This document shows positions 1 through 57,745 of a stretch of 57,745 nucleotides of DNA, piece by piece; the first letter of the stretch is position 1; each line of letters opens with the position of its first letter. The translations under genes and the position numbers were made by a program. Source of the DNA: Komagataeibacter xylinus (GTDB lineage Bacteria; Pseudomonadota; Alphaproteobacteria; Acetobacterales; Acetobacteraceae); contig NZ_QQBI01000020.1 in assembly GCF_004302915.1 (NCBI RefSeq), positions 1-57,745 on the forward strand, given 5' to 3'. The notes under the pieces were generated by a model, which was not told the DNA's origin, did not search any database, and worked only from the letters and a program-made list of their open reading frames with translations.

Positions 1-837
1 GTCAGCACAAGCGGGCGGGGGGGCATGTTCCACCCATTCCAGCCGCATCTCGCCCGGCTTGCCCCGCCAGTGCAGGCCGATGCGCCCGCTTGTGCTGACT
101 GCGCCGTATTTGGCTGAATTGACGCATAATTCCCCGATCACCAGCGCCACGGCATCGGCCGTGCGCCGGTCAAGGGGGAGGCCAGGGGGAATATCAAGCG
201 TAAAACAGTCCTCCGCCGCGCCGCAGAAGGGATTGACCAGCACCTCGATCAGTTCCCGCAGGTCGGCTGCCGTCGTATCATCATCAAACAAGGACTGCGC
301 GCGGGCCAGCGCCATGATGCGCTGCTCCATATCCGCCACGAATTCACCAAGCCGGGGGTCATTGCCGGCAAAGCGGCGCAGCAGGCTGCATACGATGGTG
401 TAGCTGTTGCGCAGGCGGTGGCGCATCTCCCCGATCATGACCCGCAGGGCCTCGCGGTCGTTCTCGGCCTGGGTCACATCGCGTGATATGCTCAGAAAAC
501 CGATGGGCCTGCCGCCATCATCGCATACCTGCGTTATGCTGACCTCCCACCAGCGCGGGTCGTTCTTGGCCGTGGGGCAGGCCCCGCGAAAACGGGCGGT
601 CTCGCCCGCGCGGGCGGATATGAAGGCGCTTTCTATCTCGGCCTGGAGTTCATCGGGCCATAGCCCGGCCCAGCGCGCGCCCGCAACCTGCGTAAAGGAT
701 TCAAGCTCCATGGCGCACAGGCCGTTTGCGTTCATCCAGATCAGGTTGCCATTGCAGTCAAGCAGTTTGACGCAATCCGTGCTCTGCTCAAGAACGCGAG
801 CAAGATCCGTGGCCGTAAGCGAAGCGCGTGTTAACAT
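1..837 (-). CDS. PAS domain HWE/HisKA_2-family sensor histidine kinase (C-terminus cut by window edge)
   Basis: The reading frame runs from an ATG at 837 on the minus strand and is still open at base 1, giving 279 codons without a stop. The first ~130 residues look like a PAS sensor domain (NGNLIWMNANG; GFLSISRDVT). A phospho-acceptor region with EMRHRLRNSY and a long helix follows, then an ATPase N-box (GELCVNSAKYGA). This order fits the HWE/HisKA_2 kinases, which autophosphorylate the His of the H-box in response to light, redox or stress. There is no N-terminal membrane segment, so it is probably cytoplasmic. An in-frame TAG four codons upstream fixes the start. The partner response regulator is not in the window. 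Confidence 0.85.
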   Translation of the reverse strand, partial: MLTRASLTATDLARVLEQSTDCVKLLDCNGNLIWMNANGLCAMELESFTQVAGARWAGLWPDELQAEIESAFISARAGETARFRGACPTAKNDPRWWEVSITQVCDDGGRPIGFLSISRDVTQAENDREALRVMIGEMRHRLRNSYTIVCSLLRRFAGNDPRLGEFVADMEQRIMALARAQSLFDDDTTAADLRELIEVLVNPFCGAAEDCFTLDIPPGLPLDRRTADAVALVIGELCVNSAKYGAVSTSGRIGLHWRGKPGEMRLEWVEHAPPPACAD

Positions 838-1056
838 TTCCGCACGCTACAGCAAAAAAAACGGCGGCGGAAGGTGCGCAGGCCGGGAAACGACTTCTGT
901 CATGAGCCTGTTCGTGGAAGTGACTTCCTGCCCCGCGGGCTTTATAGAAGGGGCAACACGGGGGCCGGGCGTGGGTGTACGCACCATCAGGGCTTCGGGC
1001 CTCCATCCGGCCCGGCCGGATGCGGCCCCGGCACCCATATGGATACAGGCGGAACC

Positions 1057-1293
1057 ATGCAATCGATTATAGAACACATCCGGCAGATCAACGCGGAACG
1101 CACATTGGTGATGAATCTGTGCGCCTGCCTGTGCGTTGTGGTCATGCTGGGGCTTGCCAACCTGGTCTGCCACTACGTGCTGCATACCGACATGTCTTTC
1201 CTCATGCCCTGGATGCTGGCGGCCACGGCGCTGTATTTCTTCATTCCCGCGCTGGTGCTGTGGATTGCAACGGGCAGCCCCTCGGGCAAGTAA
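1057..1293 (+). CDS. small two-helix membrane protein, unknown function
   Basis: This 78-residue protein starts at an ATG preceded by AGGCGGA; an ATG 18 bp upstream in frame is possible but lacks a good ribosome site. A charged N-terminus (HIRQINAERT) is followed by two hydrophobic stretches, about residues 18-40 and 49-70, consistent with two membrane helices. It converges on the methyltransferase gene ending at 1309. I do not recognise the family. Confidence 0.55.
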   Translation: MQSIIEHIRQINAERTLVMNLCACLCVVVMLGLANLVCHYVLHTDMSFLMPWMLAATALYFFIPALVLWIATGSPSGK

Positions 1294-1308
1294 AGATGGA
1301 TGGCGGCG

Positions 1309-1962
1309 CTACGGTGCAGGCTCAGGGTGGGGCGTGAGGGTCCATACGCTTTCCCATGCCGGGCAGGCGCCTTTCAGGCCGCCGGGCACGGCGTGCCGTG
1401 CAATGCGCGTTGGCAGGAATGTCGCGGCGTAATACTGGCGTACCATCGTTTCATCCACCGCGAAGGGTGGGCCCGCCCGGCATGACGGGTCATATTCCAG
1501 GCAGATGAGCAATTGCGGCGCAGCATGGGTCAGCGCAATGAGGTGGCTGGCATAGGCCATCCGCATGGGGGCGGGTAGGGCAATCAGCGCCGCACGGTCA
1601 TAGACGGCATCCACCGCCCCCAGCCGTGCCGGGGTGAGGGCAAGGATGTTGCCAGCAAAAACACAGAGTTTGCCCGCCTCGAAGCGATCAAGTGCGCCAA
1701 GGGGCGTGACATGCGGCTCCAGGCCGAGTGCCGCAAAAAGGCGTGTGACGGCAATGCGGCTGAGTTCGCAGCCCACCACCGCGTAGCCCTGGGCCAGAAG
1801 CCAGTGAATATCGAGGCTCATGCCGCACAGGGGCACGAAAACCCGCGCCCCGGCAGGCAGGTGCAGGGTGGGCAGGTAGCGGGTCAGCAGGGCATTGGGG
1901 CGGGGTTCATGAAAGCCGGTCTCGCCGCGTTCCCACTTCGCCTGCCAGAAAGCTTCATCCAT
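1309..1962 (-). CDS. tpm: thiopurine S-methyltransferase family protein
   Basis: The protein is about 217 residues, the usual length for bacterial TPMT, and carries the SAM-binding signature VPLCGMSLDIHWLLAQGY near residue 50. It begins MDEAFWQAKWERGETGFHE, the typical TPMT opening, in which the W and the GFHE segment are conserved. The family methylates sulfur, selenium or tellurium compounds with S-adenosylmethionine. The start at 1962 matches the family N-terminus; an ATG nine codons upstream (1989) is an alternative. It stands alone and converges on the small membrane protein gene. Confidence 0.85.
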   Translation of the reverse strand: MDEAFWQAKWERGETGFHEPRPNALLTRYLPTLHLPAGARVFVPLCGMSLDIHWLLAQGYAVVGCELSRIAVTRLFAALGLEPHVTPLGALDRFEAGKLCVFAGNILALTPARLGAVDAVYDRAALIALPAPMRMAYASHLIALTHAAPQLLICLEYDPSCRAGPPFAVDETMVRQYYAATFLPTRIARHAVPGGLKGACPAWESVWTLTPHPEPAP

Positions 1963-2053
1963 CGTGTCTGCCTTTAATGCCTGCAACAATGCCGTGCGTG
2001 GTAGCGCGTTACGCTTGGCGTGAACAGGCAGGTTGCGCCCCGCGTCATGCCCT

Positions 2054-2371
2054 TTATTGCCATGCGCCAGCCTGTGTCATGCATTCCGCGAAAAAGCTGC
2101 GATGCGAGGCCTGGCTGATCCCGATGGTCGTGGCCGTATAGTCACTGCCGAGCGAGCGGCCTTCGCATCTGGCCTCGATGTTGCGGTAACGGCTGCTATC
2201 CGTGGGGATGGCAGCCTTATGTCCCGCCGTGTTGCCATAGACCGAATTGACATGGTTATGGGCGCGCAGCCGCGCGGGCAGGCCAATATGATAGCTGTGG
2301 CTGGACGCGGGCCGGGGCAGGGCCGTGATCATCGTGACGGACAGGGCCACGATGGTGATCCTTTTGAGCAT
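2054..2371 (-). CDS. small secreted protein, unknown function
   Basis: A 105-residue protein with a clear signal peptide (MLKRITIVALSVTMITAL, probable cleavage near residue 24). The mature part is polar with two cysteines and no recognised domain. A GAGGT ribosome site lies 10 bp before the ATG. Function unknown; a periplasmic or secreted location is inferred from the signal peptide only. Confidence 0.5.
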   Translation of the reverse strand: MLKRITIVALSVTMITALPRPASSHSYHIGLPARLRAHNHVNSVYGNTAGHKAAIPTDSSRYRNIEARCEGRSLGSDYTATTIGISQASHRSFFAECMTQAGAWQ

Positions 2372-2497
2372 GGGGCAATACCTCGAGTGGTTTTGCGGTG
2401 CTTGTAAGGGGTCAATGTCACGGCATTATGTGCGAATATCGCTTTTTTGTTTCAAATGGATTATATATTATTCATCCAGCAGTAATAAAAGCTGTTC

Positions 2498-2728
2498 CTA
2501 CCAGCCCATATTACCCGGCCCGCTCCAGCCCCCGCCCAGGCTGCCCCACTCGCCCTGCGGGCCGCCATTGCCATGATCCGCTGCCGCGCGCGCATTGTCA
2601 TCCAGGCGCGGATTGGGGGCGGCGCAGGCGGCCAGCGAGGCAAAACAGGCAAGGAGCAGCAAAAAGCGCGCGGCCAGACGCGTGGCGGCGTGCGACTTAT
2701 CAGGCTGCAGGGGGGCGGGCGGGCGCAA
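2498..2728 (-). CDS. small putative lipoprotein
   Basis: The C-terminal part of this frame shows a lipoprotein signal (LLLLACFASLAAC) followed by a short Gly/Asn/Trp-rich mature region ending GPGNMGW. The frame is open to an ATG at 2947, but the upstream residues do not look like a signal peptide, so a TTG at 2728 (76 residues) is a better start. This start is uncertain because no strong ribosome site is visible. No family recognised. Confidence 0.4.
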   Translation of the reverse strand: MRPPAPLQPDKSHAATRLAARFLLLLACFASLAACAAPNPRLDDNARAAADHGNGGPQGEWGSLGGGWSGPGNMGW

Positions 2729-2990
2729 TTGCCCGATACTGGCAACCGGCTGCGAAAGCGATGTGCCATGCCCGCCAGATGCAGCCGGGGGGTGCGACCC
2801 CGACCCAGGTGGATGGCCGGGCAAGCCGGGGCCGCGAGCACCATGATACGTCGCGCCCGTGCAGTATTGTGTAAAGAAACCTGACCGAACGTAACACAAG
2901 GCTGGCCCTTTACATCCATGCCGGGTTTCAGAAGTCAATCGGGGCACATCCTGTCATCATGAAAACGATCCTGCCAAAGCGTTGCAAGGC

Positions 2991-3476
2991 TTAATCCATT
3001 CTGGCGGCAACAAGCGCAAATTGTGCGGGCGCATACACGACCACCCCGTGGCGGCGCAGGAGCGCTGCGGTGACCCCCATCCCGGCATGGCGCGTGCCGG
3101 TAAAGCTGCCATCATAGATAAAGCTGCTGCCACATGAAGGGCTGCCATCCATAAGCAGTGCCAGGGCGCAGTGATGCTTGCGGGCCATGGCCAGCGCGAG
3201 ATGGGCGCCCGCCACGAACGCGGTCGATACATCCTGCCCGGTTGATTCCTGAACATGGGCCTGCCCGTCAAGCACGGCCATGCCATCGCGCCCGTGCGCA
3301 ATTTCAGCCGGGGGGCGGGGCGTCATGAGGCCAGCCTGCGTTTCGGGGCAGCAGACCGTCACACGTCCTTCCGCCTGCCATCGCGCCAGGCGGTGATCCA
3401 TGAGGGGGCGGCCCGAGCCATCATACCGCACGGGCAGGCCCGCCAGGCAGCCACTGATCAGCAGGTTTGGTTTCAT
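2991..3476 (-). CDS. DUF523 domain-containing protein
   Basis: The 161-residue protein opens NLLISGCLAGLPVRYDGSGR and contains VCCPETQAGLMTPRPPAEI and LLMDGSPSCGSSFIYDG. Cysteines in the CL, CCPE and SPSCG motifs are the hallmarks of the DUF523 (YbbK-type) family. The biochemical role is not established; conserved cysteines suggest metal or thiol chemistry. Full length, standing alone. Confidence 0.85.
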   Translation of the reverse strand: MKPNLLISGCLAGLPVRYDGSGRPLMDHRLARWQAEGRVTVCCPETQAGLMTPRPPAEIAHGRDGMAVLDGQAHVQESTGQDVSTAFVAGAHLALAMARKHHCALALLMDGSPSCGSSFIYDGSFTGTRHAGMGVTAALLRRHGVVVYAPAQFALVAARMD

Positions 3477-4021
3477 GGCCCGCAGCCTGCCACAAATGGC
3501 TGGTAGGCAAAACCGTCAGAAGGCACGCAGGCAGGGAGGGGCGCAAAAAAAACAGGAACGGCAGGAGCCAGGGCCCCCGCCGCACAGTCTTTCTTCATCA
3601 CGGATGTGTCGACCAGCACATGTAGGCAAGTCTAGTGTTGTCATAACACGATGTCGCATGAAAAAAATGCAGCCCTACCATCTGCTAGAGCATTGTTGGA
3701 AAAGCGCATCCTCTTCCTGCACACTTATGCGTTTCGATAACGAAACATATACTTTTGCCATTGCAGCCTGTAAGACGAAGGGAAGCCCTCAGGGCAGGGC
3801 CGCCTTGCAAGGCGCCTTGCCTGCATGTGGCCATAAGTGCGGGTGGCGAAGTCAAAGGCAGGGACATCATAGGATGGATGGCAACACGATCTGTGGCACT
3901 GGCCTGCCCATGACCACCCGGCTCAAGGGAATATCAGGTAGGAAATGCTGGTAAATCAAGGCGCGAGAGTGCACACGCATATCACGGAGCAGGAATTCCT
4001 GGCTGGAAGGAACAATGACGC
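3477..4021. other. 545-bp gene-poor stretch
   Basis: No convincing coding region of ordinary size. Open frames on both strands here have unlikely composition. The stretch holds a GTTTCG-N4-CGAAAC inverted repeat at 3731-3746, described separately, and the probable leader of the small gene at 4022. Confidence 0.5.
3731..3746. promoter_or_regulatory. inverted repeat resembling a DeoR/GlpR-type operator
   Basis: The sequence GTTTCGATAACGAAAC is a 6-bp inverted repeat around ATAA. It resembles the TTCGATAACGAA core bound by GlpR and other DeoR-family repressors. No sugar or polyol gene lies next to it, so the assignment is tentative. Confidence 0.3.
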
Positions 4022-4159
4022 GTGACCCAATGGAATGTGATTTATCAGATTTCCATAGTACTCCGTAATGGCATCCTGCTGTGTTTTCTGACATGGGCGG
4101 TGATGCGGCTGGCCATGTGGGCGATCGAATTCCTGTTCGGCTCGGGCGGCGAGGAGTAA
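4022..4159 (+). CDS. 45-residue single-helix membrane protein
   Basis: A GTG-initiated frame encodes about 45 residues: VTQWNVIYQISIVLRNG, then a hydrophobic helix (ILLCFLTWAVMRLAMWAIEF), ending FGSGGEE. The amphipathic N-terminus, one tryptophan-rich transmembrane segment and acidic tail are typical of real bacterial small membrane proteins. GGAAGGA lies 11 bp upstream. It sits 79 bp ahead of the dGTPase gene on the same strand and might share its transcript. Function unknown. Confidence 0.5.
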   Translation: MTQWNVIYQISIVLRNGILLCFLTWAVMRLAMWAIEFLFGSGGEE

Positions 4160-4238
4160 GGGCGTGCGCCCGCGGCTTGACCGGGGCAGGGGCAACCCGG
4201 ATGATGGCGCACATATTGCCAGCAGGGATTGACCGGGC

Positions 4239-5612
4239 ATGCAGTGGAACACGCTTCTCAGGACCGAACGCCTCAACGACCCCGACTACACGCAGGAAAA
4301 GCACCGCCCCGCCTATATGCAGGATATGGACCGGATCCTGTTCTCGCCGCCCTTCCGCAGGCTGGCGAACAAGACCCAGGTTCACCCGCTTTATGATAAT
4401 GACCATGTGCATCATCGCCTGATTCACAGCCTTGAGGCCGCAACCGTGGGGCACTCGCTGGGTACCGAAGTGGGGTCATGGCTGGCCGATGACCTCAAGG
4501 AACTGACGGCCGATCAGGTCAAGGTCGTGGCGGGCCTCGTGCAGACGGCGTGCATGGCGCATGATATCGGCAACCCGCCTTTTGGCCATTCCGGTGAAGA
4601 GGCCATCGGCTCATGGTTCAAGGAAAAATTCGCGGCAGACCGCGATATCATGAGCGAGATCCCGCCCGCGCAGCGCGTCGAATTCAATGCCTTTGAGGGC
4701 AATGCACAGGGTTTTCGCATCCTCACCCGCACCGAGATGTACAGGAACAGGGGTGGCATGCGGCTTGCCCTCGGCTCGCTTGGGGCGTTTACCAAATATC
4801 CGGTTTCAGCGCCTGTCCGGCTGGAGGCAGGGGCCGAGGGCGTAATGGATGGCACGCCCTATATCGGCCTCAAGAAATACGGTTTTTTCGAGAATGACGT
4901 GCCCACCTTCGCGCATGTCGCAGCCGAGTTGGGCCTGCGGCGCACGGATGTGCATGACGGCAGCGGGCAGGTCATCGGCTCATGGTGGCGGCGGCACCCG
5001 CTGGCCTTCCTGATGGAGGCGGCGGACGATATCTGCTACAATATCATGGACCTTGAGGATGCCTTTCTCTCGGAAGATATCAGCTTCGAGGTGGCAATCG
5101 GCCTGCTTGGTGCGCTCACCACCCGCTCGGGCAAGGAATACCCTGAACGCAGCCGTGCCGATATCGTGTCCATCTATCGCGCCAAGGCCATCAGCGGCGC
5201 GATTGCCGCCTGCGTGGACGCCTTTCGCGAGAATTACGCGGCCATCATGGATGGCACGTTCCCGCGCTCACTGGTCGAGGCCTCGCGGCTCGGGGTGGAA
5301 TTCCAGGCCATAAGGCAGGTGGCGCGGACCGAGATCTTCAACGCGGCGCGCAAGACGGAACTCGAGGTTTACGGGCGCAATGTCGTCTATCGCATTCTTG
5401 ATGGCCTGCTGCCACTCTTCAATGAACTGCGGGCCGTGGAATGGGATTGCACCCGGCTGAGCGCCTATCATGCGCAACTGGTGCGCGCCCTGCGGCTGCC
5501 GGTCGCCCATGTCACCAACGCCTATGACGCGCTGCATGCGCTGACCGATTTCGTATCAGGCATGACGGATCGCTATGCCGTGAAAGTGGCGGACATGATC
5601 GGGCGGCGCTAG
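4239..5612 (+). CDS. dgt: deoxyguanosinetriphosphate triphosphohydrolase-like protein
   Basis: A 457-residue HD-domain phosphohydrolase. The N-terminal RTERLNDPDYTQEKHRP and FSPPFRRLANKTQVHPL are typical of dGTPases. The metal-binding HD signature is present as H in HSLEAATVGHSLG, the HD pair with CMAHDIGNPPFGHSGEEA near residue 107, and a later DDICYNIMDLEDA. The family hydrolyses dGTP, or dNTPs more broadly, to the nucleoside and tripolyphosphate, affecting dNTP pools and phage resistance. Length is normal for the family. It may be co-transcribed with the small membrane protein at 4022. Confidence 0.92.
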   Translation: MQWNTLLRTERLNDPDYTQEKHRPAYMQDMDRILFSPPFRRLANKTQVHPLYDNDHVHHRLIHSLEAATVGHSLGTEVGSWLADDLKELTADQVKVVAGLVQTACMAHDIGNPPFGHSGEEAIGSWFKEKFAADRDIMSEIPPAQRVEFNAFEGNAQGFRILTRTEMYRNRGGMRLALGSLGAFTKYPVSAPVRLEAGAEGVMDGTPYIGLKKYGFFENDVPTFAHVAAELGLRRTDVHDGSGQVIGSWWRRHPLAFLMEAADDICYNIMDLEDAFLSEDISFEVAIGLLGALTTRSGKEYPERSRADIVSIYRAKAISGAIAACVDAFRENYAAIMDGTFPRSLVEASRLGVEFQAIRQVARTEIFNAARKTELEVYGRNVVYRILDGLLPLFNELRAVEWDCTRLSAYHAQLVRALRLPVAHVTNAYDALHALTDFVSGMTDRYAVKVADMIGRR

Positions 5613-5756
5613 CACGCGGGTTTCCATGTGGGGCGCGTGACCTGAGGGGAACCAATTGCGCTCCGGTGCTGTTTGTACGGGCAGGGAAGAGGGGCTGACG
5701 GGTTGATCCGGTTGCTGCGTTTTCCCGTTCTTTTCGGGAATACGGAGCGTGCCCGC

Positions 5757-6869
5757 ATGAGTTTTCCCTTTGAGGCCCTTGCCGCCTGCCGCGCCGAACT
5801 CGAGGCGGAAGCCAGCGCGAATGACGCGCAGGCGGTTTTCCCCACGCATGGTCTGGCGCGCCTGCGGGCGCTTGGTGTCCTTTCGGCTGCATTGCCACTG
5901 GCATCGGGCGGCTGCTGGCCTGATGCAACATCCGAGGCGGCTGTCGGCCTGCTCCACCTGTTGCGCCTGGTGGGGCAGGGCAGCCTGGCGCTTGGCCGCG
6001 TGGTGGAGGGGCATGTCAATGCCCTGCGCCTTGTCAGCCGTTACGGCTCCCCGGCCCTGTGCGCCGCTGTTGCAGCCGATGTGCACGCGGGCGCGCTGCT
6101 TGGCGTGTGGGTGACCGATGGCGCGCATCCCCTGCATCTGGAACAGACCGCGCAGGGCCTGATCCTGCATGGGCAGAAGGCCTTTGCCTCAGGCGCGGGC
6201 CATGTGGCACAGGCACTGGTTACGGCCCGCACGCAGGCGGATACGACAGTCATGCTGCGCGTGGCCATAGGGCAGGGCTGCGCCGTCCATCCTTCCATCG
6301 GCGGGTTGAGCGGCATGCGGGGAGCTGGCACCGGGCAGTGCGATTTCGACGGCCTTAACGTGACCGCGGAGAACCTGATCGGGCAGGCAGGTGACTATGT
6401 GCGCCAGCCGGAATTTTCCGCCGGGGCATGGCGGGCGATGGCCGTGGCCCTTGGCGGGATCGAACGGCTCGCCACCGTGCTGCGCGCGCAGCTTGCCGCG
6501 CGCGGGCGGGCACAGGCCCCGGCCCAGCTCGCACGCATTGGCCAGGCGCTGATTGCCACCCAGACCGCAATGGACTGGACACGCAGGGCCGCGCTGGTCG
6601 CCACCATGCAGGACCGCTACGCGGCGGGTGACATCACCGCCACCGTCAATCTGGCGCGCATTGCGGTGGAGCGGGCGGGGCTGGAGGTGATCGAGTTGGT
6701 CCAGCGCGGGCTGGGGCTTTCGGCCTTCATCAAGACGAATGTGGCGGAACGGCTGACCCGCGATCTGGCCACCTATCTGCGCCAGCCTGCCCCGGATGAA
6801 ACATTATGCGAGGCAGCTGCATGGTTCACGCAGCGCGACATGCCATGCACGGAGGAGGCCTTTCCATGA
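5757..6869 (+). CDS. acyl-CoA dehydrogenase-like flavoprotein
   Basis: A 370-residue protein resembling the acyl-CoA/acyl-ACP dehydrogenase fold: a helical N-terminal domain, a central beta region (LLGVWVTDGAHPL, LHGQKAFASGAGHVAQALVTA) and a C-terminal helical domain (ARIAVERAGLEVIELVQRGLG). The central GxKxFxSGA segment matches the family's substrate and flavin-binding strand. The canonical catalytic Glu cannot be assigned with confidence. The start at 5757 fits the family N-terminus; the frame is open further upstream. Its stop overlaps the next start (ATGA), so it is translationally coupled to the PIG-L deacetylase and probably acts on an acyl chain in the same pathway. Confidence 0.75.
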   Translation: MSFPFEALAACRAELEAEASANDAQAVFPTHGLARLRALGVLSAALPLASGGCWPDATSEAAVGLLHLLRLVGQGSLALGRVVEGHVNALRLVSRYGSPALCAAVAADVHAGALLGVWVTDGAHPLHLEQTAQGLILHGQKAFASGAGHVAQALVTARTQADTTVMLRVAIGQGCAVHPSIGGLSGMRGAGTGQCDFDGLNVTAENLIGQAGDYVRQPEFSAGAWRAMAVALGGIERLATVLRAQLAARGRAQAPAQLARIGQALIATQTAMDWTRRAALVATMQDRYAAGDITATVNLARIAVERAGLEVIELVQRGLGLSAFIKTNVAERLTRDLATYLRQPAPDETLCEAAAWFTQRDMPCTEEAFP

Positions 6870-7594
6870 AGGCCGCCAGCATGCATGCGGCGTGGCGCAA
6901 CCTGCCGCTGGCCCCGCTGGCCGCCATCACACCCGGCGCGGCGCTGATCCTGGCCCCGCATGCCGATGATGAAAGCCTGGGCTGTGGTGGCCTGATTGCC
7001 GCGTGTTGCCAGGCCGGGCAGCCGCCCATTGTCGTTATCGTGACCGATGGTGCGGCCTCGCACCCCCATTCGCGCCAGTGGCCGGCAGCACGGCTGCGGC
7101 AACAGCGGCGGCGCGAGGCCCTGCGCGCGCTGGCCTGCCTGGGGCTGGGGGCGGAGCGCGTGGTGTTCCTCAACCAGCCGGATGCGGCCACCGCGCATGA
7201 GGGACCGGTGTTTGACCGCCTCGTGCAGGATCTGGCCCGTCTGGCTGCACGGCATGGCTGCACCACGGTTTTCGCGCCGTCGCGGCTTGATCCGCATTGC
7301 GATCATGAAGCCGTATGGAAAATGGGTCTTGCCCTGCACCACCGTCATGCCCTGATGCTGCTGGCCTATCCGGTCTGGGGGTGGCTTGTGTCGGCGGAAA
7401 CCGAGCTTGACCTTGGCCCACCCGTAGGGCTGCGGCTGGACATTACACCCTACCGCGCGCTCAAGGCCCGTGCCGTCAGCGCGTATGAAAGCCAGTATGG
7501 CGACCTGATTACCGATGACCCTACCGGCTTCAGCCTGCCTGCCAGCCTGCTGGCGGCGCTGATAACGGATTTTGAGGTTTTTCTCGCGCCATGA
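6866..7594 (+). CDS. PIG-L family N-acetylglucosaminyl deacetylase-like protein
   Basis: The 242-residue protein carries the PIG-L zinc and catalytic motif PHADDESLGCGG near residue 30 and a second metal motif DPHCDHEAVW. These enzymes remove an acetyl group from the amine of N-acetylglucosamine-type substrates. The ATG at 6866 overlaps the upstream stop as ATGA and follows a strong GGAGGAGG site; its own stop overlaps the next start in the same way. The neighbours (acyl-CoA dehydrogenase, NodS-like methyltransferase, GT2) point to remodelling of an amino sugar or glycolipid rather than a detached deacetylase. Confidence 0.88.
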   Translation: MKAASMHAAWRNLPLAPLAAITPGAALILAPHADDESLGCGGLIAACCQAGQPPIVVIVTDGAASHPHSRQWPAARLRQQRRREALRALACLGLGAERVVFLNQPDAATAHEGPVFDRLVQDLARLAARHGCTTVFAPSRLDPHCDHEAVWKMGLALHHRHALMLLAYPVWGWLVSAETELDLGPPVGLRLDITPYRALKARAVSAYESQYGDLITDDPTGFSLPASLLAALITDFEVFLAP

Positions 7595-8193
7595 GCGGGG
7601 CAAGCTGGCCGCGCGCCGTGTTCGAGCGCATTCATGCAACCAGTTCCGACCCATGGGGGGTAGGAAGCCGCCCCTATGAGCGTAATAAATACCGCCACAC
7701 TCTTGCGCTGCTGGCAGGCCAGCGGTTTCATCATGCGCTGGAACTCGGGTGTTCCATCGGTGTCATGACCGCCCGTCTGGCGCGGCAATGCGACCACCTG
7801 CTGGCCGTGGATGTAGCTGAAGCCGCCCTTGTGCAGGCACGCCGCCGCTGCGCGGGACTGGAGGGGGTGACGTTTTATCGTGGGCAGTTACCTGATGGCT
7901 TTCCTGATCTGCCAGCAGCATCGTGTGACCTGATCATTATTTCCGAACTGCTGTATTTTCTCTCACGCGCCGATATTGCGCGGCTCGCCACTCATTGCCT
8001 GCGCGTGCGGCAGGCAGAAGCCCCGATCGTGCTGGTCAACTGGACCGGGCCTACCGATACACCCTGCAATGGCAACGAGGCCGCCCGTCATTTCGTGGCT
8101 GCGTGCCTTGCCGCCGGGCTGAAGGTGACACAGGCCCAACATCATGCACATTACCGGCTGGACATGCTGGGGGCATGTTGCAAGACAGAATAA
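7591..8193 (+). CDS. NodS-like SAM-dependent methyltransferase
   Basis: A 200-residue class I methyltransferase. HHALELGCSIGVMTARLA is the SAM-binding motif I, followed by LLAVDVAEAALVQARRR, and CDLIIISELLYFLS is the motif IV region. The opening RAVFERIHATSSDPWGVGSRPYE matches the NodS (nodulation N-methyltransferase) family, which methylates the free amine made by NodB deacetylation. The start codon overlaps the PIG-L stop (ATGA). The deacetylase-then-methyltransferase order suggests both act at the same amine. Confidence 0.85.
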   Translation: MSGASWPRAVFERIHATSSDPWGVGSRPYERNKYRHTLALLAGQRFHHALELGCSIGVMTARLARQCDHLLAVDVAEAALVQARRRCAGLEGVTFYRGQLPDGFPDLPAASCDLIIISELLYFLSRADIARLATHCLRVRQAEAPIVLVNWTGPTDTPCNGNEAARHFVAACLAAGLKVTQAQHHAHYRLDMLGACCKTE

Positions 8194-8220
8194 GCAGTAA
8201 AACCACCTTCAAGGCATGCA

Positions 8221-9327
8221 TCATCCATCAAGCACAGGCAGGACCGGGTCCTGCGCATGCAACAGGCGCAGCACGATCCGGGCTGCCTGCCTGTGTTCGG
8301 CCACAAGGCCCGCGCGCCTGACAGGGCGGCGGCGCAGAAGGGGGCTTGCGGCCTCAAGCCTGTCCCACGCCAGGCCAAAAAATGGTTCAGCGCAGGTCTT
8401 GATCAGGGTGGCGGAGGGCACCATCAATTGACGCGCCAGTTTTTCGGCCCGTGCCCGCCAGGGGCCATGCCGCACGGGCTGGCCCCATAACTGGCGCAGG
8501 GCCGCGCGGGCCTGGGCACGGTGCAGGCAGGTCATGGCGGGCTCCAGGCTTGCATCCAGCATTTCATCCTGCCGGATCAGGCGCCGGGCCATGGTATCGG
8601 CCATGCCGCCGCGCGCGCGCCCTGCAATCCGGCCTGATACGCTTACCCACACATCGGGTGCGTGGCGGATGGCGGCATCCACGCGGCGCAGGGCGGCCAG
8701 AAATCCGCGGTCCTCGCCCAGTGGCACGGCAGGAATGCCGCCAGCCCTGTGGTACAGGCCCACCCGCACCGCAATGCTGGCCCCCGAATGCTCGACATGC
8801 CGTGGCCATGGGTCATGCGGATCAGGGTCAGCAAGGTCATGGATGCGGTCGAGCATGGTGGCATAGGCGGTCTCCGCCCTGTCATCATCATGCAGGCAGG
8901 CGGGCAGGCGCGCGGCCTCCACCGGGTCGATCAACGCGCGGCCACACACGGCATCGGCCCCTCTGGCAAAAGCGGCGAGGGTCCGGGCCAGCCAGTCCGG
9001 CGCCACCACGGCATCGGCGTCGGTCGTGAACACGATGCCTTCCGGCCCGGCGCGTTCAGCCGCGTGGGTCATGGCGGCGCGGCGTGCAGTGCCGGCATGG
9101 GCCGTTGCGGGTGGATAGGTGCGCTCGACCACGTGAAGGGCAAAAGGCAGCCTGCTGCCCAGCGCCGTTACGTTGGCAAATGTCGCATCGGTGCAGTTGT
9201 TGAGCAGCAGTACCACATGGCTCAGGCGGGCGGCGTGCTGGCGGGCGAGGGCGAGCAGGCAGGGGCCAATGCGCTCGGCCTCGTTCCGCACGGGAATGGC
9301 CGCGACAAGGGGGTGATCGGGCTGCAT
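8221..9327 (-). CDS. glycosyltransferase family 2 protein
   Basis: A 368-residue GT-A fold enzyme. It begins VAAIPVRNEAERIGPCLLALA, the nucleotide-sugar entry strand, and holds the metal-binding DxD as FTTDADAVVAPDWL. No multi-pass membrane tail is present, so it is probably cytosolic or peripheral. An AGGTGA ribosome site precedes the ATG. It converges on the acyl-CoA dehydrogenase/PIG-L/NodS operon with only 27 bp between stops, and these four families are often found together, so it likely builds the sugar part of the same product. Confidence 0.88.
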   Translation of the reverse strand: MQPDHPLVAAIPVRNEAERIGPCLLALARQHAARLSHVVLLLNNCTDATFANVTALGSRLPFALHVVERTYPPATAHAGTARRAAMTHAAERAGPEGIVFTTDADAVVAPDWLARTLAAFARGADAVCGRALIDPVEAARLPACLHDDDRAETAYATMLDRIHDLADPDPHDPWPRHVEHSGASIAVRVGLYHRAGGIPAVPLGEDRGFLAALRRVDAAIRHAPDVWVSVSGRIAGRARGGMADTMARRLIRQDEMLDASLEPAMTCLHRAQARAALRQLWGQPVRHGPWRARAEKLARQLMVPSATLIKTCAEPFFGLAWDRLEAASPLLRRRPVRRAGLVAEHRQAARIVLRLLHAQDPVLPVLDG

Positions 9328-9798
9328 GGGTCACCTGTGGGCCGGGAGAATATTAAACGCCCGACGCGCCGCCCCGGTTCCATCAGCGCGGCTCATGCCG
9401 CTGCCAGATGGAGGCCGCCGAGAGCGCAGGCCTTAAAACCGTCGCATCATGGCGCACGATGGTAAAATCCGTCCTGCGTGGCTGGCTGTGGTCCGGGCAG
9501 CTCAGGTGCACGGAACAAGGGGCGCAGGCTGTCAGGCCCAAACGCGGGCGAGCACACGCTTCATTTGCCGTTCAGGCAACATGCCTGCCCAGGACTGGTA
9601 TCGTGATAGCCCTGTATCGCTCTACAAAAAACGATCATGCATAAATACCGGCAAGAACCATTATTGAAGGGCTTGTTGATAAGGCTATAGGCCACCCGTT
9701 GGCCTGCCGATCAGACATGCGTGACCACGTTGCATAGAACTATTTTTAAAAAGGCGCGTTTTACATTGAAACCATAACAACAAAAAGGTTTTTTCATC
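9328..9798. other. 471-bp intergenic region upstream of the sugar transporter
   Basis: Start codons of the GT2 gene (minus) and MFS gene (plus) face away from each other, so promoters for both should lie here. The last 150 bp are AT-rich, with a run of T and A near 9740, and are the likely transporter promoter. No coding region is convincing; a short CAGGCA/TGCCTG hairpin occurs near 9573-9588. Confidence 0.45.
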
Positions 9799-11226
9799 GT
9801 GAATGGCGATACTTTAAAGCATGATGACCTGTCCTATCGCGACAGCCTGCAACAAGGACGCCGGAACGCCTTTCTTTTCGCCGGGGCCGCCGGGCTTGCC
9901 GGGCTTATGTTTGGCCTCGATACTGGTGTCATTGCCGGTGCGCTCAAGTTCATGGGCGTTGACCTCGGCGCCAATGAGCGCGCGCAGGAATGGATTGTCT
10001 CCTCGCTCATGCTGGGTGCGGCAGGCGGCTCGCTTCTGGCCATCCCGGTTTCGCATTACCGGGGGCGGCGGGGGGCGATGTTCTATGCGGGGCTGCTGTT
10101 CCTGCTTGGCACCACCCTGTGTTCGCTTGCCCCGTCCATCCCCGTCATGATTGCAGGCCGTGTCTGTCTTGGCATCGGGGTTGGTTTCGCGTCTTTTTCA
10201 GCACCGCTCTACATTGCCGAAATTACCGAAAAGAGCCAGCGCGGCACGATGATTTCGCTCTACCAGCTTGTCATTACCGCAGGCATGCTGCTGGCTCTTC
10301 TGTCAGACAGCCTGCTTTCCTATGGCGGGCACTGGCGGTGGATGCTGGGTATTCTTGCGGTGCCAACGGTGTTCTTCATCCTGGCCACGATGCGGGTGCC
10401 GTATTCCCCACGCTGGCTGGCCATGCATGGACGCAGGCGTGAAGCCCGGGGCGTATTGCAAAAAGTGCGCGGATCCCGCGAACGCGCCAATAACGAACTC
10501 GACCGGATCGAGCAGAACCTTCGCAAAACCGAGGGCAACGGCTTCGAACTCCTCAAAACCTCCGTCGGTTTTCGCAAGACACTGGCCCTGGGCATGGCGC
10601 TTCAGATGTTCCAGCAGCTCGCAGGCATCAATATCCTGCTGTATTACGCCCCGCACCTGCTTGAACATCTTGGTTTTTCGGCCCAGGCGGCAGTGTGGTG
10701 CACAACATTGCTTGGCCTGGCCAACATGGTGGCGACCGGCGTGGCCATTGTGCTGATCGACCGCTGGGGGCGCAGGCCGCTGCTGCTGGTCAGCACGCTC
10801 ATGGCCTCCTTGAGCCTGTGCGCGTTCGGGTTTGTGCTGTTTGCGCATGTGGGGGGCACCCTGGGCAGCATTGCCATCATCGGGCTGCTGGTTCTGTTCA
10901 CGCTGGGCTATGCCCTGGGTGAAGGACCGGTCCCGTGGACCATGTGCACCGAGATCCAGCCCCTGCAGGGGCGCGGGCTGGCCATAGCGTGCTCCACCTT
11001 CGCCAACTGGATGACCAACTGGCTGATCAGCAATGTGTTCCTGTCCGTCATGAGCCTTATTGGAGATTACGGCATCTTCTGGCTTCTGGCCGCCTTCAAT
11101 GCGGTTTTCTTCCTGATCGGGTACTTCCTTGTGCCTGAAACGCGGGGCTGCTCGCTTGAAGATATCGAGCAGCGGGTCAAGGCAGGATACCCCTTGCGTG
11201 AAATCGGGCAGCCGGGACGCAGGTAA
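9799..11226 (+). CDS. sugar porter family MFS transporter (sugar:H+ symporter)
   Basis: A 475-residue, 12-helix major facilitator. Family signatures are visible: FGLDTGVIAGAL in helix 1, R-G-R-R after helix 2, PLYIAEITEKSQRG after helix 4, QQLAGINILLYYAP in helix 7, DRWGRRPLL after helix 8 and PETRG at the C-terminal end. These match GalP/XylE-type proton symporters importing hexoses or pentoses. Translation starts at a GTG with AAGG about 10 bp upstream. It forms a single-gene unit ending in a hairpin repeat at 11244-11298. Confidence 0.92.
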   Translation: MNGDTLKHDDLSYRDSLQQGRRNAFLFAGAAGLAGLMFGLDTGVIAGALKFMGVDLGANERAQEWIVSSLMLGAAGGSLLAIPVSHYRGRRGAMFYAGLLFLLGTTLCSLAPSIPVMIAGRVCLGIGVGFASFSAPLYIAEITEKSQRGTMISLYQLVITAGMLLALLSDSLLSYGGHWRWMLGILAVPTVFFILATMRVPYSPRWLAMHGRRREARGVLQKVRGSRERANNELDRIEQNLRKTEGNGFELLKTSVGFRKTLALGMALQMFQQLAGINILLYYAPHLLEHLGFSAQAAVWCTTLLGLANMVATGVAIVLIDRWGRRPLLLVSTLMASLSLCAFGFVLFAHVGGTLGSIAIIGLLVLFTLGYALGEGPVPWTMCTEIQPLQGRGLAIACSTFANWMTNWLISNVFLSVMSLIGDYGIFWLLAAFNAVFFLIGYFLVPETRGCSLEDIEQRVKAGYPLREIGQPGRR

Positions 11227-11243
11227 ACTATTAAAACCGATAA

Positions 11244-11298
11244 AAGTTTTTGGGCGCTGTCTTTTGAAGCTTTTTGAAAAAAGCTTCCCCAAAAACTT
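11244..11298. repeat. dispersed hairpin repeat, copy 1 (AAGTTTTTGG...CCAAAAACTT)
   Basis: The outer ends AAGTTTTTGG and CCAAAAACTT are perfect inverted repeats. Inside, GAAGCTTTTT-GA-AAAAAGCTTC forms a 10-bp stem. The same modules recur at 25212-25251, 33736-33780 and inside the element at 50469-50629. Positioned 17 bp after the transporter stop, so it may serve as a transcription terminator. Confidence 0.75.
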
Positions 11299-11319
11299 CT
11301 GTCTTTCCAATTCCAGTCC

Positions 11320-11363
11320 AAAAAAAGCCAGCCACACCGGGAAAGCGTTCCGGTGTGGCTGGC
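11320..11363 (-). terminator. intrinsic terminator for the 11390-11797 gene
   Basis: A perfect 14-bp stem (11327-11340 with 11350-11363) around a 9-nt loop. On the minus strand it is followed by seven T residues (11326-11320), the classic Rho-independent arrangement, 27 bp after the minus-strand stop. Confidence 0.88.
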
Positions 11364-11389
11364 AAAAGGAGGGGCCTGATTGTTGCGTG

Positions 11390-11797
11390 TCAGTGCAGGT
11401 CGGGGTCAGCCGTGTGTGCAGGCTGCCAGCCCGCACGCGCGTTCAGCGCCCGATGACGGATGGCCGAGGGCAGCATCTCGCGCAGGATGTTCATCGCGGC
11501 CTGTGGGGAAAGTCCTGTCTGGGTGGAGAAACGCTCGAGTTCCGTCGGGCGGAACAGGGCGCGGATCGTGCTTTCATCGGCATGCGGGGCCTTGTCGTGC
11601 TCCTGCCATGTACGGATCAGCGGCAGCATGCCTGCTTCCTCCGCGCGGTGTTCGAGCATGCTGGGTTCGTCTGGCGCGGGCAGGGGGCCAAGAATGTCGT
11701 TGAGAACCGACAGCGCGCCGGAACGGTCACCTTGCGCGCCTGTCAGGAAATCACCGATGCGGGTGGTCATGTCGGTTACGTTACGCGAAATCGTCAT
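11390..11797 (-). CDS. YidB/DUF937-like protein
   Basis: A 135-residue cytosolic protein starting at 11797, where CGGAGG lies 6 bp upstream of the ATG; an in-frame ATG at 11860 has no such site. The C-terminal half (FSTQTGLSPQAAMNILREML, PSAIRHRAL) resembles the helical DUF937/YidB domain, in which a short helix precedes a 'LPxxI' segment. The biochemical role of this family is unknown. It is a single gene closed by a strong terminator. Confidence 0.6.
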   Translation of the reverse strand: MTISRNVTDMTTRIGDFLTGAQGDRSGALSVLNDILGPLPAPDEPSMLEHRAEEAGMLPLIRTWQEHDKAPHADESTIRALFRPTELERFSTQTGLSPQAAMNILREMLPSAIRHRALNARAGWQPAHTADPDLH

Positions 11798-11869
11798 GTG
11801 AACCTCCGAAAAAACGGTAGCGGGGCACAGACTGGCCAAGCCATGGCGCACCCCGGTCACGGGACGGTA

Positions 11870-12103
11870 TTATTTGCCCTGCACGGTGTCCCGGCATGCA
11901 GGCGACAGACGGGTGACCTTGCGATGCATGCAGGCTTCAACCTGTCTTGTATCCGGTATGTCCAGCGGGCACAGCCGCAGGGCATCGGCCTTGCAGGCCG
12001 CGACCTGCTGCGGTGTTGCCGGGTCATCGGCATATGCATCTGCTGCTGCCCCGATCCCCAACCCTAATGCGATGGGGAGGGCGGGGAGAACGGTGAACCG
12101 CAT
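11870..12103 (-). CDS. small secreted cysteine-rich repeat protein
   Basis: A 77-residue protein with a signal peptide (MRFTVLPALPIALGLGIGAAADAYA) and a mature domain with four cysteines in the pattern C-x3-DALRLCP, VEACMHRK, LSPACRD. This matches the bacterial cysteine-rich repeat (GLG1-type) family. Two intramolecular disulfides are likely in the periplasm. It is one of several small exported proteins encoded consecutively on this strand. Confidence 0.7.
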   Translation of the reverse strand: MRFTVLPALPIALGLGIGAAADAYADDPATPQQVAACKADALRLCPLDIPDTRQVEACMHRKVTRLSPACRDTVQGK

Positions 12104-12232
12104 CCTGTATCCTCCTTGTTTTTTTTCAATAGGGTGGCAAGGGGCAAACGCGCCCGGCTCCAGGGGGTTCAGGCCGCCTGGAAGGCGTAAGAAACACGTT
12201 GCCGTGACAATTGCGCGGCCCCTGCCACGGCT

Positions 12233-12532
12233 TTACATGCCCGGTGCGCTGGCGGCACCCGGGCTCTGGTCCTGTGCCGCCTGCTGGGGTGAGCCGGTGG
12301 GGCCGCCCGCGCCTTCGCCCACGGCATTGCCTGAGGGGGCTGCGGGATCGTTCCGGGGAGGCGCATCCGCTTTTTTTTCCGCCGAGCAGGAAATGCACGC
12401 GTCCTCCCCGATCCGGCCGCTACAGGCCATGAGGGGCAGGACAAGCCCCATGCCCACCGCAAGGGCGCATGACCGGGCCATGACCTTCAGGGGCATGAAG
12501 CGGGATGGTGTGGTGGTCGCGGCTACGGGCAC
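12233..12532 (-). CDS. putative lipoprotein
   Basis: A 99-residue protein translated from a GTG at 12532 with AAGGAGGAG just upstream. The charged N-terminus is followed by a hydrophobic stretch ending in the lipobox LPLMAC near residue 37, then a short Cys motif (CISC) and a disordered Pro/Ala/Gly tail. Internal ATG starts at 12496 or 12481 would shorten the leader to a more usual signal length. Function unknown. Confidence 0.5.
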   Translation of the reverse strand: MPVAATTTPSRFMPLKVMARSCALAVGMGLVLPLMACSGRIGEDACISCSAEKKADAPPRNDPAAPSGNAVGEGAGGPTGSPQQAAQDQSPGAASAPGM

Positions 12533-12554
12533 GGGCTCCTCCTTGTTGCTTCAG

Positions 12555-12647
12555 GAGGCTGTTTCAGAAAACACCATGCCGGGTAAAGGACGGGTCAGGC
12601 CTGCCACAGGCCATGGCCGACCGGCAGGGGACCTTGTGAAACAGCCT
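12555..12647. repeat. short inverted-repeat element (possible degenerate MITE)
   Basis: AGGCTGTTTCA at 12556-12566 is the exact reverse complement of TGAAACAGCCT at 12637-12647, enclosing about 70 bp. The left end, read GAGGCTGTTTCAGAAAAC, resembles the GAGACTGTTTGAAAA ends of the element at 50469-50629. Confidence 0.45.
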
Positions 12648-12703
12648 GCCTTGTTCCCAACGGCTAACCTGCGCCACAGTTGCATGCGCCGTGCCAGCAG
12701 CGG

Positions 12704-12928
12704 CTAAGGAGTGCCGCGATGGCGTGGCACGATGCGCGCGCCTGCCACGCTTGCGTCCGGCGGCAGGGTGCACAGCCCGGTGTGGCCATCAGGTGTTACG
12801 CGCCATGTTCCGCCACGCTGTTTGCAGTCCTGGGCCGGGGGCAGGTTGCGCGCCATCAGCGCATCGCCACAGCCCGCAAGCCCGAGCAGGCCCAGCAGGG
12901 CGAGCCGGGCAGGACAGCGTGATTTCAC
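12704..12928 (-). CDS. small lipoprotein of the DUF333-like type (second of pair)
   Basis: A 74-residue protein from a GTG at 12928 that overlaps the stop of the preceding gene as GTGA, a sign of coupled translation. A signal sequence ends in LLGLAGC; the mature part has CKQRGGTWRVTPDGHTGLC, which mirrors the Cys-x3-GG...C-x-LP layout of the neighbouring DUF333 protein. It lacks the EEWA segment, so it is a divergent or shortened relative. Confidence 0.6.
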   Translation of the reverse strand: MKSRCPARLALLGLLGLAGCGDALMARNLPPAQDCKQRGGTWRVTPDGHTGLCTLPPDASVAGARIVPRHRGTP

Positions 12929-13206
12929 TGCGGCCGGGCGGAATGATGGCTGCGGAACAGCGCCCATTCCTCCATCACGGTGCCATCAGGCAGGTGGCAC
13001 CAGCCTGTTGTGCCCTGCGGGGACGTGCGTGCTTCAAGCCTGCCGCCCAGATGCAGGCAGTAGGCGGAAGCCGGGTTGGGCATGCCGATCCGCGCGGCCT
13101 GCGCCGGACCATGGTGGCCAGTACAGGCACCCAGCGCAACGATTGCGCCAAGGGCTGCAAGCCGTGTCAGGATATTGCGGCCGGGGATGGGGAATGGGTT
13201 CATCAT
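12925..13206 (-). CDS. DUF333 domain lipoprotein (first of pair)
   Basis: A 93-residue lipoprotein. The start at 13206 (MMNPFPIP) gives a normal leader ending in the lipobox ALGAC. The mature domain MPNPASAYCLHLGGRL, WCHLPDGTVMEEWALFR is diagnostic of DUF333, a family of small Cys-containing periplasmic proteins that includes hemolysin-associated and META-linked lipoproteins. Role unknown. It is followed by an overlapping gene for a related protein. Confidence 0.8.
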   Translation of the reverse strand: MMNPFPIPGRNILTRLAALGAIVALGACTGHHGPAQAARIGMPNPASAYCLHLGGRLEARTSPQGTTGWCHLPDGTVMEEWALFRSHHSARPQ

Positions 13207-13290
13207 GTCATTTCTCGTGCCACAGGCAGCAAAAGGGTGTGGGGGGCTTGATAACAGGCTGGCGGCCATCGACAAGACCGGGCAGGCGGA

Positions 13291-13623
13291 TCAAGGCGCG
13301 TGACGGATGGGCGGCAGGGAGGCCTGCACCGCGCCAAGTGCCGCGCCATGGCCGAGCGCGCGCAGCATGATGGCCAGGTTGGCATGGTCCATGACCGCGC
13401 TGTTGGTCAGGCGCGGCAGGCCATGGGCATCATACCACATGAGCCAGAACCGCGCCCCTTCCGGCGCGCGCACATATTCCAGCCACAGCGTATCGCCCGT
13501 GTCGGCCTGTGTTGCCAGGGGCGCGGGCAGCACGCTGCCGCGCGCCTGCCCCCTGCCGTGCGGGTGGCCGTGGCGGGTATCGGTACGATAGCGGGCATTG
13601 GCGCAGGTAAAGGGCTCAGTCAT
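13291..13623 (-). CDS. hypothetical protein
   Basis: A 110-residue protein read from the ATG at 13623 (MTEPFTCANARYR). It contains WLEYVRAPEGARFWLMWYDAHG and an Ala/Leu-rich C-terminal helix. No signal peptide or membrane segment and no recognised family. It diverges from the Hsp70-like gene starting 83 bp away, so the two share a promoter region. Confidence 0.5.
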   Translation of the reverse strand: MTEPFTCANARYRTDTRHGHPHGRGQARGSVLPAPLATQADTGDTLWLEYVRAPEGARFWLMWYDAHGLPRLTNSAVMDHANLAIMLRALGHGAALGAVQASLPPIRHAP

Positions 13624-13705
13624 GATACCAACCCCTACGCCACCCCACGCAAAATGTGAATGACCCCGATGGACACGGCCCGCATCGGCGCGTATGGGAG
13701 GCCGC

Positions 13706-14992
13706 ATGTCTTTCATAAAGCCCCCCCATGGCGTGCGGCTTGGCATAGATTTCGGCACGACCAATACCGTTGTGGTGGTGCTGGACGCCAAGGGCCAGCC
13801 GCAGCCCGCGCGCTTCCATTTTCCCCATCACCCGCCCACCGAGACATGCCGCACGCTGCTATGCCTGTGGCATGACGAGATGCAGCCCCGTGGCCGGGCA
13901 TTGCAGGAAGCCATAGGCGCTGCCGCGGTGGATGCCTACCTTGAAGACCCGGCGGAAAGCCGCCTCATCATGTCCATGAAGTCGTATCTGGCGCAGTCAT
14001 CCTTTCGCCAGACACGGCTTCTGGGCCAGGTCATGACGCTGGAATCACTGGTTGCGCGTTTCCTGTCATGCCTGATGCGCACGCTCGATATCGACCCCGC
14101 CCGGGTCAGCGCAACCGTAGGGCGGCCGGTGCATTTTGCAGGTATCCGCGCCGATGACGCCTTTGGCGAGGACCGCCTGCGGGCAGGCTTTGCGCAGGCG
14201 GGCTTCCATCATGTTGACGTGGCGCTTGAGCCTGAGGCTGCTGGCTGGCATTTTGCCCAGCGCCTGACAGGGCCCGCCACCGTTCTGGTCGGTGATTTTG
14301 GCGGCGGCACGAGCGATTTTTCCATCCTGCGGTTTGACCCCGCCAGCGGGCAGGGCGCAACCCCGCTGGGCTATGCGGGTGTTGGCATTGCAGGCGACCA
14401 GCTTGACTACCGCATCATAGATAACGTGATCGCGCCCGAACTGGGCCGCAACACAACCTACCGCGTAATGGGCGGCCAGCCGCTGCCGGTGCCCGCCGAA
14501 TGGTATGCAGCCCTTGGCCGGTGGCACCGTCTGGCCCTGATGCGCACGCCCCAGACACTGCGCGACATGGCCGATGTGGCCCGAACGGCCGCCGAGCCGG
14601 AAAAGATACAGGCGCTGATCGACATCATCGAGGCCCAGCAGGGCCAGGCGCTGTATCGCGCGGTAGGCCAGGCCAAGCGGGACCTGTCCAGCGCGCAGAG
14701 CGCCACGCTGGATTACGAATATGGCGACGTGCGCATTCACCGCACCATAACCCGTGCGGAATTCGAGGGCTGGATCGCGCCTGACCTCGCGCGGTTTGAT
14801 GAGGCGGTGCAAGCCGCACTGGAACGCGCCAGCCTGCCCGCAAGCGCCATTGACCGCGTGTTCCTGACCGGCGGCACGTCCTTCGTGCCCGCCGTGCGCA
14901 CGCTGTTCACCCGCCGCTTTGGCGCAGACAGGGTAGACATGGGCGGTGAGTTCGTATCCGTGGCGGAAGGGCTGGCGCTAATGAACGGGTGA
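13706..14992 (+). CDS. Hsp70-family chaperone-like ATPase, YegD type
   Basis: A 428-residue protein limited to the actin-like ATPase domain. LGIDFGTTNTVVVVLDAKG is phosphate-1, VLVGDFGGGTSDFSIL is phosphate-2 and VFLTGGTSFVPAVRTLF is the adenosine motif. The substrate-binding domain and lid of DnaK are absent, as in YegD-type relatives. GGGAGG directly precedes the ATG at 13706, favouring it over the ATG at 13694. Partner and substrate are unknown; it is not next to dnaJ or grpE. Confidence 0.88.
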   Translation: MSFIKPPHGVRLGIDFGTTNTVVVVLDAKGQPQPARFHFPHHPPTETCRTLLCLWHDEMQPRGRALQEAIGAAAVDAYLEDPAESRLIMSMKSYLAQSSFRQTRLLGQVMTLESLVARFLSCLMRTLDIDPARVSATVGRPVHFAGIRADDAFGEDRLRAGFAQAGFHHVDVALEPEAAGWHFAQRLTGPATVLVGDFGGGTSDFSILRFDPASGQGATPLGYAGVGIAGDQLDYRIIDNVIAPELGRNTTYRVMGGQPLPVPAEWYAALGRWHRLALMRTPQTLRDMADVARTAAEPEKIQALIDIIEAQQGQALYRAVGQAKRDLSSAQSATLDYEYGDVRIHRTITRAEFEGWIAPDLARFDEAVQAALERASLPASAIDRVFLTGGTSFVPAVRTLFTRRFGADRVDMGGEFVSVAEGLALMNG

Positions 14993-15028
14993 TGACACCC
15001 TGATACCAGTGACATCGCAGGGGGCAGC

Positions 15029-15406
15029 GTGAAGCACATCAAGGTCATGGCGGATTATGCATGCTACCCGCTATGGCATGCTGGCCCCCGCGCGGGGGAC
15101 GGCGATTTTGATCCCGCTACCCTGCCGATTTCCGATGACCTGAAGAAGGCTCTCGATGCATGGCAGCGTGCATTCGATGCCATCCTGGACTGGGACGACC
15201 CCGGTGGCCCCGATACCGGGTTCGAAACGCCAGACGCCCGTGATGCCTTTGACCAGCAGGGGATTGAACTGGCCGCGCGGCTGCAACGCGAACTGGGCAC
15301 GCAATATCAGGTGAGCATAGAGACCTGCGGGGCGGGTTATGTCAGGACCCCTTCAAGGGGTTCGGCTCGTGGGCCCTGGCATTCCCTTGATTCCACCAAT
15401 TCCTGA
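15029..15406 (+). CDS. hypothetical cytosolic protein
   Basis: A 125-residue protein with a GTG start after a GGGGGCAG site. The first 100 residues (VMADYACYPLWHAGPRAG, LPISDDLKKALDAWQRAFDA, FDQQGIELAARLQRELG) are acidic and look like a folded domain. Short proteins of this form occur near toxin or immunity loci in other bacteria, but I cannot assign one here. The last 25 residues look like read-through into non-conserved sequence. Confidence 0.55.
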   Translation: MKHIKVMADYACYPLWHAGPRAGDGDFDPATLPISDDLKKALDAWQRAFDAILDWDDPGGPDTGFETPDARDAFDQQGIELAARLQRELGTQYQVSIETCGAGYVRTPSRGSARGPWHSLDSTNS

Positions 15407-15574
15407 TGACCGGATGGCAAAAGGCGGATCCTGCCTCGATTTTACGCGCAGGCCGACTGTATTCTCCTACAGGATTGATCCTGTCGCGTATGTCGGGCCG
15501 AAAGAGGCGGCTCGAAGGCCATGCGTGCCGATTGCCTGTTCCCTGCAGGCCGAAGGGGTGCTTAACCTGCGGGC

Positions 15575-17641
15575 ATGAAATCGATCATGCCCGGTACGCT
15601 GCCTGCTGCCCCCACCCGTATCAACCGCCGCCTGCGTTGCGCCAGCGTGCTGGTCGCGGCCCTGCTTGCAGGGTGTGCCGGGCCGGTAAGCGTGCGGCAG
15701 GTCTCGCTGGTGCACAGCTACCGTGCCGCCACGCGCACGACGCTGGCGGGGCGCGAGGCCAGCGATAGCACGCTGATCGTGCTGCGCCGCCACGGGCTGC
15801 TGCCGCTGTGGCGCAGCAGGCCTGACAGCGCCATTGCCACCCTGCGCACCCAGGCGGCGGGGCGCGATGATGAAGCCGATGTGCTGTTTGCACTGGCCGA
15901 GCTGAGTTACAGGCAGGGCCTGCGCCACCACCGTGCACAGGATTTTCTGGCAGCCAGCCTCTATGCCTATGCCTATCTGCAGCCGGGGCAGGCGGATGGT
16001 CCCAGCCCGTATGACTTACGTTTCCGGCAGGCCTGTGACCTGTACAATCTTGGCCTCGCGGCAGCCTTTCCGGCCCCGGTCAATATTGTCAGCCAGAGCC
16101 GCGCCCTGCCGTTTGGCACGCTGGAGCTGAGCGCTGATCCCGCCCAGTTGCGCTGGCATGGGCGCGTGCTGGACAATATCCGCCCTACCGCGACCCTTGG
16201 AGTGGGCGGCATCAATAACGTCTATCACACCCCCGGCCTTGGCGAGGCCCTGACCGTGCTGGCCCGCGCCACGCCGGCAGCGCCCGCCCGTCCGGCCAGC
16301 AGCGGCCAGACGCTGCAGCACGCAGGCGATCATGCGCCATCCGCCGTGGCCGACATTGCGGCACCAGCGCAGGATGACGCGACGCGCAACCGCGCCACGC
16401 CACAAGATCAGGCGCCCCCTGAAGGTACGCCCGATGGCAGCTTCGTCATAGCGGAAAAGCTGCGCCTGCCTGCAAGTTTGGTGCTAGAAATGGATAACCC
16501 GCGCACGCAGGTGCTGGGCGAGCACCCCAGCGGGCGGCTGGTGCTGCGCATAATGGATGAAAGCCCCGACACCCCCATTGCCCATGCCCGCGTGCCCGCC
16601 GCCTATGACCAGACCACCGCGCGCGCCCTGAGCCTGGTGGATACCGCGCTGGGCACCAAGGAATACCGGGGGTTCTTTGATGGCACGACCTATGACGGCA
16701 CCCGCCCGCGCCTGATCGCCATGAACCCGCACCACCATGGCAGCATGCCCGTGGTGTTCATACATGGCACCGCCTCCAGCCCTTACCGCTGGGCCAGCAT
16801 GGTCAATGACCTGCTGGAAGACAGGCGCATCCGCGATCATTTCGATTTCTGGTTCTTCTCCTATGCCACGGCCAATCCCATCCCGTATTCGGCGTGGCAG
16901 CTGCGCCATGCCATTAGCGAGGCCGTGGCCAGTCTGGGCGGCGTGCAGGCCGACCCCGCGCTGGGGCACATCACGCTGATTGGCCACAGCCAGGGCGGGC
17001 TTCTGGCGCGCATGCTGGTCATCAACCCCGGTGACAGGCTGTGGGATGGCACGGCGGGCCGGCCTCTTTCCAGCTTTCACCTCAATGCCGACACCATGGC
17101 GCTGATCAGGCAGACCATGTTTCCCACCCCCATGCCCGAGATCGACCGGGTGGTGTTCATCTCCACCCCGCAGCATGGCAGCTACCTTGCGGGCAAGTCG
17201 ATCGCCCAGTTCGTGGGCGGCATGGCCAGCCTGCCGCTGCGGGTGACCGAAACCGCGCGTGAGATCGTGACCGGAGCAGGTGACAGCACGCATGTCGACA
17301 ACCGCATTCCCCGCCTTGGCAGCGTCTATGCCATGTCGCCGCACAGCGCGTTCATGCGCACGCTACCCACCATTCCCATCATGCCCGATGTGCATGTACA
17401 CTCCATCATTCCCGTATGCGGGGCAGGGCGGGACCTGGCCCATGCCGATGATGGCGTGGTCTCCTATGCCAGCGCGCATATCCCGGATGTGGAATCAGAA
17501 CTGGTCGTGCGCCATTCGGAGCATTCCACCCAGTCCAACCCCTTCACCATAGCCGAAGTGCAGCGCATCCTGCTTGAACAGCTTGCACAGTATTCACCCG
17601 GCCCGCAGGCGCAGGCCACGCACACTGCCACGCGGCCATGA
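15575..17641 (+). CDS. alpha/beta hydrolase-fold lipoprotein
   Basis: A 688-residue lipoprotein with a lipobox ending LAGC at Cys34. An N-terminal helical region (to ~residue 200) and a low-complexity linker rich in Ala/Pro/Gln (~230-290) precede an alpha/beta hydrolase domain from ~390. The oxyanion strand reads VVFIHGTASSPYRW, and the nucleophile elbow GHSQGG places the catalytic Ser at 472; a late HSEHSTQ segment may supply the His. Probably an envelope lipase or esterase. Its stop overlaps the next start, coupling it to the DUF4105 membrane protein. Confidence 0.85.
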   Translation: MKSIMPGTLPAAPTRINRRLRCASVLVAALLAGCAGPVSVRQVSLVHSYRAATRTTLAGREASDSTLIVLRRHGLLPLWRSRPDSAIATLRTQAAGRDDEADVLFALAELSYRQGLRHHRAQDFLAASLYAYAYLQPGQADGPSPYDLRFRQACDLYNLGLAAAFPAPVNIVSQSRALPFGTLELSADPAQLRWHGRVLDNIRPTATLGVGGINNVYHTPGLGEALTVLARATPAAPARPASSGQTLQHAGDHAPSAVADIAAPAQDDATRNRATPQDQAPPEGTPDGSFVIAEKLRLPASLVLEMDNPRTQVLGEHPSGRLVLRIMDESPDTPIAHARVPAAYDQTTARALSLVDTALGTKEYRGFFDGTTYDGTRPRLIAMNPHHHGSMPVVFIHGTASSPYRWASMVNDLLEDRRIRDHFDFWFFSYATANPIPYSAWQLRHAISEAVASLGGVQADPALGHITLIGHSQGGLLARMLVINPGDRLWDGTAGRPLSSFHLNADTMALIRQTMFPTPMPEIDRVVFISTPQHGSYLAGKSIAQFVGGMASLPLRVTETAREIVTGAGDSTHVDNRIPRLGSVYAMSPHSAFMRTLPTIPIMPDVHVHSIIPVCGAGRDLAHADDGVVSYASAHIPDVESELVVRHSEHSTQSNPFTIAEVQRILLEQLAQYSPGPQAQATHTATRP

Positions 17642-18648
17642 GCAGGCCCGTGCTGCACCGATGGCGTATGATCGGCCTGCGGTCCGTTCTGGGCGTGGTG
17701 ACAGTGATGGGCACGGGGGCGCTGTATTATTCCACCCTCATGCCCGATGCGTTGCGGCTGGGCCTGAGCGCGGCATTCGCCGCCGTGATGGTGGGGGCAG
17801 GGTGGCTGCGCCCGGCCCGGCGCGGGCATGCGGCGCGGGGCGTTGCGGTCGTGGCACTCACGGGCTGGTACGTGACCGACCCGCCGCGCAATGACCGGGT
17901 CTGGGCGGAGGAATACGCCATACCGGCCGATGCATGGCGTGAGGGCAATATGGTGCATGTGCGTAACGTGCGCAATTTCCGCTACCGTTCGGTCACCGAT
18001 TACCTGCCTGCATGGTATGACGCGACATATGACCTAGGCAAACTCGATCGGGTCGATCTGGTTACATCCTATTGGGCGGGTGAAAACATTGCCCATGTCT
18101 TCCTGAGCTTTGGCTTTAGCGACGGGCAGCATCTTGCCATGTCCATCGAAACCCGCAGACAGGCGCGTTTTCCCTATTCCACCATTGCGGGTTTTTTCCA
18201 TCATTATGAACTGTTCTATGTCACGGCCGATGAGCGCGACCTGATTGGCGTGCGCACGGATGTGCGCCGGGAGCGGGTCTATCTGTACCGGCTTGATCTC
18301 TCGCCCGCCGTGCGCGAACGGCTGTTCCTGAGCTATGTGCATGCGATCCATGACATCATTCGCCACCCGCTATGGTACAACACGCTGGGTGACAACTGCA
18401 CCACCGGCATCCTGGCCCGCGCGGGCGCCCAACTGCGCTACCGTTTTGACTGGCGCATCATACTGAGCGGCCACACCGCCAGCATGGCCTATGACATGAA
18501 CCTGCTTGGCCCCTATGACCCGAAGCGCTACCCCGATTTTGCCGCCCTGCACGGAGCAAGCCGCATACAACGCCCGGCTGGTGCCGTTATCGGGCCGGAT
18601 TATTCCACCGCCATCCGTGCCACGCTGCCGCCGCCCGAGGGGCCCTAG
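17638..18648 (+). CDS. DUF4105 domain membrane protein
   Basis: A 336-residue protein starting within the stop of the hydrolase gene (ATGA overlap). Two or three N-terminal hydrophobic helices (~residues 15-75) are followed by a domain with AHVFLSFGFSDGQHLAMSIETRR, ELFYVTADERDLIGVRTDVRRE and NTLGDNCTTGIL. The H, C and Asn residues in this layout are typical of DUF4105/Lnb-type periplasmic domains, some of which act as cysteine-dependent envelope enzymes. The coupling suggests it works with the lipoprotein hydrolase on lipids or lipoproteins. Confidence 0.85.
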   Translation: MSRPVLHRWRMIGLRSVLGVVTVMGTGALYYSTLMPDALRLGLSAAFAAVMVGAGWLRPARRGHAARGVAVVALTGWYVTDPPRNDRVWAEEYAIPADAWREGNMVHVRNVRNFRYRSVTDYLPAWYDATYDLGKLDRVDLVTSYWAGENIAHVFLSFGFSDGQHLAMSIETRRQARFPYSTIAGFFHHYELFYVTADERDLIGVRTDVRRERVYLYRLDLSPAVRERLFLSYVHAIHDIIRHPLWYNTLGDNCTTGILARAGAQLRYRFDWRIILSGHTASMAYDMNLLGPYDPKRYPDFAALHGASRIQRPAGAVIGPDYSTAIRATLPPPEGP

Positions 18649-18940
18649 ATCATATCAGCCTCGATACAATTGTCTCGACTGTGGCAAAAATGTGGCACGG
18701 CTGATTGCAACATTTCATAATGATTTGAAACCTTTTTTATTATTACTGAATGTTTCTCCATAAAATGTAAAATATATACCGTTTTTAACGTCTGCCCTGC
18801 CATTTTTCCTGAAAATTCCACAGCAGCATGTCTTTTTGGTCTGGATTTTTACCAGTAGGGCCTTTATTTCAAAAAATAGAAAATATCGATGCAATATAAA
18901 AAGATATAATCTTTTTTGTTAAGTTAATGGAAAACTATTA
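18649..18940. promoter_or_regulatory. AT-rich intergenic region upstream of BamE-like gene
   Basis: About 290 bp with much lower GC than the surroundings, especially 18715-18940. It presumably holds the promoter of the gene at 18941. No single -35/-10 pair stands out and no coding region is visible. Confidence 0.4.
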
Positions 18941-19321
18941 ATGAAAAAATCTGCTATTGCGGGCTGCCTTACCGCTGTTCTTCTCGTTTCTGGCTGCGCT
19001 TCCGCCGGTAATACTTCCATCAAGAACGAGACGGGCGCCACCATCGACCAGAAGATTCATGATAACGTGACCACCAAGCAGCAGGTGCGGGACATGTTTG
19101 GTGACCCGATGGACACCCACTTTACGGATAGCGGGCATGAAGAGTGGAAGTACTCTTTCGTCACCAGCAAGGCAAACGGCACGAATTTCATTCCCTATTA
19201 CGGCGCATTCTCCAACGGGTCGCATGGCCAGGAAAAAAGCCTGACCATCATCTTCAACGGGAATGTCGTCTGGCATCACACCATGTCGTCTTCCAACATC
19301 AAGGCACATTCGGGCATATAA
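18941..19321 (+). CDS. BamE/SmpA-like outer membrane lipoprotein
   Basis: A 126-residue lipoprotein: MKKSAIAGCLTAVLLVSGC is a canonical lipoprotein leader with Cys19. The mature part has TTKQQVRDMFGDPMDTHFT followed by EEWKYSF and LTIIFNGNVV, the helix-helix-three-strand arrangement of the SmpA/OmlA (BamE) fold. A true BamE role is not certain, because paralogues of this fold are common. GGAAA lies ahead of the start. Confidence 0.75.
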   Translation: MKKSAIAGCLTAVLLVSGCASAGNTSIKNETGATIDQKIHDNVTTKQQVRDMFGDPMDTHFTDSGHEEWKYSFVTSKANGTNFIPYYGAFSNGSHGQEKSLTIIFNGNVVWHHTMSSSNIKAHSGI

Positions 19322-19549
19322 AATATCTGTAATGGAAGTGAGATTACGACTTCCTTACACGTAGAATATGACGACCTGACTGATGGCACGGCTTTCTTCT
19401 GAGGGCCGTGCCACAGGCATTGATGTGGTAGCTGGCAGGATCTGGCCAGCAGGGCTGAAGCTGCATGCCCTACCGCATGCGGGCGCGTGCTCTTGCCGCA
19501 GGCTGATGATGCGCCCATTATCGCGCCCACTGAACCGTGGAGACGTGAT

Positions 19550-20614
19550 ATGCCAACCCTGTTCACCCCGCTTGAGGTCGGTGCCCTTACGCTGCCCAAT
19601 CGCATTATCATGGCGCCGCTGACGCGCCTGCGCGCTGGGCCTGACCATATCCCCAACGATCTGATGGCTGATTATTATGCCCAGCGCGCGCTCGCGGGGC
19701 TGATCCTGTCGGAGGCCACGCCTGTCACGCCCCAGGGTATCGGCTATGAGGATGTGCCGGGCATCTGGTCGGAAGAACAGGCGGAAGGGTGGAAAAAGGT
19801 GACCGCTGCCGTGCATGCGGTGGGTGGGCGCATCTTCATGCAGCTATGGCATGTGGGCCGCATTTCAGACCCGTATTTTCTCAATGGCGAGGCCCCGGTT
19901 GCGCCGAGTGCCATTGCAGCAAAGGGCCATGTCAGCCTGCTGCGCCCCAAGCGTGATTATGTAACGCCCCGCGCGCTGCGCACAGATGAAATACCGGGCA
20001 TTGTCGCAGCCTTCCGCCGTGGGGCGGAACTGGCTAGGGTTGCAGGATTTGATGGCGTGGAAATCCATGGCGCCAATGGCTACCTGCTCGACCAGTTCCT
20101 GCAGGATTCGACCAATCATCGTACCGACCAGTATGGCGGCCCGATTGAAAACCGCGCGCGGCTCATGCTTGAAGTGACCGATGCGGCGATCGAGGTCTGG
20201 GGGGCAGACCGGGTGGGCATGCATCTCTCGCCGCGCTGCGACCTGCACGACATGGGGGATTCCGACCCCGCCGCCACCTTTGGCTATGTCGCGCGTGAAC
20301 TTGGCCGACGTGGCATTGCGTTCATCTGCGCGCGTGAGGCGGAAGGACCGGACAGCCTTGGCCCCCAACTCAGGAAACAGTTCGGTGGTGTTTATATTGC
20401 CAACGAAAAATTCACGCCCGCCAGCGCGGAAAAAGCCGTTGAGGCAGGCCGGGCCGATGCCATTGCCTTTGGCCAGGCCTTTATTGCCAACCCTGACCTG
20501 CCTGAACGTCTGCGCACGGGAGCGGAACTGACGCCACCTGATCCATCCACTTTCTATACCCATGGGCCGGAAGGCTATATCGATTACCCCACGCTTGGCG
20601 CGGCGGGCGACTGA
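19550..20614 (+). CDS. nemA: old yellow enzyme family alkene reductase (NemA-like)
   Basis: A 354-residue FMN-dependent TIM barrel. It starts MPTLFTPLEVGALTLPNRIIMAPLTRLRAG and carries the signatures IFMQLWHVGRIS, DGVEIHGANGYLLDQFLQD and HRTDQYGGPIENRARL, plus IAFGQAFIANPDLP near the end. These enzymes use NAD(P)H to reduce activated C=C bonds, nitrate esters or quinones. The frame is open 63 bp further upstream, but this start aligns with the family. Single gene. Confidence 0.93.
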   Translation: MPTLFTPLEVGALTLPNRIIMAPLTRLRAGPDHIPNDLMADYYAQRALAGLILSEATPVTPQGIGYEDVPGIWSEEQAEGWKKVTAAVHAVGGRIFMQLWHVGRISDPYFLNGEAPVAPSAIAAKGHVSLLRPKRDYVTPRALRTDEIPGIVAAFRRGAELARVAGFDGVEIHGANGYLLDQFLQDSTNHRTDQYGGPIENRARLMLEVTDAAIEVWGADRVGMHLSPRCDLHDMGDSDPAATFGYVARELGRRGIAFICAREAEGPDSLGPQLRKQFGGVYIANEKFTPASAEKAVEAGRADAIAFGQAFIANPDLPERLRTGAELTPPDPSTFYTHGPEGYIDYPTLGAAGD

Positions 20615-20701
20615 ACCCGATCTGGCCGGCTCCTCCCATCAATGCGGGGGGAGGGGGGCGTGGGTTGGCCTGCCTGATTGTGGGGGAGGCTGAAACCGGC
20701 C

Positions 20702-21397
20702 TTACTGGCCCTGCCGGGTCCGGGCGATCAGGTCATAATCGGCGCGGTAGATCTGCCTGATCCGCTCAACCTGCGCGGGGCTTGGCAATTCGCCTTTTTC
20801 ACCGGCTGCCGTGGCATTGACATGCGCAATCGGCCCACTGCCAAATGGTGCGATAAAGCGCTCGATGCGGGCCATTTCATCAAGCATGAACAGCCGGTTG
20901 ACTGCAATGGCGCCATCGCGCCCGGTCAGGTACCATGTCTGTGGCCGGAAAATATGGTCGACATGGTAGGGACTGCGTGCCTGCGCCACCAGATCGAGCG
21001 CATCATCAAGATCACGCAGCGCCATGTAAGATGCGCGGAACCCCTGCGCCACCTGCCGTGCCCCGCTACCGCCCGCGCGGGCATAGCGATAAGCCGACAG
21101 GAAGCGCTGGACCGGATCGCGCAGGATGGCGAATGACGGAAAGCGCACCAGATCGGGCAGGCGGCGCTGGAAATACCGTATGGTTTCATGCCCTACATCC
21201 ATGCCGTACAGGGCACGGGTTATGGATGTTCCGGCATTTTTGGGCACATGGATGAACAGGAGGCCGCGTTCGCGCACCATCGCCGCGCGCCGTTGCCGCT
21301 TTGGGCCTGGGGGGTAGGGAACATGAAGTTCACTCAGCCGCTCATGCACATCGCTGGACATTTTGACACGAAGCACGGGCTGCAACAGCGTTTGCAT
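20702..21397 (-). CDS. sulfotransferase family protein
   Basis: A 231-residue protein with the 5'-PAPS-binding loop LLFIHVPKNAGTSITRALYG and the 3'-phosphate motif AILRDPVQRFLSAYRYA. This pattern fits Sulfotransfer_2-type enzymes that sulfate carbohydrates. There is no N-terminal membrane anchor. An alternative ATG lies at 21361. A surface polysaccharide or lipid substrate is plausible, but no glycan operon is adjacent. Confidence 0.82.
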   Translation of the reverse strand: MQTLLQPVLRVKMSSDVHERLSELHVPYPPGPKRQRRAAMVRERGLLFIHVPKNAGTSITRALYGMDVGHETIRYFQRRLPDLVRFPSFAILRDPVQRFLSAYRYARAGGSGARQVAQGFRASYMALRDLDDALDLVAQARSPYHVDHIFRPQTWYLTGRDGAIAVNRLFMLDEMARIERFIAPFGSGPIAHVNATAAGEKGELPSPAQVERIRQIYRADYDLIARTRQGQ

Positions 21398-21700
21398 ATG
21401 AAACTGGTCCGATCAGGCCCGAGGCTCAAGGTAAGGATGCACTCATTATCCTGCAGGGTAATGTTACGGTGCATTACCAAGGTAAACCGATTGCAACAAT
21501 TCCTGCGCCACGGCTGCACGATTTTGTAAAACAACGCCCGAAGCTGCCGCTGCCGGCAGCCGATGCAGACAGGCGCGCGGACCCTGCACCCATAATAACA
21601 GTTCGGTGCCGCTTTTTAAAAAAAGCATGAAGAAATGCCGCCCTTTTGCAGAAGGCGGCATTGGAAAACCTGGATCAATGGATCGTCTTGAAATCCGTTT
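21398..21700. other. 303-bp intergenic region
   Basis: Holds the promoter area of the sulfotransferase gene and the terminator of the gene ending at 21701 (21634-21662). Nothing else convincing is seen. Confidence 0.45.
21616..21662 (-). terminator. intrinsic terminator for the 21701-22764 operon
   Basis: AATGCCGCC (21634-21642) pairs perfectly with GGCGGCATT (21654-21662). On the minus strand it is followed, after about 9 nt, by a T-rich stretch. Confidence 0.7.
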
Positions 21701-22129
21701 TCAGATCGTCACGCTGTCATCAGGCCGTGTGTTGACCTCGCCCGCGCGATCGGGGGCATCGATCAGTTCGGGCAGGCGATCGGCAAGGAGGGCGCGGGGG
21801 CGGCCGATCCACATGCCGTCGCGCAGATGGTCGCGGCGCGGGTTGCTCGTGTTCGGATGCACGAGAAGGCTCAGCCCACCATGGTTGAGCATGAGCCAGG
21901 GCACGAAGGTTGCGAATAATCCTGTCTCGAACGCAATCTGGTACATGGGGGCCACATGGGGGCCGACCGCCACGTCATGCCAGCGCCCCAGCCTTACGGC
22001 AAAGCGCTCGGCAATGCGGTCTCGCAGTTGGCCTGCGGCCTGCCGTGTCGTGGCGTCATCAAAATAGACATGCACATGATAGCTTGCAATCTCGGCCAGG
22101 GTGCGGGGGGCGGTCGTCTCATCGTTCAT
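21701..22129 (-). CDS. DOPA 4,5-dioxygenase family protein
   Basis: A 142-residue protein beginning MNDETTAPRTLAEIASYHVHVYFDD, with VGPHVAPMYQIAF, FVPWLMLNHGGLSLLVHPNT and DHLRDGMWIG. The HVHVYFD, GPH and LSLLVHP histidines are the family's metal-binding residues. Members cleave catechol-type rings, although many bacterial versions are uncharacterised. The start at 22129 matches the family; the frame is open further upstream into the preceding gene's end. It lies 26 bp downstream of the YceI gene and is probably co-transcribed. Confidence 0.85.
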   Translation of the reverse strand: MNDETTAPRTLAEIASYHVHVYFDDATTRQAAGQLRDRIAERFAVRLGRWHDVAVGPHVAPMYQIAFETGLFATFVPWLMLNHGGLSLLVHPNTSNPRRDHLRDGMWIGRPRALLADRLPELIDAPDRAGEVNTRPDDSVTI

Positions 22130-22155
22130 ATGTCGTGCACTTCCTGCGCGGCGGG

Positions 22156-22764
22156 TTAATTGCGTGGAGCAGGCAGGGTAATGCGCGTTTCGGTGCGCAT
22201 GGGCTGCCTTACGGTGTGAAGCATGGTGGACATGCCCCATTTGCGGCCATCAAACGTGGCGGTGCTGTCAAGCACGCTGAGCGTGTTGCCGGTAAAGTCC
22301 ATCCGGGTATCAAAGGTCATGGGGTGGGTCTGGCCGCGCAGGGTCAACTGCCCCACCATGCGCGAGGCCACGCCCCCATTGACGATATGCGGCCGGCAAT
22401 CGCCCACGTAGCGCGCGGTGGGCCAGCGATCCGTGCCCAGCATGCCACCTGATTTTGCGGCCTTGCGCTCCAGTATGGTGTCCATGTGCACGGTGGTGGC
22501 GTCCATGTTCAGCTCTACATGGCAGGTCTGGCGCGACAGGTCATAATCCAGCGTGCCGGAAACCTTGCCGAACTGCCCATCCATCGCGCCTATCACGCTT
22601 GTGGCATGCAGCAATACGGTCGTATTGGCCGGGGTGAGGGCCAGGTGCTGGATTTCGGCATGGGCGGCAGTGGTCGTTACGCCCAGCGAGAGCGCTCCCA
22701 TCATCACGAGGGACGCGGTCTGGCGGCACAGGGAAGGCGGGCAGGGTTTTCCGTATCGTGTCAT
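22156..22764 (-). CDS. YceI family periplasmic protein
   Basis: About 202 residues from the ATG at 22764, with a signal peptide ending TTTAAHA. The mature lipocalin-like domain shows LDYDLSRQTCHVELNMDATTV, ERKAAKSGGMLGTDRWPTARY and GQLTLRGQTHPMTFD, the classic YceI motifs. Members bind isoprenoid or other hydrophobic molecules in the periplasm. The dioxygenase-like gene follows at once, suggesting a shared aromatic or quinone-related role; that link is inference. Confidence 0.88.
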   Translation of the reverse strand: MTRYGKPCPPSLCRQTASLVMMGALSLGVTTTAAHAEIQHLALTPANTTVLLHATSVIGAMDGQFGKVSGTLDYDLSRQTCHVELNMDATTVHMDTILERKAAKSGGMLGTDRWPTARYVGDCRPHIVNGGVASRMVGQLTLRGQTHPMTFDTRMDFTGNTLSVLDSTATFDGRKWGMSTMLHTVRQPMRTETRITLPAPRN

Positions 22765-22919
22765 GGCATGGTAACGCGCAGGACAGCGCGGGGTTGTGCA
22801 GGCATCGGGTGTCCGGGTTCGGATGGGCCGCCACCCCGGCAACGGGCATGGCAGGTATGGAATACCCCTTCAGTGCCCCCCGAATGCGGCACCAGTAGGG
22901 CAGGCGGGTGGCCACGCCA

Positions 22920-23891
22920 TTACTTCCATACCCACTTGCCCACTACGCGCCCATTGATCACGAGGTCGGAGGCATCGACCTCATCAACCGGATAGGTCGG
23001 GTTGACACTGATGATGCGGATGCGCGGCGGGCGGGAATTGGGCACCAGCATCAACTGCTTGATGACCACGCCCATGCCGTTCCACAGCACATACACGCCA
23101 TCGGGCGAGGGGATGCGGTGGCCCGTATCGACCAGTACGCGATCACCCGCCACGAATTCCGGCTCCATGGAATTGCCCGCGACACGGATGATGGCAAGCC
23201 CCCCGGTATCGGGCAGGTAATTGCGGATGAAATCACGCGGGATGCGCCATGAATCCAGCGTTGGATGGCCTTCACCATCGCCTGCGGCCGTGTGGTCCAC
23301 GATCGCACCGGCACCGGCCTGGGGCGAAATGTCGTATTCATGCACGGTCACCGCGCCATCCTCGTTATGCACGGGCATGCTCGCGCGTTCGGCACGGCTT
23401 ATGCTCTCGTTGAGGTCCGTGGCACCGGGCACGATGCCACACAGGGCCCAGACTTCGGATGCGGCAATGGGTGGGTCACCCCGATCGGTCAGGAGCGGCA
23501 CCAGTTTACGCACCAGTTCAACGGGAATGAAGTCTTTTTTCAGCTTGTTTTCATAAAAGGCATAGCTGGAAAACTTTTCCCCCATGCCCACGTCGCGCGC
23601 CAGCGCCCGCACGGTGTAACCCGCCCGCTCCCGCAGGGCCTTGAGCCGCGAGGCCGCAACACTTGCCCCGCCACCACTGCCGCCGCGCAGCAGGTCGCTT
23701 GCGGTGCAGCCCAGCACGGCGGCTACTTTTTCCAGCCGGTCGCCACCCGGATTGCGGGATTTGCCGCGCAGGATATCATGCACGTAGGTCTCGTTCAGCC
23801 CGGCCAGATCGGCCAGACGTTTTTTATTGAGGTTCAGCCGCTCCATGCGGCGTTCAATCTCGGCGGCGGCGGGGGAGCGTGTCTCATCCAT
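22920..23891 (-). CDS. double-HTH, LexA-like S24 transcriptional repressor
   Basis: A 323-residue regulator. Residues ~15-68 form one XRE-type helix-turn-helix (KKRLADLAGLNETYVHDILRG); residues ~80-140 form a second HTH-like region (RERAGYTVRALARDVG, FIPVELVRKLVPLL). The C-terminal half is an S24 peptidase: an Ala-Gly pair in SPQAGAGAI is a possible self-cleavage site, GNSMEP carries catalytic Ser241, and VVIKQL carries Lys278. All parts needed for RecA-stimulated autocleavage appear intact. Three TGGGA-N4-TCCCA operators at its own promoter argue for autorepression. Phage repressors look like this, but the nearest phage genes are 5 kb away. Confidence 0.88.
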   Translation of the reverse strand: MDETRSPAAAEIERRMERLNLNKKRLADLAGLNETYVHDILRGKSRNPGGDRLEKVAAVLGCTASDLLRGGSGGGASVAASRLKALRERAGYTVRALARDVGMGEKFSSYAFYENKLKKDFIPVELVRKLVPLLTDRGDPPIAASEVWALCGIVPGATDLNESISRAERASMPVHNEDGAVTVHEYDISPQAGAGAIVDHTAAGDGEGHPTLDSWRIPRDFIRNYLPDTGGLAIIRVAGNSMEPEFVAGDRVLVDTGHRIPSPDGVYVLWNGMGVVIKQLMLVPNSRPPRIRIISVNPTYPVDEVDASDLVINGRVVGKWVWK

Positions 23892-23893
23892 AA

Positions 23894-23972
23894 TGGGAAA
23901 TATCCCACATCATTGGCACAAGGGGTAGAGGGGATATATCCCATTATCATCAATTTCATGGGACTTGTCCCA
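23894..23972. promoter_or_regulatory. three operator sites for the S24 repressor
   Basis: Three 14-bp inverted repeats of form TGGGA-N4-TCCCA occur at 23894-23907 (TGGGAAATATCCCA), 23930-23943 (GGGGATATATCCCA, one mismatch) and 23959-23972 (TGGGACTTGTCCCA). Centres are 36 and 29 bp apart, immediately upstream of the repressor start, so binding would block its promoter. Confidence 0.85.
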
Positions 23973-24165
23973 TAAAAACTTTCTTCCAGGCAGGAGCGGA
24001 CAAAAGGGAGGGGGCGCTTTCATGCAGGAAAGGAAATTCCACATATGATACTCTATTAATTTACTGATAAAAATATATTTGGAAAATTTGGTCATTCAGA
24101 AAATATTCACTACAAATTAAATTATAATTACATGTTTTTTAATCTACTTTACAAAGTATACCCTC

Positions 24166-24531
24166 ATGCGTAAAGCCATGTTCATAGGTACGCTGCTACT
24201 GGCCCGCCCCTTTTCGGCGCACGCCGCGCAGCGGGTATGGCAGGGCACGACCGAGGGCACGACTTCTGCTATAATCAAGTATGACACGATCGCAGGCACC
24301 GCAACAGTGCAGGCCATGGGGCAGGTGTGTGTTGCAAGCCTTGAGGGCAAGGCGGTGCCTACGGCCACAGGCTTCGCCATTGTAGCATATGACGGGAATA
24401 CGGACTGCAGGCTCGACATTACGCTTGATGGGCATGGCAACATCAGCGCCAGTAACGAAGGACCGGGCTGCATGGCCTATCATGGGGCTTCGTGCTCGTT
24501 TGATGTCATGAGTGCCCGCGCCACGCATTGA
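24166..24531 (+). CDS. small secreted protein, unknown function
   Basis: A 121-residue protein with a signal peptide (MRKAMFIGTLLLARPFSAHA, cleavage near residue 20) and a beta-rich mature part with four cysteines (VCVASL, NTDCRLDI, GPGCMAYHGASC). The upstream 180 bp is strongly AT-rich and contains its probable promoter. It diverges from the S24 repressor gene, so the operators between them could also control it. Family not recognised. Confidence 0.6.
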   Translation: MRKAMFIGTLLLARPFSAHAAQRVWQGTTEGTTSAIIKYDTIAGTATVQAMGQVCVASLEGKAVPTATGFAIVAYDGNTDCRLDITLDGHGNISASNEGPGCMAYHGASCSFDVMSARATH

Positions 24532-24637
24532 GACAGGGGTGCGGCGGCCTGGACGACCTGACAGGCAGGCGCACCTGCCTGCCTGCACATTATGGCGATA
24601 ATATGGCTTTGTTGCACAAAGTCGTACAGGAATTGCC

Positions 24638-25192
24638 ATGCCCGCTCCGCGCGCCCCCTTTTCACCCACGCCTGTTCATGCTGCCGCCGTGCTCCGGGCC
24701 GAACGCCGTGCCCGGTTGCGCGCGCGTGACATTGCAGCAGGGCTGAAACCGGACATGGGCGCCGATGGCCCCGCAGCCCGCATGCGCCCGGTGGAACAGG
24801 CCCGTGTGCAACTCGCGCCCGGCGCGCGCCCACACACCGTGCGGCGCCTGACAGATACATGCGAGCTCGACCGGCTGTTTTATCGCGCCAATGCCGCCCT
24901 GAGCGCCGAGCAGCATGCCGTCGGGCTACGCTTCAGGGCCTGCTGGCGGCGCTGCACGCGCACAGGGCGGCTGGTGCAGCGTTACAGCCCGCAGGTTGGC
25001 CAGGGCACGGGCACGCTGGAGGAAACCGAAGCCAGCGTAAACGCCCGGCATGCCATTGACCGCGCGCTGGCCGTGCTCACACCGGCACGGGCGCGCGTGG
25101 TGTGCGCTGTATGTGGCCTGGATGAACATCCCGGCACCCGCATCCGCACCCTGCACAGGGCTCTGGACATGCTGCATGAACAGTGGCGGTAA
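24638..25192 (+). CDS. hypothetical helical protein resembling DUF6456-type phage regulators
   Basis: A 184-residue, Arg-rich, cysteine-containing protein. The C-terminal portion (LDRLFYRANAALSAEQHAVG, FRACWRRC, ARHAIDRALAVLTPARARV, HRALDMLHEQW) resembles the helical DUF6456 domain found in alphaproteobacterial phage-region and regulatory proteins. The resemblance is from memory and weak. CAGGAA precedes the start. It ends at a hairpin repeat. Confidence 0.45.
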   Translation: MPAPRAPFSPTPVHAAAVLRAERRARLRARDIAAGLKPDMGADGPAARMRPVEQARVQLAPGARPHTVRRLTDTCELDRLFYRANAALSAEQHAVGLRFRACWRRCTRTGRLVQRYSPQVGQGTGTLEETEASVNARHAIDRALAVLTPARARVVCAVCGLDEHPGTRIRTLHRALDMLHEQWR

Positions 25193-25211
25193 AGTATTGA
25201 TAGGCATTTAA

Positions 25212-25251
25212 AAGTTTTTGGCCGCCGCCTTTTTGTAAAAAGGCGGCGGCC
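25212..25251. repeat. dispersed hairpin repeat, copy 2
   Basis: AAGTTTTTGG leads into a perfect 15-bp stem, 25220-25234 with 25237-25251, built from GGCCGCCGCC plus T5/A5. It lies between converging genes ending at 25192 and 25252 and could terminate both. Same family as 11244, 33736 and 50469. Confidence 0.75.
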
Positions 25252-25830
25252 TTACCGGATCGTCGGCCGGTGCAGGTCAAGCAGGTCAGGGTCAAGGCGA
25301 TCAAGTTCCTCCTCGAACTGGCGCCAGCCATGGGTCTCGATATAGGTTTTCTCGCATTCATAAACCGGGATCAGCCAGATCACGGCAATCGGCGCACCGC
25401 CAGCGGATGGTTCAAGGCGGGCAAAGCCAGACGGGCAGAAAACAGGCATCGTGCAATACAGCCCGGTCAGCCGGGTGCCGGGCAGGATAGGGGCCGTGAA
25501 CCTGATCACGTCGCCCCGCAACAGGGCATCCTTTGATCGGCCGACAAGCTCGGACACGCCCAGCATCATCCGCACGATATCATCCGTCGGGCCATCCTGA
25601 TGGGCAGCAAAAACGAGTTCGCAGTGCAGCGTGCAGCCATCAGGCGCCCGGGCGCTGTGTTGCCCCAGCCCGCAGGTGGCAAAAAAGCGCTCGTTGTGCG
25701 CGGACGTTCCGTCAAACGCGACAAGCCGCATGGGCCATCCGGGCGTGCGGTCATGCCAGTCCTGCGCCACCGGGCCAAGATAGCGGGTATAATGCGCCAG
25801 CAGGCGCTCTTCAAACGGCATGGGAACCAC
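25252..25830 (-). CDS. suppressor-of-fused (SUFU) domain protein
   Basis: A 192-residue protein with the SUFU-type core: FATCGLGQHSARAPDGC, CELVFAAHQDG, LLRGDVIRFTAPILPGTRLTGLYCTMP and AVIWLIPVYECEKTYIETHG. Bacterial SUFU-domain proteins are often immunity or toxin-neighbourhood proteins, but many are orphan, as here. Cytosolic, no signal peptide. It converges on the gene ending at 25192. Confidence 0.82.
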   Translation of the reverse strand: MVPMPFEERLLAHYTRYLGPVAQDWHDRTPGWPMRLVAFDGTSAHNERFFATCGLGQHSARAPDGCTLHCELVFAAHQDGPTDDIVRMMLGVSELVGRSKDALLRGDVIRFTAPILPGTRLTGLYCTMPVFCPSGFARLEPSAGGAPIAVIWLIPVYECEKTYIETHGWRQFEEELDRLDPDLLDLHRPTIR

Positions 25831-26081
25831 GGATCATCCTTGGCGCGGGCAGGGCGCTGGTGGCAGGCATGAACGTAAACGCGACCATGCTGCGGCATGG
25901 CTGCCCAGCCCCAGTGTCGCGCCGTCATTGCCCCTGAAAGGCCGGGCCATGATGGTACGGGCGGCCGGAGTGCGCCTGGGGTCTTGCATCACTTTCACTA
26001 CAAAGCGCTCCCGGTATTTTCGGGCATCCGTTGCCTTTCCCCTGCATGGCAGGCGCGAGCATGACATGATATGACAAGAAC

Positions 26082-27161
26082 ATGAAGACCACCGGCCTCT
26101 GCCTTGCCCTGCTTTCTGCCGTGCTGTTTGGCGCGAGCACGCCATTTGCCAAGCTGCTGCTTGGCGATATGTCGGCCCAGATGGCGGCGGGGCTGCTTTA
26201 TCTGGGCTCCGGCCTGGGGCTGGCACTGGTGCTGGGCATGCGTGCGGCCCTGCGGCTGCCCACTCATGATGAAGCTCCCCTTGCGCGCCGCGACCTGCCA
26301 TGGCTGCTCGGCGTGATCGCCACCGGCGGCGTGGCTGGCCCACTGCTGCTCATGCTTGGCCTCGCGCGCACGGATGCGGCAAGTGCCTCGCTGCTGCTCA
26401 ATGTCGAGAGCATTGCAACGCTGCTGATTGCATGGGTGGTGTTTCGTGAAAATGTTGATCGCAGGCTGCTGTTCGGTGCTGCGTGCATCGTGCTGGGGGC
26501 GGGCGTGCTTTCATGGCAGGGCCATGCGGTGCTGGCGCCGGGCGCGGTTTACATCATTGCCGCCTGCGTGTGCTGGGGCATCGATAACAACCTCAGCAAT
26601 CGTCTCTCGGCCGTAGACCCGGTGCGGATCGCCATGCTCAAGGGTATTGTGGCGGGCAGCGTCAACCTGCTCGCAGCCCTTGGACTGCAACACGCGCACC
26701 TGCCGGGTCCGGCGCTGGTGGCAGGGGCGGCGGCCGTGGGGTTTCTGGGTTACGGGCTCAGCCTTGTCGCCTTCATGCTGGGGCTGCGCCATCTGGGGGC
26801 GGCGCGTACGGGGGCGTATTTCGCGCTGGCCCCTTTCGTGGGCGCGGTGATGTCGCTTGCCCTGTTCCCGGCGCAGGGCGTGGCGCGGCTGCTTGTGGCG
26901 GCGGTGCTCATGGGTATCGGGCTATGGCTGCACCTGACCGAACGCCACGACCACCCGCATGTGCATGAGGAAATGGCCCATACCCATCGCCATGTGCATG
27001 ACGAGCACCACCAGCACGACCATGGACCCGATGACCCACCGGGCGAGCCGCATACCCATTTCCATGTGCACACGCGGCTTGAGCACAGCCATCCCCATTA
27101 TCCCGACCTGCATCACCGCCACGATCATGACCATGAGGACGGGCACAGCCACGCCGCCTGA
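26082..27161 (+). CDS. EamA/DMT family transporter with histidine-rich tail
   Basis: A 359-residue protein: ten predicted helices in two EamA repeats (~residues 1-290; FGASTPFAKLLLGDMSAQ, ARTDAASASLLLNVESIA, LGLRHLGAARTGAYFALAPFVGAVM) followed by about 70 residues packed with His and Asp (HDHPHVHEE, HVHDEHHQHDHG, HRHDHDHEDGHSH). The tail should bind zinc, nickel, cobalt or copper in the cytosol. Plain EamA exporters lack it, so metal transport or metal-gated export is inferred. Confidence 0.85.
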   Translation: MKTTGLCLALLSAVLFGASTPFAKLLLGDMSAQMAAGLLYLGSGLGLALVLGMRAALRLPTHDEAPLARRDLPWLLGVIATGGVAGPLLLMLGLARTDAASASLLLNVESIATLLIAWVVFRENVDRRLLFGAACIVLGAGVLSWQGHAVLAPGAVYIIAACVCWGIDNNLSNRLSAVDPVRIAMLKGIVAGSVNLLAALGLQHAHLPGPALVAGAAAVGFLGYGLSLVAFMLGLRHLGAARTGAYFALAPFVGAVMSLALFPAQGVARLLVAAVLMGIGLWLHLTERHDHPHVHEEMAHTHRHVHDEHHQHDHGPDDPPGEPHTHFHVHTRLEHSHPHYPDLHHRHDHDHEDGHSHAA

Positions 27162-27267
27162 ACACCGGGATGCCCCGCCTGTGCCCTGCCCATGCATGGG
27201 GCCGGATTGACAGGTTTTGCATGCTGAACGTAACCTGAACGCCGCCACAGCCAGCAAGGACGGCGCC

Positions 27268-28359
27268 ATGAATCAGCACGAAGGCCGGGAGGATGCGGAT
27301 CAGCCCTACTGGCTCAGCACGCCCCCGCAGGACTTTACGGCGCTTGTCGATTTCATCATGCCGGAAGTAAAATTCAGGCTGGAGCGGGATGGTGTTTTCG
27401 CCCCGCTGGGCGCGTTGATGGCGCGCGAACCTTATTGCGGCACCATGGAACTGCATGATGAATCCATGCCGGACAAGAAGGATGGCAACGCCCAGCTGGA
27501 GCATCTCAAACAGGTTTTGCGCGACAGGGTTGCCAGCACCCACCCGCGCGCGGCGGTCGTGGCGGCCAACTGCACCGTGCTGCTGCCCGGTAGCGGCAAG
27601 CAGGCCGAGGCTGCCGTGCTCATGTGCACGCATCGCGATGGCACGGCGGCGAATTTCGTCTATCCCTACACCATAGCCAACGGCCGGGTCACTTTCGCGC
27701 CGCTTGAAATGGCGGAAGGCATGCAGGACATCTTCCCGCCCATTCGCCTGCGCCCGTGGATACGCGAAAGCTGCCCGCCACGCCCGGTTGGCTACAAGGT
27801 GGGCCTGTTCCTGTTCCACGGCATTGACCGGGAGGCCGTGCTGCACCGCATGCACCTGGCCGATACCGGCAGGCCGGAGGCAGACCGCCCGGCACCCGCC
27901 GCCATTGCCAGCCTGCCTGATGGATGGACGGTTGTATGGTTCAATGATTTTGCCGCCTTCCTTCATCATGCCACGCATATGCAGACCTATGCGGCGGGGT
28001 GCACAGTGCTTTCCCTATCCGTCGATGAACCGGACTACGCAACGGAAGCCACCGGCTATGCCAATGGATCACAGCAATGGGCTGTGCGCCATGTTGGTAC
28101 ATCGCGCGCCCGCGCCCTGCCAGGCGGCCCGCATGACCTGCACGTAACCGGCACGCCGCCTGCGCAACTGGCCGACATTGTCACGGCCATGCAGAAGGAA
28201 GAGGCGGATAGCGGCTACCTGCCGGATATGATCGATTTCTACTTCGATATACCGGTGGAACTCATTTATGCGCTTGCCGGGTTTCGGTACTGCCAGCGGG
28301 AGTATGATAGCGGGCATGTGATTTTTAACACGCTCCTTCCGACTGTACCGGAAGGTTGA
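27268..28359 (+). CDS. hypothetical protein, unrecognised family
   Basis: A 363-residue cytosolic protein from the ATG at 27268, which has AAGGA 6 bp upstream. It appears to have two parts: residues ~10-140 (FTALVDFIMPEVKFRLERDG, EHLKQVLRDRVAS) and a C-terminal domain (WTVVWFNDFAAFLHHATH, DFYFDIPVELIYALAGFRY). No signal peptide or membrane segment. It is the last gene before the phage block and might be host or a phage-borne accessory gene; I cannot decide. Confidence 0.55.
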   Translation: MNQHEGREDADQPYWLSTPPQDFTALVDFIMPEVKFRLERDGVFAPLGALMAREPYCGTMELHDESMPDKKDGNAQLEHLKQVLRDRVASTHPRAAVVAANCTVLLPGSGKQAEAAVLMCTHRDGTAANFVYPYTIANGRVTFAPLEMAEGMQDIFPPIRLRPWIRESCPPRPVGYKVGLFLFHGIDREAVLHRMHLADTGRPEADRPAPAAIASLPDGWTVVWFNDFAAFLHHATHMQTYAAGCTVLSLSVDEPDYATEATGYANGSQQWAVRHVGTSRARALPGGPHDLHVTGTPPAQLADIVTAMQKEEADSGYLPDMIDFYFDIPVELIYALAGFRYCQREYDSGHVIFNTLLPTVPEG

Positions 28360-28750
28360 CCCCTGCATCCGTTTACGGTGTGTGATAGAATCTATGCTTG
28401 TGGGGCAGTGGTTGCATTGTTAAGGTGCGAGCCTGCCCGCTTTACGTCACCTTATGTCGGTTTGAACCGCACAGGAAAATTGTTGCCTGCACGGTTTTTG
28501 GATACAAGAAACATATCCTGATAGTTCTGTATCCACCCCGCTTGCACGACATCAGTCCGGACATGGTAGAAATACATTAGCGAAAACCATCCAGCATAGT
28601 ATAATACATGTCACCTGTTCTGGCAGGGATTGTATAAAACTGTATTTGCTGCCTGCGCGGTTTTTCAGCATAAAGATCCTATCATGACCGACCTACGCCC
28701 GGTGCCGCTCCAGCGGTTTCCGGGCGTCATGCATTTTATGGAGAAACAGC
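28360..28750. other. 391-bp phage-proximal intergenic region with direct repeats and a nested hairpin
   Basis: No gene is seen. It contains two copies (18 of 20 matches) of a 20-bp motif at 28480-28499 and 28646-28665 (TTGYTGCCTGCRCGGTTTTT) and a two-stage hairpin at 28695-28727 ending 24 bp before the small terminase start. Likely holds the late-gene promoter and perhaps packaging or regulatory sites. Confidence 0.55.
28695..28727 (+). promoter_or_regulatory. nested hairpin ahead of the terminase genes
   Basis: ACGCCCGG (28695-28702) pairs with CCGGGCGT (28720-28727), and inside it CCGCT (28705-28709) pairs with AGCGG (28712-28716). The stem ends 24 bp before the small terminase ATG. It could be a packaging or attenuation signal; a terminator is unlikely because no T run follows. 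Confidence 0.4.
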
Positions 28751-29146
28751 ATGCCCGAACAGGCCGCCACGGGCACGCGGCGCAGCACCTATAGCCGCAG
28801 GCTGGCCGATGAAATCTGCCTACGCCTGGCTGATGGGCAGAGCCTGCGCGCCATCTGTGCTGATCCGGCCCTGCCGCACCGCGCCACCATCTTGCGCTGG
28901 CTGCGCGACAACCCGCCCTTTCGTGCGCTCTATGATACCGCGCGGGAGGCCGCGGCCGACACGCTGGCCGAAGAAATCATAACCATTGCCGACCGCGCCA
29001 CGGGCCGTGAGGATGTACCAGCCATAAAACTGCGCATGGAGGCGCGCATGTGGGTTGCAACGCGCCTGCGCCCTGCCTCCGCCACGCGGGGCGAGGGGGC
29101 GGGCGGCATTGCCATTACCATCACCACTGATGATGCAGCCCTTTAG
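28751..29146 (+). CDS. phage terminase small subunit (Sf6-like)
   Basis: A 131-residue DNA-binding protein. YSRRLADEICLRLADGQSLRAICADPALPHRATILRWLRDNPPF is a helix-turn-helix of the Sf6-type small terminase, and AREAAADTLAEEIITIADRA with KLRMEARMWVATRL forms the oligomerisation helices. It recognises the viral DNA and recruits the large subunit to start packaging. The gene end overlaps the next start by 17 bp. Confidence 0.88.
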   Translation: MPEQAATGTRRSTYSRRLADEICLRLADGQSLRAICADPALPHRATILRWLRDNPPFRALYDTAREAAADTLAEEIITIADRATGREDVPAIKLRMEARMWVATRLRPASATRGEGAGGIAITITTDDAAL

Positions 29147-30446
29147 CCTCACGCCCGACCAGCGTGCCGCCAACCGGCTGCTCGGCGGTGGGGCCACCCA
29201 TATCCTGCTGCGGGGCGGGGCGCGTTCGGGCAAGACATTCGTGCTGGTGCGCGCGCTGGTCATTCGGGCACTCCGGGCGGCGGGTACGCGGCATGGCATA
29301 TTCCGTCACAGGTTCAATGCCTTGCGGGCCACCATCGTGGTCGACACGTTTCCCACTGTCATGCGCCGGTGCTTTCCCGCCGTGCCGTGGCAGCTCTCGC
29401 GCACCGACTGGAGCGTAACGCTGCCCAATGGCTCGCTCATCATGTTTGGCGGGCTGGATGACGAGGAACGGACTGAAAAGATACTGGGGCTGGAATTTGC
29501 CACCGTCTACCTTAACGAAGCCAGTCAGGTTGCTTATGGCGCGCGCAACATGCTGCTGACAAGGCTGGCGCAGAAATCACCGCTGGCGCTGAAGGAATAT
29601 ATCGATGCCAATCCCCCCACCTCCGCGCACTGGCTTTACCGCGTGTTTGAATCCGGTATCGAGCCTTCATCGGGGCAGCCCCTGCCAGACCCTGCGTGCT
29701 ACGCCACCATGCAGCTCAACCCCGAGGGCAACCGGGCCAATCTCTCGGCGGAGTATCTGGCGCAACTTGCCGCCCTGCCGGAACGCGAACGCAGGCGCTT
29801 CGTGCAGGGGGAATACCAGCAGGCTGTCGACGGTGCCCTGTGGCGCCTGGAGGACTTTCGTCGTGACGCCGCAATAACACCTGCAACCCGCCGCCACGTG
29901 GGCGCGCGGATGCGGCGCATCGTGGTGGCGGTTGACCCTTCTGGCTGCGCCGGGCCGGAAGACAGCCGCTCTGATGAAATCGGCATCATCGTGTGTGGCG
30001 TCGATGGTGCAGGGCATGGCCACGTGCTGGCCGACCTGTCGCGCCGCGATACGCCGGCAGGCTGGGCGCGGGCCGCCCTGCAGGCCCAGGTGGACTGGGC
30101 CGCCGAGCGCATCGTGGCCGAACATAATTTTGGCGGCGCACTGGTCGAGGCCACCCTGCGCGGGCTGAACCCGAACGCAGCCCTGCGCATGGTCACCGCC
30201 AGCCGGGGGAAGGCTGCACGGGCCGAGCCCGTGGCGGCGTTGTACGAGCAGGGCCGCGTAACCCACCATGGTACTTACCCCGAACTGGAGGAACAGCTCT
30301 GTCAGTTTTCAGCCAGTGGCTATCACGGCCCGCATTCCCCCGACCGGGCGGATGCGCTGGTCTGGGCACTGACCGACCTCATGCTGTGCGCGCCGCCTGC
30401 AGCCCCCGCGCGCTGGGCTCCCACGCGTTTCAACCTCGGGCGGTAA
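29130..30446 (+). CDS. phage terminase large subunit
   Basis: A 438-residue motor. Walker A is RGGARSGKT (residues ~28-36) and Walker B is TVYLNEAS. The C-terminal nuclease has acidic residues in VAVDPSG, SDEIGI and the terminal SPDRADALVWAL. It translocates DNA into the prohead and cuts it. Start at the tandem ATG 29130/29133, inside the end of the small subunit gene; the frame is open further upstream, but those residues do not belong to the family. Confidence 0.93.
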   Translation: MMQPFSLTPDQRAANRLLGGGATHILLRGGARSGKTFVLVRALVIRALRAAGTRHGIFRHRFNALRATIVVDTFPTVMRRCFPAVPWQLSRTDWSVTLPNGSLIMFGGLDDEERTEKILGLEFATVYLNEASQVAYGARNMLLTRLAQKSPLALKEYIDANPPTSAHWLYRVFESGIEPSSGQPLPDPACYATMQLNPEGNRANLSAEYLAQLAALPERERRRFVQGEYQQAVDGALWRLEDFRRDAAITPATRRHVGARMRRIVVAVDPSGCAGPEDSRSDEIGIIVCGVDGAGHGHVLADLSRRDTPAGWARAALQAQVDWAAERIVAEHNFGGALVEATLRGLNPNAALRMVTASRGKAARAEPVAALYEQGRVTHHGTYPELEEQLCQFSASGYHGPHSPDRADALVWALTDLMLCAPPAAPARWAPTRFNLGR

Positions 30447-30591
30447 AAGCAGGCGGGCGTTCCTTAATACTGTCAGGAGTGGCCTTTATGCATCCTGATA
30501 TATTTCTCTTTACTGCCTGAATGATGTTTCTGCTCCATTCATGGGCAGGCATGACAGCGCAGCTTCACCCCATGCCGGAGAGAACCAGATC

Positions 30592-32004
30592 ATGGACTGG
30601 CAGGAACTCAAGCGAACATATCCCCGTGACCCGGACCTGCCCGCGCGCGCCCACGTGCTTTCAGCACTCGCGCGCGTGCTCGAGGGCACGCAATATGATG
30701 CCATACCCAACCCCTTTGGCACCGAATATAATGGGGCAGGGGAATACATACCGCTAAGCCAGCGCCGCCCGTCGGTACGCACCAATATGTGCCGCGCGGT
30801 GGTGGATGATGCGGTATCCCTCCTGTTTGGCGCCAGCCACTGGCCCGCCACGGTTGCCACCGATCCTGCGCTGCCCGGTATTGTGGCGCAGTTCGGGGCG
30901 GAGACCGCCCTGCCAGCACTCATGCTCGATGCCGCCACGCGCGGGGCGACCGGATCGGTTGCGGTGCTGGTCGAGGCCGTGGCCCGCCGCCTGCGCGTGC
31001 AGGTGCATGATACCCGTTACCTCACCCCGCAATGGGATGGCGCGGGCCTGCTTGCCGCGGTAACCGAGTGCTTCAAGGTGACGGGCGCCACGCTGGCAGC
31101 CCAGGGCTGGCCCATCGCCGCAGACGACGCCACCACTACCTTCTGGTGGCTGCGCGTGTGGGACCGGGCGGACTGCCACGTTTACGTGCCCCAGCGTGTC
31201 GATGCCGGCCTGCCCACCCGCCTTGATGCAACGCGCAGCACCCATCATGGCCTTGGCTTCGTGCCGTGGGTCTGGATGGCCAATCTGGCGGCACCGGGCA
31301 CGGTGGATGGCCCATGCACCTTTGCCCCGGCCATCGATACGGTCATCGAATGCGATTACCTGCTCTCGCAATCCGGGCGGGGGCTCAAATACAGTGCTGA
31401 CCCCAGGCTTGTCATCCGCGCGGGGCCGGACCCCTATGCCGATGGCACGCCCACCAGTACCGGGGGCGCATCAGCCGCCCTGACCCTGCCGCTTGATGGC
31501 GATGCCAAGCTGCTCGAAATCAACGGTGATGCCGCAGGCGCCATGCGCGACCATTACCGTGAACTCCGCGCCAGCGTGATGGAGCAGATCCATGGCAACC
31601 GCGCGCAGGCCGATCGCCTTGCGGCCCCGACATCGGGCCGGGCGATGGAAATGCTCTATCAGCCGCTTTTGTGGCTTGTGGACCGCATGCGTCTTTCTTA
31701 CGGCGAATATGGGCTGCTGGCGCTGTACCGCATGGTGTGCGCGTTTTCGCATGTGCTTGAAGGCGGCGTGCATATTGGCGGGCAGGATTACGCCAGGCTG
31801 GATGCAACCGGGCTTGCGCTGCAATGGCCGCCCTATTTTGCCGATACGGAAGCCGAACTGGCGCAACTGGCCCAGGGGCTGGGGCTTGCCGTGCAGGGGG
31901 GCTTCCTGTCGCGGCAGACTGCCTGCGCCATATTTGCCACCCGCGCGGGTGGCCCGGCCCCGCATGCCGAGTGGGCGCGGCTGAATGCAGCCGACCCGAC
32001 CTGA
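30592..32004 (+). CDS. phage portal protein
   Basis: A 470-residue protein in the position of the portal, with SPP1 gp6-like features: VRTNMCRAVVDDAVSLLFG near the start, a clip/wing region (HHGLGFVPWVWMANL) and the long stem helix region (YRELRASVMEQIHGNRAQADRLAAPTSGRAMEMLYQPLLWL). Twelve copies would form the ring at the special capsid vertex. Start at 30592, after GGAGAGAACC; the frame is open 51 bp further upstream. Confidence 0.85.
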   Translation: MDWQELKRTYPRDPDLPARAHVLSALARVLEGTQYDAIPNPFGTEYNGAGEYIPLSQRRPSVRTNMCRAVVDDAVSLLFGASHWPATVATDPALPGIVAQFGAETALPALMLDAATRGATGSVAVLVEAVARRLRVQVHDTRYLTPQWDGAGLLAAVTECFKVTGATLAAQGWPIAADDATTTFWWLRVWDRADCHVYVPQRVDAGLPTRLDATRSTHHGLGFVPWVWMANLAAPGTVDGPCTFAPAIDTVIECDYLLSQSGRGLKYSADPRLVIRAGPDPYADGTPTSTGGASAALTLPLDGDAKLLEINGDAAGAMRDHYRELRASVMEQIHGNRAQADRLAAPTSGRAMEMLYQPLLWLVDRMRLSYGEYGLLALYRMVCAFSHVLEGGVHIGGQDYARLDATGLALQWPPYFADTEAELAQLAQGLGLAVQGGFLSRQTACAIFATRAGGPAPHAEWARLNAADPT

Positions 32005-32026
32005 TTTTTTTCGTTGATGGAGAGAT

Positions 32027-32530
32027 ATGATGACCCGTGCCAGCGTGCCCCAGACCCCCGACCTCGAAACCCTGCACCGCGAGATGGAAACCCTGCGCGC
32101 CGAGCGTGACGCGGCAGTCAATGCCCGCACGACGCTGGAGGGCGACCTTGCCCGTGCCGCCGAGCAGGTCAGCACGGCCCGCACCCGCGCGGACCGGGCC
32201 ATCATACGCGCCGAGGCCCGTGCCCTTGCCGCGCGCATGGGGGCCGTGGAGCCTGCCGATGTTGTCCGCCTTGTTGACCTGAGTGCTGTAACACTGGGCG
32301 AGGATGGTACCCCCCAGGGGCTTGAGGCGATCATGGGCACCGCGCGTGAAAGCCGGGCCTATCTGTTCGGGGCGCCGCAGGGGGCATCTGGCGCTACGTG
32401 TGGCACCACTGCCGCAGGCCCCGCACCCCGCGCAGGCGATCCGGCCCCGTTTGACGCCCGCACGGCGGGAACGCGCGATGTAAAAGCCGCAGCCATGGCG
32501 GCAGGGCTGCGCTGGCCGGTGGCGAATTAG
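32027..32530 (+). CDS. phage scaffolding-like protein (GP20 type)
   Basis: A 167-residue protein whose first ~65 residues are a charged coiled coil (LETLHREMETLRAERDAAVNA, LARAAEQVSTARTRADRAIIRAEA), followed by a compact acidic region and a flexible tail. This is the usual form and position of a capsid scaffold between portal and capsid gene. No prohead protease gene is recognised nearby, so the scaffold may leave intact. The product name is inferred. Confidence 0.7.
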   Translation: MMTRASVPQTPDLETLHREMETLRAERDAAVNARTTLEGDLARAAEQVSTARTRADRAIIRAEARALAARMGAVEPADVVRLVDLSAVTLGEDGTPQGLEAIMGTARESRAYLFGAPQGASGATCGTTAAGPAPRAGDPAPFDARTAGTRDVKAAAMAAGLRWPVAN

Positions 32531-32991
32531 GGCGTGACCCGACAGACCGCAGGGCGGTTCATTGCCTGAACGTGATGACCAGAAGACTGTCTGAAAATAA
32601 TTCCCTGATAAAACGCCCTGACTGAGGCTGACGGGAGAAGAGGGTTTGGAACAGATTCGGGATCTCGCCAGGAAAATCATCTTAAATGAAAAATGCACTG
32701 TATTCGCAATGTCATTTTCATGATGACAGGATATGGCCTGGATAGATTTTTCAAATAGCGTTCAGGTAGAAAATACGCCTGTCTGTCAGGGACATGACAA
32801 GGAAGATGGCATAATATGCCAATAGCCGCACCCAGCTTGCAGGGATGTTCCGTGGCAGGAAGGCAAAACGTACACCCTGCCCATCCATTGCGGTTAAAAT
32901 AGGCGATCATCCACTATCTGGAGCAGGGTGGATACCGGTCGCGCGCAACCCCAGCACACGTACCGGCCCCGCCTGCCGCAAGGACCTGTTC
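32531..32991. other. 461-bp AT-rich gap in the late operon
   Basis: Lower GC than the phage genes. 32585-32611 (AGACTGTCTGAAAAT...) resembles one end of the element at 50469. No gene is seen; it may be the insertion scar and promoter of the cupin gene that follows. Confidence 0.45.
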
Positions 32992-33687
32992 ATGAGCCAG
33001 ACCAACGTCACCACACGCAGCTTTATCGACCTGCGCGCCTTTGCCGCCGCATCGGCACCCCAGCCCGGTGACTTCCTGCACGCCCGCACGCTGCTTGCCG
33101 GGCAGGAAGGCGGTCTTTCCATTGCCGCCTGTGCACCTGAAGGCGCGGGCATCATCACCGCCATGGCGGAAGATGAATTCGTGATCGTGCTGGCGGGCGA
33201 ACTCAACATCGGCGCGAATGTGCTTGGTCCCGATGCCAGTATCGTGCTGCCCAAGGGGAGCAGTTTCAGCTGGGCTGCGGCACCGGGCACGCGCGCCATC
33301 ATCATGGGCAGCAAAACCAGCACGCCGGGTGCACAGACGCCGGTGGCGATCAATCCCGCGCCTGCGCTTGCGCCTTCCAAGTCGCCTTCGGCCGATCTGC
33401 TGCTTGGTCCCGCACCGACATGCCATAGCTTCAATGACTATAAATCCGCCAATGGCGAGCTGGTGTGCGGCACATGGGACTCCACGCCTTATGCCCGCCG
33501 TGCCATGCATTATGGCCATGCCGAGCTGATGTACCTGATTGAAGGCAGCGTGACGTTCGTGGATGGCGCAGGCCGGGAAAAGACGTTCGTTAAAGGTGAT
33601 ATCTTCTTTGTCGAGCAGGGGGCTGACTGTGCATGGGATAGCCGGGAATATGTCAAGAAAGTCTATGCCATTTTCCGCCCGGCCTGA
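32992..33687 (+). CDS. cupin domain protein (cargo/moron gene within the late operon)
   Basis: A 231-residue protein. Two cupin-like halves are visible: one around residues 55-105 (EDEFVIVLAGELNIGANVLG, IVLPKGSSFSW) and one at 160-228 (HAELMYLIEGSVTFVDGAGRE, FVKGDIFFVEQGADCAW). The second keeps the G-x5-E/V...G-D beta-barrel motifs of DUF861/cupin proteins. Cupins are not phage structural proteins. The gene has its own AT-rich upstream region and a terminator after it, so it looks like a separately transcribed cargo gene inserted between scaffold and capsid. Confidence 0.8.
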   Translation: MSQTNVTTRSFIDLRAFAAASAPQPGDFLHARTLLAGQEGGLSIAACAPEGAGIITAMAEDEFVIVLAGELNIGANVLGPDASIVLPKGSSFSWAAAPGTRAIIMGSKTSTPGAQTPVAINPAPALAPSKSPSADLLLGPAPTCHSFNDYKSANGELVCGTWDSTPYARRAMHYGHAELMYLIEGSVTFVDGAGREKTFVKGDIFFVEQGADCAWDSREYVKKVYAIFRPA

Positions 33688-33735
33688 AGTGCGGGGCATT
33701 TATCGCCTGCCATAGAATTATTCATATAAAATAAT

Positions 33736-33780
33736 AAAAGTTTTTTGGTTGCCGCCTTTTTTCAAAAGGCGGCTTTTTTT
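33736..33780 (+). terminator. dispersed hairpin repeat, copy 3, acting as terminator of the cupin gene
   Basis: AAAAGTTTTTTGG precedes a perfect 10-bp stem (GCCGCCTTTT 33751-33760 with AAAAGGCGGC 33764-33773) followed by seven T residues. It is the same repeat family as at 11244, 25212 and 50469, here in a clear terminator context 48 bp after the stop. Confidence 0.85.
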
Positions 33781-33988
33781 AATTCACTTTAAAATATTCA
33801 CCAAAAATTCTTTAAATAATCAATGATTATACCCGCCCGTTACCTGTTCAGCCCACGGTCAAGGCCGCCTGCGGAACAGGCAAGGGGCGCATGATCGCTC
33901 ACACATCATGATGGCGCGCCATGCGCCGCGCCCCCTTGACCACCCACCCCGGCCATAGATGGCACCTCGCTGCCATAGCCCGTTACCC

Positions 33989-34020
33989 GCCGCCACTGCA
34001 TTGCGCATGGCGGCTTTTTT
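33989..34020 (+). terminator. terminator-like hairpin directly before the capsid gene
   Basis: GCCGCCA (33989-33995) pairs with TGGCGGC (34008-34014) and is followed by T6 and, four bases later, another T6. The capsid start codon lies 25 bp beyond. Confidence 0.75.
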
Positions 34021-34044
34021 CGTTTTTTCAAGGAAATGAAATTC

Positions 34045-35397
34045 ATGGCCATCGCCAATTTCCCCGCTGCCCTCCAGCCCGTCATCCAGCAGGGGTTCCT
34101 GTCGCGTGCATTCCAGGATGCGCTGCAGTCGCGCCTGGGTTTCCGTTCCATTGCCGACCAGATGGAGTTTCCCGCCCGCATCGGCCAGACCATTACCGAT
34201 ACCCGCGCGGGCCTGCTGCCGCCCGCCACCACGCCGCTCAACCCTGCCGCCAATACCAGCTTTGACAATGGCATGACGCCCGCCGAATGGTCGGTCGAGC
34301 AGTACACGCTCACCATCAACCAGTATGGCAACACCATGGACCTCAACCAGGTGACCGAAGGCGTGGGCATTGCCAACCAGTTCCTCGCCAATGCCTCGCG
34401 CCTTGGCATCAACGCCCGCCAGACGCTTGACCGCCTGGCGCGCAACACGCTCTTTGGCGGGGCGCAGAACGGCGTTGGGGGCTACCTTGGCGGCAATACG
34501 CGCGTGAGCGTAACGCTGGGGGCTGCTGGCAGCACGGTTGCGGTGGATGACATCCGCGGGTTCCAGAATATCCTCTCGGATGAAGGGCAGGTGGTTTCGG
34601 TGGGTGCATCCGCCGGCATGACTGTCACCATCGGAGCGGGGTCCTACACGCTGGTGGGGACGACCGCGGATGCCGCCAATACCTCCACCGCGCCGGATGG
34701 CGTCTCGGGCACGCTGACGCTCTCGGCACCGGTCAAGGTGGCCGATGGCACGGCGGGCAATCCGGTCATGGCGGCAACCGCACCGCTGGTGCTGCGCCCC
34801 AATGCGCGGGCCACCACGGCGGCCCTTGCGGCAGGTGATCTGCTGACGGTCCAGTCCATTCTGGGCGCACTTGCCACCCTGCGCGACAACAACGTGCCCA
34901 CGCCCGATGGCGGGGTGTATCACTGCTATCTGGACAATGCGCAGCTTCTGGGCCTGTTCCGCGACGAGGACTTCAAGCTGCTCTATCGCGGGCAGTATGG
35001 CTCCGACACCTACCAGAGCGGCCAGATCTTTGACCTGCTCGGCGTGCGCTTCATCCCCACCACCGAGGCCCCGCAGCAGGCATCGCTGGGCGCGGGCGCC
35101 ATCCATCGCGCCATCATCTGCGGGCAGGGCGCGCTGATCGAGGGGGATTACGCCAATATCGGCACCCATTACGCGCCGCTGCTCGATGGCGGGGAACTGA
35201 CGGATGTGGAGGGCGTGTGCATGATCACCCGCCCCGCACTCGACCGCCTGGCGCAGATCATTGCGCAGTCGTGGTCGTGGATTGGCGGTTTCGCGCTGCC
35301 CACCGACCTGACCGCCGATACCTCGGTCATTCCCACCGCCACCAACAGCTACCTCAAGCGCGGCGTGGTGATCGAGAGCCTCGGCGCAGGCGCCTGA
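34045..35397 (+). CDS. phage major capsid protein
   Basis: A 450-residue protein with the N4-gp56/HK97-like capsid layout: an N-terminal arm (PAALQPVIQQGFLSRAFQDALQ), a spine region (EQYTLTINQYGNTMDLNQVTEGVGIANQ) and a C-terminal part (TYQSGQIFDLLGVRFIPTTEA, AIICGQGALIEGDYANIGTH). Residues ~155-245 (Val/Thr/Ala/Gly-rich strands, GAAGSTVAVDDIRGF, TLTLSAPVKVADG) look like an inserted beta domain that could decorate the capsid surface. AAGGA spaced correctly before the second ATG favours 34045 over 34036. Confidence 0.88.
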   Translation: MAIANFPAALQPVIQQGFLSRAFQDALQSRLGFRSIADQMEFPARIGQTITDTRAGLLPPATTPLNPAANTSFDNGMTPAEWSVEQYTLTINQYGNTMDLNQVTEGVGIANQFLANASRLGINARQTLDRLARNTLFGGAQNGVGGYLGGNTRVSVTLGAAGSTVAVDDIRGFQNILSDEGQVVSVGASAGMTVTIGAGSYTLVGTTADAANTSTAPDGVSGTLTLSAPVKVADGTAGNPVMAATAPLVLRPNARATTAALAAGDLLTVQSILGALATLRDNNVPTPDGGVYHCYLDNAQLLGLFRDEDFKLLYRGQYGSDTYQSGQIFDLLGVRFIPTTEAPQQASLGAGAIHRAIICGQGALIEGDYANIGTHYAPLLDGGELTDVEGVCMITRPALDRLAQIIAQSWSWIGGFALPTDLTADTSVIPTATNSYLKRGVVIESLGAGA

Positions 35398-35476
35398 CCC
35401 TTTGGCCCGCGCGGCGCAATATACGTGCAGCCGCGTGGGCCATAACCGCCAGCCACACCATGCACGAAAGGCAGGC

Positions 35477-36025
35477 ATGACAGACATGACGGGAACAGCC
35501 ACTACCACGGATACCACGACAACGCCCGATACAGACGCAACCGGGGCAGATACGGCGGCGGCTGGTACCGCCACCAGCAGCCAGAATGCCGTTGCCTGCG
35601 CGGAACAGCCTCCGGCAGCCGCCATCATCACCGCAGCCACCATGCCCGATACCCCCCTGACCGACACCGAACTGGCACAGGCGCGGCGCTACATGGGCTA
35701 TCCCGCCATGGGCAGTGCCGATAGCGGCATGCAGTCGTGGCGGTTCTTTCGGGTTTATGGCTTCAATGAATGGCGGCTAGGTCATCTTTCTCCCGCCGAA
35801 TGCGCCCAGGCCCGCGCCTTTGTGGTGCAGTGCCAGATGCTGGAAAGCGCGGTGATGGCGGCGGCCGGCAACCTTGATACAGACCGCGCGGCGGTCTGGA
35901 CACGCAACCGCACGGAAGTGACCGACCGCTTTACGCTGTACACGCGCTGGCGCGTGCAGCTGTGCAACTTCATGGGCGTGCCGCCGGGGCCGGGACTGCG
36001 CGCCGTGGGGGAGATCATCATCTGA
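35477..36025 (+). CDS. phage head-tail region protein
   Basis: A 182-residue protein. The first ~60 residues are a Thr/Ala/Asp-rich low-complexity tail; the rest (DTELAQARRYMGYPAMGSADSG, WRLGHLSPAECAQARAFVVQCQ, RWRVQLCNFMGVPPGPGLRAVG) is a helical domain with the location of a head completion or connector protein just after the capsid. The function comes from position. Its stop overlaps the next start (TGATG). Confidence 0.6.
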   Translation: MTDMTGTATTTDTTTTPDTDATGADTAAAGTATSSQNAVACAEQPPAAAIITAATMPDTPLTDTELAQARRYMGYPAMGSADSGMQSWRFFRVYGFNEWRLGHLSPAECAQARAFVVQCQMLESAVMAAAGNLDTDRAAVWTRNRTEVTDRFTLYTRWRVQLCNFMGVPPGPGLRAVGEIII

Positions 36026-36675
36026 TGGACCTCAACGCCCTGTGCCGCCTGACCGCGCGCGGCTTCGCGCGCGCAGCGGCCCGTATAGGTGCTGCAACCG
36101 TGCAGTATCGGCCCGCCAGCGCGCTTGCGCCCTGTGCCAGCCCTTATGGCCAGGGCCGCGCTGCTTTCAGCAATGACCGGGCCTTCGGCTTTGCCGGGCC
36201 CGCCTTGTGGGATGTGCCTTTTGTCTATGCCCTGACGGACATGCCCGACCTGCGGGCGGGTGATATCCTGGCCTGCGGGGCTGAGACCTACTTCATCGCC
36301 CGCGTTGAACCTTTCCGGCCGCCTTTATGCGTGCTGTGCAATGCGGTGGTCACGCTGACCACCACCCTGGCCGTGCAAACGGATGCGGCTGATCCGGGCG
36401 GCTATGCCACATCGGGCGATGCAGCCACACAGGTCACGCTTGCCACCGGCTGGCCTGCCATGATCCGGCCGGGCAGCGGGGCAGGCGTGCCGGGAGCCAC
36501 CCAGCCCGGTGCCATCCGCGCGGGCGGGTTCGAGATGTTCCTGCCCGTTATTGCGGGCGTGAGCCTTCAACCAGCCATGTGGGCCCAGGACAGGAATGGC
36601 CCGCGCTACACCATCGGGGCCGCGCGCAGCAGCCCGTGGGGCGTGCGCTGCCAGATGGCCCAGCAGCAGGTCTGA
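36025..36675 (+). CDS. phage head-tail joining or tail-completion protein
   Basis: A 216-residue protein starting in a TGATG overlap with the previous gene. It shows AFGFAGPALWDVPFVYALTDMPDLRAGDILACGAETYFIARVEPF, a beta-rich core seen in small phage adaptors that measure a 'coded value'. Exact role is inferred from position between the capsid and sheath genes. Confidence 0.6.
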   Translation: MDLNALCRLTARGFARAAARIGAATVQYRPASALAPCASPYGQGRAAFSNDRAFGFAGPALWDVPFVYALTDMPDLRAGDILACGAETYFIARVEPFRPPLCVLCNAVVTLTTTLAVQTDAADPGGYATSGDAATQVTLATGWPAMIRPGSGAGVPGATQPGAIRAGGFEMFLPVIAGVSLQPAMWAQDRNGPRYTIGAARSSPWGVRCQMAQQQV

Positions 36676-36713
36676 GGTTCTTTTTTACAAGCCATAACAG
36701 GAAGCGCCATGAC

Positions 36714-37586
36714 ATGGCTGATATCGCCACCATTTCCACCGCCATTGCGGAGGCCCTTGCCGCAGCACTCTGCCCTGACGGGAGCAGCGCCAGCAGTTGC
36801 ACGGGCCGCCCTGTCATCATCCGCCGTGGTGGCCTGACACAAGCGGATCTGGGCAATGCCCTGCATACCTTGCAGGCAGGCTGCGACTTCATCAGCATTG
36901 CCGACACGCCAGAAAGCTGGACCCGCCTTGATGAACCGCTCGGCCGCCCCTGGCGGATGGATGGCACGCAGGCCGCCACCGTCAGCATAGGCATTGCAAA
37001 TGGCACGGTCACACTCAGCCTTGTGCCCGGCACGGTGCCCGGTGGCGTTGTCGGGCTACGGCTACAGGGGCTTTTGGGCATTACAGGCAGCGCGTGTTGC
37101 CTGTACAGCGCGCAACCGGATGACACGGCGGCCAGTATCGCAGCAAGCCTTGCCGCGATGGTGCCGGGCGCCGTGGTGCAGGCGGGGGCAATCACGCTGC
37201 CCGCCAGTGTCACGGCACAGGCTATCAATGCGGGCACGGCCACCGCGCGATGCGTGGCGCGCAGGCAGCAGCAGATGTTCGTGCTCACGGTATGGTCGGC
37301 CAGTCCGGCCGCGCGGGATGCGCTGGGGCAGGCCATGGCCGATGCGCTGGCCCTGACCGACTGGCTGGTGGATGCGGATGGCTCCGCCTTCCGCATCGAG
37401 GCACGGGTGGCCAGCAATGATGATACCGCCATGAACCGGGGCATCTTTGCCCGCCCCGCCCGATATCTCGTGACATTCGATACCGACCTGACCCGGTCAG
37501 TGCCGCTCATGCTGGCCGGTGGCATCGGGGCAGAAAGTGGCCTGATTGCAGGCGATGTGCTGCTGGGCGCACCGGCGGTTTCCTGA
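36714..37586 (+). CDS. phage tail-terminator region protein
   Basis: A 290-residue protein located between head-tail joining and sheath. It contains SWTRLDEPLGRPWRMDGTQAA, TVTLSLVPGTVPGGVVGLRLQ and ends VTFDTDLTRSVPLMLAGGIG. The ATG at 36714 follows AACAGGAAG at a proper distance. Family not recognised by name; a tail terminator or connector role is inferred from gene order. Confidence 0.55.
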   Translation: MADIATISTAIAEALAAALCPDGSSASSCTGRPVIIRRGGLTQADLGNALHTLQAGCDFISIADTPESWTRLDEPLGRPWRMDGTQAATVSIGIANGTVTLSLVPGTVPGGVVGLRLQGLLGITGSACCLYSAQPDDTAASIAASLAAMVPGAVVQAGAITLPASVTAQAINAGTATARCVARRQQQMFVLTVWSASPAARDALGQAMADALALTDWLVDADGSAFRIEARVASNDDTAMNRGIFARPARYLVTFDTDLTRSVPLMLAGGIGAESGLIAGDVLLGAPAVS

Positions 37587-37685
37587 ACCGCCCGCGTGGG
37601 TGCATAGCGCACGGCCCGATAACCCCGCCCCATTCTTGAACCGTTTCTTCACGCGGCATGCCGCGCAACAGAGAAGACGCATAAA

Positions 37686-39173
37686 ATGACCCTCTATCAG
37701 TCCGGGCAGCTCAACACCAACAGCCTGAACGTGCCGGATCTGTATGTGCAGATCCTCAAACCGCAGACCCTGGCACTTAACGGCGTGGCAACCGGGCAGA
37801 TCGGCCTGGTGGGCACGGCGGCGTGGGGGCCGGTGGGGGCACCGGTCATCATCGGCAGCATGGGAGACTGCCTGGGCGCATTTGGCCCCAAGCAGGCGCA
37901 GGCAAACGATATCGGCACGGCGGTGAACATCGCCATCATGCAGGGTGCATCCGATTTCCGCTGCGTGCGGGTGAGTGATGGCACCGATGTCGCGGCCACG
38001 GGCACGCTGGCAGGGGTAAGCCTGAGTGCCATCCATACGGGCAGCGCGGGCAACGTCCTTGTGGCGACACTGGCGCAGGATCCCATCATTACCACGAATT
38101 ACGCGCTTACGGTCAGTCATGCAGTGCTGGGCAGCCGCACCTATCGCGGCGCGACATGGCCGGTCCTTGCCGCCGCCGTCGCAGCCGATGGCGCGGCACT
38201 TGTGCGCGTAACCGTGCCGACGACAGCGCCCGCGCCCGAAGCCGGTTCGACAACGCTTGCGGGTGGCAGCGATGGTGGCATGCCCACCACTGCGCAGTTC
38301 CTGGGCACGGATGGCACGAGCCGCACCGGCATGTATGCCCTGCGCGGGCAGGGCTGTGCGGTCGGGCTGCTGCATGGCGTGGTGGATAATACGTCATGGA
38401 CCACGCAGGCCGCTTTTGGCCTGGGGGAAGGGATGTACATGATTGCCTGCGGCCCGGCAGGCGACACGATTGCCAATGCGGTGGCCATGAAAAACGCCGC
38501 AGGGCTGGACAGCTACGCCGTCAAGCTGATGTTTGGTGACTGGCTGTGGTGGGATGATGACACCAATGGCGACATGCTGGTGCCCCCGCAGGCCTTTGCC
38601 GCGGGTATTTTTGGCGGCCTCTCGCCCGAGCAGTCGAGCCTGAACAAGGAACTGTATGGCGTAATCGGCAGCCAGAAAGCAGGGCTGGCCAGCAGCGGGC
38701 AGGCCGCGACCTATTCCGGCGCAGAACTGTCGGCCCTGTTTGCGGCAGGCATCGACGTGATCTGCAACCCCGCACCCGGTGGCAGCTACTGGGCGGTGCG
38801 CGGCGGCATCAATACCGCGTCCGATGACGTGACGGATGATGACACCTATACGCGCCTGACCAACTACATTGCCGAAACGCTCAACACGGGCATGGGCGTA
38901 TTCGTGGGGGCTGTCATCTGCGCCACGCTGTATGGCGATATCCGTGCCGTGCTGCTGGGCACGCTGTCAAACATGGTGGGCAGCGGCATACTGGGTGCAA
39001 GCACGGATTACGCCGTGCTGTGCGATACGAGCAATAACCCCCAGTCGCGCATAGCGCTGGGTTATGTGCGCGCTGACGTGCAGGTGCGCTATCAGGGGAT
39101 CAACCGTTTTTTCGTGGTCAACCTGCAGGGTGGGGCAAGTGTTACGGTCAGCACCGCGACTGCGGCGGCCTGA
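37686..39173 (+). CDS. phage contractile tail sheath protein
   Basis: A 495-residue protein. Tail-sheath features include NVPDLYVQILKPQTLALNGVATGQIGLVGTAAWGPVGAPV near the N-terminus, a variable middle domain, and the C-terminal core (GVITATYGDIR-like segment VGAVICATLYGDIRAVLLGTLSNMVGSG; RIALGYVRADVQVRYQGINRFFVVNLQGG). It forms the outer contractile cylinder and defines the phage as a myovirus type. Followed by a terminator-like hairpin. Confidence 0.9.
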   Translation: MTLYQSGQLNTNSLNVPDLYVQILKPQTLALNGVATGQIGLVGTAAWGPVGAPVIIGSMGDCLGAFGPKQAQANDIGTAVNIAIMQGASDFRCVRVSDGTDVAATGTLAGVSLSAIHTGSAGNVLVATLAQDPIITTNYALTVSHAVLGSRTYRGATWPVLAAAVAADGAALVRVTVPTTAPAPEAGSTTLAGGSDGGMPTTAQFLGTDGTSRTGMYALRGQGCAVGLLHGVVDNTSWTTQAAFGLGEGMYMIACGPAGDTIANAVAMKNAAGLDSYAVKLMFGDWLWWDDDTNGDMLVPPQAFAAGIFGGLSPEQSSLNKELYGVIGSQKAGLASSGQAATYSGAELSALFAAGIDVICNPAPGGSYWAVRGGINTASDDVTDDDTYTRLTNYIAETLNTGMGVFVGAVICATLYGDIRAVLLGTLSNMVGSGILGASTDYAVLCDTSNNPQSRIALGYVRADVQVRYQGINRFFVVNLQGGASVTVSTATAAA

Positions 39174-39227
39174 CCCGGAAACTGTTATTTTTCGAAACCG
39201 CCATCATCGCTGCGCAATACTTCACGA

Positions 39228-39250
39228 GCCACCTTTCGGGTGGCTTTTTT
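39228..39250 (+). terminator. terminator-like hairpin between sheath and tube genes
   Basis: GCCACC (39228-39233) pairs with GGTGGC (39239-39244), then T6. The tube start codon is only 14 bp past the T run. Confidence 0.78.
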
Positions 39251-39263
39251 CATGGAGCCATGA

Positions 39264-39695
39264 ATGTCCCTCAAACCTTTCAATATCGGCCGCGACTGCC
39301 GCGTGGTGCTGGTCTATAATGGCAGCCGCATCGACCTGCCCACGGTTACGGGCTTCAATGCGGCCCAGCGCACCCATCAGCTGGAATCAAACCCGCTGAA
39401 CGACATGCCCCTGTTCTATGACGTGCCAGGTGGCTGGGGCGGCCAGTTTTCCTTCCAGCGCGACAGTTCGGGGGCCGATGACCTGTTTGCCGCGATCGAG
39501 AGCGGGTTCTGGTCGGCCGGCACGGTCATTCTGGGCAGCATCTACCAGTATGTGACCGAATGCGACGGCTCGCTGAGCACATACGAGTTCATCGGCGCAT
39601 CCCTCAAGCTGTCGGATGCTGGGCGCTACCAGTCCGAAACGCTGGTCACGCAGACCATCACGTTCACGGCCCGCGCCCGTAACCGCATTTCCTGA
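39264..39695 (+). CDS. phage tail tube protein
   Basis: A 143-residue protein immediately after the sheath, with the size and beta-rich content of a myovirus tail tube (NIGRDCRVVLVYNGSRIDLPTVTGF, GGWGGQFSFQRDSSGADDLF, YEFIGASLKLSDAGRYQ). It forms the inner tube through which DNA passes. GGAG precedes the start, which immediately follows a terminator hairpin. Confidence 0.85.
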   Translation: MSLKPFNIGRDCRVVLVYNGSRIDLPTVTGFNAAQRTHQLESNPLNDMPLFYDVPGGWGGQFSFQRDSSGADDLFAAIESGFWSAGTVILGSIYQYVTECDGSLSTYEFIGASLKLSDAGRYQSETLVTQTITFTARARNRIS

Positions 39696-39717
39696 CCCCC
39701 AGCCGGAAAACGCCGAC

Positions 39718-40029
39718 ATGACGGAAAAAACCGTAAAGACCCCTGATGGCCGCGCCCTGAGCTACCGCGAGCGCGGGCCGGGCGATGTGCTCGCCCTGCT
39801 TGAGTTCGGGCCGGATGCGCCCTCGACCGCGTGGCTGGAATACGCGCTCATGGTCAGTTCGGTCGAGGCGATCGACGGCGTGCCCGTCATCCGCCCGCAA
39901 ACGCGCGTGCAGCTTGAACAGCTTGCCAACCAGATCGGCAATAACGGCATCGAGGCGCTCAGCATGGCCCTGTTTGGCCCCGATGCGCAGGCCACGCCTG
40001 ATGCAGAGGCCCAAGCCGCAAAAAACTGA
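39718..40029 (+). CDS. phage tail assembly chaperone, short (0-frame) product
   Basis: A 103-residue protein beginning MTEKTVKTPDGRALSYRERGPGDVLALLEFG, with the position of a tail assembly chaperone between tube and tape measure. The last codons read GCA AAA AAC TGA: a slippery A AAA AAC heptamer at the very stop. A stem-loop follows at 40032-40082. This is the arrangement used to make a longer -1 frameshift product (next entry), equivalent to lambda gpG and gpGT. Confidence 0.82.
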   Translation: MTEKTVKTPDGRALSYRERGPGDVLALLEFGPDAPSTAWLEYALMVSSVEAIDGVPVIRPQTRVQLEQLANQIGNNGIEALSMALFGPDAQATPDAEAQAAKN

Positions 40030-40082
40030 GCCGGCACCCCGTGCTGATCGAAGTGGCGGCGCTGGTCGGGCACGGGGTGCCG
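40020..40082 (+). promoter_or_regulatory. programmed -1 ribosomal frameshift signal
   Basis: Slippery heptamer A AAA AAC at 40020-40026, in the correct phase, is followed by a TGA stop, a 5-nt spacer (40027-40031) and a perfect 13-bp stem (40032-40044 with 40070-40082; CGGCACCCCGTGC and its complement) around a 25-nt loop. Spacing matches known -1 sites. Confidence 0.8.
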
Positions 40083-40202
40083 TGGGATGTGGCCATGTCC
40101 ATGCCGCGCGTGCGGCGCATGGCTTTTCTTGTCGCCTTCGGGGAGCTTGCCGGTGGTCGCTATGACTGGGGCACGCAACAATGGGAGTATCCTGATGGCT
40201 GA
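40026..40202 (+). CDS. tail assembly chaperone C-terminal extension, made by -1 frameshift
   Basis: In the -1 frame after A AAA AAC the sequence is open for 58 more residues (LSRHPVLIEVAALVGHG, VPWDVAMSMPRVRRMAFLVA, FGELAGGRYDWGTQQWEYPDG) up to TGA at 40200. The predicted fusion is 161 residues. Independent initiation at GTG 40041 is possible but has no evident ribosome site. The 3' end overlaps the next gene by 8 bp. Confidence 0.75.
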   Translation: MSRHPVLIEVAALVGHGVPWDVAMSMPRVRRMAFLVAFGELAGGRYDWGTQQWEYPDG

Positions 40203-41208
40203 ATCCTGTCAGGCCACGACACGGCTGGTCATGCGGCTTCAGGCCGCGCGGCCCGGAGGCCTGTCTGCTGCGGTGGCACGCCTGCCGGGGCGGGGCGGGC
40301 ACTTGGCAGGTGCCATCGCAAGGCTGGCTGCGGCGATGGGGCGCATGGGGCAGGCCATGACAGGGCCTGTCATGGCTGCCCGCTTTCGCCTGCCTGAACG
40401 CAGCCATAAGACCATCGCCCAGCATTTGCCAACCGAGCCGGGCAGGGCGCGTGACGCACGGGCAATACCGTCACATCAACCCGCCAGCCGCCGTGCCAGG
40501 GGCTGGCCCGGCCATGGTGACGAATACCGGCGCGGGGCAGGGCCAGCAGCCGTGAACAACCCTGCGCCCACCCCGGACAGGAACGGGCGGGATGGAAAAG
40601 GGCTTGCGCCCATGCCCTATGGCGCACGCATGATTGCACCCCTGGCGCACCTGCCAATGCCCTTGGCATCCAACGCCCGCCGGATACCGGCTGCTGCCCC
40701 CACCGGGGCTACGCAGCGGGGCAGCCCCCTAAGCCGCGCCATGCCTGCACCGTCCCGGCCCGGGCCTGCCCCCATGGCTGTTGCGGGGCGGGACCACACC
40801 GTGTCCATCCCTCCCATGGCGGGCTGGCAGGCCGTACCACACAGGCCGCGCTTGCTGAACGACAGGCCGAACAACAGTCATGGGGTGCGGCGCGGGGTAC
40901 TGCCTGCCAGCATGCCTGGCACGAGGAATGTCCTCCCGCCACATGCGCAACCCCGCAGGCAGGCGCGGCCGCCCTTCATCAGTCCTGCGCCCATGCTCCG
41001 TTCCCCCACGCCCGGCAGGACGGATCAGGCCATGTCTGCCGCGCCCATCATACAGGTCACCATTCCCGTGACACTGGACCAGCATAATGTGGGGCAGGCT
41101 GTCGCCCGCATGGAAACCGGCCGCGCCCTTCTTGAACATCGCGCCACCGGCACCGCGCCCGATGGCATGCAGCATGTGCAGCTACCCGGTCGCTCCGTGG
41201 GTATCTGA
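40195..41208 (+). CDS. putative short tail tape-measure protein
   Basis: A 337-residue protein starting inside the chaperone extension stop. The sequence is Pro/Arg/Ala-rich and low in helix-forming repeats, except for the C-terminal 50 residues (IIQVTIPVTLDQHNVGQAVARMETGRALLEHRA), which look like a real domain end. It occupies the tape-measure position after the chaperones, but is much shorter than usual myovirus tape measures and lacks the long hydrophobic helices. Predicted ruler length at ~0.15 nm per residue is about 50 nm. Confidence 0.6.
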   Translation: MAESCQATTRLVMRLQAARPGGLSAAVARLPGRGGHLAGAIARLAAAMGRMGQAMTGPVMAARFRLPERSHKTIAQHLPTEPGRARDARAIPSHQPASRRARGWPGHGDEYRRGAGPAAVNNPAPTPDRNGRDGKGLAPMPYGARMIAPLAHLPMPLASNARRIPAAAPTGATQRGSPLSRAMPAPSRPGPAPMAVAGRDHTVSIPPMAGWQAVPHRPRLLNDRPNNSHGVRRGVLPASMPGTRNVLPPHAQPRRQARPPFISPAPMLRSPTPGRTDQAMSAAPIIQVTIPVTLDQHNVGQAVARMETGRALLEHRATGTAPDGMQHVQLPGRSVGI

Positions 41209-41279
41209 ACACGGAACGCAAACGCTCCGCGCCGCATGCCTTCCCGTGCGCCCGGTGTCCGTCCTGAGTGGAAAAAGAC

Positions 41280-42197
41280 ATGACCCTGACCCTTATGAAC
41301 ACCGAGACCGCCATTGGCGCGATCGGGCGGCTATGGGCTTCGGCCTCTGTCACGATCGGCAGCCTGACCCTGACGGGCATGGAGGTGCCCCGGCTCATCC
41401 GTGATGGGGGCACCCAGCAGGTGGCCGTGCACCGCCTGCCCGGTGGTGGCAGGGTGATCGATGCCGTAGGCAACGACCCCGACCGCCTGGAACTGACCGG
41501 CACGTTTGTCGGCCCCACCGCCATTGAACGCGCGCGCGTGCTCAAGCAGATGCGGATTGCGGGCGTGCCGGTGCCGTTCAGCGGGGCGGGGCTGTCGCTT
41601 ATGGTCCGCATCGTACAATATTCCTATGATTACGCGCAGAAAGGCGTGGTCATTCCCTATCGGCTGGTGCTTGAACAGCCGCCCCAGCTTGCGGCTTCCA
41701 CGAATGTGGTGTCCGGCCTTTCGGCGCTGGTGGGGGCTGATACGGGTTCCGCCCTGTCCGGCCTTACGGATGCGCTGGCAGATGTCTCGACCATTGCAGG
41801 CAACATGACCGGCCAGCTTGGCACCATCATCGGGCAGGTTACACCCATTGCCGACATGGCGGGGGCCGGTGGCGTCCTGTCCGGGGTGGAGGACAATCTG
41901 GACATGGTGGGCGGCCTGTCTGGCGCAGGGGTCAACCTGGCCTCGGTGCCCGATAGCGCTGCCAGCGTGGTGTCCGGGCTTGCTGCATCCGGCACGGGGC
42001 TGACCGGTGTCATTGGCCAGACCGGGGCCAATATGGAAGGGATTGCGCCCGATAATGCCGTCAGCCTCTCGGCCCTGACCCAGAACGCACAGTTGCACAG
42101 CGCCACCGTCAACAGTGCGGGTCTGGTCAACCGCGCCTATGCCAACACGCTGCTGGCCACAGGCGGCGTGCAGGATGGCCCGATTGCCAATAACTGA
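41280..42197 (+). CDS. phage tail/baseplate protein (circularisation-protein-like N-terminus)
   Basis: A 305-residue protein. The N-terminal half (ASVTIGSLTLTGMEVPRLIRDGG, DRLELTGTFVGPTAIERARVLKQM, YDYAQKGVVIPYRLVLEQP) resembles Mu/P2-group proteins called DNA circularisation or hub-binding proteins. The C-terminal half is Gly/Ala/Ser-rich. It sits between the tape measure and the hub. A GTG at 41268 is an alternative start. Confidence 0.65.
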   Translation: MTLTLMNTETAIGAIGRLWASASVTIGSLTLTGMEVPRLIRDGGTQQVAVHRLPGGGRVIDAVGNDPDRLELTGTFVGPTAIERARVLKQMRIAGVPVPFSGAGLSLMVRIVQYSYDYAQKGVVIPYRLVLEQPPQLAASTNVVSGLSALVGADTGSALSGLTDALADVSTIAGNMTGQLGTIIGQVTPIADMAGAGGVLSGVEDNLDMVGGLSGAGVNLASVPDSAASVVSGLAASGTGLTGVIGQTGANMEGIAPDNAVSLSALTQNAQLHSATVNSAGLVNRAYANTLLATGGVQDGPIANN

Positions 42198-42215
42198 GCA
42201 GGAGGTAACAGACTC

Positions 42216-42425
42216 ATGGCGCTCACCATAAAGGTTACGGCGGCGGATGGCACGCTGTACCATGTTGCAGCCCGGCAGCTGAATGATGCCACTGCGTGGT
42301 GGCGGATCGCGCAGCTCAACGGCATGACCGACCCCGACCTGTCTACTTTCACCACGCCCGTCACACTTGTGCTGCCTGCCATTGATACCGCGCTCAATAG
42401 TGGCGTGCCGGGGGTTGCGGCATGA
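42216..42425 (+). CDS. phage tail protein X-like (LysM-type) small protein
   Basis: A 69-residue protein of gpX type: KVTAADGTLYHVAARQLNDATAWWRIAQLNGMTDPDLSTF shows the LysM-like pattern. GGAGGT lies 9 bp before the start. Its stop overlaps the hub gene start (ATGA). gpX-like proteins sit at the spike-hub junction. Confidence 0.75.
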   Translation: MALTIKVTAADGTLYHVAARQLNDATAWWRIAQLNGMTDPDLSTFTTPVTLVLPAIDTALNSGVPGVAA

Positions 42426-43579
42426 GCGGCAGTCTTTCGCTCACCACTGCCGGGCAGACCATCTGGCGCGCGCCGCGCGCGCGGCTGCTGGTCAACGGCA
42501 CCGAACGGACGGAAACCGGGATCGAACAGTTCACCCTGACCCGCACCCGCTACAGCCGGGCCGACACGCTTGAAATGACACTGGCGCTGGATCGCGCCGC
42601 CATGCCCGGCACCGGGTTGTGGTTTGACCTCCCAGCGCCTTCCGATGGCAGCGCCATGAGCGAACTGGGCATAACGCTGCAGATGCGTGACGCGGGCGAT
42701 GAGGGTGCGCAATGGACCACCGTATTTACAGGTATCATTGACCATGTTGCGCTCAGCCCGGCGCAGACAGCGGTTACAATCGCCTGCCGCGACTATCTGG
42801 CCAGGCTTCTGGACATGCGCATCTGCGCCGGCTGGATGAACATGACCGGGGCGGAAGTGGTCGCGGCCATGGCCAGGGCAGCAGGGCTTACGCCACAGGT
42901 CAGCATGCCACAGGCCATGACGGGCCAGTTCTGGCAGGTGGAGCACAAACGGGGCAGCGCTGCCAGCCACAGCCGGTTCCAGACGGCATTTGACCTGGCC
43001 AGTACGCTGGCCACCGGGGCTGGCTGTGACCTGTACACGCAGGACACCACGCTTGTCTGCGCGCCCTATCCAACGCCCACACAGGCCAATACCCATCAGC
43101 TCGATTATGCCGATAACGGGCCGGAGCAACCCATCATGGCGGGGGCTTACGGCCTGAATTTCAGCCGCGATTACCAGATCGGCCGGGGCATCATCGTGCA
43201 TGTCATGGCATGGGACAGCCGACAGCGCACAAAGGTGGATTACTACTGGTCAGCGGCAGGCGGCTCCACCACACCACCTGCGCAGGCGGGCACGTTGCAC
43301 AGCTTCAGCCTGCCAGGCGCGCGGCTGGATACGGCCAGGCAGATGGCACAATGCAAATATGGGCAGATCATGGCCCATGCCCGCACCATTACCGGCACCC
43401 TGCCGGGGCGTATCACGCTCCAGCCGCGTGACTTCATGCAGCTGAGCGATACCGGCACGACATGGGACGGTACGCTGGACGTGGATGCCGTGATCAGCCG
43501 TTTTTCATGGAATGGCGGCTTTTCGCAGCAGGTCACGCTGCGTAGCCGCAGCATGACAGGAGATGAAACCGATGACTGA
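42422..43579 (+). CDS. baseplate hub protein (late control gpD-like)
   Basis: A 385-residue gpD-like hub: residues ~1-110 (TETGIEQFTLTRTRYSRADTLEMTLALDRA) and a C-terminal region (GAYGLNFSRDYQIGRGIIVHVM, ARTITGTLPGRITLQPRDFMQL) correspond to the P2 gpD/T4 gp27 fold that connects tube and spike. It starts in an ATGA overlap with the gpX-like gene. Confidence 0.83.
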   Translation: MSGSLSLTTAGQTIWRAPRARLLVNGTERTETGIEQFTLTRTRYSRADTLEMTLALDRAAMPGTGLWFDLPAPSDGSAMSELGITLQMRDAGDEGAQWTTVFTGIIDHVALSPAQTAVTIACRDYLARLLDMRICAGWMNMTGAEVVAAMARAAGLTPQVSMPQAMTGQFWQVEHKRGSAASHSRFQTAFDLASTLATGAGCDLYTQDTTLVCAPYPTPTQANTHQLDYADNGPEQPIMAGAYGLNFSRDYQIGRGIIVHVMAWDSRQRTKVDYYWSAAGGSTTPPAQAGTLHSFSLPGARLDTARQMAQCKYGQIMAHARTITGTLPGRITLQPRDFMQLSDTGTTWDGTLDVDAVISRFSWNGGFSQQVTLRSRSMTGDETDD

Positions 43580-44252
43580 TACCCGCATGGTCGCCGCAGG
43601 CCTGGCGCACGCGCAGGCCCAGCCCGGCTTCGGGCTGGTCAGCGCGGTGGACCCGGTCAATCACGCCGTAAAGGTCATGCTCCAGCCCGCCGGGGTGGAG
43701 AGTGGCTGGGTGCCCTGTGGCGCGCTACAGGCAGGCAGCCTGCGTATTGCCTGCCTGCCCGATATTGGTACGCATGTCGTGACCCTGCCGGTCGAGGGCG
43801 ATGCCGAACACATGGTCATGGCCTGCCCGGTGTTTGACGCCGTGCTCATGCCGCCCGCATCGCCCGCCACGGGCAAACCGGCCCAGCCCGGCGAGATGCT
43901 GATCGTGGCAGGCTGCCCGACACCGCCCGTCAATGGCGCGACGGCGCAGGGCGACGCCACGCAGAACGCGCCGTGGTGGCACATTACCAAGGACACGATC
44001 TACAGCGGGGCAGGGCAGGCCACCGAGACACTGACCGCCACCGGCAAGGCGTGGAAGGTGGGCATCGTAGGCATGACGCTCGACGCCAACGGCCTGAGCG
44101 TAACCGGTGGCCCCATCACGACTGACAAGGACATGACCGCGCAGGGCACGGTCACCGGCAAGACGGACGTGCTCGCGGCGGGCATCTCGGGCAAGGGCCA
44201 TACCCATAGCGGCGTGCAGCCGGGCAGCGGGTCGACGGGGGCACCGCAATGA
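43572..44252 (+). CDS. baseplate spike protein (gpV-like) with HxH apex motif
   Basis: A 226-residue spike. An OB-fold region (GFGLVSAVDPVNHAVKVMLQPAGV, GSLRIACLPDIGTHVVTLPVEG) leads into a beta-helix tip (ATETLTATGKAWKVG, VTGGPITTDKDMTAQGTV). The C-terminal end reads GKGHTHSGVQPGSGSTGAPQ: the HxH pair is the iron-binding apex found in P2 gpV-type spikes that pierce the outer membrane. AGGAG fixes the start at 43572, with overlaps to the hub and baseplate W genes. Confidence 0.85.
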   Translation: MTDTRMVAAGLAHAQAQPGFGLVSAVDPVNHAVKVMLQPAGVESGWVPCGALQAGSLRIACLPDIGTHVVTLPVEGDAEHMVMACPVFDAVLMPPASPATGKPAQPGEMLIVAGCPTPPVNGATAQGDATQNAPWWHITKDTIYSGAGQATETLTATGKAWKVGIVGMTLDANGLSVTGGPITTDKDMTAQGTVTGKTDVLAAGISGKGHTHSGVQPGSGSTGAPQ

Positions 44253-44611
44253 GCGCGCTTTCCCACACCATGGGCGGCGACCTCGACCTGTCAGGCACCG
44301 GCAGCGTGGCCGTGGTGAGCAGTGCCGACCAGACAAGGCAGGCGCTCCTGCGCAGGCTATGCACCAATGCAGGCGCCTATATCTGGCAGCCCGATTACGG
44401 GGCTGGCCTGCCAGTAAGCGTGGGCAGCGTGATGGATGAGGCAGCCGTGCGCGCCCTGGTGCTTGAGCAGATGCAGGCGGAAGGCGGTGTGGACCAGACC
44501 CAGCCAATCACGGTCACGATCAGCAACCCGAGGGTAGGGGCCTATCTGCTGGCCATTGCCTACACCGATGCCGATACCGGCACGGTGCAGGAACTGACAC
44601 TGAGCACATGA
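44249..44611 (+). CDS. baseplate wedge protein (gpW/gp25-like)
   Basis: A 120-residue protein with the gp25/gpW pattern: DLDLSGTGSVAVVSSADQTRQALLRRLCTNAGAYIWQPDYGAGL. These proteins join the sheath initiator to the baseplate wedges. The ATG overlaps the spike stop; a perfect hairpin terminator follows 3 bp after its own stop. Confidence 0.85.
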   Translation: MSALSHTMGGDLDLSGTGSVAVVSSADQTRQALLRRLCTNAGAYIWQPDYGAGLPVSVGSVMDEAAVRALVLEQMQAEGGVDQTQPITVTISNPRVGAYLLAIAYTDADTGTVQELTLST

Positions 44612-44613
44612 CG

Positions 44614-44637
44614 GGCGCCCCGCGGGGCGCCTTTTTT
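44614..44637 (+). terminator. terminator-like hairpin before the baseplate J gene
   Basis: GGCGCCCC-GC-GGGGCGCC (44614-44631), a perfect 8-bp stem, followed by T6. The GGAGG ribosome site begins 4 bp after the T run. Confidence 0.85.
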
Positions 44638-44651
44638 ATTGGAGGTCCGTC

Positions 44652-45776
44652 TTGGCCCTAACCTTCCAGTCTTTCAGGACGACGCTGGGCAACATGGTGG
44701 CGAGCGCGCAGGGTGCCTGCCCCTCGCTGCTCGACCTCAATGTCGGCTCCCCCGGCCGCGCCATGCTCGAGGCCGTGGCGGGGCTGGGGCTGTGGTTCCA
44801 GTTCATTGCACTCCAGATCCTCTCGCGCACGCGGCTGGCCACATCCATCGGCACGGACGCGGATAGCTTCGTGCAGGATTTTGGCCTCACCCGCCTGCCG
44901 GGCACGGCGGCGACCGGCACCGTCACCCTGACCTCGTTCTCGCCCGCCAGCCAGTCGGCCACGGTGGCGGTCGGCTCAACGGTGCGCACGGCGTCCAGCC
45001 TCGTGTTCACCGTGGTGCAGGACGAGACGAACGCTGCCTGGTCCACCGCTGCCGGGGCTTACGTCAGGCCCGCGGGCACGGCATCGATCACGGTGCCGGT
45101 GCAATGCGCCTCGACGGGTGCTACCGGCAATGTCGCGGCGGGTGCCATCTGCCTGCTGGGCACGGCCATATCGGGCATCGATGCGGTCACCAATACCGCA
45201 GCCCTGACCAATGGCAGCGATGGCGAGACGGATGCGGCCCTGCGCACGCGGTTCGTCTCCTACATCAACAGCCGATCCAAGGCGACGGTCTCGGCCATCG
45301 AGAACGCGGTGACCGATGTTTCCGCCGACCTGATCTACCAGGTGCTCGAGAACGTGGACACGTCCGGCGCGACCTTGCCCGGCAACGTGGTGGTGTTTGT
45401 CGATGACGGCTCGGGCGATGTGTCTGACAGCGTGATCGATGCGGTCTATGCGGCGGTTGATGACGTGCGGCCTGCCGCCGTGTCCATTCAGGTGGTGCGG
45501 CCCAACGTGGTCAGGCCAGCCGTGACCATGACAGTAGCCGTGAGCAATACCGGCGACCTCACCACCGTGCAGGCCACGATCAGCACCAATATCGCAACCT
45601 ATCTCAACAGCCTCGCCATCGGGGCCTCGGCCAGCTACTCGCGCCTGATCCAGATCGCCTATGCCGCCAGCACGTCTGTCACCAACGTGACGGACGTGAC
45701 GCTTGCAGGCAGCACGATGGACCTGCCCGCAACCACCGGCACAGCCTATCGGGCAGGGACGGTGAGCTTTGGCTGA
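44652..45776 (+). CDS. baseplate J-like protein
   Basis: A 374-residue gpJ/gp47-type protein: NMVASAQGACPSLLDLNVGSPGRAMLEAVAGLGLWFQ and TDADSFVQDFGLTRLPGTAA at the N-terminus, a central beta domain, and GSDGETDAALRTRFVSYINSRSKATVSAIENAV, the conserved J segment. It builds the baseplate wedge. The start is a TTG at 44652, 6 bp after GGAGG. Confidence 0.9.
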   Translation: MALTFQSFRTTLGNMVASAQGACPSLLDLNVGSPGRAMLEAVAGLGLWFQFIALQILSRTRLATSIGTDADSFVQDFGLTRLPGTAATGTVTLTSFSPASQSATVAVGSTVRTASSLVFTVVQDETNAAWSTAAGAYVRPAGTASITVPVQCASTGATGNVAAGAICLLGTAISGIDAVTNTAALTNGSDGETDAALRTRFVSYINSRSKATVSAIENAVTDVSADLIYQVLENVDTSGATLPGNVVVFVDDGSGDVSDSVIDAVYAAVDDVRPAAVSIQVVRPNVVRPAVTMTVAVSNTGDLTTVQATISTNIATYLNSLAIGASASYSRLIQIAYAASTSVTNVTDVTLAGSTMDLPATTGTAYRAGTVSFG

Positions 45777-46395
45777 TGTGACACAGAACGGCTTCGCGCT
45801 GCGCGTGCGCGCGCTGCTGCCGACCGGCTGGTTCCCGGCCGCACCCGGCACGGGCGAGACAGAGCAGGCCCCGGTGCTCAACGCCCTGCTGCAGGGCTTT
45901 GGCAGCGTGTTTGCATGGATATGGGGCCTGCTGGACAGCACCAATGACCAGACCCGTCTGGCCACCATGACTGGCGCGTTCCTCGACATGTTCGCCGCCG
46001 ACTTCTTCGGCACGACGCTGACCCGCGCCACGGGCGAGAGCGACGACGCCTACCGCACCCGCATCAAGGAGGCCCTGTTCCCTTCGCTCGGCACCCGGCC
46101 TGACGTGGTGAACGTGATTGCCGATGAAGTCGGCACCGCAGGCCGCGTGATCGAGCCGCGCAATGCGACCGACTGCAAGGGGCTGGGCACGCTTTCCAGC
46201 CCGGCCACCGGCGGTGGCTACGGCTATGGTGTGGCCGTCCTGCGCTATGGCTCGCGCGGCGTGCCGTTCCAGCTTTTTGCCCAGTTGCCGACCGGCGACA
46301 CCAACCCGCCTGCAACCCAGACCCTGACCCGCATCGCCAATGTCATGCCCGCAGGCACGATTGCATGGGTGCAGGACGTGGAGACCCTTGACTGA
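45769..46395 (+). CDS. phage tail protein I-like (baseplate wedge)
   Basis: A 208-residue protein after the J gene, with ALLPTGWFPAAPGTGETEQAPVLNALLQGFGSVFAWIWGL and DMFAADFFGTTLTRATGESDDAYRTRIKEALF, the pattern of gpI-type wedge proteins with DUF2612-like features. It begins at a TTG inside the last codons of J (8-bp overlap) and ends in a TGATG overlap with the fibre gene. Confidence 0.75.
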   Translation: MADVTQNGFALRVRALLPTGWFPAAPGTGETEQAPVLNALLQGFGSVFAWIWGLLDSTNDQTRLATMTGAFLDMFAADFFGTTLTRATGESDDAYRTRIKEALFPSLGTRPDVVNVIADEVGTAGRVIEPRNATDCKGLGTLSSPATGGGYGYGVAVLRYGSRGVPFQLFAQLPTGDTNPPATQTLTRIANVMPAGTIAWVQDVETLD

Positions 46396-47792
46396 TGGAC
46401 AGACAGATCGTCTACCCCGCGCAGATACCGCTCGACAGCGACCTGCTCAACGCCCAGCGCAATGCCTTCGTGGGCCTCGGCCACCTGGCAGGCATGGCTT
46501 ATGGCGACAATACCGTGGCCGCTGGCGGCTTTGCCTGCACGCCGGGTACCGGGCTTGCCGTGACCATTGCGCCCGGCTCGCTGCTGACTGCGGGCGTTGT
46601 GGACGGCACAGCCTATGGCACGCTGGCCGCCAATGGCAGCGTGCTGGTGCGCCAGTATATCAGCCGTGATCCGGTCACACTTGCCGTGCCGGGGGCAGGG
46701 GCCACATACACGGTCTATGTCACACCCGCCACGGTCGATGCCGATGCCACCGTGCTGCCCTTCTACAACGCGGCCGACCCGTCCGTGACCTATGCCGGGG
46801 CTGATAACAGCGGCAAGGCAGCACCCACCGTGCGGCAGGACGTGGCGCAGCTTGGCATCGCGGCCACCGTGCCGGATGGGGCCTGTCCGCTCTGGACCAT
46901 CACGGTGCCAGCCGCAGCCACGGCCATGACGGCGGACATGATTGCGCAGGCAGATGGCGCGCCGTTTTACCAGACCATTCCCGAACTCCAGGCCTCGAAG
47001 ATATCGAAGGCAGGCGACGGCATGACCGGGCCGCTGACCGTGCTCAATGCTGCGGCGGCGCAGAACCCGGTCGCTCTGGGCCAGCTTGCCGGGCTGACAC
47101 CGGGGCGGCTTCTGAACACGCAGGTGTTCGACACTGCGGGCACCTACTCTTACACGCCCACGTCCGGCACGACCCGTATCGAGGTTGATATTCAGGGTGG
47201 CGGTGGATCCGGGGGTTACACATACGGCACCGGCTCTGCATACGTTTCATGCTCAACCGCTGGGGGGGCGGGGAGCTTCTGCCACGCAGCATATGCCCTG
47301 AGCGACATACAGGACGCTATCGCGGCAGGCATCAACATTACTGTTGGCGCGGCGGGCGCCGTCTCGCCCCTGAATGAGTCGGGCGGTAATGGGGGAGCAT
47401 CCTCATTCGGTAGCCTCGCAACGGCTCCGGGCGGATACGGTGGGAAATATGGCGTTGTGGCGAATGAGAATGCCTATTTCCAGTTCGCACTGGGCACGCC
47501 CGGCGATGCGCCGACCGGGACGGGAATTATATTTTCCGTGCGTGGCGGCCCTGCGGACATGCAGTTCGACTTGGGCGGCGGCATCATGAGCGGACAGGGC
47601 GGCAGTAGCCTGTTCGGAACGGGCGGCGGTCCCATTTCGGCTGGGGGTGCCTATGGCGTAGCCAATGTCACAGCCAAAAATGGCAATGGCCCCGGCGCGG
47701 GCGGTTCTGGATTGCCCGCAGGGGCTAGCGCAACGGGCGGTCCGGGCGGTCTGGGCGTGGATGGTATTGTCATAATCAGGGAATATGCATGA
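46395..47792 (+). CDS. tail fibre / receptor-binding protein with glycine-rich tip
   Basis: A 465-residue fibre. Residues ~1-190 attach to the baseplate (RQIVYPAQIPLDSDLLNAQRNAF); ISKAGDGMTGPLTVLNAAAAQNPVALGQLA at ~195-225 is the usual fibre repeat. The last ~210 residues are glycine-rich (IQGGGGSGGYTYGTG, GGNGGASSFG, GGSGLPAGASATGGPGGLGVDG), ending IVIIREYA. This resembles polyglycine-sandwich tips that recognise host receptors. The region is somewhat less GC-rich than its neighbours, as often seen in swapped fibre tips. Confidence 0.82.
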   Translation: MDRQIVYPAQIPLDSDLLNAQRNAFVGLGHLAGMAYGDNTVAAGGFACTPGTGLAVTIAPGSLLTAGVVDGTAYGTLAANGSVLVRQYISRDPVTLAVPGAGATYTVYVTPATVDADATVLPFYNAADPSVTYAGADNSGKAAPTVRQDVAQLGIAATVPDGACPLWTITVPAAATAMTADMIAQADGAPFYQTIPELQASKISKAGDGMTGPLTVLNAAAAQNPVALGQLAGLTPGRLLNTQVFDTAGTYSYTPTSGTTRIEVDIQGGGGSGGYTYGTGSAYVSCSTAGGAGSFCHAAYALSDIQDAIAAGINITVGAAGAVSPLNESGGNGGASSFGSLATAPGGYGGKYGVVANENAYFQFALGTPGDAPTGTGIIFSVRGGPADMQFDLGGGIMSGQGGSSLFGTGGGPISAGGAYGVANVTAKNGNGPGAGGSGLPAGASATGGPGGLGVDGIVIIREYA

Positions 47793-48214
47793 TGGCGCAG
47801 AAAACCTACGCATGGATCAACGCGCGGGGAACGGTTGGCCAGGTCATCACGACCGATGCGGACCTCTCCACCCTCTACGCGCCTGATTTTGTCGCGGCCT
47901 GCGTGGATGTTACGGCAGTCACCCCGCAGCCTGCCGATCACTGGACCGCCACGAAATCAGCGGCAGGCGTGTGGTCGTTTGCAGCCCCGGTTGCGGCAAC
48001 GGTTTCCCTTGCCCAGCAGGCGACAGCGGCGCAATCGTGGATCAGCCAGCAGGCCAGTCTCGCCGCCGCGATGGGTGAAACCTTCACGGCTGATATGAAG
48101 GCCTACGTACTGGCCATCGCTGCCATCGCCAACGGCACCGACACCACCAGCACCGCACTCCCTGCGCAGCCCACGGATGTGATGACGGCCAGCACGGCCA
48201 CCACCACGACCTGA
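47789..48214 (+). CDS. fibre-associated protein (tail fibre assembly-like)
   Basis: A 141-residue protein starting in an ATGA overlap with the fibre gene. WINARGTVGQVITTDADLSTLYAPDF and the alanine-rich AQQATAAQSWISQQASLAAAMGETFTADMKAYVLAI match the general form of tail fibre assembly or decoration proteins. The exact role is inferred from position. Confidence 0.6.
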   Translation: MMAQKTYAWINARGTVGQVITTDADLSTLYAPDFVAACVDVTAVTPQPADHWTATKSAAGVWSFAAPVAATVSLAQQATAAQSWISQQASLAAAMGETFTADMKAYVLAIAAIANGTDTTSTALPAQPTDVMTASTATTTT

Positions 48215-48242
48215 CCCGCCCGCACAGCCCGCGCCTGCCACG

Positions 48243-48265
48243 CCGCCCATCCGGGCGGTTTTTTT
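48243..48265 (+). terminator. terminator-like hairpin before the lysis module
   Basis: CCGCCC (48243-48248) pairs with GGGCGG (48253-48258) and is followed by T7. The next start codon lies 13 bp beyond. Confidence 0.82.
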
Positions 48266-48277
48266 ATGAGAAAATGA

Positions 48278-48706
48278 ATGAGTGAAACAGCACCCCTGAC
48301 GCAAGGCGGCCCGGTGGCACCGATGCGCTGCGCCACGATCGAGGACCTGGCCCGCGTGCGCGAGCGGCTGGCCAAGGTCGAGGGCGGCCACGACAACCTG
48401 CGCGACGGGCTGAATACCCTGTCTGTCCAGTTCTCTGACCTGCGGCGCGACCTGACAAAATCAATGGCCGATACCGGCGCCCAGACCCGGCGCGAGATCA
48501 TGGAGCGCGTGGACGACATGACCGACACGGCCACCGAGCGCAATAACGAGATATCGGGCAGGCTGGCCCGCATCGAGGGCGGCCTGAAACTGACCTCGTG
48601 GGTGACCATGACCTTCATCGTGCTGGCCACCGGCCTGCTGGGCTGGGGGCAGATTGGCGATGCCGCATGGTCGTTCTGCAAGCGCGCGTTCGGGTATGGG
48701 TCGTGA
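48278..48706 (+). CDS. coiled-coil protein with C-terminal membrane anchor (lysis module)
   Basis: A 142-residue protein with a long coiled coil (IEDLARVRERLAKVEGGHDNLRDGLN, LSVQFSDLRRDLTKSM, REIMERVDDMTDTATERNNEISGRL) and one C-terminal membrane helix (SWVTMTFIVLATGLLGWGQI). Proteins like this lie beside phage endolysins and may be holin-like or spanin-like. The stop overlaps the endolysin start (TGATG). Confidence 0.6.
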   Translation: MSETAPLTQGGPVAPMRCATIEDLARVRERLAKVEGGHDNLRDGLNTLSVQFSDLRRDLTKSMADTGAQTRREIMERVDDMTDTATERNNEISGRLARIEGGLKLTSWVTMTFIVLATGLLGWGQIGDAAWSFCKRAFGYGS

Positions 48707-49203
48707 TGGCTGCGCCGCCCGGCCTGCTGGCCGACCTCAAGGCCCGTGTCATTGCGCCCACGCTCGCTTTCATCGGCCTCGGAGGACAGGCGGCGGTCAA
48801 CCTGCTGGCGGGCATCGCGCTGGCTGAAACGGGTTGCCGCGTGCTGGTGCAGGAAGGCGGCGGCCCGGCGCTGGGGCTGTGGCAGATGGAGCCGTTTACG
48901 CATGACGATATCTGGGCCACCTTCCTGCCAGCACCACGCCTGTCGTCCATCCGCGCCCGGCTGCTCGCCCTGCAGGCCGGGTGGCCCGTGGGGTCGGACC
49001 GCGCCACGCAACTGGTGGGCAACCTGCCCTATGCCTGCGCCATGGCCCGGCTGAAATGCTACCGCGCGCCCGATCCGCTGCCCGGCGCCGATGACGCGGC
49101 GGGGCAATGCCGGTTCTGGAAAACCAATTACAACACCGCGCTGGGGGCAGGGGACGTGGACCCGCAACACGTCGCCCTGTTCGCGCAAGCCATCGAGGCA
49201 TGA
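48706..49203 (+). CDS. putative phage endolysin
   Basis: A 165-residue protein. LAGIALAETGCRVLVQEGGGPALGLWQMEPFTHDDIW holds a catalytic-like Glu in the 'AETG' segment and the conserved GLWQMEP pattern of a family of phage lysozyme-like proteins. It has no signal peptide, so it would need a holin to reach peptidoglycan. The start is a TGATG overlap with the upstream gene. The enzyme class is inferred from family resemblance. Confidence 0.7.
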   Translation: MAAPPGLLADLKARVIAPTLAFIGLGGQAAVNLLAGIALAETGCRVLVQEGGGPALGLWQMEPFTHDDIWATFLPAPRLSSIRARLLALQAGWPVGSDRATQLVGNLPYACAMARLKCYRAPDPLPGADDAAGQCRFWKTNYNTALGAGDVDPQHVALFAQAIEA

Positions 49204-49204
49204 C

Positions 49205-49567
49205 ATGAACACCACCGCAAAACTCGGCGGCCTCGGGGCCGTCATCGCACTCCTGCTGACCGAAGTGCCGGAGCAATACGCGCTGTATGCCGCGATCTTC
49301 GTGTTCGCATGCAGTGCCGCCACCGCCATCATCCCGCCGCCGCACGCAGGCAGCCGTTGGGCCTTGGCCTACCAGCTCATGACCACCATCGGGCTGAACA
49401 TCGGCTGGGCGGAAAACCACTTCAAGCCGGGGCAGTCTGGCGTGCGGGTGCCGCTGGCTGACAAGCCTGCTGCGAAGCAGGCCGTGACGGCTGCTGGTAT
49501 TCCGGTCCTGAATCGGAAAGGCCAGCCCGAAACACTGAAAAAACAGGGGGTGCAGCTCCGGCGCTAG
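49205..49567 (+). CDS. putative holin (small two-helix membrane protein)
   Basis: A 120-residue protein with two hydrophobic helices (KLGGLGAVIALLLTEVPEQYALYAAIFVFACSAATAII, WALAYQLMTTIGLNIGW) and a basic C-terminus (LNRKGQPETLKKQGVQLRR). Size, topology and position after the endolysin suggest a holin. The start is 2 bp after the endolysin stop. Confidence 0.6.
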   Translation: MNTTAKLGGLGAVIALLLTEVPEQYALYAAIFVFACSAATAIIPPPHAGSRWALAYQLMTTIGLNIGWAENHFKPGQSGVRVPLADKPAAKQAVTAAGIPVLNRKGQPETLKKQGVQLRR

Positions 49568-49642
49568 GTGGATGGCCGATGTGAGCCGAAGCTGCAATCC
49601 CTATTCTGCCCTTCATTGCGGCAAAAATAAGTCACATATGTC

Positions 49643-49664
49643 CCGCCGCCAGGGCGGTTTTTTT
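49643..49664 (+). terminator. terminator-like hairpin before the prophage lipoprotein
   Basis: CCGCC (49643-49647) pairs with GGCGG (49653-49657), then T7. The next start codon is 15 bp beyond. Confidence 0.7.
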
Positions 49665-49678
49665 ACAGGAACAGGCGC

Positions 49679-50260
49679 ATGAATCTTATGCTCTCCCGCC
49701 GATGCGTGCTGCGCATGGGGGCCGCAACGCTAATGGGCGGCATGCTCCCCGGTTGCACACTCACCCGCGCGGGCAAGGTCACCACCATTACCCTGAACGT
49801 GGCTGAAGTAACGGATTACGGCAATGCCCTCGTGTCCTTCGCCAATACCGCCATCAGTCTTTCATGTGTCGCGGCAGCCATGGGCCCTGCAAACGTGGCG
49901 CTGGCCAATACGGTTATTGCAGCACTGAAGGAAGCGCTCGATGCGTTCAGGACGGCCGCCGGGTCGAGTACGTCGGTCAGTTATGACAATACCAGCGTCC
50001 GCACGGCGTTTGACAGTATTGTAGCCGATATCGAGCAGATCAATACGCTGGTTATCGCAGTCATTACCGGCATGGCATCCGACCTGTCGAGCACTGTGGT
50101 CTCGGAGGCGAAAACAGCAGCGAATGCCGCGTCAACGCTCATTTCGCTGCTCAAGGCCATGGTGGACATGACGACACGGCGCCTGGCGGTCGGCACGACC
50201 CTGTCTGCGCAGGCAGCAATCGGGCGGATTACGGTTTTCGTGGCAACGCATGGTGCATGA
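49679..50260 (+). CDS. phage-encoded lipoprotein
   Basis: A 193-residue protein with an Arg-rich leader and lipobox (MLSRRCVLRMGAATLMGGMLPGC). The mature part is Ala/Ser/Thr-rich and helical (ANTAISLSCVAAAMGPANVA, LISLLKAMVDMTT). AGGA lies before the start. It could be an outer-membrane spanin partner or an exclusion lipoprotein; neither is proved by sequence. Confidence 0.6.
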   Translation: MNLMLSRRCVLRMGAATLMGGMLPGCTLTRAGKVTTITLNVAEVTDYGNALVSFANTAISLSCVAAAMGPANVALANTVIAALKEALDAFRTAAGSSTSVSYDNTSVRTAFDSIVADIEQINTLVIAVITGMASDLSSTVVSEAKTAANAASTLISLLKAMVDMTTRRLAVGTTLSAQAAIGRITVFVATHGA

Positions 50261-50284
50261 ATGGTCATGAGCAGGTGAAGCAAT

Positions 50285-50431
50285 ATGGAAAATGCCGCAA
50301 CAATCTTTCCTTTCCTTTGTGGCATTGTGGTGGGCAATGCCGTCAGCCTGCTGGCTGGGGGAATTTTTATGCAACGTCACTGGCGGCGGCAGCGGATGAT
50401 GCGCGAACGCCTTGGGCCGCCGGTGGCCTGA
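50285..50431 (+). CDS. 48-residue single-helix membrane protein
   Basis: A short frame: MENAATIFPF, one membrane helix (LCGIVVGNAVSLLAGGIF), then a basic tail (MQRHWRRQRMMRERLG). AGGTGAAG precedes the ATG by 6 bp. It is 24 bp after the phage lipoprotein and on the same strand, so is probably the last gene of the lysis module (spanin- or exclusion-like). The size places it below ordinary gene-finding cutoffs. Confidence 0.55.
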   Translation: MENAATIFPFLCGIVVGNAVSLLAGGIFMQRHWRRQRMMRERLGPPVA

Positions 50432-50468
50432 TAAAAGTCGGTCGGACACTTCACAAAACGTCGCTTTA

Positions 50469-50629
50469 GAGACTGTTTGAAAACAACTCATTGATAAAAA
50501 ATGATAAAAATTTTTGGGTGCCGCCTTTTTTAAAAAGGCGGTGTTCTTCGAAGCTTTTTGAAAAAAGCTTCACCAAAAACTTCCTTATGATTTCTGGATG
50601 TTTGCTGGGCTAACTTTTCAAACAGTCTC
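50469..50629. mobile_element. MITE-like element with 15-bp terminal inverted repeats
   Basis: The ends GAGACTGTTTGAAAA (50469-50483) and its exact complement (50615-50629) are perfect 15-bp inverted repeats, flanked on both sides by TTA (50466-50468 and 50630-50632), consistent with a target-site duplication. Between them are two hairpins: CCGCCTTTTT/AAAAAGGCGG (50521-50541) and GAAGCTTTTT/AAAAAGCTTC, within AATTTTTGG/CCAAAAACTT arms. There is no transposase. The hairpin modules recur at 11244, 25212 and 33736. Confidence 0.8.
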
Positions 50630-50669
50630 TTAGTTCAAAAAGGCGACATCCGCCAACTTTTGTTCTTGA

Positions 50670-51551
50670 TCACTTTTTGGGTGACGAGCGTGCAGGCAAC
50701 CTGATTTCACTTGCCAGCACGCCCGCAACAATACAGCAGGCGCCCAGCACCGATGTGGCTGGCAGCGGGTCACCGGCCATGCGTCCGACAATCCCGCCCC
50801 ATACGGGCTCACCCGCGTAGATGATGGTGGCCCGTGTGGGCGAGACGGCTTTCTGCGCCCAGTTCATGGCCAGTTGCACAAGCATGCTGCCTGCGCCAAG
50901 GCCCACGCCTCCGGCAACCCATATCCATGAAAATGCGGGCAGGCGCTCGCCCGTGACCGGCATGGCCAGCAGGGCAAGGAGTCCGGCCACCAGCAACTGC
51001 ACCACGGTGATGCGCCTGCTGTCTCCCAACAGTGCACAACGACTGATCAGCATGATCTCGGCTGCCGCCGATACGGCACACAGCACGGTGGCGCATTCAC
51101 CCCGGCCAAACCCACCCTGCGTGGCACCCGTACCTGCCAGCAGTACCAGGCCACCAAAAGCCATCCCGATGCCTACCCAGTTCATGATGCGTGGCGGCCT
51201 GCGCAGCACGATCCATTGCAGAAGAGGCACGATCGGCACGTAAAGCGCGGTCAGAAAAGCGGAACGGCTGCTGCTGATGGTTTGCAGCCCATAGGTCTGC
51301 AGGGTGTAACAGCCCCATATTGCAACACCAATCGCCATGCCCGCGCCCATCTCGGCCAGGGTGATCCGCCGCAGGGCGCGGTGGAAAACTGCGCAGCCGA
51401 TCAGCCCTGCTGTCATGAAGCGCAGCCCAACGAAGAACAGGGGGCCGCAATGTCGTAGCGTGACATGCACGATCAGGAACGTGCCACCCCAGAACAGTGT
51501 TACGGCCATCAGGGCCAGTTCCTGCCGTGAGGGAAGGTTCAAGATCGTCAT
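50670..51551 (-). CDS. EamA/DMT family transporter
   Basis: A 293-residue, ten-helix exporter from the ATG at 51551 (MTILNLPSRQELALMAVTLFWGGTFLIVHV). EamA repeats are visible: FFVGLRFMTAGLIG, YTLQTYGLQTISSSRSAFLTALYVPIVPLLQWIVLRRPP, and SPTRATIIYAGEPVWGGIVG. Substrate unknown; members export amino acids, drugs or sugars. The end lies 41 bp from the MITE-like element. Confidence 0.88.
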   Translation of the reverse strand: MTILNLPSRQELALMAVTLFWGGTFLIVHVTLRHCGPLFFVGLRFMTAGLIGCAVFHRALRRITLAEMGAGMAIGVAIWGCYTLQTYGLQTISSSRSAFLTALYVPIVPLLQWIVLRRPPRIMNWVGIGMAFGGLVLLAGTGATQGGFGRGECATVLCAVSAAAEIMLISRCALLGDSRRITVVQLLVAGLLALLAMPVTGERLPAFSWIWVAGGVGLGAGSMLVQLAMNWAQKAVSPTRATIIYAGEPVWGGIVGRMAGDPLPATSVLGACCIVAGVLASEIRLPARSSPKK

Positions 51552-51706
51552 GCACACGCCCGCCATTGTTTCATTCCGATCCGCACTTCTTCCTCCAGAT
51601 AACCAGAAATAAAGCAGAGCTTACCCTGCGCGAAGGCACGCAACCCGGCCTTCTTCCGTGCTGTTTTAACATCCATGCGCATGGTTTGAAGCAGGGGAGG
51701 GCGGTC

Positions 51707-52507
51707 TTGTCACTTTTTGCCAATATGTCATCGGGGGAAGGCTGGCTCCAGCTTGGTGAACTCGTGCTTGCTTTCGTCCTGTCGGCGCTGGTGGGGATGG
51801 AGCGGGAGTTCAGGCAGAAAAGTGCTGGCCTGCGCACTTACACGCTGGTCGGGGTGGCATCCGCGCTGTTCATGCTGGTGTCAAAATACGGGTTCAACAA
51901 CATTCTTGATGCGGGGCGTGTCGTGCTGGACCCCTCACGCATCGCGGCACAGGTGGTATCGGGCATCGGGTTCATTGGCGGTGGCGTCATCTTCATGCGG
52001 CGTGATATCGTGCGGGGGTTGACCACGGCGGCGTCAGTCTGGCTGACTGCGGCACTGGGCATGGCCTGCGGGGCGGGGCTGATTACGCTGGCGGTGGCGA
52101 CAACCATCGGTCATTTCATCATCATGCTCGGCTTTCCGCGCATCAGCCATTTTATTCCACGCGATCATGCCGCCCGTTCGGTGGGGCTGTTCGTGTCCTA
52201 CCCCGATGGGCGGGGACTGCTGCGCGTGATCCTGATCCGCTGCACCAGGCTGCGTTTCACCATTACCCGCGTAAAGCTGGAACAGCCGGACAGATCCCTG
52301 CAGGACCCCGATGCCCTGCAGGACCTGCGTGACCGGCAGCACGATGCGGAAATGCCGATGCCCAATGAAAGGCCGGGCCATGGCACGGTCACGCTGTTCA
52401 TCAAGGTGCGCGGCAGGCGGCCCGTCTCGCACCTTGTTGCTGCATTATCGGACATTGACGGCATTATCAGCGTGGAAACCGATGAAGGCGATCATGATCC
52501 CGAATAG
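51707..52507 (+). CDS. MgtC/SapB family membrane protein
   Basis: A 266-residue protein with four or five membrane helices: LVLAFVLSALVGMEREFRQKSAGLRTYTLVGVASALFMLVS, RIAAQVVSGIGFIGGGVIFMRRDIVRGLTTAASVWLTAALGMACG. GMERE, RT.TLVG and GLTTAA are MgtC landmarks. A cytosolic C-terminal ACT-like part follows. GGGGAGG lies 6 bp before a TTG at 51707; the ATG at 51725 is the alternative start. Confidence 0.85.
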   Translation: MSLFANMSSGEGWLQLGELVLAFVLSALVGMEREFRQKSAGLRTYTLVGVASALFMLVSKYGFNNILDAGRVVLDPSRIAAQVVSGIGFIGGGVIFMRRDIVRGLTTAASVWLTAALGMACGAGLITLAVATTIGHFIIMLGFPRISHFIPRDHAARSVGLFVSYPDGRGLLRVILIRCTRLRFTITRVKLEQPDRSLQDPDALQDLRDRQHDAEMPMPNERPGHGTVTLFIKVRGRRPVSHLVAALSDIDGIISVETDEGDHDPE

Positions 52508-52525
52508 GCAGCCTGACCAGGCTGC

Positions 52526-52870
52526 TCAGACCGGTAGTTGCACGCGCCCCTGTGCATCACGGGTTACGGCGGTCGTGGCTACAACAGCGCCAACAGGCAG
52601 GGTGGCATAGAGATGCGGAAAAAGCTGCCCCCCGCGTGATGGCTCCCAGCGCACTGCCGCCGGGTCGAGCAGGCTCAGATCGATCGCAAGCAGCACAAGG
52701 CCGCTCTGGCCTGCAAAATGCTTTTCAAGCGTGCCATGCACCTGCGGTCCTGTGGAGAAATGGATGAAACCATCAGCCACATCAGCAGGCGAGCCTTTGA
52801 ACAGGCCCGCGCGGGCGAATGCTTCATGCTCGGGGGCGGTCAGGATTTTATAGACGATATGCTCTGTCAT
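52526..52870 (-). CDS. DUF952 domain-containing protein
   Basis: A 114-residue protein: VYKILTAPEHEAFARAGLFKGSPADVADGFIHFSTGPQV is diagnostic of DUF952, which resembles ADP-ribosyl-processing or cyclophilin-like small proteins; the function is not established. The ATG overlaps the stop of the upstream MFS gene by one base (TGATG), so the two are translated together. Confidence 0.88.
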   Translation of the reverse strand: MTEHIVYKILTAPEHEAFARAGLFKGSPADVADGFIHFSTGPQVHGTLEKHFAGQSGLVLLAIDLSLLDPAAVRWEPSRGGQLFPHLYATLPVGAVVATTAVTRDAQGRVQLPV

Positions 52871-54078
52871 CACATTCTGGTCCGGTCAGGGGAGGGCGAA
52901 GCATAGGGCAGCGCGCCGCCAGTGGAAACATGCTGGCCGCCATAATGCCTGCCCGCACGCAACGCGAGAAGGGCCACCCCGGCCAGCCCCGCGCTCCAGG
53001 CCAGAACCGCGTAGGGGCCCGCACCGGACAGAACCACCCCGCCACACAGCGCGCCCGCGCCGATGCCGCTATTAAAGCCCGTGACACAGAACGAACAGGC
53101 GGCCTCGCGCTGATGGGGCGCCAGTTCAATGGCATAGCTTTGCGGGCCAAGATTGATCAGGGCGGCAATGATGCCCCATGCCGCCATGTCCACCCATGCC
53201 AGCCATGATGCCCAGCCTGAGGCGACCAGCAGCACATGGCTGGACATCAGGGCGACCATGGCCATGCCAATCGTGCGCCCCGCCGACCAGGGCAGGTGGC
53301 CGCCCAGCCAGTTGCCCCCGATCCCCACCACGCCATAGATCAGCAGCAATAGTGGTATAAGCCGCTCTGGCGCATGTGGTATGGCTGACAGAAGCGGAAT
53401 GATATAGGTATAGGCCGTGAAATGGGCACTGACCACAAGCGTGGTCAGCACGGCGATGTAACGCAGCACCGGCTGGCGCAGCAGGGCTGGAAGATCAAGA
53501 TGCCTGCGCTGCGAGGGCAGGGGCGGCAGCAATGCCAGAACACCCCCCATGACGGCCAGCGCCGCAATGCCGCACGCCATGAATGCCGCCCGCCAGCCCA
53601 GCCACTGCCCGATGGCCGCAGCCATGGGAATGCCGCCCGCAAACCCCACCGCAACCCCTGTAAAGGCCCATGCCGTGGCACGCGCCACCGGCATATGCGG
53701 CGCGAGGCGGACGGCAACGCCCGCTATGGTCGACCAGAAAATGCCATGACCGAGTGCAAGTGCAACCCGCATCGCCGCCATGAGCGCGTAATTCGTGACA
53801 AAGGCGCAGGCGATATCCATCACCCCCGCCAGCCCCAGCAGTGCCGCCATGAGCATGCGCCGGTCCAGCCCCGAGGTTAGCAACGTGAGCGGGATGGCCG
53901 TCAGCGCCACCAGCCAGGCATAGCCCGTGACCAGCAGCCCGATGCGACCGGGCGAGACATGCAGGCCGGCCGCCATGTCCGTCAGCAGCCCTATTGGCAG
54001 CACCTCGGTCACCAGCCAGACAAACGCCCCCATCGAGAGCATGATGATACGCATCATAAACGCATTTACCCCCGGCAC
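52870..54078 (-). CDS. MFS sugar-efflux-like transporter (SotB/AraJ type)
   Basis: A 402-residue, 12-helix MFS protein. FVWLVTEVLPIGLLTDMAAGLHVSPGRIGLLVTGYAWLVALTAIP is the classic opening of the SotB/AraJ group, and ALALGHGIFWSTIAGVAVRLAP is motif-rich helix 4. Members export sugars or drugs. The C-terminus carries a short Ser/Arg/Pro tail. Translationally coupled to the DUF952 gene. Confidence 0.88.
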   Translation of the reverse strand: MPGVNAFMMRIIMLSMGAFVWLVTEVLPIGLLTDMAAGLHVSPGRIGLLVTGYAWLVALTAIPLTLLTSGLDRRMLMAALLGLAGVMDIACAFVTNYALMAAMRVALALGHGIFWSTIAGVAVRLAPHMPVARATAWAFTGVAVGFAGGIPMAAAIGQWLGWRAAFMACGIAALAVMGGVLALLPPLPSQRRHLDLPALLRQPVLRYIAVLTTLVVSAHFTAYTYIIPLLSAIPHAPERLIPLLLLIYGVVGIGGNWLGGHLPWSAGRTIGMAMVALMSSHVLLVASGWASWLAWVDMAAWGIIAALINLGPQSYAIELAPHQREAACSFCVTGFNSGIGAGALCGGVVLSGAGPYAVLAWSAGLAGVALLALRAGRHYGGQHVSTGGALPYASPSPDRTRM

Positions 54079-54258
54079 GCCGCCTGCGCGCAGGCACAGC
54101 GGAACCGGGCCGCTTTAATGCCATATCCGCAGGACGAAAAGGGGAGAATGCGCATAATTACGGGCAGGATGCAAAATCGGTCTGGTCATCGCGGTGCCAA
54201 GGGAGCACCGTGGGATCAATCAACCACCAGTGCGTATGAATAGTATGGAAAGGTTCGC

Positions 54259-54666
54259 ATGATGACGCCGCTCCCTGGTAATGACACGGGGCCCGCCGTA
54301 CTGCATTTTCCGCGCCGGGCCATTCTGCCGGCAGGGGAAGCATCGGATTACCTGGGTATCCGCCCCCGCCACCTGCGCGCCATGCGCCTGCTACGCTGCG
54401 GGCCAAAAACCATCACCATCAACCGCGAGACGCTCTATACCGAAGAAGACCTGCGCAACTTTCGCCAGGGATTGCTCAATATGGTGGGCGTTACAGAAAA
54501 CGGCGGGCTTTACCGCGAGCTCAAGCCAGGGGAACGGACCACCGCAACTGAGGGCGATCCGCTGATCGTGCTCCTGTCGCGACATATCATCCGCCGCAAG
54601 GCCACGCTGGTGGGCCTGTGGAGCATGATGGCGATGGGCATCGGCATTGATCTGATCCTATTCTGA
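54259..54666 (+). CDS. small HTH-like protein with C-terminal membrane helix
   Basis: A 135-residue protein: AGEASDYLGIRPRHLRAMRLLRCGPKTITINRETLYTEEDLRNF has the shape of a MerR/excisionase-type DNA-binding helix-turn-helix with wing. A spacer and a hydrophobic C-terminal helix (LVGLWSMMAMGIGIDLILF) follow. If real, it would tether a DNA-binding domain to the membrane. Family not recognised. Confidence 0.55.
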   Translation: MMTPLPGNDTGPAVLHFPRRAILPAGEASDYLGIRPRHLRAMRLLRCGPKTITINRETLYTEEDLRNFRQGLLNMVGVTENGGLYRELKPGERTTATEGDPLIVLLSRHIIRRKATLVGLWSMMAMGIGIDLILF

Positions 54667-54723
54667 ACAGACCGGAGCGCCAGCAGCAGATGCCCGCGCG
54701 TACGGAGCCAGCATATCGGGAAT

Positions 54724-54759
54724 AAAAAAAGGGGGCTCCATCCGGAGCCCCCTTTTTTG
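54724..54759. terminator. bidirectional intrinsic terminator
   Basis: A7 followed by GGGGGCTCC-ATCC-GGAGCCCCC and T6, a perfect 9-bp GC stem with A/T tracts both sides. It serves the gene ending at 54666 (+) and the gene ending at 54783 (-). Confidence 0.92.
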
Positions 54760-54782
54760 ACACATGGTGTCAGGCGCGCAGA

Positions 54783-55043
54783 TTACTGCTGGCCGTGATC
54801 GCCGTGCTCATGGTCGCCATGCTCACCACCGTGTTCGTGGTCACCATGCTCACCACCGCGCTCATCGCCACCGTGGTCACGGTCGCCATGCTCGCCACCC
54901 TGGCCGTTCTGGTCATGACCGCCGCGATGACCGCCGTGATGGCCACGGTGCTCGCCATGGTGCTGCTCGTTGTTGTCATCCGCATGAGCAGCGACGGGCA
55001 GGGCCAGGCCGAGGGCCGCAGCAAAAAGCAGTGCTTTTTTCAT
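54783..55043 (-). CDS. His/Gly/Asp-rich small secreted protein
   Basis: An 86-residue protein with a signal peptide (MKKALLFAAALGLALPVAAHA) and a mature part made of His, Gly, Asp and Glu in loose tandem repeats (HGEHRGHHGGHRGGH; GEHGDHEHG twice). No hydrophobic core is present. It is likely intrinsically disordered and able to bind several metal ions (Zn, Ni, Cu) in the periplasm. A strong terminator closes the gene. Confidence 0.8.
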   Translation of the reverse strand: MKKALLFAAALGLALPVAAHADDNNEQHHGEHRGHHGGHRGGHDQNGQGGEHGDRDHGGDERGGEHGDHEHGGEHGDHEHGDHGQQ

Positions 55044-55209
55044 GTAATTTATTCCTTCCTAACGAACTGATTTTTGCAAATCAGATATTGCCTTATAAAA
55101 TAACGGCCCGATGATATAAAGGGCATAGCGCTATTTCATTTGTAACCGAATGCATCACTTATATCGCTGAAGGTCAATACCTGAATTTTGCGTGAGGCTG
55201 CCATGCATG

Positions 55210-55371
55210 TCAGGCATCATCATACAGGAAGCCTTCATCGGATACCGTCTGCACACCATCGTGCGGGCGGGCATAGCCGCGCCTGCTTCGCCAGGCGCGC
55301 AACAGGGCTTCACGCCATTCTTCATGCGGCTCTTTACGGGGTTTGGGGGTGGAATCGGACTGTATGTTCAT
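55210..55371 (-). CDS. small basic cytosolic protein
   Basis: A 53-residue frame from the ATG at 55371: NIQSDSTPKPRKEPHEEWREALLRAWRSRRGYARPHDG and ending DEGFLYDDA. An AGAGG site lies 10 bp upstream. The frame stays open to 55494, but the extra residues look unlike coding sequence. No family recognised; coding status is uncertain. Confidence 0.45.
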   Translation of the reverse strand: MNIQSDSTPKPRKEPHEEWREALLRAWRSRRGYARPHDGVQTVSDEGFLYDDA

Positions 55372-55754
55372 GATCCGGAAACCTCTGAAAAAGCCCGCCA
55401 AAGCGCAGGCAGGGATGCTTAACAAATATGGAACATCATAAGTGTGACGATTGTATGAATCCTGTTTTGCAAGGCCGCGGCTTTTTTTCCTCATGCACGT
55501 GGTTCAGATCAATCTGCTGATGGTATTATTAGGAATCTATTCTTTTGCGCATCAGGGATCAGGTCTGCTACGTGGCAATAATCATGTAATGCCGGAAAAC
55601 TGCCAGGACCGGGCGAATCACGATGGTCATGCCGCCATATGGCCTGAGCGGCGCGCATCCTTCTGGCCCTGCCGGAGCATCCATGGTCTTGTAAGATTCA
55701 CAAAACGCCGGGGGGCATGAGCGTGCCCGCCCGCATGATAAAGGAAGACCAACC
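55372..55754. other. 383-bp intergenic region
   Basis: No convincing gene. It contains the upstream regions of the small gene ending at 55210 (minus) and the SDR gene (plus). GGAAG precedes the SDR start. Confidence 0.45.
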
Positions 55755-56543
55755 ATGCAGATTGATCTGACAGGCCGGACGGCCATTGTAACAGGCTCAA
55801 CCGGCGGGATCGGCCTGGCCATTGCCAGGGGGCTGGCTGCGAGCGGTGCGCATGTCATCGTCAACGGGCGCCGCCCGGCAGCGGTAGCGGAGGCGATCAA
55901 GGCCCTTTCCGCACTGGGCAAGGGCAGCGTGGCGGGCTTTACAGGCGATCTGGGCACGGCGGAAGGCTGTGCCGCGCTGGTGGCGGCCCACCCGCAATGT
56001 GATATCCTGATCAACAATCTGGGTATTTTTGAGCCGAAAGATTTTTTTGAAACCCCGGATGCCGACTGGACCCGTTTTTTCGAGGTCAATGTCATGTCTG
56101 GCGTGCGGCTTTCACGGGCCTATCTGCCGGGCATGCAGGCGCGTGACTGGGGGCGTGTGGTATTCATTTCATCGGAATCGGCGTTCAACATTCCGGTCGA
56201 GATGATCCATTACGGCTTCAGCAAGACCGCGCAGGTCAGCATCGCGCGCGGCCTGGCGGAGCGGATGGCGGGCACCAATGTAACCGTGAATTCCGTGCTG
56301 CCAGGGCCGACCCTGTCGGAAGGACTGGCGGAAATGCTCAGGCCCGAGCAGGAAAAAACCGGCAGGACGATGGAGGAAGTGGCGGCGGAATTCGTGATGC
56401 AGCATCGTCCGTCCTCCATCATCCGCCGCGCAGCAGGCGTGGATGAGGTGGCGAACATGGTGGTTTACCTGTCCTCGCCGCAGGCATCGGCCACGACGGG
56501 GGCGGCCGTGCGCGTTGATGGCGGCGTGCTGAGCACGGTCTGA
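55755..56543 (+). CDS. SDR family oxidoreductase
   Basis: A 262-residue classical short-chain dehydrogenase. TGSTGGIGLAIA near residue 14 binds the dinucleotide, NNLGIF corresponds to NNAG, FISSES carries the catalytic Ser, and HYGFSKTA carries the YxxxK pair. The C-terminal ASATTGAAVRVDGGVLSTV is typical. Substrate not predictable; it is a likely NAD(P)-dependent ketone/alcohol oxidoreductase. Single gene. Confidence 0.93.
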   Translation: MQIDLTGRTAIVTGSTGGIGLAIARGLAASGAHVIVNGRRPAAVAEAIKALSALGKGSVAGFTGDLGTAEGCAALVAAHPQCDILINNLGIFEPKDFFETPDADWTRFFEVNVMSGVRLSRAYLPGMQARDWGRVVFISSESAFNIPVEMIHYGFSKTAQVSIARGLAERMAGTNVTVNSVLPGPTLSEGLAEMLRPEQEKTGRTMEEVAAEFVMQHRPSSIIRRAAGVDEVANMVVYLSSPQASATTGAAVRVDGGVLSTV

Positions 56544-56671
56544 CCTCGCCAACCCTGTGCGCGTGCGTCCCGTGCCGGTCATGGCCGGGGCGTGCCGCGG
56601 CCCCTCCATGACCATGCGGATTGCTGGTAGGAAAAAGGGGTCTGTCCATTTCCATGCCGCAGGGATTTTTC

Positions 56672-57541
56672 ATGTCCACCACCGTTCTTTACTCACCAGA
56701 CGACGTGCGTGCCGCAGGGAGCAACGTGCTCCTGATTGACGTGCGCGACCCCAAGGGTTTCGCGGCAGGCCACATTCCCGGTGCCGTCAACATGCCGGAC
56801 ATCTTTACCTATCTGGCCGAAACCTCGCATGAAGGGCTGCACAAGCTGCAGCAGACCTTTGCCACCCTTTTTGCCGATTACGGGCTGGATGGCACCAGAA
56901 CCGCCATCGTTTATGAAGATGCCCTGCACACCCGCTACGGTGCATCCTGCCGGGGCTACTGGATCCTGCGTTATCTGGGTTACCCGAAAGTGGGCATTCT
57001 TGACGGTGGGCTGAGCACGTGGCGCAGGGAAGGGGGCACACTGACAACCGATGTCACCCGCCCCGCACGCACCGACTTCCCCCTGCGGCCCGATGCCAGC
57101 CTCATGGCAACGCAGGCCGACGTGCGGGCGGCGCTGGGTTCTGCCACCATCAAGCTGCTTGATAACCGCGACCGGGTGGAGTGGCTGGCTGAAAGTTCAT
57201 CGCCCTACGGGGTTGATTTCGCGCCACGCAAGGGCCGTATTCCCGGTGCCGTGTGGATCGAATGGTATGACTTCATGAAGGTGACCGACAACCACGCCGC
57301 CTTCCGCACGCCTGATGAAATCCGCGCACTCGCCGCCACGCGCAACCTGCATCCTGATGATGACATCATTATCTACTGCTTCAAGGGTGCACGTGCCGCC
57401 AATACCTATGTGGCGCTGGCTTCGGCCGGGTTCAGCAGGCTGCGCATCTACATGGGGTCGTGGAACGAGTGGTCGCGCAACCCGGCGCTGCCGATTGAAG
57501 GCGGGCTGCCAAAAGCCGCCGCACCCTATAACGGCGCCTGA
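56672..57541 (+). CDS. two-domain rhodanese-type sulfurtransferase
   Basis: A 289-residue protein with two rhodanese domains. The N-terminal domain has LLIDVRDPKGFAAGHIPGAVNMPD; the C-terminal domain has LLDNRDRVEW, GRIPGAVWIEWYDF and the active loop IIYCFKGARAANTYVAL with catalytic Cys. IYMGSWNEWSRNPALPIE is the conserved end. Members transfer sulfur from thiosulfate or 3-mercaptopyruvate to acceptors such as cyanide or thiols. CAGGGA before the ATG at 56672 favours it over the ATG at 56654. Confidence 0.9.
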   Translation: MSTTVLYSPDDVRAAGSNVLLIDVRDPKGFAAGHIPGAVNMPDIFTYLAETSHEGLHKLQQTFATLFADYGLDGTRTAIVYEDALHTRYGASCRGYWILRYLGYPKVGILDGGLSTWRREGGTLTTDVTRPARTDFPLRPDASLMATQADVRAALGSATIKLLDNRDRVEWLAESSSPYGVDFAPRKGRIPGAVWIEWYDFMKVTDNHAAFRTPDEIRALAATRNLHPDDDIIIYCFKGARAANTYVALASAGFSRLRIYMGSWNEWSRNPALPIEGGLPKAAAPYNGA

Positions 57542-57555
57542 GGGAAGAAATAAGC

Positions 57556-57587
57556 GGACTTTCGCGCCTGTCGTGGCGTGAAAGTCC
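57556..57587 (+). terminator. hairpin after the sulfurtransferase gene
   Basis: A 13-bp stem (57556-57568 with 57575-57587, one G-U pair) 14 bp after the stop. No T run follows, so it may stabilise the mRNA end instead of terminating alone. The remaining 158 bp to the window end show no gene. Confidence 0.55.
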
Positions 57588-57745
57588 TCTGCGCGCGGAG
57601 CGGCCTTACGATCCTTTTGCCGCTTCTCCCTGCCTGGCATGGCTGGCCATGATGTCCCTGGTCATGGCCTCGACGCGGAAATCTCACAGAAGGGTTGTAC
57701 ATCGGGTTAGATTATGAAAAAGTCTGTTTTGCACAAAAGAAATTT

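Follow-up and report, generated by a model that had tools for sequence, protein, structure and literature searches.

Background

The slip site of phage lambda is G_GGA_AAG, and P2 (E/E') and Mu (gp41/FS-gp41) are contractile-tail phages that carry a -1 extended chaperone, with TTTTTTG as the slip site of P2. Chaperone frameshifting in tailed phages is textbook knowledge, and the locus described here resembles lambda G/GT, in which a short chaperone and a longer -1 frameshift form are needed for tail assembly (PMC5009743). A site of the A_AAA_AAC type is far less shifty than A_AAA_AAG in E. coli according to the same source (PMC5009743), in agreement with what the first-pass annotation of this DNA had stated. 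For phages of acetic acid bacteria, the main text of one paper uses none of the terms frameshift, chaperone, sheath and tape measure (PMC8566455), and titles and abstract openings on tail frameshifts in Acetobacteraceae and on slippery phage sites adjacent to a stop do not report the present site.

Slip site, stop and reading frames

The site lies in the window, the whole 57,745-nucleotide stretch of DNA that was analysed, and comprises the following features.

39718..40029, + strand: candidate tail assembly chaperone ORF in the 0 frame, 103 aa (translation; phrog_20383 match)
40020..40026, + strand: slippery heptamer A AAA AAC, read directly from the sequence and in phase with the 0-frame ORF
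40027..40029, + strand: 0-frame stop TGA, directly adjoining the heptamer
40026..40202, + strand: -1-frame extension, 58 codons plus TGA at 40200-40202 (translation)
40032..40044, + strand: 5' arm of the putative stimulatory hairpin, perfectly complementary to the 3' arm (folding and conservation tests)
40070..40082, + strand: 3' arm of the putative stimulatory hairpin, perfectly complementary to the 5' arm (folding and conservation tests)

Direct reading of the sequence upholds the phased heptamer with TGA immediately behind it that the first-pass annotation had described, and the site has the X XXY YYZ pattern, in phase, of a -1 programmed frameshift signal. Read from 40020, the -1 frame gives KK and 58 further residues before its TGA, so the predicted fusion has 161 aa; the 58 open codons claimed earlier are borne out by translation. 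The perfect 13-bp stem with a 25-nt loop was likewise found as claimed, starting 5 nt after the heptamer; the 5-nt spacer is correct if counted from the heptamer, but it includes the TGA, leaving only 2 nt between the stop and the stem.

The heptamer AAAAAAC alone is common in the window, occurring 20 times where shuffles would give 2.07. A phased XXXAAAN or XXXTTTN directly before the stop was found in 1 of the window's 562 stop-to-stop frames of at least 60 codons (284 on the + strand and 278 on the - strand), namely the 39718-40029 ORF. The combination of phased heptamer, direct stop and stem is rare, whereas the heptamer by itself is not. A second AAAAAAC near the start of the chaperone gene (39725-39731) is, by its coordinate, out of slippery phase. 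Stop-codon readthrough was considered and rejected, as the 0 frame meets another TGA five codons after the first.

Conservation of the slip site across Acetobacteraceae

Relatives were sought in 200 Acetobacteraceae genomes with a search model built from the extension alignment without its first 8 residues (A2), which found 91 places in 82 of the 200 genomes and in 48 of the 102 sampled genera. Ninety of these places, the window included, were read, the omitted one (G143:C5) being the weakest match. A phased heptamer is present in 89 of the 90 loci, the window being one of the 89, and only L136 is without it; this recovery is unbiased, since the model excludes the first 8 extension residues. 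The first scans for relatives had given AAAAAAC in 54 of 54 loci, a biased figure that was kept out of the main counts because one of the six search peptides covered the site. In the genome collection, the eleven sequences most closely related to the extension come from Komagataeibacter; a search of the wider class found relatives in 2 of 385 genomes, both Acetobacteraceae, and among 50,697 phage records only phiKX1 and phiKX2 match. Of the 82 positive genomes, 75 carry a single copy of this prophage type and 7 carry two or three.

Of the 89 heptamers, 44 are AAAAAAC and 42 GGGAAAC, while AAAAAAT, AAAAAAA and GGGAAAT occur once each, and the second slip codon is AAA in all 89 loci, against 26% of Lys codons nearby. 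A tree of heptamer types has 6 changes between AAA and GGG, although it is weak (15 of 86 inner branches well supported) and well-supported branches force only 1 of these changes; it suggests that the heptamer type has switched between AAA and GGG repeatedly.

The 0-frame stop directly follows the heptamer in 81 of the 89 loci, a distance of 0 nt that contrasts with the mean slip-site-to-stop distances of 26 nt (training phages) and 36 nt (Xu set) given by the PRFect authors (PMC10885494), and is absent in the remaining 8/89. All 75 loci that encode Leu-Ser at the stop position choose stop-creating codons, where about 22% would be expected from nearby codon use, the related loci being non-independent.

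The extension as part of a predicted longer protein

In the loop of the hairpin, ahead of any conserved start, it is the third positions of the -1 frame that vary most (1.54 bits against 1.00 and 0.76). None of the codons ATG, GTG and TTG occurs in -1-frame codons 2-17 in 28 of the 89 loci, and a start accompanied by a 5-nt Shine-Dalgarno motif occurs within codons 2-18 in 1/89. As judged from these patterns, the -1 frame is selected as protein-coding sequence and has no conserved start that belongs to it.

The phiKX1 record treats this region differently, annotating a separate hypothetical CDS of 180 nt with an ATG start inside the extension (L055:4025-4204), and a GTG at extension codon 19 in 88 of the 89 loci could also serve a reading in which the extension is a separate gene with an internal GTG or ATG start. 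That reading is very unlikely: the phiKX1 start codon is absent from the window, upstream starts and Shine-Dalgarno motifs are as scarce as the above counts indicate, the codons ahead of GTG-19 behave as -1-frame coding sequence, GTG-19 is itself explained by pairing in the stem, and a separate gene would leave the conservation of the heptamer and stop unexplained. The coding pattern, together with the scarcity of starts and Shine-Dalgarno motifs, is therefore evidence against a separate gene despite the phiKX1 annotation. Homologues that encode the extension as a separate gene with its own ribosome site, which the first-pass annotation had named as grounds for abandoning the frameshift, are not what the start and Shine-Dalgarno counts reveal.

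The hairpin is kept as RNA

RNA structure a few nucleotides past the heptamer, the downstream component of a -1 programmed frameshift signal, is present at the site. The RNA of 40027-40100 folds at -41.6 kcal/mol (z -2.76), with 2 of 200 shuffles as stable. Perfect 13-bp stems with loops of 10-45 nt number 2 in the window, the only other one being at 11327, and the same search in ten first-order Markov controls gave 0 in eight and 1 in two. Rfam models gave three matches in 39000-41000 (E 0.45-0.52), all far below the gathering score and none at the hairpin on the strand of the site, so that no known frameshift element was found there.

The GV residues of the 3' arm are at the identical codon in 89 of 89 loci, which fixes the spacing of the hairpin. 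Codon choice follows the pairing: the paired codon GGG is used in 86 of 88 loci against a nearby background of 28.5%, and the paired codon GTG in 87 of 88 against 50%. The Pro codon that comes next sits at the weak outer end of the stem, and its third base varies like background. The stem alignment (A4) covers 85 loci and omits L078, L142, L143 and L145 (4/89), whose stem is shifted or different; in it 85.9% of cells pair, a share that falls to 40-46% when the partners are slid. The observed pairing and covariation were reached by 0 of 500 shuffles on any of five measures, with the tool's own warning that kinship alone can give such an excess for some of the five, and RNAalifold predicts the family stem unprompted. 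Each of the core pairs (alignment columns 15-20 with 56-61) persists in no fewer than 82 of the 84 distinct rows, but the outermost pair is kept in 39/84 and the eleventh in 31/84, so the conserved stem is shorter than the 13 bp of the window. At L143:654-722 the heptamer and stop are present, but a different, shorter hairpin replaces the family stem. The first-pass annotation had held that the frameshift would be refuted if heptamer and stem were not conserved in homologues; in the loci read the heptamer stays in phase (89/90), and in the stem alignment the stem exceeds 500 of 500 shuffles in pairing and covariation.

Both arms of the stem encode conserved residues, which would be expected were the site a relic or neutral and the hairpin a mere by-product of an RHPV...GVPW protein motif, but this account is contradicted on several sides and is highly improbable. 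When the loci were redrawn with synonymous codons, 78 of 89 had no more than 5 versions in 100 that equalled the natural fold, and 64 of 89 had no more than 1 in 100; the codon choice at paired positions points the same way. Two stem pairs in L144 and one in L146 are changed on both sides with pairing kept, and L078, L142 and L145 keep the stem though the 5' arm is one base off in the -1 frame, the frame-shifted arm of L142 involving one A-to-G change. These two-sided changes and frame-shifted arms argue that the RNA is kept and not only the protein: comparison of the loci indicates a hairpin conserved at the RNA level, beyond protein coding.

Proposed mechanism

From the sequence of the site, its phase, its conservation, the selection on its RNA and the coding pattern of the -1 frame, we infer that this is very probably a working -1 programmed ribosomal frameshift signal that yields a short and a long tail assembly chaperone. 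Most ribosomes would stop at the TGA and release the 103-aa chaperone, while a minority, paused by the hairpin, would shift one base back at A AAA AAC and read 58 more codons to give the 161-aa chaperone. By analogy with lambda gpG/gpGT, the extra C-terminal domain of the 161-aa form may serve a separate step of tail assembly. Slippage itself, its efficiency, the chaperone function and the binding partners of each form belong to this model, as does a fixed ratio of the two chaperones, which slippage would set. Counting against the model are the 8 of 89 loci in which the stop is not direct, L136 without a heptamer, the different hairpin of L143, the low shiftiness of A_AAA_AAC beside A_AAA_AAG in E. 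coli (PMC5009743) and the reduced frameshifting seen when a stop was put behind the HIV slip site (PMC4373837).

Production of the fusion by transcriptional rather than ribosomal slippage, for which the six consecutive A of the window site might be suitable, is scarcely credible given that 43 of the 89 loci have GGGAAAN with three A only, that RNA polymerase slippage normally needs longer runs and that a fixed-spacing hairpin is a stimulator of ribosomal slippage.

Prophage setting and identity of the proteins

The genes on either side of the candidate chaperone include the following.

37686..39173, + strand: tail sheath (phrog_23, E 2.5e-48)
39264..39695, + strand: tail tube candidate, named from its position (phrog_12993, unknown function)
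40195..41208, + strand: short tape-measure candidate, 337 aa (C-terminal match to a phiKX1 protein)

The tail tube candidate shares 39% identity with its positional counterpart in L149. The C-terminal 62 aa of the tape-measure candidate are 42% identical (E 9e-8) to the C-terminus of a 742-aa protein of phiKX1, which is encoded downstream of the same slip site, and the candidate itself has no Pfam or PHROG match. It is short for a tape measure and rich in Pro (13.6%) and Arg (12.5%), and its start at 40195 overlaps the stop of the extension; at this position six close Komagataeibacter relatives have proteins of 341-464 aa, and phiKX1 has 171 + 742 aa. Further neighbours are a terminase (29055), portal (30541), scaffold (32027), major head protein (34036), baseplate J protein (44652) and tail fibre gene (46395), with bacterial genes flanking the phage region on both sides. 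The region is a sheathed-tail prophage, and the DNA in which it lies is Komagataeibacter-like.

The 103-aa ORF matches phrog_20383, a family of unknown function (E 3.1e-32). Neither part of the window protein has a Pfam match up to E 1 and the extension has no PHROG match up to E 1; among relatives, Pfam and PHROG matches are weak and by single members only, leaving both parts outside any named family of these two collections. The lambda GpG family Phage_TAC_2 (PF06894) does not match the window protein up to E 1 and is not in G000; Phage_TAC_4 (PF08748) also gave no match to the window protein, was not found in G000 and is missing from the 14 families to which one or more of the 80 rows of alignment A5 had a match (the window plus a selection of 79 available loci, with L045, L038 and L039 dropped).

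AlphaFold models are confident for the 103-aa protein (pLDDT 87.7) and very confident for the extension (pLDDT 93.0), which is predicted to form three helices and a short strand pair. A fold search of the PDB with the 103-aa model gave nothing significant, the chaperone-like YqbN (3klu) appearing at E 7 and TM 0.46, and a sequence search against solved structures gave nothing convincing. In a viral structure library the best match to the 103-aa model is an unnamed phage protein (E 5.5e-5, TM 0.68), followed at ranks 2-3 by two baseplate hub proteins (E 0.008 and 0.011), above the named tail assembly chaperones, which match weakly (E 0.03-0.5); the extension model matched nothing in this library at E 0.001 or better. 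The identification of the gene as a tail assembly chaperone, as in the first-pass annotation, agrees with its position after the sheath and before the tape-measure candidate and with the weakly chaperone-like predicted fold; based on position, the frameshift itself and this weak fold similarity, the label is probable but less firm than the frameshift.

The adjacent stop and the choice of AAC

The first-pass annotation had presented the adjacency of slip site and stop as part of a compact model site; the adjacency is present but not unique, being reported for Burkholderia phage KL1 (PMC3483164) and present in Phage_TAC_4 genes. Of 136 distinct viral loci of the latter, 135 have AAAAAAC or GGGAAAC with the stop immediately behind it (65/65, 69/70 and 1/1); they derive from 160 fetched loci, the 80 top-ranked of 151 relatives and the 80 top-ranked of 119, plus one more, with identical loci merged and many still near-copies. 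The stop adjoins the heptamer in 8 of 9 genome loci as well, the ninth having the heptamer 3 nt before the stop. These loci (L158-L166 and L167-L327) were found by searches that did not use the heptamer, and their -1 frame is open for 103-115 codons; the hairpin of the window family was not seen in folds of 19 of them inspected by eye. The lambda-type family PF06894 is present in 3 of 398 genomes, and L155 and L156, which score over its cut-off, have no phased XXXYYYZ in the stretch scanned.

It is conceivable, though we consider it unlikely, that [AAA/GGG]AAAC with an adjacent stop forms a distinct, recurrent class of site across unrelated chaperone families, in which the stop is a working part and release factor 2 (RF2) competes with slippage and so sets the ratio. 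During slippage the E site would then be occupied by Lys- or Gly-tRNA and the P site by Asn-tRNA, with the stop in the A site. When the HIV slip sequence was tried in bacteria in the absence of its hairpin, an adjacent stop lowered slippage and extra RF2 abolished it (PMC4373837); by analogy, competition from release factor may set the chaperone ratio at the window site. With so well conserved a stop beside an AAC-type heptamer, the debated timing of slippage, before or after translocation, could be probed in bacteria at natural sites through changes in RF2.

A host tRNA-Lys(CUU) that would spoil AAG sites was considered as the reason for AAC, but the idea is unsupported in its simple form. 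Of the 82 positive genomes 60 were tested, and the tRNA-Lys(CUU) signature was read by eye in 56 of these, with confirmation by ARAGORN for the window's own genome only; the genomes without it (G002, G034, G039 and G114) are 82-91% complete. Of the nine Phage_TAC_4 hosts, none of them with ARAGORN confirmation, five show CUU, two show UUU-type matches only and in two (G791 and G838) the pattern gave no tRNA-like match. The two hosts with UUU only, G669 and G832, still carry AAAAAAC sites, so tRNA-Lys(CUU) is not the general reason.

Comparison with known systems

The frameshift signal appears real and is well supported, and it belongs to a known type of chaperone frameshifting. The comparison with lambda made by the first-pass annotation stands for the two-form scheme of the G/GT type and less so for the phage itself, as the window protein matches no Pfam family and the window phage has a tail sheath; because of the sheath, P2 and Mu are the nearer comparisons. 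Mu FS-gp41 is a weak structural match to the window chaperone model (E 5.3e-2), although no sequence family shared by P2 or Mu and the window protein was found.

Both heptamers of the window family serve chaperone frameshifting in Caulobacter phages, AAAAAAC in the phiCbK group and GGGAAAC in Colossus (PMC3556154); phiCbK is a siphophage. KL1 gp18/gp19 has GGGAAAC immediately upstream of TGA, but its products are longer (142 and 264 aa) and it is a siphovirus (PMC3483164). A stop directly behind the slip site is also known in Rous sarcoma and barley yellow dwarf viruses, which are eukaryotic RNA viruses with unrelated genes (PMC4373837). Phage_TAC_4 shares AAAAAAC or GGGAAAC directly before the stop but is another protein family; an adjacent stop and an AAC-type heptamer thus occur in two chaperone families without Pfam sequence similarity. 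Beside these systems, the present locus offers a likely function and expression mechanism for a protein pair that has no name and occurs in 48 of the 102 Acetobacteraceae genera sampled, the extension of which is annotated as a separate gene in phiKX1.
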